Assembly: GCF_900170035.1 (NCBI RefSeq)
Contig: NZ_LT828554.1
Location: 96,557-129,897 of the forward strand
DNA from: Desulfamplus magnetovallimortis
GTDB lineage: Bacteria; Desulfobacterota; Desulfobacteria; Desulfobacterales; Desulfobacteraceae
Direction of reading: 5' to 3'
Length of the DNA: 33,341 bases
Shown here: piece after piece, positions 1 to 33,341 of the stretch
How the letters are laid out: each line of letters opens with the position of its first letter
How positions within the stretch are numbered: position 1 is the first letter of the stretch
The notes under the pieces: model-generated
What the model saw: only the letters and a program-made list of their open reading frames with translations
The model's database searches: none
What the model was told of the DNA's origin: nothing
Position numbers and translations under genes: made by a program

Positions 1-140
1 CCTCATATCCCATAATAATAAGGAATCCCAAATACCTTCAATGATTTGAAGAAAATTAAATGTTCTTTTTTTTATTTCAAAATTTTATCTTTTCGGATAT
101 TCAAATGTCAACTATTAATAAACCGCAATGCACTGGTCGC

Positions 141-334
141 CTGTTTTGAACTCAAAATCGACATCTTATTGCTTTTTTGCAGTTGCTGAATTTGTCTGAA
201 TCAGGATAACCAGGATAAAAAAGATGTTCAGGATATATAATCCTGTCTTATCTTGTTAATCTTGGGCATCCTGATTCAGACAGTATTGACAAGGCTCAAG
301 ATGTTATAGGTGTCGACTTTGGGTTTGAAACAGG
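141..334. repeat. MITE-like inverted-repeat element, copy 1
   Basis: The ends are imperfect inverted repeats: CCTGTTTTGAACTCAAAATC on the left, and on the right the complement of a CCTGTTTCAAACCCAAAGTC-like arm. Inside is a second inverted pair, TCTGAATCAGGATAACCAGG against ATCCTGATTCAGA, so the whole unit can fold into one long stem. Related copies lie at 3480-3596 and 18420-18594. The rest of 1-416 shows no gene or other structure I can support. Confidence 0.75.
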
Positions 335-416
335 CTACATACTTCATATACTCCCAAAAACACTTTACACCTTTCAGATGTGAAAACCGTTATTGTAATT
401 TACAAAAGGTCTATAA

Positions 417-1307
417 ATGATAAAAAAAGAATATGCACTGGGACTTCTAACTGTTCTCTTCTGGTCAACCTCTGCCACGGCTTTTAAACTAACCCTGCAA
501 CATATGGATGTGCTGCAACTTCTCTTCTACTCAATCATAGCGGCGGTATTGATTTTGGGTATTTATTTGCTGATTCAGGGCAAGATTGACAGAGTGTTTA
601 AGCTCTCCCGAAAAGAGTATCAGTTTTATGTTCTGCTGGGGGTTTTAAATCCTTTTGCTTATTATCTTATGGTCATCAAGGCATATGACCTGCTTCCGGC
701 TCAAATAGTCCAGCCCATCAATTACACCTGGGTAGTAACGCTCTCTCTGCTCTCTGTTCCCCTTCTAAAACAGCCCCTGTCAAGGCTTCAGATGCTTGCA
801 ACTCTTATCTGCTATTCCGGTGTTGTTATTCTTTCATATAGAGACAGCACCACAGGGTTACAGCTCAATTATTTTGGTATTTTTCTGGCAGTTGCATGTA
901 CCTTTATCTGGGCGCTGTACTGGATATATAATGTCAGATCAAAACAGGATCCCATCATAGCTATTTTTCTCAATTTTCTTTTCAGCATTCCCTTTGTTGG
1001 CTCTGCCTGTCTGCTCTTTTCATCTTTTACGCTCTCCAACTGGAAAGGTCTTTATGGTGCCTGCTGGATTGGCTGTTTTGAGTTTGGTTTTCCCTTTATC
1101 ACCTGGATAACAGCTCTTAAGTCCGTTAAAAATACAAATAATGTCACTAATTTGATTTTCATGACTCCATTCATGTCACTAATTTTTATACGTACAGTTC
1201 TTGGTGAGGAGCTTTTGCCTCAAACTTATTTCGGGCTTATGTTCATACTTGCCGGTATTTTTATACAAAGATATGAAGAGTACAGCTCTTTTAAGAGCGA
1301 TTCTTAA
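417..1307 (+). CDS. EamA/DMT-family membrane transporter
   Basis: This 296-residue protein is almost entirely hydrophobic and has about ten predicted membrane helices in two repeated halves (roughly residues 5-140 and 150-285). That is the usual layout and length of drug/metabolite transporter (EamA) exporters in the inner membrane. Recognisable family features are the early FWSTSATAFKLTL segment, the PINYTWVV helix in the first half, and the late LGEELLPQTYFGLMFILAG segment, which resembles the GE...G loop of EamA proteins. The start at 417 follows AAAGG about eight bases upstream. The substrate cannot be read from sequence; members export amino acids, metabolites or drugs. It stands alone and converges on the hydrolase gene downstream, with a dispersed repeat between the two stops. 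The family is secure; the substrate is unknown. Confidence 0.88.
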   Translation: MIKKEYALGLLTVLFWSTSATAFKLTLQHMDVLQLLFYSIIAAVLILGIYLLIQGKIDRVFKLSRKEYQFYVLLGVLNPFAYYLMVIKAYDLLPAQIVQPINYTWVVTLSLLSVPLLKQPLSRLQMLATLICYSGVVILSYRDSTTGLQLNYFGIFLAVACTFIWALYWIYNVRSKQDPIIAIFLNFLFSIPFVGSACLLFSSFTLSNWKGLYGACWIGCFEFGFPFITWITALKSVKNTNNVTNLIFMTPFMSLIFIRTVLGEELLPQTYFGLMFILAGIFIQRYEEYSSFKSDS

Positions 1308-1321
1308 TCTTGATTATCTTG

Positions 1322-1387
1322 TAAACGGTCATGGCCGGCATCCAGCCACCCCCGAATATGGAAATTTGTATCCATTTCCACGGTAAA
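1322..1387 (-). repeat. TTTACCGT dispersed repeat, copy 1
   Basis: Read on the minus strand it starts TTTTTACCGTGGAAATGG, continues through a GGGGGTGGCTGG core and ends CATGACCGTTTA. It lies between two convergent stop codons, so unlike most copies it is not next to a gene start. Confidence 0.8.
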
Positions 1388-1428
1388 AAGCCAGAAATTT
1401 TTTCAAAATCAAACTCTTTAAATGTTCA

Positions 1429-2091
1429 TCAATGTTGATTTTGTCTCTTGTATGTTTCGATATACTCTCGGACTTTATCTGCTGGCTCGAAAATACCGTA
1501 ATGCCCTTCACACAGAATATCTGCCTTTAAATCCAGAAGCTTTTGCATAGATGCCTGATAATCCTCAAGATCGGACAAAAATCCATCGTTAAAGGGGCCA
1601 TGCAGATCTTGACCGAACAACACTTTTTTGCCTTCTGACTCAACAAGAACAGATATTGAACCCGGGGTGTGACCTGGAGTGTGAATTATCTGAAAGTCAT
1701 ACCCGCCAAGGGTAAGAGTCATATCGGAGTAGAATTTTCTGTCCAGTTTCACCGGCTTGTATTTTACACCGTACCAAGATGCTGCTGTACGTTCATCGTG
1801 ACCAGGCTCTTCTATTGGTACTGAATCCAGCTCATGGGCGTAAAACCTGATCTTGGGTAACGCACCTTTTAATGCCGCACACGCATCAATGTGATCAATA
1901 TGACAGTGGGTCAGAATACAGTGTTTTATATCTTTGAATCGCATGTTATAAGAGTCAATCTGCCTGATGAAATCCAGACTCATCCCTGCATCGATCAAAA
2001 CAAGACCGTACTCGCTTTGTGTGTCCACCAGAAAAACAGAGCAGCCACTGTCGCCTACATGATAGATATTTTTAATAATTTTTTTCATCAT
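1429..2091 (-). CDS. MBL-fold metallo-hydrolase
   Basis: A 220-residue metallo-beta-lactamase-fold protein, probably cytoplasmic. The metal-binding motif THCHIDH (H62, H64, D66, H67) is intact, followed by H141 in HTPGHTPGS, D162 in GQDLHG and H197 in EGHYG, so both metal sites of a binuclear hydrolase look complete. The length fits the glyoxalase-II-like branch, which hydrolyses thioesters, lactones or phosphodiesters, but the substrate cannot be assigned. Two adjacent ATG codons (2091 and 2088) follow AAGGTGCT; the second has slightly better spacing. It is divergent from the NRDE protein gene, and the shared upstream region contains a TTTACCGT repeat. Confident for the fold, open for the reaction. 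Confidence 0.88.
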   Translation of the reverse strand: MMKKIIKNIYHVGDSGCSVFLVDTQSEYGLVLIDAGMSLDFIRQIDSYNMRFKDIKHCILTHCHIDHIDACAALKGALPKIRFYAHELDSVPIEEPGHDERTAASWYGVKYKPVKLDRKFYSDMTLTLGGYDFQIIHTPGHTPGSISVLVESEGKKVLFGQDLHGPFNDGFLSDLEDYQASMQKLLDLKADILCEGHYGIFEPADKVREYIETYKRQNQH

Positions 2092-2145
2092 AGCACCTTT
2101 TTTTTTAATTTATGGAAAAGACCGCCTGAAGGGCGTTAAGTTCAT

Positions 2146-2210
2146 TAAACGGGCATGATTGTGTATTAATCACCCCCAACTATAAAAATGATAGTTAATT
2201 TTACGGTAAA
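2146..2210 (-). repeat. TTTACCGT dispersed repeat, copy 2
   Basis: On the minus strand it reads TTTACCGTAAAATTAACTAT, then a TTGGGGGTGATTAATAC core and a CATGCCCGTTTA end. It is very close to the copies at 14623 and 20010. Its TTTACCGT end points at the start of the NRDE protein gene about 20 bases away. Confidence 0.88.
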
Positions 2211-2229
2211 AAATGGAATAAGAAATCAT

Positions 2230-3006
2230 ATGTGTTTAATTGTTTTTGGATATGGCGTTCATAAAAAATACAGACTTATCCTGTCAGCCAATCGTGATGA
2301 GTTTTTTAACAGACCAACAGCCCCTCTCAATCCTTGGGAAGATGAACCTGAAATTATTGGTGGGCGTGACTTGAAGCAAAAAGGAACCTGGATGGCATTT
2401 AATAAAATTGGTCGTCTTGCTGCATTGACAAATGTTAGAGATCCTGCCTCCATGAAACTTGATGCCCGTTCACGGGGAGATTTAGTAGCTTCATTTCTTT
2501 TGTCTGACAAAAATCCTTTAAGTTACCTTGAAAAAGTTAAAAGCCGGATGCATAACTACAATGGCTTTAATCTTCTTGTAGCAGATTTGAAAGATATGTT
2601 TTTCATATCATCTACAGATCAAAAGATTATCAAGATAAAGCATGGAATACATGCCATAAGCAATCGTACACTGAACACTCCATGGGTAAAAGTTAAAATT
2701 GTAAAAAAGGGATTAAAAAAAATTCTTGAAAATCAGACAGGGAAAATGGAAAATCATGATGATCTTGAATCCAATCTTTACAGCATGATGCAGAACAAAA
2801 CAGTTGCTCCTGATGAAGAGCTTCCCGACACAGGCGTAGGGGTTGAGCTGGAAAGACAGCTTTCATCCATATTTATATCAATGCCAGGCTATGGTACACG
2901 TTCAACATCTGTGGTGTTATGGGATTTTGCCGGTAATCAGACCTTTTCAGAAATAACATGGTCTGCAAACGGCAGAAAACAGGGCTACAAGAAATATAAA
3001 GGATGA
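2230..3006 (+). CDS. NRDE/TANGO2-family protein
   Basis: I chose the ATG at 2230, giving 258 residues, because family members begin MCLI. Cys2 is conserved and thought to become the N-terminal nucleophile of an Ntn-hydrolase-like fold. An upstream in-frame ATG at 2188 lies inside a dispersed repeat and would bury this residue. The diagnostic NRDE motif is at residues 21-24 (ANRDEFFNRP), followed by GGRDLKQKGTWMAFN and LTNVRDP, and the C-terminal half contains YGTRSTSVVLWD; all are typical of TANGO2-like proteins. Human TANGO2 has been linked to heme and lipid handling, but no reaction is established for bacterial members. No clear Shine-Dalgarno is seen, and the gene is monocistronic. The family assignment is strong. 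Confidence 0.9.
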   Translation: MCLIVFGYGVHKKYRLILSANRDEFFNRPTAPLNPWEDEPEIIGGRDLKQKGTWMAFNKIGRLAALTNVRDPASMKLDARSRGDLVASFLLSDKNPLSYLEKVKSRMHNYNGFNLLVADLKDMFFISSTDQKIIKIKHGIHAISNRTLNTPWVKVKIVKKGLKKILENQTGKMENHDDLESNLYSMMQNKTVAPDEELPDTGVGVELERQLSSIFISMPGYGTRSTSVVLWDFAGNQTFSEITWSANGRKQGYKKYKG

Positions 3007-3044
3007 TGCAGTTTGTTTTAAAAAACCAAAAAAAGGAGGATTTT

Positions 3045-3408
3045 ATGGCTATTACCGGGTTACTGATGCCACAGGGTATGTGCTTTACTATGCTTTTCCG
3101 GATTCCGTGGGTAATATTGATATGAATACTACAATACCTTCGCCAAATTCTAAACTGACTTTAAAATTGTCAATCCTACTACCTCATACTGTGCTTTTGG
3201 GTTTGTAAGACACAATATATTGATTTTGATTAAGACCGAAGCAAAATTGGCGAAGGTATTGATACTATAGGCAGCATTGATATGGGAACCGAGAACTCGT
3301 TGATGGCAAACCTTTGGCACGGTGCCTCATTGTTTGTTGCAGTTATTTCCAAAGGAGAGAAAGGTGCGACTCTGATGTCAAACATTTTGTCCATTGTTGT
3401 TGAATAGT
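3045..3408 (+). pseudogene. Decayed small gene (remnant)
   Basis: A near-perfect ribosome binding site (GGAGGA at 3035) precedes an ATG at 3045, but the frame closes after 26 codons. Another frame then reads GYVLYYAFPDSVGNIDM. Further on, about 3260-3408, an open frame reads GSIDMGTENSLMANLWHG and ends VVE at a TAG. VGNIDMNT and IGSIDMGT look related. A 15-base inverted repeat (3132-3146 and 3247-3261, TACCTTCGCCAA core) sits between the pieces. I read this as a frameshifted remnant, possibly disrupted by a small element. I do not recognise a family, and it could be chance. Confidence 0.3.
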
Positions 3409-3430
3409 GGTTTTGTAGTATCCTTAAAAC

Positions 3431-3477
3431 GACTTTCATCTCTTCGATTGTGGCGGGAATCCGCCATGTACGTTATA
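3431..3477 (+). repeat. GACTTTCAT hairpin repeat, copy 1
   Basis: The sequence starts GACTTTCATCTCTTCG and contains the hairpin GGCGGGAATCCGCC, ending CATGTACGTTATAAG. Its best match is the minus strand of 20081-20127, which keeps GACTTTCAT, TTCG, TTGTGGC, a hairpin and CGTTATA in the same order. A partial relative is at 3954-3973. Confidence 0.55.
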
Positions 3478-3479
3478 AG

Positions 3480-3596
3480 TTTGAGTCAGGATGTCCAGGA
3501 TTAACAGGATAAGGCAGGACTATCTATCCTGAACATCCTTTTTATCCTGGTTATCCTGATTCAGACAAATTCAATAATTGCAAAAAAAGCAATAAT
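3480..3596 (-). repeat. MITE-like inverted-repeat element, copy 2 (partial)
   Basis: On the minus strand this matches the inside of copy 1: TTGAATTTGTCTGAATCAGG, then ACCAGGATAAAAAGGATG, GCCTTATCCTGTTAATCC and a closing ATCCTGACTCAAA. The outer arms seen at 141 and 18594 are missing or reduced. It abuts the stop codon of the gene at 3599. Confidence 0.75.
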
Positions 3597-3598
3597 CA

Positions 3599-3841
3599 CT
3601 AAAATCCTTCCTGGAGCTGTCTTTCAACTCTCCTTAACCACTCCCTTGAGTGATACCACATCAATCCTTTCGGCTCCATCTCCCATGAATCAAGTGTAGA
3701 TTGAACCATCTTGGCATCCATTCCTGTTGCTTCAAGAATACTTCTATGCTCTTCTATTCCCATCTCCTTTGTCTTGTTCTTTATCTGCAATGCCAATCTA
3801 ATCGCCTTTAATTTTGTTTCTGTTTCTTTAGACTTTGCCAT
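3599..3841 (-). CDS. Small protein of unknown function (80 aa)
   Basis: This 80-residue protein is rich in Lys, Glu and Arg, has no signal peptide or membrane segment, and is probably mostly helical. It starts MAKSKETETKLKAIRLALQI and includes a Trp-rich stretch WYHSREWLRRVE. The start is supported by GGGAAAT just upstream. The stop is TAG followed directly by TGA. I do not recognise a family. Its context is repeats and decayed sequence, so it may be a survivor of a mobile or phage-derived segment, but nothing in it proves that. Codon usage reads as coding, and the start signal makes me favour a real gene. Confidence 0.55.
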   Translation of the reverse strand: MAKSKETETKLKAIRLALQIKNKTKEMGIEEHRSILEATGMDAKMVQSTLDSWEMEPKGLMWYHSREWLRRVERQLQEGF

Positions 3842-3893
3842 ATTTCCCTTTTTTTGTCTTTTGTATCCTGGTTAAAAGTTATTTCAGTTGTTT

Positions 3894-3973
3894 GCGGCGG
3901 ACATCCGCCATGGGTGTTTATGTGAAAGTCTATATAACTTATTGATATGTAAAGACTTTCATCCATCGTTGTG
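3894..3973 (+). repeat. Degenerate hairpin repeat related to the 3431 copy
   Basis: It contains GGCGGACATCCGCCATGG (a hairpin) and, about 50 bases on, GACTTTCATCCATCGTTGTG, both words of the 3431 and 20081 copies but separated. A GAAAGTC / GACTTTC pair (about 3923 and 3954) can also form a stem. An open frame spanning 3808-4011 is not convincing as a gene. Confidence 0.35.
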
Positions 3974-4014
3974 ATACCCTCGCAATCATGAGGGTTTGTT
4001 AATTGATTCACAGC

Positions 4015-4827
4015 TTAAATCGACGATTCAAGCGATTTGATCAAGACAGCCATATGTGCTTTTTCAGCCTGTGACAGTCCGTAAAGTGCATCTTTGAGTT
4101 TTTCATCTTCTGCCTTGTCGGCTACAACCCTGTAAAGATCAAAAGCTCGATACTCCATTGTTATAGATGTCTCAAGAATATCAATGAGTATATTGTCACT
4201 TCTTTTTTCCAGTGAGTTAACCATTTCATCCAGGGTGTATCCACCTTCAAGTATATCTCCCTTAAGGGCATCATAGATATCCTCAAATGGTTTTACATCG
4301 GGTTTGATATTTTTCAGGTGGGAATAAATAAGCTTTGCATGGCCAAGCTCTCCGTCCCTTACCTGTGAAATAACATCGTTCAAGCCACTCTCCGGAAAAC
4401 GTTCAATAATGTGACTGTAAAAATGAAAAGCTCCTTTTTCCAGATTCATGGCATCAACAAGCACCTTGTCCATGCCGTCATCTATATCGCTGTTAAAGAG
4501 CTTTAACATGGGCAGACCTTCTATCTGTATGCCGTCCCATGCCAGAATTCCACCTTCAAGGTTATATATATCCTTGCCAGCCTCATTGAAAAAGTCGGCT
4601 GTAAGTGCAGCAGCATTTGATCGGCCACCGCTTCGGCAGTAGAAGATAAGGTTTTTTTCAGGAAGGGATTCCACCTGATCTTCAAATTCATCAAGGGGCA
4701 GCAGGACAGAGCCTGGAATGTGTCCCTCCTCATATTCTGGTTTTTGGCGCACATCAATGAGTATATAACTCTTTTCATGCATCTTTTCGCGATATTCCCT
4801 TAACTCTTCAGGCGTTATTGTTTTCAT
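4015..4827 (-). CDS. Rhodanese domain fused to ferritin-like domain
   Basis: A 270-residue two-domain protein without signal peptide. Residues 1-105 are a rhodanese domain with the catalytic loop YCRSGGRS (Cys64) and family signatures LIDVRQKPEYEEGHIPGS and LEGGILAW. Residues 118-270 are a four-helix ferritin/rubrerythrin-like domain with carboxylate and histidine ligands in order: E130, E160-x-x-H163, E225 and E255-x-x-H258, as in a di-iron site. A persulfide-carrying cysteine joined to a di-iron-type domain suggests a role in sulfane sulfur or peroxide handling in an anaerobe; that is inference. The gene lies 15 bases after metF on the same strand, so they are probably co-transcribed. The domain calls are firm; the reaction is not known. 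Confidence 0.87.
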   Translation of the reverse strand: MKTITPEELREYREKMHEKSYILIDVRQKPEYEEGHIPGSVLLPLDEFEDQVESLPEKNLIFYCRSGGRSNAAALTADFFNEAGKDIYNLEGGILAWDGIQIEGLPMLKLFNSDIDDGMDKVLVDAMNLEKGAFHFYSHIIERFPESGLNDVISQVRDGELGHAKLIYSHLKNIKPDVKPFEDIYDALKGDILEGGYTLDEMVNSLEKRSDNILIDILETSITMEYRAFDLYRVVADKAEDEKLKDALYGLSQAEKAHMAVLIKSLESSI

Positions 4828-4842
4828 TGCTGATTCCTTAAC

Positions 4843-5715
4843 TCAAGCAGATTTCAGAATATCCGGCATGATTTCATAGTGATCAAATGGAGGCATGATG
4901 CATGCCCCTCTGAAGAACTCCTTTGCAATGGAGAGCATCTCTTTTGCATTTTCAACCCCCTGAGCAATGGGGTCAGAAGCACTCTCCATTTTTTCAAGAA
5001 GTTTTTCCGGTACTGCAATTCCGGCAACTTTTTCATTGAGGAATCGGGCGTGTTTTGCTGTTCTCAATGGCAGAATACCCATTATGATGGGAATATCAAT
5101 GTGCCCTGTGGTGATGGATATTGTCCTTGCCATGTCCCTGTCATATATTGGCTGGGTCACGGCAAAGGAGGCACCTGCGGCAGCTTTTTTCTCCAGACGT
5201 TCAACTTCCTTTTCAAGCCCGTTTGCTTCAGGACGGAAATCAAGCACAGCACCGGTTAGCATGTCTGATTCGTTTGCCATGGTGATGAGCTCAAATACAT
5301 TGAGATCCTTGACATCAGAGACATTTTTGCGTTGGTTCATGGAGACAAAATCACCGGTTGCAGCCATGACAGTATGAATTCCCAGGGCTTTTGCTCCCCA
5401 TAAGGTTGCCTGAAGGCCCAGTTTGTTGTGATCCCTTGTGGTACAGTGAAGAATGGCAGGTTTGCAGGTTTTCTGCTGGATAAGTGCGGAGAGAGAGAGG
5501 GCACACATTCTGGGTTTTGCAACCGGATTGGTGGCAATGCTGAAGGCATTTACCGGAAGATCCTTCAGGGCATCAAGGGCAGACAAAATCCCTGACGGGT
5601 CAGAACCTGCCGGAGGAACCACTTCAATTGTGGTCAAAAAATTGTCAAGATCAATTTTCGGAATCGTTTTTTGGGTTCCATGATTATCATTTTCGCAGCA
5701 ACAATTTTTTGTCAT
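4843..5715 (-). CDS. metF: Methylenetetrahydrofolate reductase
   Basis: A 290-residue MetF-type TIM-barrel flavoprotein that interconverts 5,10-methylene- and 5-methyl-tetrahydrofolate, supplying methionine synthesis and, in many anaerobes, the methyl branch of the Wood-Ljungdahl pathway. The catalytic Glu is in IEVVPPAGSD (E31, equivalent to E28 of E. coli MetF). The folate/FAD region TTRDHNKLGLQATLWGAKA followed by MAATGD (residues 92-122) is the standard family signature. The N-terminus is unusual: it carries Cys-Cys-Cys and nearby His residues (CCCENDNHG, residues 5-13), which could bind metal or a cluster. Its operon partner is the rhodanese/ferritin-like fusion. No MetV-type partner is visible. 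The start at 5715 is the only one that includes the Cys motif. Confidence 0.92.
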   Translation of the reverse strand: MTKNCCCENDNHGTQKTIPKIDLDNFLTTIEVVPPAGSDPSGILSALDALKDLPVNAFSIATNPVAKPRMCALSLSALIQQKTCKPAILHCTTRDHNKLGLQATLWGAKALGIHTVMAATGDFVSMNQRKNVSDVKDLNVFELITMANESDMLTGAVLDFRPEANGLEKEVERLEKKAAAGASFAVTQPIYDRDMARTISITTGHIDIPIIMGILPLRTAKHARFLNEKVAGIAVPEKLLEKMESASDPIAQGVENAKEMLSIAKEFFRGACIMPPFDHYEIMPDILKSA

Positions 5716-5746
5716 AATACACCCCCTTGATTCTTTTTTGTGTTTG

Positions 5747-5790
5747 CCAGTGGATTTCTTTATTCAATCCAGTGGATTTCATTATTCAAT
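5747..5790. repeat. 22-bp direct tandem repeat
   Basis: Two adjacent 22-base units, both starting CCAGTGGATTTC and ending TTATTCAAT, differ at one base. They lie about 30 bases upstream of the metF start, so they may overlap its promoter region or be a simple duplication. Confidence 0.8.
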
Positions 5791-5931
5791 GAACTTTACC
5801 AACTACCTGTTTGATTTGCAAGCACGACATATGCCAGGCTGAAGTTTTGAACATGGTGTCAGGTTAACTTGTTTGTTATGGTAAGTTTTGGTTATAGTTT
5901 GCTGATAATATGTTGAGGAAATCAATTTTAC

Positions 5932-5960
5932 TTGACGGACTATAGCGCCATGTATATTTA
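5932..5960 (+). promoter_or_regulatory. Candidate sigma-70 promoter upstream of tupA
   Basis: TTGACG is followed after exactly 17 bases by TATTTA. It would give a leader of about 280 bases before tupA. The spacer holds GACTATAGCGCC, with no match to a ModE operator that I can defend. No other gene signal is visible in 5791-6046. Confidence 0.3.
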
Positions 5961-6046
5961 AAATTATCAGTTTGTTCAGATACCTTTATTTTCCATGTTT
6001 GATGATCTTGCAAAAAGTTGAAAATACCGGAAACGCTATTTAATGA

Positions 6047-6068
6047 TTTTAGTTGCTTGCGACTAAAA
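6047..6068. repeat. Short palindrome
   Basis: TTTTAGTTGC and GCGACTAAAA are complementary apart from one G-T pair, with only two bases between them. It could be an operator-like site or an element end; it precedes the repeat at 6099. Confidence 0.4.
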
Positions 6069-6098
6069 AATTGCTGAAATCTGACTTTTTGAAGCTAC

Positions 6099-6186
6099 TG
6101 CATTGTCAAAGCTAAAAATTAGGGTTCGTTTGATTGTAGAGATAAGGCATGCCTTGTCTCTACGTTGCAGATAATCCTAAAATTAA
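6099..6186 (+). repeat. Dispersed repeat GCATTGTCAAAGC, uninterrupted copy
   Basis: Starts GCATTGTCAAAGCTAAAAAT, contains a near-perfect palindrome of about 28 bases centred on GGCATGCC (left half GTAGAGATAAGG, right half CCTTGTCTCTAC), and ends GTTGCAGATAATCCTAAA. The copy at 9778-9960 has the same two flanks and palindrome but with about 95 bases inserted. Confidence 0.7.
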
Positions 6187-6246
6187 GTCTTGACGGTGCA
6201 CTACATCAAATCTGAAACCCAGGACAAAATAAAAAAAGGAAATTAA

Positions 6247-7128
6247 ATGAGAACTTTAATTCACCATTCAGCCATGAAAAACATGAGAAAAAAAATTAAA
6301 ACCGCTATTTCTGTTATTGTAATTGTTTTTATGACAATGTTTTTTTGCCCATCTATGACTACACTCCATGCAGAAGAGAACAGCCTTATGATGGCCACCA
6401 CCACAAGTACTGATAATACAGGTCTTCTTGATTATCTTATGCCCCATTTTACAACCGATACAGGCATTGATATAAAATGGACAGCCACAGGAACCGGCAA
6501 AGCCCTGAAACTTGGCAGCAACTGTGATGTTGATGTGCTTCTTGTACATGCTCCTGCTGCTGAACAAAAATACATTGCCGACGGCTTTGGCAAAGATCGC
6601 ACAGAGATCATGTACAACGATTTTGTAATAATTGGCCCTGAAAATGATCCTGCTGCTGTAAAAGGTAAAAGCGTTGTAGATGCCCTTGAAACAATAAGGG
6701 AAAAGGAAGCTGTTTTTACAAGCCGCGGAGATGATTCCGGTACCCACAAAAAAGAGAAATCCCTCTGGAAAAGCACAGGAAAGGATATGCCAGAAAAAGA
6801 GTCATGGTATGTTCAGACAGGTCAGGGAATGCTTGCAACAATAAACATTACTGAAGAGAGAAAAGGCTATACAATGACTGATCGTGGGACATATATAAAA
6901 TATAACTCCCAGAAAAACGGTAATGCTCCCCTGAAAGTTCTTGTTGAAGGAGACGGCATTCTTCTTAATCAGTACAGCGTTCTTACCCTTAATCCTGAAA
7001 AGTGTCCCAATGCCAAATATGATCTTGCCACAAAGTTTGCCGCCTGGATGGCTGGAGAGAGTGCCCAGAATCTTATAAAAGAGTTCAGGCTTCTTGGTGA
7101 GAAACTTTTTATTCCCAACGCAAAATAA
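6247..7128 (+). CDS. tupA: Tungstate ABC transporter substrate-binding protein
   Basis: This 293-residue periplasmic protein delivers tungstate to the TupBC importer; many anaerobes need tungsten for formate dehydrogenases and aldehyde oxidoreductases. Residues 1-42 form a long signal peptide with the hydrophobic core ISVIVIVFMTMFFC; internal ATGs at 6274 and 6283 could give a shorter one. TupA signatures are clear: TTTSTDNTGLLDYL (51-64), GTGKALKLG (82-90), DVDVLLVHAPAAE (94-106), MYNDFVIIGPEND (122-134) and SRGDDSGTHKKE, which carries oxyanion-contacting residues. GGAAATTAA just before the ATG serves as the ribosome site. It is followed by tupB and tupC on the same strand. A molybdate or sulfate specificity is less likely because these signatures are TupA-specific. 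Confidence 0.93.
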   Translation: MRTLIHHSAMKNMRKKIKTAISVIVIVFMTMFFCPSMTTLHAEENSLMMATTTSTDNTGLLDYLMPHFTTDTGIDIKWTATGTGKALKLGSNCDVDVLLVHAPAAEQKYIADGFGKDRTEIMYNDFVIIGPENDPAAVKGKSVVDALETIREKEAVFTSRGDDSGTHKKEKSLWKSTGKDMPEKESWYVQTGQGMLATINITEERKGYTMTDRGTYIKYNSQKNGNAPLKVLVEGDGILLNQYSVLTLNPEKCPNAKYDLATKFAAWMAGESAQNLIKEFRLLGEKLFIPNAK

Positions 7129-7191
7129 TCTGATTTCCGTTATTCCTGTTTCATTTTATCAGGATGCGGGCCTTCCAGGAAAATACTCCAG

Positions 7192-7878
7192 ATGGATTTT
7201 ATTCTCACCGGACTTCTGAACGCACTGGCTCTGCTTACCGGCGGAGACAGTGCAACATGGTCTGCTGTATTTGCAACGATCAAGGTCTCAACCATCTCCA
7301 TGTTATTAAGCCTTATTCTTGGCCTTCCATGTGGATTCTGTCTGGGGTATTTTAATTTCAGGGCCAAACGGGCACTTCGTACTCTTCTGGATACTCTTCT
7401 TGCCCTTCCAACTGTATTTATAGGGCTTCTTGTCTATGCCATTATTTCAAGTCAGGGGCCCCTTGGCAACTGTAATCTTCTTTTCACCCTGTGGGGTATA
7501 GCCATAGGGCAGTCCATACTTGCCTTTCCCATTATTGCTGCATTGACAGCATCCACAGTGGAATCCATTGATCCACAACTTGAACTTACCCTTATATCCC
7601 TTGGCGCTGGTAAAAAAGATATCATTTTAACTTCCCTCTGGGAGGTAAGATACGGCATTCTTGCAGCAGCAGTGACCGCTTATGGTCGTGTGATGACAGA
7701 AGTTGGTATCTCCATGATGGTGGGGGGAAACATCAAATGGCATACCCGCACTATTACAACAGCCATTGCCCTTGAAACAGGCAAGGGTATGTTTGCCAAC
7801 GGCATTGCTTTGGGTCTTGTCCTTGTCACCATTGCCTTTGGTGTTAATCTTTCTCTTGCCTTTCTGCGAAAAAAATAA
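7192..7878 (+). CDS. tupB: Tungstate ABC transporter permease
   Basis: A 228-residue inner-membrane permease with about five or six helices, forming the tungstate channel with TupA and TupC. The EAA-loop region that contacts the ATPase is visible near residues 128-150 (TLISLGAGKKDIILTSLWEV). The segment YGRVMTEVGISMMVGGNIKW is characteristic of TupB/ModB-type permeases. The start at 7192 follows AGGA about ten bases upstream and gives the normal N-terminus before the first helix. It is 63 bases after tupA and 5 bases before tupC, so the three genes form one transcription unit. Confidence 0.93.
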   Translation: MDFILTGLLNALALLTGGDSATWSAVFATIKVSTISMLLSLILGLPCGFCLGYFNFRAKRALRTLLDTLLALPTVFIGLLVYAIISSQGPLGNCNLLFTLWGIAIGQSILAFPIIAALTASTVESIDPQLELTLISLGAGKKDIILTSLWEVRYGILAAAVTAYGRVMTEVGISMMVGGNIKWHTRTITTAIALETGKGMFANGIALGLVLVTIAFGVNLSLAFLRKK

Positions 7879-7883
7879 AAGCC

Positions 7884-8609
7884 ATGTCATTTAACACACT
7901 ATATATATTTGAACTTAAAGATATCCGGCATGTTTACGGGAAAAAAAATGGCTCACTCCAGGATAAAAATGACCTTGAGATAGATATGCTAAGGATTTCC
8001 CGCGGTACCATAACAGGGCTTGCAGGACCAAACGGCAGTGGAAAAAGTACTCTTCTGAAGATTCTTGCTTTTGCCATAAGACCAACCTTTGGCACTGTTT
8101 TATTCAACGGAGAACCAGCACACCCCTTTTCAAAAAAAGTGCGTTTTAATATAACTCTTCTGACACAGGAACCATACCTTCTTAAAAGAAGTGTCTATGA
8201 TAATATCATTTACGGACTGAAAATAAGGGGCATGAAACGTCATGATCAAAATGTGGATATGGACAAGAAAATAAGTGATGCCATGTCCCATGTTGGTCTG
8301 GATTTTGACATGTTTGCCCACAGAAGATGGAATGAGCTTTCCGGAGGAGAAGCCCAGCGGGTGGCAATGGCTGCACGGCTTGTCCTGAAACCTTCTGTTC
8401 TTCTGCTGGATGAACCAACAGCAAGCGTAGATGCCGACAGTGCCATCATGATAAGAAGGGCAGCACAAAAGGCAAGGGATGAATGGGGCACAACAATTAT
8501 TGTTGCAAGTCACGACCAAAACTGGCTTAATGGTGTCTGCGACAGTCACCTGCATCTTTTGAAAGGGCTTATCATTCCTGAAAGTGAAATGAAATATTCT
8601 AAGGAATGA
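7884..8609 (+). CDS. tupC: Tungstate ABC transporter ATP-binding protein
   Basis: A 241-residue cytoplasmic ATPase energising tungstate uptake through TupB. All ABC motifs are present: Walker A GPNGSGKST (48-56), Q-loop in LLTQEPYLLKRSVYDN, signature LSGGEAQRVAMAARL, Walker B VLLLDEPTASVD, and the H-loop histidine in IIVASHDQNW. The first ten residues (MSFNTLYIFE) may not all be translated; no strong ribosome site is seen, and coupling to tupB, which ends 5 bases before, is likely. It closes the operon. The gap after it contains a shortened TTTACCGT repeat and then the HDOD gene. Confidence 0.92.
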   Translation: MSFNTLYIFELKDIRHVYGKKNGSLQDKNDLEIDMLRISRGTITGLAGPNGSGKSTLLKILAFAIRPTFGTVLFNGEPAHPFSKKVRFNITLLTQEPYLLKRSVYDNIIYGLKIRGMKRHDQNVDMDKKISDAMSHVGLDFDMFAHRRWNELSGGEAQRVAMAARLVLKPSVLLLDEPTASVDADSAIMIRRAAQKARDEWGTTIIVASHDQNWLNGVCDSHLHLLKGLIIPESEMKYSKE

Positions 8610-8620
8610 GTCTTAGCCAA

Positions 8621-8657
8621 ATTCAATGGCCACCCCTTAGTAGTATTTTCACGGTAA
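8621..8657 (-). repeat. TTTACCGT dispersed repeat, shortened copy 3
   Basis: On the minus strand: TTACCGTGAAAATACTAC, then AAGGGGTGGCCATTGAAT. Compared with full copies about 15 bases are missing between the two words. Its TTACCGT end points at the HDOD gene start 20 bases away. Confidence 0.6.
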
Positions 8658-8676
8658 TTAAGGATAACAGGAGAAG

Positions 8677-9771
8677 ATGCCCTATAAAAATATAATGGCA
8701 AATACTATTGCCCAGGAAATTCTTGACTCAGGTGTAAAAATTCCATCCCTGCCGGATTCTGCTCCCCGTCTTATGACAATGTCCAGGATGCCAGTTGACA
8801 AAATTGATATCAGGGAGCTTGAAAATCTTATTCAGAGTGATCCTGTACTTTTTGCACAGATACTTAACCTTGCTAACTCCCCTTATTACAGAACCGTTGT
8901 TGAGGTTACAGGGTTACGTACAGCAATAATGCGTATTGGTTTGACAGAGACCTTAAGTGCACTTTACCGATATCTTTTTAAAAATGCACTTCCTGAGTTT
9001 CCAAAGCTCAAAGGATTTTCAGATAAGGAGTACTGGGAGGAGTCATGGGCATGCGCCATTGCAAATAGACGGCTTGGAGATCCAAGATTAATGGTGGAAT
9101 CTCTGCCCGGGGAGCTTTATATTGCGGGTTTGTTGCAGGGTATAGGTAAGCTGATTCTTGCAGTTTATGACCCAAATGCATTTGATAAATGCATTGATAT
9201 CACAAGACGTACAAAAAAACCCCTTGCAAATGCAGAGTTTGAGATTTTCAAAACCACCGGAAGTCTTGTGGCACGTAAAATCCTGGAATCCTGGAATCTT
9301 CCTGACAGAGTTTGTGCTGCTGTTGCATACTGGCAATCCCCTGAATCTGCCGAGCCTGAATATAGGGAAATAGCAGGCCTTACACAGTTTGCCTGCTCCA
9401 TTGTAAGGCTTTCCGGAATTGTCAGCTCGTGTGAGGGTATGGAGAGATCATCCCCTGAATCCTTTCTCACTGATCTTTCTGGTACCTATATTTTGCGAAA
9501 CAGAGCTTTTCCACTTACTGCTTCTGGAAAACAGTATAAACTTGTTCAGGAGATTGTGTCACTTCTGGATGATAATTTTCCGGAAGCCAATTTGAGGGAA
9601 AAAATGAATATAAGCCTAAAAGATAGCAGGCAATCTTCCGGAAGCTCACGCATTAACAACGCTGCAGATCGTGGTTCAGTTGAAAAGCGGAAAAATAATA
9701 AAAAACATGCCTCTGAATCCGTTGGAAAAGGGGGCTTTTTTGCCTGGTTAAAATCGCTTTTCAGGTTATAG
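8677..9771 (+). CDS. HDOD domain signalling protein
   Basis: A 364-residue soluble protein. Residues 15-225 form an HDOD domain, a catalytically dead relative of HD phosphohydrolases found in bacterial signalling. Recognisable parts are IPSLPDSAPRLM, the helix with IQSDPVLFAQILNLANSPYY, and LRTAIMRIGLTETLSALYRY. The LYIAGLLQGIGKLIL segment keeps G-G where true HD enzymes would have His-Asp. The C-terminal 50 residues are low-complexity and basic, ending in the amphipathic GGFFAWLKSLFRL, possibly a membrane-touching or partner-binding tail. AGGAG lies 3 bases before the ATG at 8677; an ATG at 8695 is the alternative. The stop is TAG. Partners are unknown; it may share no operon with tupABC. 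Confidence 0.88.
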   Translation: MPYKNIMANTIAQEILDSGVKIPSLPDSAPRLMTMSRMPVDKIDIRELENLIQSDPVLFAQILNLANSPYYRTVVEVTGLRTAIMRIGLTETLSALYRYLFKNALPEFPKLKGFSDKEYWEESWACAIANRRLGDPRLMVESLPGELYIAGLLQGIGKLILAVYDPNAFDKCIDITRRTKKPLANAEFEIFKTTGSLVARKILESWNLPDRVCAAVAYWQSPESAEPEYREIAGLTQFACSIVRLSGIVSSCEGMERSSPESFLTDLSGTYILRNRAFPLTASGKQYKLVQEIVSLLDDNFPEANLREKMNISLKDSRQSSGSSRINNAADRGSVEKRKNNKKHASESVGKGGFFAWLKSLFRL

Positions 9772-9777
9772 CTGTAG

Positions 9778-9960
9778 TGCATTGTTAAAGCTAAAAATTA
9801 GATTCTTATTTCTGACATTGACTTGATGAAATGCTCTTGATTTTCGTGTTATTTTGGCAAGAGAATTAGAAAACCTCTTTGGCTCTGGCTTGTCCAGGTT
9901 AGGTTTCGGTTAATTTTAGAGACAAGGAATGCCTTGCCTCTACGTTGCAGATAACCCTAA
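9778..9960 (+). repeat. Dispersed repeat with a second element nested inside
   Basis: The outer parts (GCATTGTTAAAGCTAAAAAT on the left; palindrome around GGAATGCC and TACGTTGCAGATAACCCTAA on the right) match 6099-6186. Between them, from about 9801 to 9895, is sequence starting ATTCTTATTTCTGA and including TTTTGGCAAGAGAATTAG and AAACCTCTTT. That inner piece recurs on its own, with a deletion, at 18296-18350. Confidence 0.65.
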
Positions 9961-9965
9961 ACTGA

Positions 9966-10023
9966 TATGGTTGTGATTCAGCCAACCCCAAAGACGAAAA
10001 TTTGTATCCATTTCCACGGTAAA
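9966..10023 (-). repeat. TTTACCGT dispersed repeat, copy 4
   Basis: On the minus strand: TTTTACCGTGGAAATGGATA, then CAAATTTTCGTC, then TTGGGGTTGGCTGAATCA. It ends 2 bases from the stop of the surface-protein fragment, so it lies downstream of a gene. Confidence 0.8.
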
Positions 10024-10024
10024 A

Positions 10025-10279
10025 TTAAGAATTGACAGTGTCGATCAAAGCCGGTGTTGTCTCCAACCTCTGATCTCCCAGCATTACCTCTCCAGCATCA
10101 ATCACAAGACAAACAGGAGGCATATCGGAAAAAGAGACAGACTGTTGATCGGTCGTTGCTGGCAGGGAGATAAGTGTTCCGTCTGTTCCTTCAAATGTGA
10201 CTGTAGCTCCTGACCGGAATACTGTAAAAATAGTTGAAGGTGCTTCAATCGTTATAGTATTTGCCCCGGGAAAATTCAT
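10025..10279 (-). pseudogene. C-terminal fragment of a surface-type protein
   Basis: An 84-residue frame, open a little further upstream to about 10321 (adding IRIRVIESGGRAKV). It reads like the end of a long beta-rich extracellular protein: many Thr, Val, Ser and Gly, alternating TITIEAPSTIFTVFRSGATV, and a final GDQRLETTPALID. The RVIESGG start looks like a cut inside a larger domain. GGAAGGG about ten bases before the ATG could be a chance ribosome site. I infer a truncated remnant of a large adhesin-like gene, next to a broken transposase; an intact small secreted protein is unlikely because no signal peptide is present. Confidence 0.45.
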
Positions 10280-10343
10280 AACTTTCGCCCTTCCACCGCT
10301 TTCAATTACCCTGATTCTAATTTATTTTGTGGTTTAGTTAAAA

Positions 10344-11099
10344 ATGAGGCATAATCGATTAAAACTTTACCAATCAGGAGACTCGCCACAAATGCAAAAC
10401 GACAATGCAGTAAAACAAAACATATTGTTACAAGTAATATCAAGCGGATAACCCTTCCGATAGAAATGGCAAAATATCAAGAGAGCTTTGATGATTGTTC
10501 TGCTTATCGAAAATGGGTTGACAGCATGATCAATCAGCATCCTGAATTGTTTCCGGATACAATAAGTTCTGGTTATAGTTTGCACGATAAAAGGGTGGTG
10601 TCCCAAATATGTTGATGAGCTCTTCACAAACCTTGATTCAGCAGGGCTTTCACAAAAAGATATCAACACTTTTATGACACTACCGATAAAAGAACTTCAG
10701 ACAAGCTCAAAGACGTTCCATTAAGACGAATTTGCCTGAAAACCCTTGACAGCCAAGCTAAAAAACAGGTCTTCACAATAGCCCCAAGTTTTGTGATGCC
10801 CTATATGGTTGGCTATACAGATGAAGTGGAAAAAGCCCTGTTTTTGAGACGATTTGATGTTCCTTTTTGGGCATTGACATATGTTTTTGGAAAAAATGAT
10901 GATTATTGGTATCGTATGGAAAACCATTTTGGACGATACCACGTTGTACAAACAGTGGTAAAATTACCTGAGAATCTACAGCCCAGAGCCACCCCAGGCC
11001 CACGGTTGCGGCTCTCATTCCCACGATTGCGGGCCTGATAAACACGATTGTGGTTCTGATTCAAAAGGAAGTTGCGGATGCGGGTGTTGAACATCTAAA
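10344..11099 (+). pseudogene. Broken transposase gene
   Basis: Three pieces in different frames. The first (10344 on) starts MRHNRLKLYQSGD and stops after 36 codons. The second starts about 10449 and reads MAKYQESFDDCSAYRKWVDS, then INQHPELFPDTISSGYSLHD. The third, about 10707-10978, includes PSFVMPYMVGYTDEVEKAL, then FWALTYVFGKNDDYWYRM. The segments look like an IS transposase of a type common in proteobacteria and cyanobacteria, but I cannot name the IS family with certainty, and the catalytic residues are not preserved as one frame. The stretch between pieces 2 and 3 (DELFTNLDSAGLSQKDI) may be unrelated inserted sequence. No terminal repeats were found. It is certainly nonfunctional. Confidence 0.6.
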
Positions 11100-11143
11100 G
11101 AATAACGTGACTTAATATTTGATAGTTGAAACTATGCGTTCGG

Positions 11144-11183
11144 AAAAGACGGGGCTTGTGGATAAAGCAGCCCCGTCTTTTTT
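11144..11183. terminator. Rho-independent terminator, probably bidirectional
   Basis: AAAGACGGGGCT and AGCCCCGTCTTT form a 12-bp GC-rich stem around a loop of about ten bases. A run of T follows on the plus side and TCTTTT on the minus side. On the minus strand it closes the toxin-antitoxin operon, whose last stop is at 11212. Confidence 0.85.
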
Positions 11184-11211
11184 GAGAAACGGTTTTAGAG
11201 AGAATAGAATA

Positions 11212-11502
11212 CTATGCCCCTAAAGCCTTAGAAACAATTTCTGGATTTTTTGATGCAATTTTCAATAGAGCTCTTGCGGGGCCATCAGGGCTTCTTCTAC
11301 CTTGTTCCCAGTTTTTAAGAGTAGCAATGCTGACACCAATCATAAGTGCGAATTCGCTTTGAGATTTTTGAAGTTTTCCTCTTATCGTTTTGATATCTAA
11401 TGGACTAAATTCAAATTTTCGGGAAGGAGCAAGTTCACCTTTTTTAATTTGACCGGCTTGTTTGATGCTTTTGACGAGATTGTTAAAATCTTCCTCTTTC
11501 AT
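11212..11502 (-). CDS. XRE-family antitoxin (NadS/HigA-like)
   Basis: A 96-residue DNA-binding antitoxin. Residues 34-88 form an XRE helix-turn-helix: IRGKLQKSQSEFALMIGVS, then ATLKNWEQGRRSPDG, the typical NadS/HigA sequence. The N-terminal 30 residues probably bind the toxin. It normally neutralises its partner and represses the shared promoter. Its ATG overlaps the toxin stop by four bases (ATGA, 11499-11502), so translation is coupled and the toxin is encoded first, as in higBA-type modules. The stop is TAG, with a strong terminator shortly after. The family is clear; the antitoxin role rests on the pairing. Confidence 0.88.
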   Translation of the reverse strand: MKEEDFNNLVKSIKQAGQIKKGELAPSRKFEFSPLDIKTIRGKLQKSQSEFALMIGVSIATLKNWEQGRRSPDGPARALLKIASKNPEIVSKALGA

Positions 11503-11816
11503 TGCAATAATTCCTTAATAAGATCTTTTAGTATCTTGATTTGGTCAGGAGAAAGATTAGTTTGTTTACTTTTTTTATAAATCAATAGCATGTAAATTGT
11601 TTCATTTGGATTGTCCAAGTAATATATCAAGCGTAGTCCACCTCTTTTACCTCTCCCCTGAAAGCTACATCGGATTTTTCGAAGTCCACCGCTGTTTTGA
11701 ATAATTTTACCTGCTTCTGGACGTAATACCAATGCTTTTTGAATCATTCTGTAGTCGTCATCAGGTAATAATTCGCAAATTAATTTTGTAAAAATTGGTG
11801 TTTCGATAAATTCCAT
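11499..11816 (-). CDS. RelE/HigB-type toxin
   Basis: I take the ATG at 11816 (MEFIETPIFTKLICELLPDD), 105 residues, because the family starts this way; the frame is open 12 codons further without a ribosome site. The RelE/ParE fold is visible in LRKIRCSFQGRGKRGGLRLI, then YYLDNPNETIYMLLIYKKSK, with the usual basic residues near the mRNA-cleaving surface, and a helical tail LSPDQIKILKDLIKELL. Such toxins cleave mRNA on the ribosome. It overlaps the XRE antitoxin gene. It lies 65 bases beyond gabD on the same strand but has its own promoter-like sequence, so it is probably an independent module inserted behind the gab operon. Confidence 0.87.
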   Translation of the reverse strand: MEFIETPIFTKLICELLPDDDYRMIQKALVLRPEAGKIIQNSGGLRKIRCSFQGRGKRGGLRLIYYLDNPNETIYMLLIYKKSKQTNLSPDQIKILKDLIKELLQ

Positions 11817-11823
11817 AGTTCTT

Positions 11824-11852
11824 TTTATACGCCAATGACGTACACAAGACAA
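11824..11852 (-). promoter_or_regulatory. Candidate toxin-antitoxin promoter
   Basis: On the minus strand TTGTCT and TATAAA are separated by exactly 17 bases. The -10 element ends only about 7 bases before the toxin ATG, implying a very short or absent leader, and no Shine-Dalgarno is seen. An AT-rich palindromic stretch (AATTTAAATT, near 11862) sits upstream. Confidence 0.45.
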
Positions 11853-11881
11853 GAAAATTACAATTTAAATTCAAATTTTTT

Positions 11882-13342
11882 TCAGATTCCGGCCATGCAA
11901 AGGTATTTAATCTCAAGGTAATCGTCCACCCCGTATTTGGAACCTTCCCGACCATTGCCCGACTCTTTTACACCGCCAAATGGGGCAACAGGATTGGAAA
12001 TCAGGCCGGTATTGATACCAACCATTCCTGACTCAAGTTTTTCCCCCACTCGCCATGTCCTGGCCATGTCTCTGGTATAAAAATAGGCAGCAAGTCCAAA
12101 TTCGGTTTTGTTGGCCTTGTGGATGGCTTCGTCCTCAGTTTCAAATTTCAGAACCGGAGCCAGCGGGCCAAATGTCTCTTCTGTGGAGATCAGCATCTCT
12201 TCTGTGGCATCTGCGATCACTGTCGGTTCATAAAATGATCCTCCGAGGGCATGGCGTTTTCCTCCTGTTACCAGGCGTCCACCCTTTGCAAGAGCATCTG
12301 CAACATGCTCTTCAACCTTTTTGAGGGCTGCCATATCAATCATTGGCCCTTGCTGGGTTTCACCTTCAAGACCGTTCCCGACTTTCATTTTTTGTACAGC
12401 ATCTGCAAGTTTTTGACAAAATGCATCATAAATTCCAGATTGAACAAGAAAACGGTTGGTGCAGACACAGGTCTGTCCAGTGTTGCGATATTTTGAGACA
12501 ACTGCCCCTTCAACAGCCGCATCCAGATCTGCATCATCAAAGACAATAAAAGGTGCATTTCCCCCCAGTTCCATGGAAACACGTTTCATTGTATCAGAAG
12601 CATCCCGCATTAATTTTTTACCCACTGCGGTTGAGCCTGTGAAGGTAATTTTGCGAACAAGTGGGTTGGCTGTCATTTCTCCGCCAATGGCAGATGAGGA
12701 ACCTGTAATGACATTAAATACACCACGGGGAATACCGGCTCTATGGGCAAGCTCTGCAATGGCAAGTGCTGAATATGGCGTTGCTTTTGCAGGTTTCACA
12801 ACGATTGAGCAACCAACAGCAATTGCAGCTCCGGCTTTTCGGGTGATCATGGCACTTGGGAAATTCCACGGGGTAATGGCTGCCACGACACCTATGGGTT
12901 GCTTTATGACCACCAGGCGCTGTGACTGGACGGTTTGAGGGATGACATCACCATAGATTCGTTTTCCCTCTTCTGCAAACCATTCAAAAAATGCTGCTGC
13001 ATAGGCAATTTCTCCACGGGATTCAGCCATGGGTTTCCCCTGCTCTGCGGTCATGATAATTGCCAGATCTTCTTGATGCTCCATCATAAGATCGTGCCAT
13101 CTGCGGATTATTCTGGAACGATCCCCTGCGGTTTTTGCCTGCCATTCATATCTGGCCTCTTCGGCAGCTTTGATAGCTTTTCTTGTCTCTTCAGCGCAGC
13201 ACATGGGAACAGTACCAATTGTTTCTCCTGTTGCGGGATTGGTAACATCCAATGCCTTATTGCTGTCAGCATTTACCCATTCTCCCTGGATATAGCACTT
13301 TTGGTGAAACAAAGTTGGATCTTTTAATATTTTTTTTATCAT
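11882..13342 (-). CDS. gabD: Succinate-semialdehyde dehydrogenase
   Basis: A 486-residue cytoplasmic aldehyde dehydrogenase of the GabD type, oxidising succinate semialdehyde to succinate with NAD(P)+. Active-site parts are intact: the general-base Glu in MELGGNAPFIVFDDADLDAA, the nucleophilic Cys in RNTGQTCVCTNRF, the glycine motif ITFTGSTAVGKKLM, and TPWNFPSAMITRKAGAA in the cofactor domain. The second Cys two residues after the catalytic one is typical of GabD and can be redox-regulated in E. coli. It starts 6 bases after the stop of gabT and its sequence ends the operon. Glutarate-semialdehyde dehydrogenase is the near alternative, but the gabT pairing favours the GABA route. Confidence 0.92.
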   Translation of the reverse strand: MIKKILKDPTLFHQKCYIQGEWVNADSNKALDVTNPATGETIGTVPMCCAEETRKAIKAAEEARYEWQAKTAGDRSRIIRRWHDLMMEHQEDLAIIMTAEQGKPMAESRGEIAYAAAFFEWFAEEGKRIYGDVIPQTVQSQRLVVIKQPIGVVAAITPWNFPSAMITRKAGAAIAVGCSIVVKPAKATPYSALAIAELAHRAGIPRGVFNVITGSSSAIGGEMTANPLVRKITFTGSTAVGKKLMRDASDTMKRVSMELGGNAPFIVFDDADLDAAVEGAVVSKYRNTGQTCVCTNRFLVQSGIYDAFCQKLADAVQKMKVGNGLEGETQQGPMIDMAALKKVEEHVADALAKGGRLVTGGKRHALGGSFYEPTVIADATEEMLISTEETFGPLAPVLKFETEDEAIHKANKTEFGLAAYFYTRDMARTWRVGEKLESGMVGINTGLISNPVAPFGGVKESGNGREGSKYGVDDYLEIKYLCMAGI

Positions 13343-13348
13343 TTGTTA

Positions 13349-14596
13349 TTATTCCTGTTCAATAAATTCAAGCCCTTTTTCCATAATGGAAAGCCCCTTT
13401 TCCAGCACATCATCTTCGATCACAAGGGGCATGAGCACCCTTATGATATTGCCATGGACACCACAAACCAGAATCACAAGCCCGTTGTCAAAACAGAATG
13501 ATGAGAGGGCTTTGGCTTTTTCTGCTGAGGGTGTATCATCTTTGTTGACAATGGCAAGTCCCAGCATGGCACCCAGGCCTCTGATCTCACCCACATGATC
13601 AAAACGGGACTCCCATTTTTTGAAACGATCTAAAAGATGATTCCCCAATTTGACTGATTTTTCAAGGATATTTTCCGTTTCAAATATATCCATGACAGCA
13701 AGAGCAGCAGCACAGGCAACAGGGTTTGCGCCATAGGTTCCCCCAAGGCCGCCGGGATGAACGCAATCCATGATCTCAGCTTTTCCCACAACAGCACTAA
13801 GGGGCATGCCTGCGGCAAGACTTTTGGCAACCGTTGTGATATCCGGTGCAATACCCCAGTGCTCCATGGCAAACATTTTTCCTGTACGTCCCATACCGCT
13901 CTGGATCTCGTCGGCAATGAAAAGAATGCCATTCTCTTTACAAAGGGCAGCCACTTCCTGAAAATATCCGTCAGGGGGAGCTATGAATCCCCCTTCGCCC
14001 TGGACAGGTTCTGCCACAATGGCTGCCACGCTTTGGGGATCTATTCCTGTGATAAAAAATTCTTTGAGCGCTTTGATATCACCAAAGGGGGCTCTGTAAA
14101 TTTCCGGAGCAAAGGGGCCGAATTTCCATTTATAGGGTTTTACCTTGGCGGTCATGGTCATGGTGAGGCAGGTTCTTCCGTGATAGGCGTTGTCAAAGAC
14201 CACAATGGCCTGACGTCCGGTGTAGTAGCGGGCTATTTTTACAGCATTTTCAACAGCTTCTGCGCCACTGTTAATAAAAAGTGCCTTTTTGGGGAACTCT
14301 CCTGGAACCACGGCACACAGTTTTTCAGCAAGGCGAACCGCTGTATCATATGGTGTTACCATGAAGCAGGTGTGGGTGAACTTTTCGGCCTGTTCCTTGA
14401 TGGCAGCCACCACTTTGGGGTGGCTGTGTCCTACATTCATGACAGCAATTCCGCCGGCAAAATCAATATATTCCTTTCCTTCCACATCCTTGATGATGCT
14501 GCCCTTTGCCGATTCCACATATAGGGCTGTGCCGCTTGCGTGGCCTGTGGGAATCACATTATTGCGAAGTGACTGTATTTCCTTATTGGTTGTCAT
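13349..14596 (-). CDS. gabT: 4-aminobutyrate aminotransferase
   Basis: I choose the ATG at 14596 (MTTNKEIQSLRN), 415 residues, because GGAGAG lies 7 bases before it and the E. coli protein starts similarly; an ATG at 14611 is less likely. It is a class-III PLP aminotransferase moving the amino group of GABA to 2-oxoglutarate to give succinate semialdehyde. Seen are GAEAVENAVKIARYYTGRQA, the PLP-aspartate motif FIADEIQSGMGRTGKMFAME, and the Schiff-base Lys in TTVAKSLAAGMPLSAVVG. Length matches GabT. It lies between livF (about 120 bases upstream, with a repeat) and gabD. Related omega-amino acids such as 5-aminovalerate are possible substrates. Confidence 0.92.
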   Translation of the reverse strand: MTTNKEIQSLRNNVIPTGHASGTALYVESAKGSIIKDVEGKEYIDFAGGIAVMNVGHSHPKVVAAIKEQAEKFTHTCFMVTPYDTAVRLAEKLCAVVPGEFPKKALFINSGAEAVENAVKIARYYTGRQAIVVFDNAYHGRTCLTMTMTAKVKPYKWKFGPFAPEIYRAPFGDIKALKEFFITGIDPQSVAAIVAEPVQGEGGFIAPPDGYFQEVAALCKENGILFIADEIQSGMGRTGKMFAMEHWGIAPDITTVAKSLAAGMPLSAVVGKAEIMDCVHPGGLGGTYGANPVACAAALAVMDIFETENILEKSVKLGNHLLDRFKKWESRFDHVGEIRGLGAMLGLAIVNKDDTPSAEKAKALSSFCFDNGLVILVCGVHGNIIRVLMPLVIEDDVLEKGLSIMEKGLEFIEQE

Positions 14597-14622
14597 TTTA
14601 TATCTCTCCATATTTTTTTTAT

Positions 14623-14691
14623 TTTACCGTGAAAATGGCTATCATTTTTATATTTGGGGGTGACTGATACGTAATCAATCATGCCTGTTTA
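14623..14691 (+). repeat. TTTACCGT dispersed repeat, copy 5
   Basis: It reads TTTACCGTGAAAATGGCTAT, then CATTTTTATATTTGGGGGTG, then the small stem ACTGATACGTAATCAATC, ending ATGCCTGTTTA. It is nearly identical to 20010-20078. It lies between livF and gabT, with its TTTACCGT end 26 bases before the gabT ATG. Confidence 0.92.
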
Positions 14692-14714
14692 TTCAAAATA
14701 GATATATGGTACTT

Positions 14715-15425
14715 TTAAATACCGAGATAAGCCTCTTTAATATGGGGATCCCCGAGAAGATCCTGAGCTTTTCCCTCCATGGCAATACGACCATGCTCCA
14801 GCACATACCCTCTGTCACTCAACTTCAGTGAGTGGTTGACATCCTGTTCCACCAGAAGAACCGTTGTTCCCTGATCTGCTATTTTTCGTATGGTCTCAAA
14901 GATGCTGTTGATGAGCACCGGAGCAAGCCCAAGGGATGGTTCATCAAGCATCAGAATTTTGGGTTTTGCCATAAGCCCTCTGCCAATGGCCACCATCTGC
15001 TGCTCCCCTCCTGAAAGGGTAATGGCAAGTTGAGCCTCTCTCTCCTTAAGTCTTGGCAGCATCTCATAGACCTCTTCCAGGGTCTCTTCCATGTATTGAT
15101 CTGCCCGTTCGTTGTAAGCGCCTACAATGAGATTATCTTTTATGCTCATGAGGGAAAAAAGACGTCTGCCTTCAGGGACATGTACAATTCCCTTGTGAAC
15201 AATCTCCTCGGGTGGCAAACTTTCAATGGCAGCGTCTTCAAACCTGATCTGCCCCTTTGCCGGATTCATCAATCCTGAGATGGTTCTCAGAAGTGTGGAT
15301 TTGCCGGCACCATTTCCCCCGATAATGCTGACCACTTCACCTTCATTTATGTTCAGGGAGAGATCGAAAATCACCTGAACATCCCCGTAAAATACATCGA
15401 TATTTTTGATGTCAAGAAACGCCAT
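14715..15425 (-). CDS. livF: Branched-chain-type amino acid ABC transporter ATPase LivF
   Basis: A 236-residue ATPase, one of the two that power the Liv-type importer. Motifs: Walker A GGNGAGKST near residue 36, signature LSGGEQQMVAIGRGLM, Walker B ILMLDEPSLGLAP, and the switch His in DVNHSLKL. The text HVPEGRRLFSLMSIKDNLIVGAY is the LivF hallmark that separates it from LivG. GGGGGGAG sits just before the ATG, and its start overlaps the end of livG by 14 bases. In this operon the cargo is probably not leucine but GABA or a related compound, judging only from the following gabT-gabD. Confidence 0.93.
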   Translation of the reverse strand: MAFLDIKNIDVFYGDVQVIFDLSLNINEGEVVSIIGGNGAGKSTLLRTISGLMNPAKGQIRFEDAAIESLPPEEIVHKGIVHVPEGRRLFSLMSIKDNLIVGAYNERADQYMEETLEEVYEMLPRLKEREAQLAITLSGGEQQMVAIGRGLMAKPKILMLDEPSLGLAPVLINSIFETIRKIADQGTTVLLVEQDVNHSLKLSDRGYVLEHGRIAMEGKAQDLLGDPHIKEAYLGI

Positions 15426-16137
15426 ATTCTCCCCCCAGATAGGCTTTGATTACATTTTCATCTGCTGCCACTTCACGGGGAGTCCCCTGGGCAATCTTTT
15501 TTCCGAAATGAATCACCACAATGCGGTCGGAAAGAGCCATAATAGCCCGCATGATATGCTCAATCACAAAAATGGTGACTCCCTGATCCCTTAGAAAACG
15601 GATGATTTCAACCATCTCGTCCACCTCTCCCGGGCGAAGACCTGCCATAACCTCATCCAGCAGTAAAAGAGACGGCTCCGTAGCCAGCGCCCTTGCAATT
15701 TCAAGCCTCTTGCGGTCGGCAATGGTCAAATCTCCGGATCTGAAATCCTTTTTATCCTCAAAATTGAGGGTTTTAAGGACATTAATGGCCTTCTCCTCGG
15801 CTTCAGCCCTTTTGTCTGTGGTGGCAAATGCCCCGACCATGACATTGTACAGAACGCTTTTGGATGCAAAAGGTTTTACAATCTGAAAGGTTCTTGCAAG
15901 ACCCCTTTTGCAGAGATCCCAGGGTTTTTCCCTTTTTGTGATCTGGCCATCGAAACGCACTTCGCCTTCGGTTGGGGTGTAAACTCCTGCAATGCAGTTG
16001 AATGCAGTGGACTTACCGGCACCATTTGGCCCGATCAGCCCGAGGATTTCACCTTTTTCAATGGATAGGTTCAGGCTGTCCACCGCAGTCAATCCTCCGA
16101 AACGCATGGTCAGGTTGTTGACTTCAAGAATCTTCAT
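15412..16137 (-). CDS. livG: Branched-chain-type amino acid ABC transporter ATPase LivG
   Basis: A 241-residue ATPase pairing with LivF. It has Walker A GPNGAGKST near residue 36, the LivG-typical GLARTFQIVKPF, a short signature region in SGDLTIADRKRLEIARALAT, Walker B LLLLDEVMAGLRPGEVDEM, and the switch His in VIEHIMRAIM. The signature lacks the usual LSGGQ and has LTIADRK instead, as many LivG proteins have YGxQR variants; this is still a departure worth noting. The ATG overlaps the livM stop by four bases (ATGA, 16134-16137), so expression is coupled. Confidence 0.92.
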   Translation of the reverse strand: MKILEVNNLTMRFGGLTAVDSLNLSIEKGEILGLIGPNGAGKSTAFNCIAGVYTPTEGEVRFDGQITKREKPWDLCKRGLARTFQIVKPFASKSVLYNVMVGAFATTDKRAEAEEKAINVLKTLNFEDKKDFRSGDLTIADRKRLEIARALATEPSLLLLDEVMAGLRPGEVDEMVEIIRFLRDQGVTIFVIEHIMRAIMALSDRIVVIHFGKKIAQGTPREVAADENVIKAYLGGEYGVS

Positions 16138-17381
16138 TGACTCCCCTCCTTTTTCATCACTCCTGATTCCAGACGGTTAGCTCTCATGCGATCGGCCTGT
16201 TTATCAGCCATGATGTGATAAAATCGTGTGAGTGGCTCCTGTATTCCCCTTGGCTGGTAGATCATCACAAGAATCAGCACAACGCCGTAAATGATCAGAT
16301 GAAATCCAGGCAGCACATCACCAAAGTAGATTCTGGAAAAATCGCTTACAGGCCTCAAGAGCAGTGCTCCCAAGACGGGCCCGGCAATGGAACCTCTGCC
16401 GCCGATGAGGGCGATAAAGGCGATTTCAAATGAAACATCAAGGGAGATTATACTCCTTGGGTGTATAAAGAGGGAAAACTGTGCGTAGAATGTGCCGGCA
16501 AGGGCTGTGAGAAAACTGCTCATTGCCATGGCCACAAGTTTGGCTCTTGAGACGTTGATGCCGAGAGCCATGGCCGCTTCCGGCTCTTCGCCGCCGGCAT
16601 TTAGATAGTAACCGAGCTTGGAGCGGGAGATTGCCCAGGTGAGAGCAAGCACAGCTATGAGCATTATCAGGATAATGTAGTAGTAAGGCTCCTTTCGTGT
16701 GAACATGAAGTTGACAAGCCCTATATCAAGGGGGGGAATCTGAAGTCCCCTTGGTCCGTTGATCTGCAATGGCCCAAGATAATCAATATTTTCAACCATT
16801 ACCCGGAACCCCTCTGCAAAGGCGATGGTGGCAAGGGCAAAATAGGCTCCCCGCATTTTAAAGGTTGGCAGGCCGATGAGAATCCCCACAAAAACAGAAA
16901 GCATCCCGCCAACAAGCATCCCAAGCCATGGGCTTACTCCATACTGAAGAAAGAGTATGGTTGATGAATATGCACCAATACCAATGAAGATGGCATGCCC
17001 TAATGGGAGTACTCCGGCAAATCCGCCCACCATGTTCCACGATGATGTGAGATAGGCATAAAAATATATAAGGATAATAATGTGAAGCCATGTGGGGCTT
17101 TTGATGACAAGTGGCAGGCCAAAGGCCAGAAGCGCAATAAAGATCATGCATACCTTGCCGATGGAATCCTTTAATGCTGCTTTTTCAAGTGCATCAACCT
17201 CTTCTTCGGCAGGTGAATGGGTATGGGATTTTTCCGAAGCCTGGAGTGTTGACCCGCCAGGTGAATCTGGACGGGAGACATCCGAAGCAGGATATTTCGA
17301 TCCGGCAGGGGATTTGAGAGAAGAATCTTCCGGAGCAGAAGATGTTGAATTTGTTGAATCACCATATGGTTTACCAGTCAT
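16134..17381 (-). CDS. livM: Branched-chain-type amino acid ABC permease LivM with repeat-bearing N-terminal extension
   Basis: A 415-residue inner-membrane permease. From about residue 75 it is a normal LivM: eight to ten helices, SSWNMVGGFAGVLPLGHAIF, FKMRGAYFALATIAFAEGFR, and the EAA-type loop around EEPEAAMALGINVSRAKLVAM. Residues 1-70 are an extra Ser/Pro-rich cytoplasmic segment with three degenerate 16-residue units ending SPA, SPG and SPA (DNA units at 17207-17350). Ordinary LivM proteins begin close to the first helix, so this is an addition. The ATG at 17381 overlaps livH by 11 bases and has GGAGTG upstream. A shorter start inside the extension cannot be ruled out. Confidence 0.9.
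   Translation of the reverse strand: MTGKPYGDSTNSTSSAPEDSSLKSPAGSKYPASDVSRPDSPGGSTLQASEKSHTHSPAEEEVDALEKAALKDSIGKVCMIFIALLAFGLPLVIKSPTWLHIIILIYFYAYLTSSWNMVGGFAGVLPLGHAIFIGIGAYSSTILFLQYGVSPWLGMLVGGMLSVFVGILIGLPTFKMRGAYFALATIAFAEGFRVMVENIDYLGPLQINGPRGLQIPPLDIGLVNFMFTRKEPYYYIILIMLIAVLALTWAISRSKLGYYLNAGGEEPEAAMALGINVSRAKLVAMAMSSFLTALAGTFYAQFSLFIHPRSIISLDVSFEIAFIALIGGRGSIAGPVLGALLLRPVSDFSRIYFGDVLPGFHLIIYGVVLILVMIYQPRGIQEPLTRFYHIMADKQADRMRANRLESGVMKKEGSQ
17207..17350 (-). repeat. 48-bp degenerate tandem repeat (3 units) inside livM
   Basis: Units 17207-17254, 17255-17302 and 17303-17350 each begin CGGCAGG or CGCCAGG and share TCCGAAGC or TCCGGAGC at the same offset, 28 bases in. The length is a multiple of three and the frame is kept, giving three 16-residue units. 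Confidence 0.65.
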
Positions 17382-18258
17382 ATTTCACTCCAAACAGTCC
17401 TGAGGGTTTCACAAAAAGGACTAAAAGAAAAAGTCCGTAAACAATGGCCTCTGTCCAGGTGCTGGTCATGAACTGGGGACCTACGGATTCAATCAATCCA
17501 ATGATGATACCGCCTATGATGGCACCATGGATACTGCCAAGCCCCCCCAGTACCACAATGATAAATCCCTTGATGTCAAAGAGCACCCCCACTGTGGGAA
17601 AGATATTGTAGAACGGAATCAGGGTGACTCCGGCAATTCCGGCAATGGCAGTACCAATACCAAATGTCATGTTGTAGATTCGATACTGGTTTATTCCCGA
17701 AAGGCTTGCCGCATCCCGATCCAGGCTTGTTGCCCTTATGGCACGGCCGGTTCTGGTTTTCTGGAGAAACCAGTACACCCCCACAGCAGTAACAATGGCG
17801 ATGATGCAGCCCCACAGTTTGGGTACGGAAATCATCATCTCACCGATTTCGATCATCTTGCCTTTTAGAGGGTTGTCCTGTATGGATCTGTACTGGGGGC
17901 CGAAAATCAGCAGGGTCATGTTGTCGAGAATGTACCAGACACCTGTGGTGACGATAATTACAGTAAGTGGTTCCCTGACGTTTTTTTCCGCCTTGAATAT
18001 GGGCTTGATCACCACAGCCTGCAAACAGTAGCCAAAGCCGTACATGACCGGCACCACGATAATCAGTGACAGATAGGGGTGAAGTCCTGTCAGGGAAACA
18101 GTCCAGAATGCCACATACATCCCCACCATCAGCAGGGAACCATGGGCAAAATTGACCACTTTAAGCACCCCGAAAATGATGGTAAGTCCCAGGGCGGTGA
18201 GACCATAGATGCTTCCCATCAAAATTCCGTTTATGGCATCTTCAATAAAATAAATCAT
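17371..18258 (-). CDS. livH: Branched-chain-type amino acid ABC permease LivH
   Basis: A 295-residue inner-membrane permease with about eight helices. LivH signatures: DAINGILMGSIYGLTALGLT near the N-terminus, FGVLKVVNFAHGSLLMVGMY, TGRAIRATSLDRDAASLSGI (the ATPase-contacting loop), and VVLGGLGSIHGAIIGGIIIG. It starts with ATG at 18258 and overlaps livM at its end. It is separated from livK by 353 bases, which hold repeats rather than a gene, so a second promoter or transcript processing may exist there. Confidence 0.93.
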   Translation of the reverse strand: MIYFIEDAINGILMGSIYGLTALGLTIIFGVLKVVNFAHGSLLMVGMYVAFWTVSLTGLHPYLSLIIVVPVMYGFGYCLQAVVIKPIFKAEKNVREPLTVIIVTTGVWYILDNMTLLIFGPQYRSIQDNPLKGKMIEIGEMMISVPKLWGCIIAIVTAVGVYWFLQKTRTGRAIRATSLDRDAASLSGINQYRIYNMTFGIGTAIAGIAGVTLIPFYNIFPTVGVLFDIKGFIIVVLGGLGSIHGAIIGGIIIGLIESVGPQFMTSTWTEAIVYGLFLLVLFVKPSGLFGVKYDW

Positions 18259-18295
18259 AAGTTATCTCCAGGGCAGATGGATATGAGGCTGTTCA

Positions 18296-18350
18296 GATTC
18301 TTATTTCTGATTGTCGTGCTGTTTTGGCAAGAGAATCAGAAAACCTCTTT
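18296..18350 (+). repeat. Stand-alone copy of the element nested at 9801
   Basis: It reads AGATTCTTATTTCTGA, then GTTTTGGCAAGAGAATCAGA and AAACCTCTTT. It matches 9800-9880 except that about 20 internal bases are absent. It lies in the livK-livH gap. Confidence 0.6.
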
Positions 18351-18357
18351 CAATAAC

Positions 18358-18382
18358 GGGGACAGATTTAAAATCTGTCCCC
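18358..18382. repeat. Perfect palindrome GGGGACAGATTT
   Basis: Arms GGGGACAGATTT and AAATCTGTCCCC are perfectly complementary around one base. This palindrome type is widespread in proteobacterial genomes and often goes with REP-type elements and their IS200-like transposases (family knowledge). No transposase is adjacent here. It could also attenuate transcription between livK and livH. Confidence 0.75.
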
Positions 18383-18419
18383 AAAGCATGCAAATTGGCA
18401 AGTTATTTATGGCATCTTT

Positions 18420-18594
18420 CCTCAAAGTTGACACCTATGATCTTGTAAGCCTTGTCAACACTGTCTGAATCAGGATTCCCAAGATTAACAGGATAAGGCA
18501 GGATTATCTATCCTGAGCATCCTATCCATCCTGGTTATCCTGGTTCAGACAACTGCAATAACTTCTGAAAAAGCAATAAGATGTCGATTTTGAG
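18420..18594 (-). repeat. MITE-like inverted-repeat element, copy 3
   Basis: On the minus strand it starts CTCAAAATCGACATCTTATT, has the inner pair TCTGAACCAGGATAACCAGG and ATCCTGATTCAGACAGT, and ends with the complement of CTCAAAGTTGACACCTATGA. This matches 151-320 across its whole length. It lies 18 bases after the livK stop. Confidence 0.8.
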
Positions 18595-18611
18595 TATTTA
18601 TGATTCATTTT

Positions 18612-19877
18612 CTATGGTTTCGGAAAAACCGGTGTGTAGCCTGCCCGCCTTGCGCTTTTTGGCCATACGCTGATTCTCTCCATGCCGTTGCCGACATCGT
18701 TGATCTGCACCATGACAAGAGAAGCGTGTCTGTTCTGACCTGTGGCATCAAATTCAACGGCATCGTATCCCACGATCATGCCGGGACCATCTGTCAGATT
18801 GGTGGAAGCCAGAGCTTCCCTGATTTTGTCCGGCTCAAGGCTTCCGGCTCTCTCCAGTGCGTCTTTTATAACATACATGGCAAGATAGGCATCCACTGCC
18901 TCTCCTGTGAGATTGTTGCCATATTTTGCTTTGTATTTTTCATTGGTTTCAGCAGCACCGGCCTTGTTAACGTCTGTCTCCCACTCCACAATGTCGAAAA
19001 TATACTGGGAATTGTTACGGGTGGTCTTCAAAAATGATGGATCTGCATGGCCGCCGCCGGTGGTGATGATGGCTTTTAGCTGTACGCGGTATTCAGCAAG
19101 GGTATTGGTCAAAAGGATGGCATCCACAGCATTGGAAACCAGCATGAGAACATCAGCCTTTGATCGTCTTACCTTCTGAACCACTGGACTTAAATCCGTT
19201 GCAGTTGATGGATATGGCTCGTCCAAAACAACCTCGTAGCCCGCCTCTTTGGCAAGTTCTTTCCACTGGGTGGCAAGTCCCTGACCCCAGTCGCCGTTTT
19301 CATAGACAAATGCCAGCTTTTTTATTGGGGTGTTAAATTCTGCTGACATATCTTTCATAAAGGTGAATTGATCCCGTGCCCACCAGGAATCTTTGGCAGC
19401 AATTCTGAAGACATTCTTGAATCCCTGATTTGTAATCTTGTCAGCCACAGAGACTGGTACCACAAAGGGAATGCCGTATCTTTCAGCAACCGCAGTTGTG
19501 GGGTAGGTGACAGCCGAGTTCCAGCAGCCGGTCAGAACATTGACCTTTTCTGTGTGAATGAGTCGTTCAGCCTCGGCAACGCCTTTCTCGGGCTTTGATT
19601 CAGAATCGGCATAGATAAGTTCTAATTTAGCGCCGCCAAGGGACTTGATGCCGCCTGCTGCATTGATCTCCTCAACTGCCATCTCCCGTGCATTTTTCCC
19701 CTGTGCTCCCACAGAAGCCGAAGGGCCGGAGAGGGGGATTATATTTCCGATTTTTACTACCTGATCCGATGCACCCGCAGGGCCGGTCAGGATGAATAGT
19801 CCCAGGATAATGGTGGCAATTGATGCCATTGCCGCATAAACCGAGTGTCGAGGTTTTAGACCCAGACTCTTTTTCAT
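18612..19877 (-). CDS. livK: Periplasmic amino acid-binding protein of the LivHMGF importer
   Basis: A 421-residue type-I periplasmic binding protein. Residues 1-36 form a signal peptide (IATIILGLFILTGPAGA, then SDQVVKIG at the mature start). The mature part begins IGNIIPLSGPSASVGAQGKN, the ligand-domain start of LivJ/K and amide-binding proteins, and continues with EINAAGGIKSLGGAKLELIY and TGCWNSAVTYPTTAVAERYG. The sequence does not tell the ligand; the gabT-gabD neighbours suggest GABA or another omega-amino acid. AGGAG lies 8 bases before the ATG. It heads the operon. The stop is TAG. It is divergent from a sensor kinase/regulator pair that could control it. Confidence 0.9.
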   Translation of the reverse strand: MKKSLGLKPRHSVYAAMASIATIILGLFILTGPAGASDQVVKIGNIIPLSGPSASVGAQGKNAREMAVEEINAAGGIKSLGGAKLELIYADSESKPEKGVAEAERLIHTEKVNVLTGCWNSAVTYPTTAVAERYGIPFVVPVSVADKITNQGFKNVFRIAAKDSWWARDQFTFMKDMSAEFNTPIKKLAFVYENGDWGQGLATQWKELAKEAGYEVVLDEPYPSTATDLSPVVQKVRRSKADVLMLVSNAVDAILLTNTLAEYRVQLKAIITTGGGHADPSFLKTTRNNSQYIFDIVEWETDVNKAGAAETNEKYKAKYGNNLTGEAVDAYLAMYVIKDALERAGSLEPDKIREALASTNLTDGPGMIVGYDAVEFDATGQNRHASLVMVQINDVGNGMERISVWPKSARRAGYTPVFPKP

Positions 19878-19912
19878 AGCATTTTCTCCTAATTGTTTAT
19901 GATGGTGAAATG

Positions 19913-19928
19913 AGCTTTCCGGATGCCC
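19913..19928 (-). promoter_or_regulatory. Weak candidate sigma-54 promoter of livK
   Basis: On the minus strand GGGCATCCGGAAAGCT keeps the obligatory GG and GC with ten bases between them, but matches the rest of TGGCAC-N5-TTGCA poorly. It would start transcription about 25 bases before livK. I include it because a sigma-54 activator is encoded next door; chance is quite possible. Confidence 0.2.
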
Positions 19929-20009
19929 TTTGCAGCCGGATTGTCATTGAAACTTCAGTGGTGGAAGTCATGGCCATTCAGGAAATGGCAAATTGTTCAA
20001 AAGCGGTTC

Positions 20010-20078
20010 TTTACCGTGAAAATGACTATCATTTTTATATTTGGGGGTGATTGATACGTAATCAATCATGCCTGTTTA
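20010..20078 (+). repeat. TTTACCGT dispersed repeat, copy 6
   Basis: It reads TTTACCGTGAAAATGACTAT, then a TTTGGGGGTG core, then TGATTGATACGTAATCAATC (which can form an 8-bp stem) and ATGCCTGTTTA. It is nearly identical to 14623-14691 and lies about 130 bases upstream of livK, with the TTTACCGT end facing that gene. Confidence 0.92.
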
Positions 20079-20080
20079 AT

Positions 20081-20130
20081 ATAACGGCCATGGCAGATTC
20101 ATCTGCCACAACGAAGTATGAAAGTCCTCA
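20081..20130 (-). repeat. GACTTTCAT hairpin repeat, copy 2
   Basis: On the minus strand: GGACTTTCATACTTCG, then TTGTGGCAGATGAATCTGCC (a hairpin), then ATGGCCGTTATA. It matches 3431-3477 in order and spacing. A complementary AAAGTCC / GGACTTTC pair spans 20121-20155 as well. Confidence 0.55.
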
Positions 20131-20309
20131 TGAGTCTTAAAAAACGGGGACTTTCTTATAACAATCATTCCCGTTTAATATTTAAATGGTGAAAAGTATG
20201 TTAAGGAGATAGCAAAGGGTGTGCCGGATAGTAGTGATGTTTATAAGAGTTTGATAATGTTAATAAAATTTGTTTTATGGGCAGGCATTAATGTTTTACG
20301 CTATATTGA

Positions 20310-20359
20310 GGTCAACCAATGCGGTCAACAAAAGTTGACTTTGTCTCCCATGGTTGACC
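20310..20359. promoter_or_regulatory. Nested GTCAAC inverted repeats, operator-like
   Basis: GGTCAACC (20310) pairs with GGTTGACC (20352), and inside them GGTCAAC (20323) pairs with GTTGAC (20334) across four A. Four copies of one half-site in 50 bases, between divergent livK and sensor-kinase genes, look like binding sites for a dimeric regulator. The regulator is unknown. Confidence 0.5.
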
Positions 20360-20498
20360 AAAACATATTGCTTTGAAATGAATCCATATCTGTTACTCCA
20401 CCATCTGTATGGTGGTTCGGTTCATGCATATTTGCCTCATGAGGTTTTTTTTGTTAAAAGATGTAAGAAAATGTGTAACATTTTGGTTGGAGGCGATA

Positions 20499-22643
20499 AT
20501 GCCCTTTAACACAACCCATTTATTTAAGATCGTTTTATTTGTTGTTGCCCTGACCCTTGCAGGTATTGCACTTACCTATAACAGCACACGGATAATCACC
20601 CGTAAAACCGTTGAGAACCATCAGCAGAGCATTGCAAGGGAAGCTGCCAAAATTGTTGATCTCTGGCTTGAACAGCATCTGAACATCATCAATGCAACAG
20701 GGGAAGCGGTTGAGCAGATTCCTATTGGAAACACTTCTGAAACCCTGCGTTTACTGAAAATGGCCATGAAAGCCGGAAATTTTTCTGATGTCTATATCGG
20801 TCTTAAGGATGGTACAATGATTGACGGTGCTGACTGGGCAGTGCCGGCAGGTTACGATCCAAGGAAAAGACCCTGGTACGAAAAAGCTGTTCTGGAAAAC
20901 AAAATATCTCTAACAACTCCATACAGGGATCTGACCACCGGGAAGATGGTCATTGCCATCGTGAAGCCCCTGAGCGTAAAAGAGAAGACAGGTAAAAAAG
21001 CTTTTGCCGGTGTTTTAAGCGCAGATATTATTCTGGATACCCTTAAAAAGAACGTGATGAACGTCAAGATAGGCAATACAGGCTATACTTTTGTAATTGA
21101 CAGTCAGGGCACCATTCTTGTCCATCCGGATTCCAATCTTCTTATGACCACAAAAATTCAGGATGCGGTTCCAGGTCTTTCCGGAATACCAGGGGTTTTC
21201 ACTGAAACGACAGCCGGTACATGGTATTATCGTTACCGTGACACACAAAAGGTGCTATCTTTCCAGAAGCTCGTCAACACAGGATGGTATCTTTGTACCA
21301 CAGTGGAAAAGCAGGAGGCCTACACCCTTGCACGGAACACCGCCATGCTCTTTGCCATGGAGGTGGTTTTTAAAATTTTGGGGATTTTGATGCTGCTTAT
21401 GATCATGATTGTCGGTGGCGGAGTTTTTATTTTCATGCTTTCCAGGCGAAATTTTGAAAGTACAGTCAGAAAGCATAACAAAATTCTCTCGGGAAAAGAG
21501 CGGGATCTCAAGGGGGAGATCACAAAAAGGAAAGAGATTGAAACCCGTTACAGAACCCTTTTTGATATGGCCACCAATGCAATCATGATCAGTAAGAATA
21601 ATGTATTTATTGAGTGTAACGAAAAAACTCTTGCCATGTTCGGGATGAGTGCCAGTGAGATCGTGGGTAAAACAATGCTGGAGCTATCGCCTGCAAACCA
21701 GCAGGATGGTAATGAGAGCTGTGAAAATTTTGACAGCATGACGCAGAAGCTTATAGCAGGAGAACAGGATATCTTTGAATGGACATTCAAAAGGGCAGAT
21801 GAGAGCGAATTTCCGGCTGAGGTGGCACTTAAAACCCTGAGCCTTGACAGGGAACTTGTCACCATTTACAGTATATGGGATATTTCAAAAAGAGCCCTGG
21901 CCGAACAGCAGCTCCGGCAGGCACAGAAGATGGCGGCCATGGGAGAGATGCTAAGTGCCATTGCCCATCAGTGGCGACAGCCCTTGAATGCCCTTTCCAC
22001 ATATATTGCAAGTCTGCCGGCAGCCTTTTATAACGGGATGATCAGCAAATCCTTTATCGAAAAACTCGTAACTGAAGCGGATGCACAGATTCAGTTCATG
22101 TCCCGTACCATCAACGATTTCAGGGAGTACTTTCGTCCGTCCAAGAACAAGCAGAAATTTGATATCATGGAGGCTGTTCAGATTGCGGTTAAACTTGTCA
22201 GGGCACAGCTTAAACAGAACGGCATCACCCTCAAGATTGACTCTCCCTTTGATGCTGACGCTCAAAAACTTCCGGTATTTGGCTACAGAAATGAATTTGT
22301 CCATGTTCTGGTAAATATTGTTTCAAATGCCAAAGATGCAATCCATGAGAAAGAGGAAAAACAGAGCAAAGATAATCTTCGCCTTATAACGATATCTGTT
22401 GATATTGATGATATTTATGTAAATCTTGATATTCAGGATTCCGGCACCGGCATACCCGATCATTTGCTGGAAAAAATTTTTACTCCCTATTTTTCCACAA
22501 GAGGAACCTCAACAGGTACGGGCATCGGGCTTTATATGGCTAAAATGATTGTGGAAAAGGAGATGAAGGGTACCATTGATGCCCAAAGTACGCCTGAAGG
22601 TGCGATTTTTACCATACGTCTTCCCATGTCAGAGAAAAAATAA
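20499..22643 (+). CDS. Cache/PAS sensor histidine kinase
   Basis: I start at 20499 because GGAGG precedes it closely and the first membrane helix follows directly; the frame is open to 20409. The 714-residue protein has TM1 (residues 10-28), an extracytoplasmic dCache sensor (about 35-280, with DGTMIDGADWAVPAGYDPRK and RPWYEKAV, the usual small-molecule pocket region), TM2 (about 290-312), a PAS domain (350-470), then a kinase core. The phospho-acceptor His is in SAIAHQWRQPLNALS near residue 488, with N-box VNIVSNAKDAI, G1 DSGTGIPDHL and G2 GTGIGLYMAK. dCache sensors often bind amino acids. It is followed after 89 bases by its likely partner regulator. Confidence 0.92.
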   Translation: MPFNTTHLFKIVLFVVALTLAGIALTYNSTRIITRKTVENHQQSIAREAAKIVDLWLEQHLNIINATGEAVEQIPIGNTSETLRLLKMAMKAGNFSDVYIGLKDGTMIDGADWAVPAGYDPRKRPWYEKAVLENKISLTTPYRDLTTGKMVIAIVKPLSVKEKTGKKAFAGVLSADIILDTLKKNVMNVKIGNTGYTFVIDSQGTILVHPDSNLLMTTKIQDAVPGLSGIPGVFTETTAGTWYYRYRDTQKVLSFQKLVNTGWYLCTTVEKQEAYTLARNTAMLFAMEVVFKILGILMLLMIMIVGGGVFIFMLSRRNFESTVRKHNKILSGKERDLKGEITKRKEIETRYRTLFDMATNAIMISKNNVFIECNEKTLAMFGMSASEIVGKTMLELSPANQQDGNESCENFDSMTQKLIAGEQDIFEWTFKRADESEFPAEVALKTLSLDRELVTIYSIWDISKRALAEQQLRQAQKMAAMGEMLSAIAHQWRQPLNALSTYIASLPAAFYNGMISKSFIEKLVTEADAQIQFMSRTINDFREYFRPSKNKQKFDIMEAVQIAVKLVRAQLKQNGITLKIDSPFDADAQKLPVFGYRNEFVHVLVNIVSNAKDAIHEKEEKQSKDNLRLITISVDIDDIYVNLDIQDSGTGIPDHLLEKIFTPYFSTRGTSTGTGIGLYMAKMIVEKEMKGTIDAQSTPEGAIFTIRLPMSEKK

Positions 22644-22732
22644 CTACTTCGCTACCAAAGTGTAATTTTAGACTTATTTGTATCTGAAAGTTTGGCGCCA
22701 AAACAGCCTCACCTTAACCCAATGGAGAAAGA

Positions 22733-24202
22733 ATGCTGGATTTTCATAAATCAGACATACCGGTTGTATTTGTGGATGATGAGCAGTCAGAGCTTGATGC
22801 ATACAGTTTTCTGCTTCAATCCATGGGGGTGAAAAAGATTATCACCATAAAGGATAGCAGAAGCGTGATGGCCACCCTTGAATCTCTTCTCACCTGTGTG
22901 GTGTTTCTTGATCTGAATATGCCCCAAAAATCTGGAAAAGAGGTTTTGCAGGAATTAAAGGTGGCAAGACCGCATATTCCAGTGGTAATCTGTACGGCAA
23001 ATTCCGACATTGAAACAGCGGTGGAATGTCTGAAACTGGGTGCCCATGACTACCTGGTCAAGCCAATAAACATGAATACCTTTGGGTCTGCTTTGAGAAA
23101 TGCTCTTGAGATCTCTACTCTCAGGCAGGAGGTGATGAATCTAAAGGGGTTTTCCCTCTCCCAAAAGCTTAATCATCCTGAATATTTCAGGGAAATAATC
23201 ACAAAAAGTCCTGCCATGTTTACCCTGTTTCATTACATTGAGGCCATTGCTCCAAGTGGTCAGCCTGTATTAATTCTTGGGGAGACAGGATCGGGAAAAG
23301 AGCTTACTGCAAGGGCTATCCATGATGCAAGTGGAGTTACCGGAGATTTTGTGGTGGTGGATGTGTCAGGTCTTGATGACCCGCTATTTTCAGATACCCT
23401 TTTTGGTCATAAAAGGGGTGCCTATACCGGAGCGGAAAAGGATCGTCCGGGCCTTATTAAAAAGGCTAACAATGGGACGCTCTTTCTGGACGAAATCGGG
23501 GATTTGACAAAGGTCTCACAGATTAAGCTGCTGCGTTTGGTTCAGGAGGGCCTTTATTACCCTTTGGGGTCGGATCAACCTAAAACGAGCAGCACACGGA
23601 TTATCACGGCCACCAATAAAAAACTCAATCACCAGGTCCATAGCTCTGAGGGAGCAGAGGAGGAGAACTCCTTTCGCATGGATCTTTTTTATCGTTTAAG
23701 CACTCACCTTTTGATTCTTCCGCCACTTAGGGAACGAACCGAAGATATCCCGCTTCTGGTGGAGCATTTCAAGGCCAAGGCAGCAGATCAGATGAACAGG
23801 GAAGTTGTATCAATTGCAGATTCCCTTATTGCCATACTTTCCACACATCCCTTTCCAGGCAATATCCGTGAACTCAAGACATATATTTTTGATGCTGTTG
23901 CCAGATGCACCACCAGGGAGCTGACAGAGAATGATATCCTTGATCGGCTTAAACCAGGAATGGGTGTTGCTACAAAACTCCGTAAGGATTGTGCCATAGA
24001 TGAAAATTCCCATAAAGATCAAATGGGCGGCATAGATGCTCTTGAATACATTTTCGGGGGCTTCCCTACTCTGAATCAGTTGACGGAGTATGGGATTGAC
24101 CAGGCTTTGAAACGATCTGGAAATAACCAGAGTAAGGCCGCTGGTATGCTGGGGATATCCAAACAGGCGTTGAGCAAGCGGTTAAAAAAAAGACGAAAAT
24201 GA
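22733..24202 (+). CDS. Sigma-54-dependent response regulator (NtrC family)
   Basis: A 489-residue activator. Receiver domain 1-125: acidic pocket D15 and D16, phospho-acceptor D60 in VVFLDLNMP, and Lys in DYLVKPIN. AAA+ domain about 150-390: Walker A GETGSGKE, the sigma-54 contact loop GAYTGAEKDRPGLIKKA (GAFTGA with Tyr for Phe, a common variant), Walker B TLFLDEIGDL, and the arginine region PLRERTEDIPLL. The C-terminal Fis-type helix-turn-helix is NQSKAAGMLGISKQALSKRL. GGAGA lies 4 bases before the ATG. It follows the Cache kinase, so the two form a two-component system; targets may include the divergent liv-gab operon. Confidence 0.93.
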   Translation: MLDFHKSDIPVVFVDDEQSELDAYSFLLQSMGVKKIITIKDSRSVMATLESLLTCVVFLDLNMPQKSGKEVLQELKVARPHIPVVICTANSDIETAVECLKLGAHDYLVKPINMNTFGSALRNALEISTLRQEVMNLKGFSLSQKLNHPEYFREIITKSPAMFTLFHYIEAIAPSGQPVLILGETGSGKELTARAIHDASGVTGDFVVVDVSGLDDPLFSDTLFGHKRGAYTGAEKDRPGLIKKANNGTLFLDEIGDLTKVSQIKLLRLVQEGLYYPLGSDQPKTSSTRIITATNKKLNHQVHSSEGAEEENSFRMDLFYRLSTHLLILPPLRERTEDIPLLVEHFKAKAADQMNREVVSIADSLIAILSTHPFPGNIRELKTYIFDAVARCTTRELTENDILDRLKPGMGVATKLRKDCAIDENSHKDQMGGIDALEYIFGGFPTLNQLTEYGIDQALKRSGNNQSKAAGMLGISKQALSKRLKKRRK

Positions 24203-24292
24203 TCAATTGCTTTTAGCACAATTGCCTGGTTGATTATGCTGGATTGTTCAGCATTAGTCAAAGAATTTGGTGGCTGTTAAGGGTAAAAAAAA

Positions 24293-25219
24293 TTACCTGA
24301 GCAATGAAAAGCCCATAACAGCAACACCAAGTTCAAGTTTGTCATGTATGAGATGGTTTTCAGGTATAGCATTTAAAGCCTCTATGCTTAGTCCAAGGGG
24401 GACTCCAGGTGCAGCCACAAGGGTTTCAGGATAAATAAATTCTTTGCCGATGGTATCATCAACAGGGGTTGCTTCAATAATCAAGCGGTGATTTGCCAGC
24501 TCTTTTTTGATATCAGTTGCAACCTCTATATGGTTTTTATGATTGTGGAGAAAGTTTTTGTTTATTTTTGACTTTAAAAGTTGGGCTTTTTTCTCTGCAA
24601 TATCATAAAGTGTAATTTTTGCTCCGAGATTAATAAGCGTTTCTGCTGCACTTTGTCCAACAGGGCCGCAACCCATTACAAGCACATTTGTTCTTGCAAC
24701 CTTTTTTGCCATTATCACATTCGCTCTTTTAAGCCCTTTTGCCATCATCACATCCTCTCTTTCAAACCCTTTTGCCATTAAAGCCAGAGCTGTTGAAAAT
24801 GCCCTTCCTGTGGCTTCGCTGTTGTCAACAACCTTCCTTGTATTGAGGTTTATCCCCACAAAACGGTTGTCATCGGACATCATTATTGCATCTGCTTCGT
24901 CTTCAAATGCTTCTGCTATTCCTGATGAGTCTTTATTTTTAGTTACAGATGCTTTAAAGCCAATGTGTTTTAATATAGCACATACGGTTTCCGAAAATGT
25001 TGATATGATCCCGAGACCGGCGGTTACAGGAACTACTTTGATATTGAAGTTTTTTATATTTTTACCGTTGAAATATCCTTCATTTTTTTCATAGTCGTAA
25101 GAATTGGCAGTCATGGCAATTTCTGCAAGATTACAGCCTGTCTTTGCAAAAAGACTACGATCATAGCTCTCAAGTCCGGTTTCAATATCTTCAATGTCGG
25201 TACTTTTTAATCTTGTCAT
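24293..25219 (-). CDS. pylD: Pyrrolysine biosynthesis dehydrogenase PylD
   Basis: PylD oxidises 3-methylornithyl-lysine so that it cyclises to L-pyrrolysine, the last step of the pathway. I choose the ATG at 25219 (308 residues), which overlaps the pylC stop as ATGA and has AAGGTGG upstream; a GTG at 25228 is the alternative. Family marks: VVPVTAGLGIISTFSETVCA, a Rossmann glycine motif NVLVMGCGPVGQSAAETL (residues 178-195), LIIEATPVDDTI, and the ending LIHDKLELGVAVMGFSLL. Oddities relative to the archaeal protein as I remember it: an insertion near residues 43-60 (YEKNEGYFNGKN) and, at 148-179, three tandem 11-residue units just before the Rossmann motif. The order pylB-C-D is the usual one. 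Confidence 0.92.
   Translation of the reverse strand: MTRLKSTDIEDIETGLESYDRSLFAKTGCNLAEIAMTANSYDYEKNEGYFNGKNIKNFNIKVVPVTAGLGIISTFSETVCAILKHIGFKASVTKNKDSSGIAEAFEDEADAIMMSDDNRFVGINLNTRKVVDNSEATGRAFSTALALMAKGFEREDVMMAKGLKRANVIMAKKVARTNVLVMGCGPVGQSAAETLINLGAKITLYDIAEKKAQLLKSKINKNFLHNHKNHIEVATDIKKELANHRLIIEATPVDDTIGKEFIYPETLVAAPGVPLGLSIEALNAIPENHLIHDKLELGVAVMGFSLLR
24698..24796 (-). repeat. 33-bp tandem repeat (2-3 units) inside pylD
   Basis: Units 24698-24730 and 24731-24763 are similar throughout; a third, 24764-24796, is similar for its first half. The plus-strand word CTTTTGCCAT recurs each 33 bases. In protein: MAKGFEREDVM, MAKGLKRANVI, MAKKVARTNVL. The frame is preserved. Confidence 0.8.
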
Positions 25220-26562
25220 TTTAACCACCTTTGTATGGAATCAATGCAGGCGTTTCTTTTATTTTGAACGTCTTTATTTGAATTGCCGCAAAAAATCAAA
25301 GTCGCCACAAATTGTGAAGCATCTTCTCTGAAATCAGTAATGGCCTCGTCAGCACCAAAAAAGTCTGTAATAAGATATAGCGGGGTTCCTGTTGACATTA
25401 TGTGTTCTCCACAGAACTCGATTGAGCTTACGGTTTTCTTTTGTAAATCATATGATTTTTGTAAGTTGTATAAGGCATCTAATGAAGCATATTTTTTATC
25501 TCGATTCTGTTTTTCAATGTGTTGCCCTGTATTAACTTTGATGTGTTCATATATGACATGTTTTTTTGATGCTTTACTCTGGATTGCTGTTGATGCTCCA
25601 CAACTTTTTTTAATTGTTGGCAGATGGCTGTTAACAAAAATTTCCCCCAGCATTTCGACCATATTGATTCCGGTGGAGTGAAAAACCGCTGTTGGTGTCT
25701 GACTTGGCAGACGTGCGTCAATCTCAAGAACCTTGAGTCTGTTTTCATGGAGAATCACTTCAACATCCATAATACCTTTAAGATTAAGTGACTTTGCAAT
25801 GGAGATACTTATATTTTCAAAGGATTCAACAAGATGCAAAGGAATATCAACAGGGGATGTAACCCGACAGCAATCATAAAGGTCGTCCATGAAAAGCTCT
25901 GTTATCTCAAGAGCCCTGTAATTTCCATTAAATCCCATGACCTCAATTGAGTATGAAGGGCCGTCTATATACTGCTGAATAACAGGAAGTTCGGTTGATG
26001 ATTCAAGATTTATGTATGATTGGAACTCTTTTGCTGATTTTAAAATTGTGATTCCTTTGCTCCCGCTTGCATTGTCTGGTTTGCCAATGGCCGGAAAACC
26101 GCAGTGAGGCCATGGGATAGGGGCAGGGATGCCAATGTCTGCAAAAAGTTTGTCAGACTCTTTTTTGGATGATGATACAGCATATGCTTCTGGTGAAAAA
26201 GCAAGCGGAATATTATGCTCATCTGCAAAGATGGTAAGAGCATCAAGCGCTTGTTTGTTTTCAAGTGCCGGAAGGATAAAATCAGCATTTTGGAAGGCTT
26301 TTTTTATTGTAATTTGAGTATCTTTTTTAACTGCATTTTGAGTGCCTTCTGTTGTTGTAATTTCATTGGGTTTTCTAACTTTTTTGATAAAGCCCCCTGC
26401 TCTTGTCAACTCTTTTAAATCAAGCTCAATAAATTTGTGGCATAATCCTGATGCCGGCGGGCGGGGTTGTTTGTCAATTACAGTTACATGCCATCCGGCT
26501 TTCAGGGCAAGATATGCAGCTTCAACACCCTGGAGATTCCCTCCTGCAATTACAATTTTCAT
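25216..26562 (-). CDS. pylC: 3-methylornithine:L-lysine ligase PylC
   Basis: PylC joins D-3-methylornithine made by PylB to the side-chain amine of lysine using ATP. This 448-residue protein is an ATP-grasp ligase: N-terminal Rossmann-like part (MKIVIAGGNLQGVEAAYLAL, VTVIDKQPRPPASGLCHKF), the glycine-rich ATP loop DNASGSKGITIL, EVMGFNGNYRALEITELFMD, and the metal-binding end LKGIMDVEVILHENRLKVLE followed by IDARLPSQTP. Archaeal PylC has about 360 residues; the extra length lies in an 8-residue repeat stretch (about 63-90) and in a Lys/Gln-rich loop near 325-390 that includes YNLQKS YDLQKK. Both are in frame and outside the core motifs. It sits between pylB and pylD. Confidence 0.92.
   Translation of the reverse strand: MKIVIAGGNLQGVEAAYLALKAGWHVTVIDKQPRPPASGLCHKFIELDLKELTRAGGFIKKVRKPNEITTTEGTQNAVKKDTQITIKKAFQNADFILPALENKQALDALTIFADEHNIPLAFSPEAYAVSSSKKESDKLFADIGIPAPIPWPHCGFPAIGKPDNASGSKGITILKSAKEFQSYINLESSTELPVIQQYIDGPSYSIEVMGFNGNYRALEITELFMDDLYDCCRVTSPVDIPLHLVESFENISISIAKSLNLKGIMDVEVILHENRLKVLEIDARLPSQTPTAVFHSTGINMVEMLGEIFVNSHLPTIKKSCGASTAIQSKASKKHVIYEHIKVNTGQHIEKQNRDKKYASLDALYNLQKSYDLQKKTVSSIEFCGEHIMSTGTPLYLITDFFGADEAITDFREDASQFVATLIFCGNSNKDVQNKRNACIDSIQRWLK
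26303..26374 (-). repeat. 24-bp degenerate tandem repeat (3 units) inside pylC
   Basis: Three plus-strand units of 24 bases: the first has TTTATTGTAATTTGAGTATC, the second TTAACTGCATTTTGAGTGCC, the third GTTGTTGTAATTTCATTGGG, aligned without gaps. In protein these give 8-residue units KPNEITTT, EGTQNAVK and KDTQITIK. They are more diverged than the pylB units. Confidence 0.5.
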
Positions 26563-26580
26563 TTAATTTTTTCCGCCTTT

Positions 26581-26646
26581 TTTACCGTGAAAATGGATAC
26601 AAATTTTTATGTTATGGGGTGGCTGAATGACAGGCATGTCCGTTTA
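26581..26646 (+). repeat. TTTACCGT dispersed repeat, copy 7 (overlaps the pylB end)
   Basis: It reads TTTACCGTGAAAATGGATAC, then TTATGGGGTGGCTGAATGAC, ending GGCATGTCCGTTTAC. Its TTTACCGT end is about 19 bases before the pylC start. The other end encodes the last dozen residues of PylB (NGHACHSATP and stop). Confidence 0.88.
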
Positions 26647-28000
26647 CAGTGAAAAGATCCGCATCATTTTGGTGGGCAGATAAGGTTGGGTAATTTTCTA
26701 CATAAAGGCTTGTTTTGTTATATTTTTTTGGAGAATCATTTAATGGCTTTGTAATGCATGAAGAGAGTTTTCTCATGGAAATCCAGTGATTGAAATCATC
26801 ACATGAAGCAGGAACAAGCGAACATTCTTCCAGAACAGGCAGGATGCTTTCAGGTGTTCGTCTGGCATCTTCAATGTCAAGGGATGAGTGAGCAACTCCT
26901 GCAAGACCTTTTCCAGGGGGTACAAGGGATGTGACAACATTTGCACCTGCATTAAGTCTTTGTCTTAGGCCTGAAAGGCCATCAATATCAAGGGATGCAG
27001 GAATCAGTCTGTCAGGAAAAAGGGTTCTCATTACAGATATTGTTAAAAGCTCTTTTTGAGGGTCAACATATGGATGACGCTCCAGAGGAGTGCCATTTTG
27101 GGGTATAAATGTCATGGATCTTGTCTGGTCAGCATCCATTGACTTCATTTCAAACAGGGAATTTACAGTATCGTCAATAGTATCTCCTATGCCGCTTAAA
27201 AGTCCCTCTTCAATCAGTAATCCCGCTTTTTTTGCATAAAGTTTGCTGTTATAACGTTCGTCATAATCCTGATCTTTACGAATTTTTTCAAAAAGGCTTC
27301 TGTTATGGGTTTCCTGGTAGCATGCATAAAAGGCTGCTCCTGCATTTTTGAAATCCGACATAAGTTCAACAGGAATTTTCCCAAGTGATATCATGACAGG
27401 AAGGCCGGTCTTTGCATGGATTGATGATACCATATCCACAACTGTTTTCATTCCATCTGGCTGTTGATTGCCCATCCACTCATGGTGATGTTTGTTCATG
27501 GCTTCATGGAGGTGCTTGTTCGTGCTTTCATGGAGGTGTTTGTACGTGTTTTCATGGAGGTGTTTGTACGTGTTTTCATGGAGGTCATTGTTAATGTTTT
27601 CATGCTGGCTGTAAAATTTCAAATCCTCTCCCATGGTAAGATCAATCAGATGAACTCCGGAATCAGCCATATGACAAGCTGTTTCAATTACCTCTTCAGG
27701 TGTTTTTCTGTAGCGTACAAGGCCCTTGTTTGATTTTCTGAAATGGCAAAATGTACAGTTGTTTCTACAATGAGTGCTGAAATAGATAAACCCATACATA
27801 AATACCTTGTTTCCAAAATGTCGTTTTCTTATTGTTCTGGCAACTCTTTTCAGAAGTTGAATCTCTTCTTGTTTCTTCAGAGAGAGAAGAAAAGTTGTTT
27901 CAATCATATCAGGTGTTTTACCGGACATTATTTTGTTTAGTATTAATTCAAGCATATCCCGGGCTTTGTACCTGGGATCACTGTATTCTACCTGAAACAT
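26612..28000 (-). CDS. pylB: Radical SAM methylornithine synthase PylB
   Basis: PylB rearranges L-lysine to (3R)-3-methyl-D-ornithine, the first step of pyrrolysine synthesis. The 462-residue protein has the radical SAM cluster motif CRNNCTFC (C78, C82, C85), then LVRYRKTPEEVIETACHMAD and LIDLTMGEDLKFYS, as in known PylB proteins, and later SLGKIPVELMSDFKNAG, QTRSMTFIPQNGTPLER and VTSLVPPGKGLAGVAHSSLD. Archaeal PylB has about 350 residues. The surplus is a His-rich insertion of 8-residue repeats at about 134-178 and an unusual tail after WISMRKLSS, the end of which is translated from a dispersed repeat. The catalytic residues look intact. It is the first gene of pylBCD. Confidence 0.93.
   Translation of the reverse strand: MFQVEYSDPRYKARDMLELILNKIMSGKTPDMIETTFLLSLKKQEEIQLLKRVARTIRKRHFGNKVFMYGFIYFSTHCRNNCTFCHFRKSNKGLVRYRKTPEEVIETACHMADSGVHLIDLTMGEDLKFYSQHENINNDLHENTYKHLHENTYKHLHESTNKHLHEAMNKHHHEWMGNQQPDGMKTVVDMVSSIHAKTGLPVMISLGKIPVELMSDFKNAGAAFYACYQETHNRSLFEKIRKDQDYDERYNSKLYAKKAGLLIEEGLLSGIGDTIDDTVNSLFEMKSMDADQTRSMTFIPQNGTPLERHPYVDPQKELLTISVMRTLFPDRLIPASLDIDGLSGLRQRLNAGANVVTSLVPPGKGLAGVAHSSLDIEDARRTPESILPVLEECSLVPASCDDFNHWISMRKLSSCITKPLNDSPKKYNKTSLYVENYPTLSAHQNDADLFTVNGHACHSATP
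27479..27598 (-). repeat. 24-bp tandem repeat (5 units) inside pylB
   Basis: Units 27479-27502, 27503-27526, 27527-27550, 27551-27574 and 27575-27598; the third and fourth are identical. The plus-strand unit starts TTCATGGAGGTG. It encodes LHENTYKH-type octapeptides rich in His, Asn and Glu, continuing in degenerate form beyond 27598. Confidence 0.92.
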
Positions 28001-28284
28001 TTATTTTACTCCAAATGGGTAATAATCTGTTCGTTTATGCAGCAGAAAAAAAAATCATATTTGAAACAGATTGTCGAAGGTTTTCTTCATTTTTTTCATA
28101 TTAATGTTGATATCCAGTTTTCAATTTTGCAAAAGTGTAAAGTAATCATGAAACATAGCAGATAATCAAGTTGATTATAATCATCAACATATAAATGACA
28201 AACAAAAAGTGCATGCCCTGGTGGTATATCAGATACGTTTTCATGGTGAAGTTGATTTATATATGGTAGAATTTTTTATTTCTG

Positions 28285-28367
28285 CATTTTTGGGGGTTGG
28301 TTCTAACTTCAGACACCCTCTCAAAAATTATCATTGGCCGAAATTAGAACCAACTCCCATTTTTGAG
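28285..28367. repeat. Long imperfect inverted repeat
   Basis: Arms of about 28 bases: GTTGGTTCTAACTTCAG on the left and CCGAAATTAGAACCAAC on the right, extended by AT-rich ends (CATTTTTGGGG and CCCATTTTTGAG). The loop is about 25 bases. It may be a small mobile element or a terminator. The rest of 28001-28534 shows no tRNA (pylT was looked for) and no gene. Confidence 0.7.
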
Positions 28368-28534
28368 TAACTGCACGGCTGTTAGATTACATCAAGTATT
28401 ATGTCGCAGATCATAGGGATACAGAGCCTCTTTTGGGATTGTTGGAATCTTCAGTTCCCGATGAGGCAAAAGATGCCCTGGAGGATGAAACCATGCGGCC
28501 TCATTTTGCCGAAACCCTTGAAGGTGGAGTGATT

Positions 28535-29755
28535 ATGATAAAGGAAATTACTGTTGGAAACTGGAAAAGTTTCGAAAATGCAACATTTTATATTGATCCC
28601 CTGACGATACTGATCGGGGCAAATGCAAGCGGTAAATCAAATTTACTGGATACCTTTCTTTTTTTGATGAGGATTGCTTCAAATTTTTCCATTTCACAAG
28701 CAATTAATGGAGACGTCAATTTGTTGCCAATTCGGGGCGGTTTTGAATGGGTTTGCCGCAAGCCGTATGATAAATTTACAATTACGGTGATTACTGAAAA
28801 ATCAGAAAAACAGGATTATCAATATGTAATTAATTGTAAAGTGAACGATGCAAAAGTAGATGTTTCTTATGAGGCACTGTCAATCCTGACACAGTCTGGA
28901 AAAAAAAAGCAGATCAGAGAGAAGTTTCTATTCAAAACAGCAGAAGATGAATCAGATTCACCGGGCTTGCCCACCTATTTTAATACGGGCACACAAGGCC
29001 GAGGAAAACGAATCGACTTGAATCGCTCACACGCCATTTTATTCCAGGCGGAAACGCTTAATCTCCGAAAAGAGGTCGTTGATGCGGTCAAAAAAATATT
29101 GAATGAATTGCGGTCAATATTTGTATTTGATCCGATTCCAAGCCACATGCGGGATTACAAACCGTTTGCTGATACGCTCCAATCCGACGGTTCCAATATT
29201 GCCGGTGTCCTTGCGGGTTTGGAGAGTCAGAGGAAAGAAGAGGTAGAAAAAGCGCTGACACATTACCTGAAAGACTTGCCGGAAAAAGATGTCAAACGGG
29301 TATGGACTGAGCCGGTGGGTAAATTTAAAACCGATGCCATGCTTTATTGCGAAGAAGGCTGGGGAACTGAAAAATATGAAGTGGATGCCCGGGGCATGTC
29401 TGACGGCACGTTGCGTTACCTGGCCATTGTAACTGCACTTTTGACCAGAAAAGAGGAGAGTTTGCTGATTATTGAGGAAATTGATAACGGCCTGCATCCA
29501 TCAAGGGCAAAAATTTTGATTGATATGTTGAAAACACTGGGACTAAAGCGAAGTATAGATGTTGTTGTAACAACGCACAATCCCGCCCTGCTGGATGCAT
29601 TTGGCAACACAATGGTTCCTTTCATCACCGTTGCACATCCTGAGGAGCGGACGGGTTCCAGCCTTCTCAGGCAACTTGAAGATATTGAACAGTTACCCAA
29701 ACTGATGGCAGGCGGAACCATCGGCAGGTTGTCAACCGAAGGGGTTTCAATGTAG
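28535..29755 (+). CDS. OLD-like AAA ATPase (AAA_21 type)
   Basis: I start at the ATG 28535 (MIKEITVGNWKSFENATFYI), 406 residues, as family members begin this way; the frame is open to 28367 and reads through TEPLLGLLESSVPDEAKDAL, possibly part of a lost gene. It is an ABC/SMC-like ATPase: Walker A GANASGKS (28-35), signature-like ARGMSDGTLRYLAIVTALL, Walker B LLIIEEIDNGLHPSRAK, and H-loop VVTTHNPALLDAF. No TOPRIM nuclease domain is fused. Such ATPases often work with a small second gene in phage defence or DNA repair. Here only about 30 residues of frame follow, so it may be an orphan. The stop is TAG. Confidence 0.85.
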   Translation: MIKEITVGNWKSFENATFYIDPLTILIGANASGKSNLLDTFLFLMRIASNFSISQAINGDVNLLPIRGGFEWVCRKPYDKFTITVITEKSEKQDYQYVINCKVNDAKVDVSYEALSILTQSGKKKQIREKFLFKTAEDESDSPGLPTYFNTGTQGRGKRIDLNRSHAILFQAETLNLRKEVVDAVKKILNELRSIFVFDPIPSHMRDYKPFADTLQSDGSNIAGVLAGLESQRKEEVEKALTHYLKDLPEKDVKRVWTEPVGKFKTDAMLYCEEGWGTEKYEVDARGMSDGTLRYLAIVTALLTRKEESLLIIEEIDNGLHPSRAKILIDMLKTLGLKRSIDVVVTTHNPALLDAFGNTMVPFITVAHPEERTGSSLLRQLEDIEQLPKLMAGGTIGRLSTEGVSM

Positions 29756-29907
29756 AGATATTTACTGGAGATCAAGGATTGAAGTCTTATGAACCGGCGC
29801 AACCTGAAGAAGTTCCACGACGGAGAAAAAGACGATGATGACAATAAAAACGAAGCTACTTGTGTATTGTCAGCATTAATGCTTATAATTGATTGTTTTT
29901 ATTAATA
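29756..29907 (+). other. Short gap after the ATPase, possible truncated partner
   Basis: Directly after the TAG, the frame reads RYLLEIKD and stops at TGA. Another frame has FTGDQGLKSYEPAQPEEVPR, ending in a basic run. An ATG at 29790 gives about 30 residues rich in Asp and Asn. None is a convincing gene; together they could be the stump of a companion gene. Confidence 0.25.
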
Positions 29908-30216
29908 TTAAGCTGACTTCGATACAATCTTGAACACTGCTTGCGCGATTCTGCCATCCTTGCATCCCGGGCATTTGCCAGGTTTTTTAAAACTGTTCCT
30001 TTTCTTGAATTGAAATCCGCAACTCAGGCAATAATATGGGTCAATATGTAATTTTTTGTTTTGGTTTTTGACAGATTTTTCTATGGATGCCAGATGATAA
30101 GAGACATCTTTTTCACTGATACCAACATCCTGGGAAATATCCCGTGCAGTTGACGGAGAGTTTTCAAGAAGAGTTATTATTTGCTGCCTGATTGTTTGCA
30201 TACTTTCATTGTTCAT
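29908..30216 (-). CDS. HTH and zinc-ribbon transcriptional regulator (COG3357-like)
   Basis: A 102-residue DNA-binding protein. Residues 8-48 form a winged-helix-type HTH (TIRQQIITLLENSPSTARDI, then SQDVGISEKDVSYHLASIEK), and the C-terminal half is a zinc ribbon with C63-x-x-C66 and C82-x-x-C85 (YYCLSCGFQF; GKCPGCKDG). This combination matches small predicted regulators of the COG3357 type; their targets are unknown. The start at 30216 is adjacent to a TTTACCGT repeat and has no good ribosome site; MQTIRQQ at 30201 is an alternative. The next gene upstream on the same strand is about 75 bases away, so they may be co-transcribed. Confidence 0.82.
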   Translation of the reverse strand: MNNESMQTIRQQIITLLENSPSTARDISQDVGISEKDVSYHLASIEKSVKNQNKKLHIDPYYCLSCGFQFKKRNSFKKPGKCPGCKDGRIAQAVFKIVSKSA

Positions 30217-30221
30217 TTTTC

Positions 30222-30281
30222 TTTACCGTGAAACTATCTATATTTTGGGTTTCGGGGTGCGCCGGAATTCAGCCATGAACA
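30222..30281 (+). repeat. TTTACCGT dispersed repeat, copy 8 (diverged)
   Basis: It reads TTTACCGTGAAACTATCTAT, then TTTCGGGGTGCGCCGGAATT and CAGCCATGAAC. It is the most diverged full copy, but word order is kept. The TTTACCGT end is 5 bases before the regulator's ATG. Confidence 0.65.
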
Positions 30282-30289
30282 TTTTCCCT

Positions 30290-30559
30290 TCAAAAGCCTC
30301 CTGTTTTTTCCTTTAATATTGCATTAAGCCCACCATCATCTGCAATAAGATCTATACCACTCACTGTAATTTGAAAAAGAAAAAAATCCACATCTCCCCT
30401 TATAAGCCCATGGTCGTGGAGATAATGAAGATTAATATTAAAATCAGGATCTTCATGGGTATATAGGCTCTCTTTCAACTTTGAAATATCCACGCTTGCT
30501 GGATAACTCTGCTTTAGCTTTTCAAGGATTTTCAGTTGTAGTTTTCTGTCAGGGAACAT
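30290..30559 (-). CDS. Small protein of unknown function, winged-helix-like
   Basis: An 89-residue protein starting MFPDRKLQLKILEKLKQSYP, with AAGGA about 8 bases upstream of the ATG. The pattern, helix (LQLKILEKL), then PASVDISKL, then INLHYLHDHGLIRGDVDF, and a strand pair ending ITVSGIDLIADDG, resembles a winged helix of the kind found in small phage or regulatory proteins, where a later TxxGxDLL segment is common. I do not assign a function. It is on the same strand as the zinc-ribbon regulator and lies 28 bases after the membrane protein gene, so the three may form one operon. Confidence 0.7.
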   Translation of the reverse strand: MFPDRKLQLKILEKLKQSYPASVDISKLKESLYTHEDPDFNINLHYLHDHGLIRGDVDFFLFQITVSGIDLIADDGGLNAILKEKTGGF

Positions 30560-30587
30560 ATCAGTATTTCCTTAGCTTCAAAAGAGA

Positions 30588-31511
30588 TCAATTTTCTTGA
30601 CATTGTCTATTTTTCCTGTTGTATGTCAAACTTTCTGTTTCTCTGTTGGCTTTCTCCTTATTCCGATTTTTCAGTATGTTATATTGTTCGGGATAGAGAG
30701 ATTTTAAACACTCCGGACAGATTCCATGACTGAAGTCTGCTTCTGAATGATCTTTGATATAGGATTCAAGTTGATTCCAGTAACCTTTATCATCACGGAT
30801 TTTTTTGCAGGAAGAGCATATCGGTAATAGACCACTTAATATTTTGATGCTGTTTGAGGCATCCATAAGTTCCTGATTTTTTTCTGCAAGCTCATTTCTC
30901 TGGCGGCTGATTTTTTCAATCATTATTCTCATTGTTTTTCGATAGTTATGTATGGTTACACACATAATTGAGAAAAATAAGGCTATGCAGATGATATATA
31001 CGACCCAGTGGCTGTAACTGGTTGTCAGGAACTCTGCATTGAGTGCTGGCATTGTAATGCCTGAGCAGAATCTAATTGCCACAATGCAGCATAATAAAAG
31101 ATATGATACAATGAATATCAGGGTTGTACGGTATGAATAGAAAACTGCAACTATTACTGCTGCTGCTGGAAATATAAACACAGAACCGCCAAGCATTCCA
31201 AGGTAATATACTCCTGTAATACTACCTGCTGAGAATAGGGTTATAATGGATAGTGCTTTATGATTGGTTTTGATTTTTTTACGTTTAATGGCGAGAATCA
31301 CTATTGAAGTTACAATAAGTAGGTTAAGAATGTCTCTATACGTCCAACCAATATACATTGCTCTTATCTGTGTACTCGCAAAAGCTGTAACAGCAGCAAT
31401 GGCTGAAACAATTAAAATTTTATTGATCAGGAGGTCTCGCAGTCTGCTATCACAATCATAGTTTGATTGACATTTTTCCATATTTGAAAAATTACCCTGA
31501 ATCAGTGGCAT
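30588..31511 (-). CDS. Six-helix membrane protein with coiled coil and CxxC/CxxC tail
   Basis: A 307-residue protein. Six predicted membrane helices (about 31-50, 61-77, 85-105, 109-127, 130-149, 167-187) are followed by a short coiled coil (ISRQRNELAEKNQELMDASN, 201-220). Residues 226-275 form a module seen at the end of many proteobacterial sensor proteins: LLPICSSCKKIRDDKGYWNQ, SYIKDHSEADFSHGICPECL, with C232, C235, C265 and C268, and ending YPEQY. This module normally follows a kinase, GGDEF or response-regulator domain; here there is no catalytic output. Its function is unknown; metal or redox sensing is a guess. The start is 31511 or 31481 (MEKCQSN); neither has a good ribosome site. 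Confidence 0.8.
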   Translation of the reverse strand: MPLIQGNFSNMEKCQSNYDCDSRLRDLLINKILIVSAIAAVTAFASTQIRAMYIGWTYRDILNLLIVTSIVILAIKRKKIKTNHKALSIITLFSAGSITGVYYLGMLGGSVFIFPAAAVIVAVFYSYRTTLIFIVSYLLLCCIVAIRFCSGITMPALNAEFLTTSYSHWVVYIICIALFFSIMCVTIHNYRKTMRIMIEKISRQRNELAEKNQELMDASNSIKILSGLLPICSSCKKIRDDKGYWNQLESYIKDHSEADFSHGICPECLKSLYPEQYNILKNRNKEKANRETESLTYNRKNRQCQEN

Positions 31512-31834
31512 AATACTTGCCGTTTAGAAAAGAAATTTTATTGTTGCAATAATTTGGGTGTGTTGTTGATTGAGTTACTTTTAAATTAAGGAATGAGCGC
31601 GAAATAACATACCCATTTTAAAATCTAAACATACCGAATATACTATTTTTGAGCATAATAATAAAGTGTATTTTTTTTGTCACCTTTTCTTATTATTTCA
31701 GGGAAAGTTGACAGGGAGATTTTTAAATAGATATTTGGGCATGTTTCATTTTCCGCTTTACACTTTCCATAATTACGTGCCCTTTTTTAGGGGATCATCC
31801 TCCAAAAAGTGTAAGGTACTTTTGACTTCAAATG
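31512..31834. other. Gene-free stretch
   Basis: AT-rich, no convincing gene. It holds an inverted pair TTACACTTT (about 31759) and AAAGTGTAA (about 31807), which could pair across about 40 bases. No promoter stands out. Confidence 0.4.
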
Positions 31835-31914
31835 AAGGATACCGAGATTTGCCTAAGGATACCGAGATTTGGCTAAGAATACCGAGATTTGGCTAAGGAT
31901 GCCGAGATTTGGCT
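31835..31914. repeat. 20-bp tandem repeat, 4 units
   Basis: Four contiguous 20-base units, consensus AAGGATACCGAGATTTGGCT, at 31835, 31855, 31875 and 31895, each differing from the consensus by at most one base. They lie 50-130 bases upstream of the deaminase gene. Twenty is not a multiple of three, so they are not coding; they may be regulatory or simply slippage-prone. Confidence 0.95.
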
Positions 31915-31962
31915 GCAAAAAAATACGCCAGTCATTAAATACGTCAGGAGCAGTAAAAAAGG

Positions 31963-33324
31963 ATGAAAAATTCAATTTTAATAATAAACGGACTTCTGTT
32001 GACCATGGAACAGGAAATGCCACTTGTGGAAGACGGGGCAATATTCATAAAGGATGGCATCATAGTTGATTGCGGCACATCAAGGGAAATTGCGAAGCGT
32101 CATGGAAGAGTTGAAACTGTTATTGACGCAGAGTCACACATAATAATGCCAGGTCTTGTCAACTGCCATACACATCTGCCCATGTCAATGTTTAGGGGCC
32201 TTGCAGATGATCTGCCCCTTGATGTGTGGCTAAATGAACATATTTTTCCGGCAGAGGCAGCAATGTTAAATCCCGATTCTGTAAAAAAATGGGCATTGCA
32301 CTCCTGCATGGAGATGCTTCTTGCCGGAATCACAACCTGCTGTGACGGCTATTTTTATGAAGATCAGGTGGCAGAGGCGGTTATGGCATCCGGAATGAGG
32401 GCGGTTCTTGGTCAGGGTGTAATTGATTTTCCGGCTCCTGGTGTTCCTGAGCCTGCAAAAAACATTGATGTTGCCGAAGATTTTGTCAGGAAATGGAAAT
32501 CTTTTTCATCAACAAACAAATCTTATGTGCAAGATGCCGGACATTCCAGAATACAGGATGCCGGATATTCCAGAGTTGTACCATCTGTTTTTTGCCACTC
32601 CCCTTACACATGTTCAAGGGAGACACTTATAAAGGCAAAGGAGATGGCCAAAAGGCTTGGAGTGCTTTTTCAGATTCATGTGGCTGAAACAAGGGAAGAG
32701 ATGAACATGGTAAGGAGAATCAACTCATCAATAAGCGGTGATGAATCAAGAGATATGTCAGTGGTTCAATATCTTGACTCTGCAGGAATTCTGGATGATA
32801 AGACTCTTCTTGTTCATGCTGTCTGGATAAATGATGCAGACATGGAGATCATAAAAAGTCGTTCTGCAAAGGTTGCACATTGTCCAGAATCAAATATGAA
32901 ACTTGCATCAGGTATTGCGCCTGCCTGGAAGCTTGTGCAGGAAAATATATCAGTGGGACTTGGAACAGATGGCTGTGCCTCCAACAATACCCATGATCTT
33001 TTTTCTGAAATGGACATGGCAGCAAAGCTTCAGAAGACAGCTTTAATGGATCCATGTGCAATGGATGCAAGAAGTGTTGTTGAAATGGCAACAATCGGCG
33101 GAGCAAGGGCCATCGGGCTTGGCCATATTACAGGTTCAATAGTGCCCGGGAAAAAGGCAGATATAATCGTTGTTGGTCTGAGAAAGCCCCACATGGTTCC
33201 TGTATATAATCCCTGGTCAACTGTTGTTTACGGGGCAAAGGCTTCAGATGTTAGAGTTGTCATGGTGGATGGTACTATTCTTGTAAAGGATGGTAAATTT
33301 TTGAACCCTGATTTTCATGATTAA
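31963..33324 (+). CDS. MTA/SAH/5'-deoxyadenosine deaminase (amidohydrolase)
   Basis: A 453-residue metal-dependent amidohydrolase of the MtaD/DadD group, which deaminates S-adenosylhomocysteine, 5'-methylthioadenosine or 5'-deoxyadenosine, recycling SAM by-products. Metal ligands: H69 and H71 (LVNCHTHLPMSMFRGLADDL), H239 (FQIHVAETREE) and D336 (VGLGTDGCASNNTHDLFSEM); the PLDVWLNEHIFPAEA segment is a group signature. A 24-base tandem duplication (32527-32574) adds QDAGHSRI QDAGYSRV at 190-205, in a loop just before PSVFCHSPYTCS. The start at 31963 follows AAAAAGG directly, with AGGAG 12 bases away. 5'-deoxyadenosine is released by many radical SAM enzymes, but a link to nearby PylB is only a guess. 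The gene ends inside the window. Confidence 0.9.
   Translation: MKNSILIINGLLLTMEQEMPLVEDGAIFIKDGIIVDCGTSREIAKRHGRVETVIDAESHIIMPGLVNCHTHLPMSMFRGLADDLPLDVWLNEHIFPAEAAMLNPDSVKKWALHSCMEMLLAGITTCCDGYFYEDQVAEAVMASGMRAVLGQGVIDFPAPGVPEPAKNIDVAEDFVRKWKSFSSTNKSYVQDAGHSRIQDAGYSRVVPSVFCHSPYTCSRETLIKAKEMAKRLGVLFQIHVAETREEMNMVRRINSSISGDESRDMSVVQYLDSAGILDDKTLLVHAVWINDADMEIIKSRSAKVAHCPESNMKLASGIAPAWKLVQENISVGLGTDGCASNNTHDLFSEMDMAAKLQKTALMDPCAMDARSVVEMATIGGARAIGLGHITGSIVPGKKADIIVVGLRKPHMVPVYNPWSTVVYGAKASDVRVVMVDGTILVKDGKFLNPDFHD
32527..32574 (+). repeat. 24-bp tandem duplication inside the deaminase gene
   Basis: Units 32527-32550 and 32551-32574 agree at 20 of 24 bases and share GATGCCGGA and ATTCCAGA. The frame is kept. 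Confidence 0.85.
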
Positions 33325-33341
33325 GGGATTATCCACTCGAT

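Follow-up and report, generated by a model that had tools for sequence, protein, structure and literature searches.

Desulfamplus magnetovallimortis very probably has a complete, working pyrrolysine system for the use of tri- and dimethylamine, with its genes separated into three places. The window analysed here, a stretch of 33,341 nucleotides (C15:96557-129897), comes from a genome of 6,677,998 bases in 108 contigs (97.3% complete, 0.33% contaminated). It carries the genes for pyrrolysine biosynthesis; those for charging and decoding lie on another contig, and two methyltransferase genes with in-frame TAG codons lie just beyond the window.

The pylBCD locus

Consistent with the preliminary description of this DNA, which had placed a pylBCD operon at 24293-28000, the window holds three adjacent open frames that all score above the NCBIfam cut-offs for these families. 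The genes and their surroundings are as follows.

26612-28000, minus strand: pylB, 3-methylornithine synthase (radical SAM), 462 amino acids; TIGR03910, 459.4 bits, cut-off 348.2
25216-26562, minus strand: pylC; TIGR03909, 390.5 bits, cut-off 248.3
24293-25219, minus strand, with a longer frame from GTG 25228: pylD, 3-methylornithyl-lysine dehydrogenase; TIGR03911, 224 bits, cut-off 150.05
22733-24202, plus strand: flanking sigma-54 response regulator, convergent with pylBCD
28433-29755, plus strand: flanking AAA ATPase, divergent from pylB
28001-28432, no strand: intergenic region between pylB and the AAA ATPase gene, with a promoter-like site at 28201-28174 (minus strand) and a 25-nt inverted repeat at 28291-28359

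Each enzyme has a solved relative (3t7v for PylB, E 1.2e-76; 4ffl for PylC, E 1e-41; 4j43 for PylD, E 1.2e-19), and PylD also carries a PylD_N domain (105.8 bits). The CRNNCTFC radical SAM motif noted earlier in PylB is present, and C78, C82 and C85 of this radical SAM site, together with D120, R294, S336 and D338, are invariant across 25 sequences. The latter four match D112, R235, S277 and D279 of 3t7v, which we take to be the substrate residues of PylB. The described ATGA overlap between pylC and pylD can also be seen in the sequence. Because this overlap includes the pylC stop codon, the likely start of pylD is ATG 25219, giving a protein of 308 rather than 311 amino acids (the latter from GTG 25228); five of seven relatives have methionine at the equivalent position.

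The flanks had been described as an unrelated regulator and a repeat-rich gap. The regulator is the sigma-54 response regulator listed above, and the gap at 28001-28432 contains the inverted repeat but no tandem array at score 40. Promoter and terminator scans around pylBCD performed no better than on shuffled sequences; 15 promoter-like sites were found over 24100-28500 against 12.2 expected, so the site at 28201-28174 is weak evidence for a promoter. The AAA ATPase weakly resembles the defence protein MAD3 (95.7 bits, cut-off 420). Elsewhere in the window, a 20-bp repeat occurs four times at 31835-31914, shortly before the gene for an amidohydrolase (31963-33324), a protein that itself contains the short repeat QDAGHSRIQDAGYSR.

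Decoding genes and in-frame TAG codons

The reported absence of pylS and pylT from the window agrees with our searches: ARAGORN found no tRNA-Pyl there, Rfam gave no match at the gathering threshold, and the PylSn and PylSc matches listed for the whole genome all lie on contigs other than C15, the window's contig. ARAGORN called a tRNA-Phe at 14770-14861, which we take to be false; it overlaps an ABC-transporter-like frame (14715-15425) and has no Rfam match.

The preliminary description had left two alternatives, a location of the decoding parts at some other place in the genome or their loss, and had suggested a genome search for pylSc, pylSn and a tRNA-Pyl with a CUA anticodon. All three were found on contig C2. 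PylSc is encoded at C2:259894-260625 (309.7 bits, cut-off 178.15) in a 284-residue open frame from TTG, and the five other matches to its model in this genome, at 20 to 25 bits, are far below the cut-off. PylSn is encoded 293 kb from pylSc, at C2:553613-553879 (119.9 bits, cut-off 51.15), and is followed after 0.6 kb by tRNA-Pyl(CUA) at C2:554476-554548. The fold of this tRNA has an acceptor stem of seven pairs, separated by one base from a D stem of five pairs whose loop has four bases; the anticodon stem is 6 bp long, the variable loop 3 nt, and the T stem has five pairs. The stems remain paired at sites that differ from seven relatives. Because PylSc, PylSn and the tRNA are all encoded, loss of the decoding genes is excluded for this genome. 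The pyl genes thus occupy three places on two contigs, namely pylBCD on C15, pylSc on C2, and pylSn with pylT on C2, rather than one bacterial cluster with all genes side by side. C15 and C2, two of the 108 contigs, could be near each other in the chromosome, but the 293 kb between pylSn and pylSc lie within a single contig.

The same search was suggested for methyltransferase genes interrupted by TAG, and two were found on the window's own contig, 1-4 kb beyond the edge of the window and about 6-9 kb from pylB, with one in-frame TAG each.

C15:130981-132384, same strand as pylB: mtbB, TAG at codon 356 of 468; TIGR02368, 515.9 bits, cut-off 369.1
C15:132479-133945, same strand as pylB: mttB, TAG at codon 328 of 489; TIGR02369, 734 bits, cut-off 525

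These scores were obtained with TAG read as a residue; a standard gene caller would cut both proteins at the TAG. The presence of the genes, their open frames, their family membership and the in-frame TAG codons can all be observed directly. The TAG of mttB recurs at the same site, followed by GDSK, in four loci of three genomes, and identity between MttB and relatives sharing this site reaches 82%. MtmB was not found in this genome. Among its 13 MTTB-family matches, one has a TAG; the only other match with a stop, on C20, was rejected as a second recoded gene, its stop being TAA and lying upstream of the likely start methionine. Beyond mtbB and mttB are another MttB-like gene, which lacks a TAG and at 241.6 bits does not reach the cut-off of 525, and a gene for a GntR-type regulator; a corrinoid protein gene lies 2.4 kb from mttB (TIGR02370, 215.6 bits, cut-off 215.3). 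A gene of the molybdenum S/N-oxide reductase family (L117:7875-10481), scoring far under the family cut-offs, is found near the methylamine genes and could supply trimethylamine from its oxide.

The position of pylBCD by itself between a regulator and an ATPase gene might suggest that these enzymes serve another purpose, for example to make free pyrrolysine or 3-methylornithine as a metabolite outside the genetic code. We regard this as highly improbable, because the genome has pylSn, pylSc and pylT, and two genes with pyrrolysine codons lie close to pylB on the same strand. For the complete system that we favour, we infer the reactions, the charging of the tRNA and the place in metabolism from known families. 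PylB would convert L-lysine to 3-methylornithine, PylC would join 3-methylornithine to a second lysine, and PylD would oxidize the product of PylC, closing the ring. The split PylSc and PylSn, made from two other sites in the genome, would then charge tRNA-Pyl(CUA), and this tRNA would place a single pyrrolysine in each of MttB and MtbB, at a UAG codon. With trimethylamine and dimethylamine as methyl donors, the two enzymes would methylate a corrinoid protein; a gene for such a protein lies nearby.

A tRNA-Sec was also found, at C1:954643-954736 (L001:1501-1594), over the Rfam cut-off with 76.6 bits, so that UGA as well as UAG probably encodes an additional amino acid in this genome. Avoidance of TAG as a stop codon was rejected: among the long frames sampled here, 35 of 224 stop at TAG, and the proportion is similar in two genomes of the genus that lack PylB (21 of 127 and 5 of 33). 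Excerpts of PMC3941956 state that bacteria handle pyrrolysine through regulation rather than codon avoidance, and this genome fits that pattern.

Tandem repeats and the state of the enzymes

In addition to the features described earlier, pylB, pylC and pylD each contain an in-frame tandem array.

27480-27604, minus strand: array in pylB, 24-bp unit, 5.2 copies, in frame
26298-26363, minus strand: array in pylC, 24-bp unit, 2.8 copies, inside an insert near residues 51-84
24683-24778, minus strand: array in pylD, 33-bp unit, 2.9 copies, in frame

The pylB array corresponds to an insert of about 47 residues (about 133-179) with pLDDT below 50. This insert is absent from nine of ten relatives; the tenth, G377, has a different repeat at the same place. 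The pylD array corresponds to a 22-residue insert (159-180, counted from GTG 25228) between the N-terminal and Rossmann parts of the protein. PylC has further inserts near residues 319-329 and 346-378, in which no array was called. A role for the repeats as phase switches was rejected, as units of 24, 24 and 33 bp preserve the frame.

We surveyed arrays with a period of at least 9 and a score of at least 60 inside long frames. Within the window, 3 of 24 long frames have such arrays, and these are pylB, pylC and pylD, a coincidence that was noticed after the fact. Across 400 kb sampled from this genome (L138-L157), 22 of 224 long frames have them, and the period is divisible by three in 28 of 28 arrays inside frames versus 15 of 43 clear of frames (nine more lie at frame edges). 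The corresponding counts were 7 of 127 and 4 of 33 long frames in two genomes of the same genus, the latter from seven short contigs and three longer stretches, and, near pyl genes, 2 of 149 frames in other genera of the family and 0 of 66 in other families. Because these samples differ in G+C content and in how they were chosen, we consider it likely, rather than proved, that in-frame arrays are a habit of this genus. We found no report of in-frame tandem repeats in this family in open-licence papers, which counts as weak evidence.

Structure models built from 25-row alignments are confident across most of the core of PylB and PylC. The PylB model (mean pLDDT 74.2) matches 3t7v best, with a TM-score of 0.92 normalized to the length of the target and 0.68 to that of the query, and its pLDDT falls below 50 at residues 1-8, 89-96, 364-375 and 417-462 and in the insert at 133-180; residues 89-96 come directly after the radical SAM cysteines. 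The PylC model (mean pLDDT 86.6) falls below 50 at residues 59-63 and 318-327. Most likely the repeats are additional stretches outside intact catalytic cores, with poor order in PylB at the least; such inserts could slow the enzymes.

Conservation was assessed in alignments of 24-25 sequences, with a column taken as conserved if it was the same in at least 95% of the other rows. PylB departs from 4 of 103 conserved columns (rank 23 of 25 for retention) and PylC from 4 of 87 (rank 21 of 25), and both are among the least similar to the family's other members, and so evolve faster than most. PylD departs from 0 of 49 (rank 1 of 24). PylB and PylC are thus less conservative than most, with open frames and motifs that bear no sign of decay. 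One possible explanation for the divergence of PylB and PylC, for the repeats in all three enzymes and for the scattering of the genes is that the system is decaying under relaxed selection, with pyrrolysine poorly made or unused. In line with this, six other genomes of the genus (69-98% complete) yielded no PylB at 1e-40 and no MtbB. We nevertheless consider decay very unlikely: all five pyl proteins have open frames and score above their family cut-offs, the tRNA-Pyl stems are paired despite changes, PylD keeps all 49 conserved columns, MttB shares up to 82% identity with relatives that have the same TAG site, and repeats of this kind occur in 22 of the 224 long frames sampled from this genome.

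Gene layout across the order

To place this layout, we draw on a survey of 389 genomes of the order, in which 61 had a PylB-like match at 1e-40 and 50 of these were over the cut-off. We carried on with 54 of the 61. G119, G146, G169, G185, G201, G213 and G242, with best E values of 3e-43 to 1e-47, were under the cut-off and were dropped; G075, G280, G319 and G374 were kept though under it, and of these G075 and G374 are truncated at the end of a contig. Thresholds were 1e-3 for PylSn, 1e-30 for PylSc and PylC, and 1e-15 for PylD, and split pieces were merged by coordinates (PylB in G000 and G377, PylD in G000). Genes less than 5 kb apart were counted as one cluster, a definition under which breaks at contig ends are indistinguishable from real breaks.

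All five genes were present in 43 of the 54 genomes (21 of 26 in the window genome's family versus 22 of 28 in other families), and in 33 of these 43 they form a single cluster. Single clusters make up 14 of 21 sets in the window genome's family versus 19 of 22 in other families, leaving split or incomplete clusters in 7 of 21 versus 3 of 22, a small difference that contig ends may explain in part. The order pylT-Sc-B-C-D-Sn, which the preliminary description gave as usual, holds for the other families, where the one-cluster genomes all read Sc-B-C-D-Sn (19 of 19), but not for the window genome's own family, where 13 of 14 read Sn-B-C-D-Sc.

A cluster of pylBCD only was found in 3 of the 54 genomes, including that of the window. 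The other two such clusters start 52 and 338 bases from a contig start, so a contig end may explain them; in one of these genomes, G387, neither PylSn nor PylSc was found. The pylBCD cluster of the window genome lies far from both contig ends. Among relatives from named genomes (the best 80 of 365), 31 have at least 5 kb on either side of pylB, and none of these 31 loci has pylBCD alone, though other partial sets occur. G340 (L120), in two contigs with a chromosome of 5,589,073 bases, has tRNA-Pyl, PylSn and PylB, and gave no PylC, PylD or PylSc at the thresholds used. G280 (L133) and G319 (C65:26509-27537) have PylB-like proteins just below the cut-off (334 bits versus 348.2) and no other pyl genes at these thresholds; these proteins are perhaps a paralogue with another role.

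In quick trees with SH-aLRT as the only support measure, the window's PylD falls within its own family's clade (99), and its PylC (99) and PylSc (91) pair with G332. The PylC pair sits among rows of other families. PylB pairs with G079, a row from another family (84), and this pair lies inside a 25-row set (97) of which 23 rows are from the window genome's family. On these trees, PylD and PylSc are consistent with an inherited cluster that broke up, and for pylB or pylC an exchange with other families is conceivable.

The published bacterial clusters, given as pylT-Sc-B-C-D-Sn and pylSn-Sc-B-C-D in excerpts of PMC3941956 and PMC2933860, have in common with this genome the proteins, the split PylS, the tRNA type and the kind of methyltransferase target; by contrast, the genes here are in three places. 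Separation of pylBCD from the decoding genes has a precedent: as excerpted, PMC2933860 describes separate pylBCD and pylTScSn clusters in the unclosed genome of a deltaproteobacterial intestinal symbiont of a worm. That symbiont keeps pylT, pylSc and pylSn together, whereas here pylSc and pylSn are far apart on one contig, and the present layout is therefore a variant of one already in print. The archaeon 'Ca. M. alvus' also has separated pyl genes, but there, according to excerpts of PMC3941956, only pylB is apart, about 0.7 Mb from pylTSCD. Marine Desulfobacteraceae with a dual code expansion have tRNA-Pyl, pylBCD, PylS and an MttB with an amber codon at 327 of 485 (PMC8318568), much as in this genome, which has tRNA-Sec too; the excerpts of that paper describe neither pyl gene order nor repeats in the enzymes. 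We found no report of a three-place layout or of repeats in pyl enzymes in the open-licence literature covered, including main-text excerpts of PMC2933860, PMC3941956, PMC8318568 and PMC11363022. We read this as an otherwise ordinary and complete pyrrolysine system whose genes are unusually scattered, and the main inference of the preliminary description was right.

It is possible, though we offer this only tentatively, that the separation lets the supply and the charging of pyrrolysine be controlled apart, so that genes ending in TAG would not be read through in ordinary growth. In that case pylBCD, near the methyltransferase genes, could be induced together with these, the PylS halves and the tRNA being controlled in another way, and the repeats would be tolerated or would tune the amount or solubility of the enzymes.

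These results settle what might have been a puzzle of missing parts, as a full pyrrolysine system is encoded although the window has the biosynthesis genes only. Searches that expect a single pyl cluster could misjudge such genomes. A family with its own gene order and with split clusters would be useful for studying how a code-expansion cassette survives without linkage.
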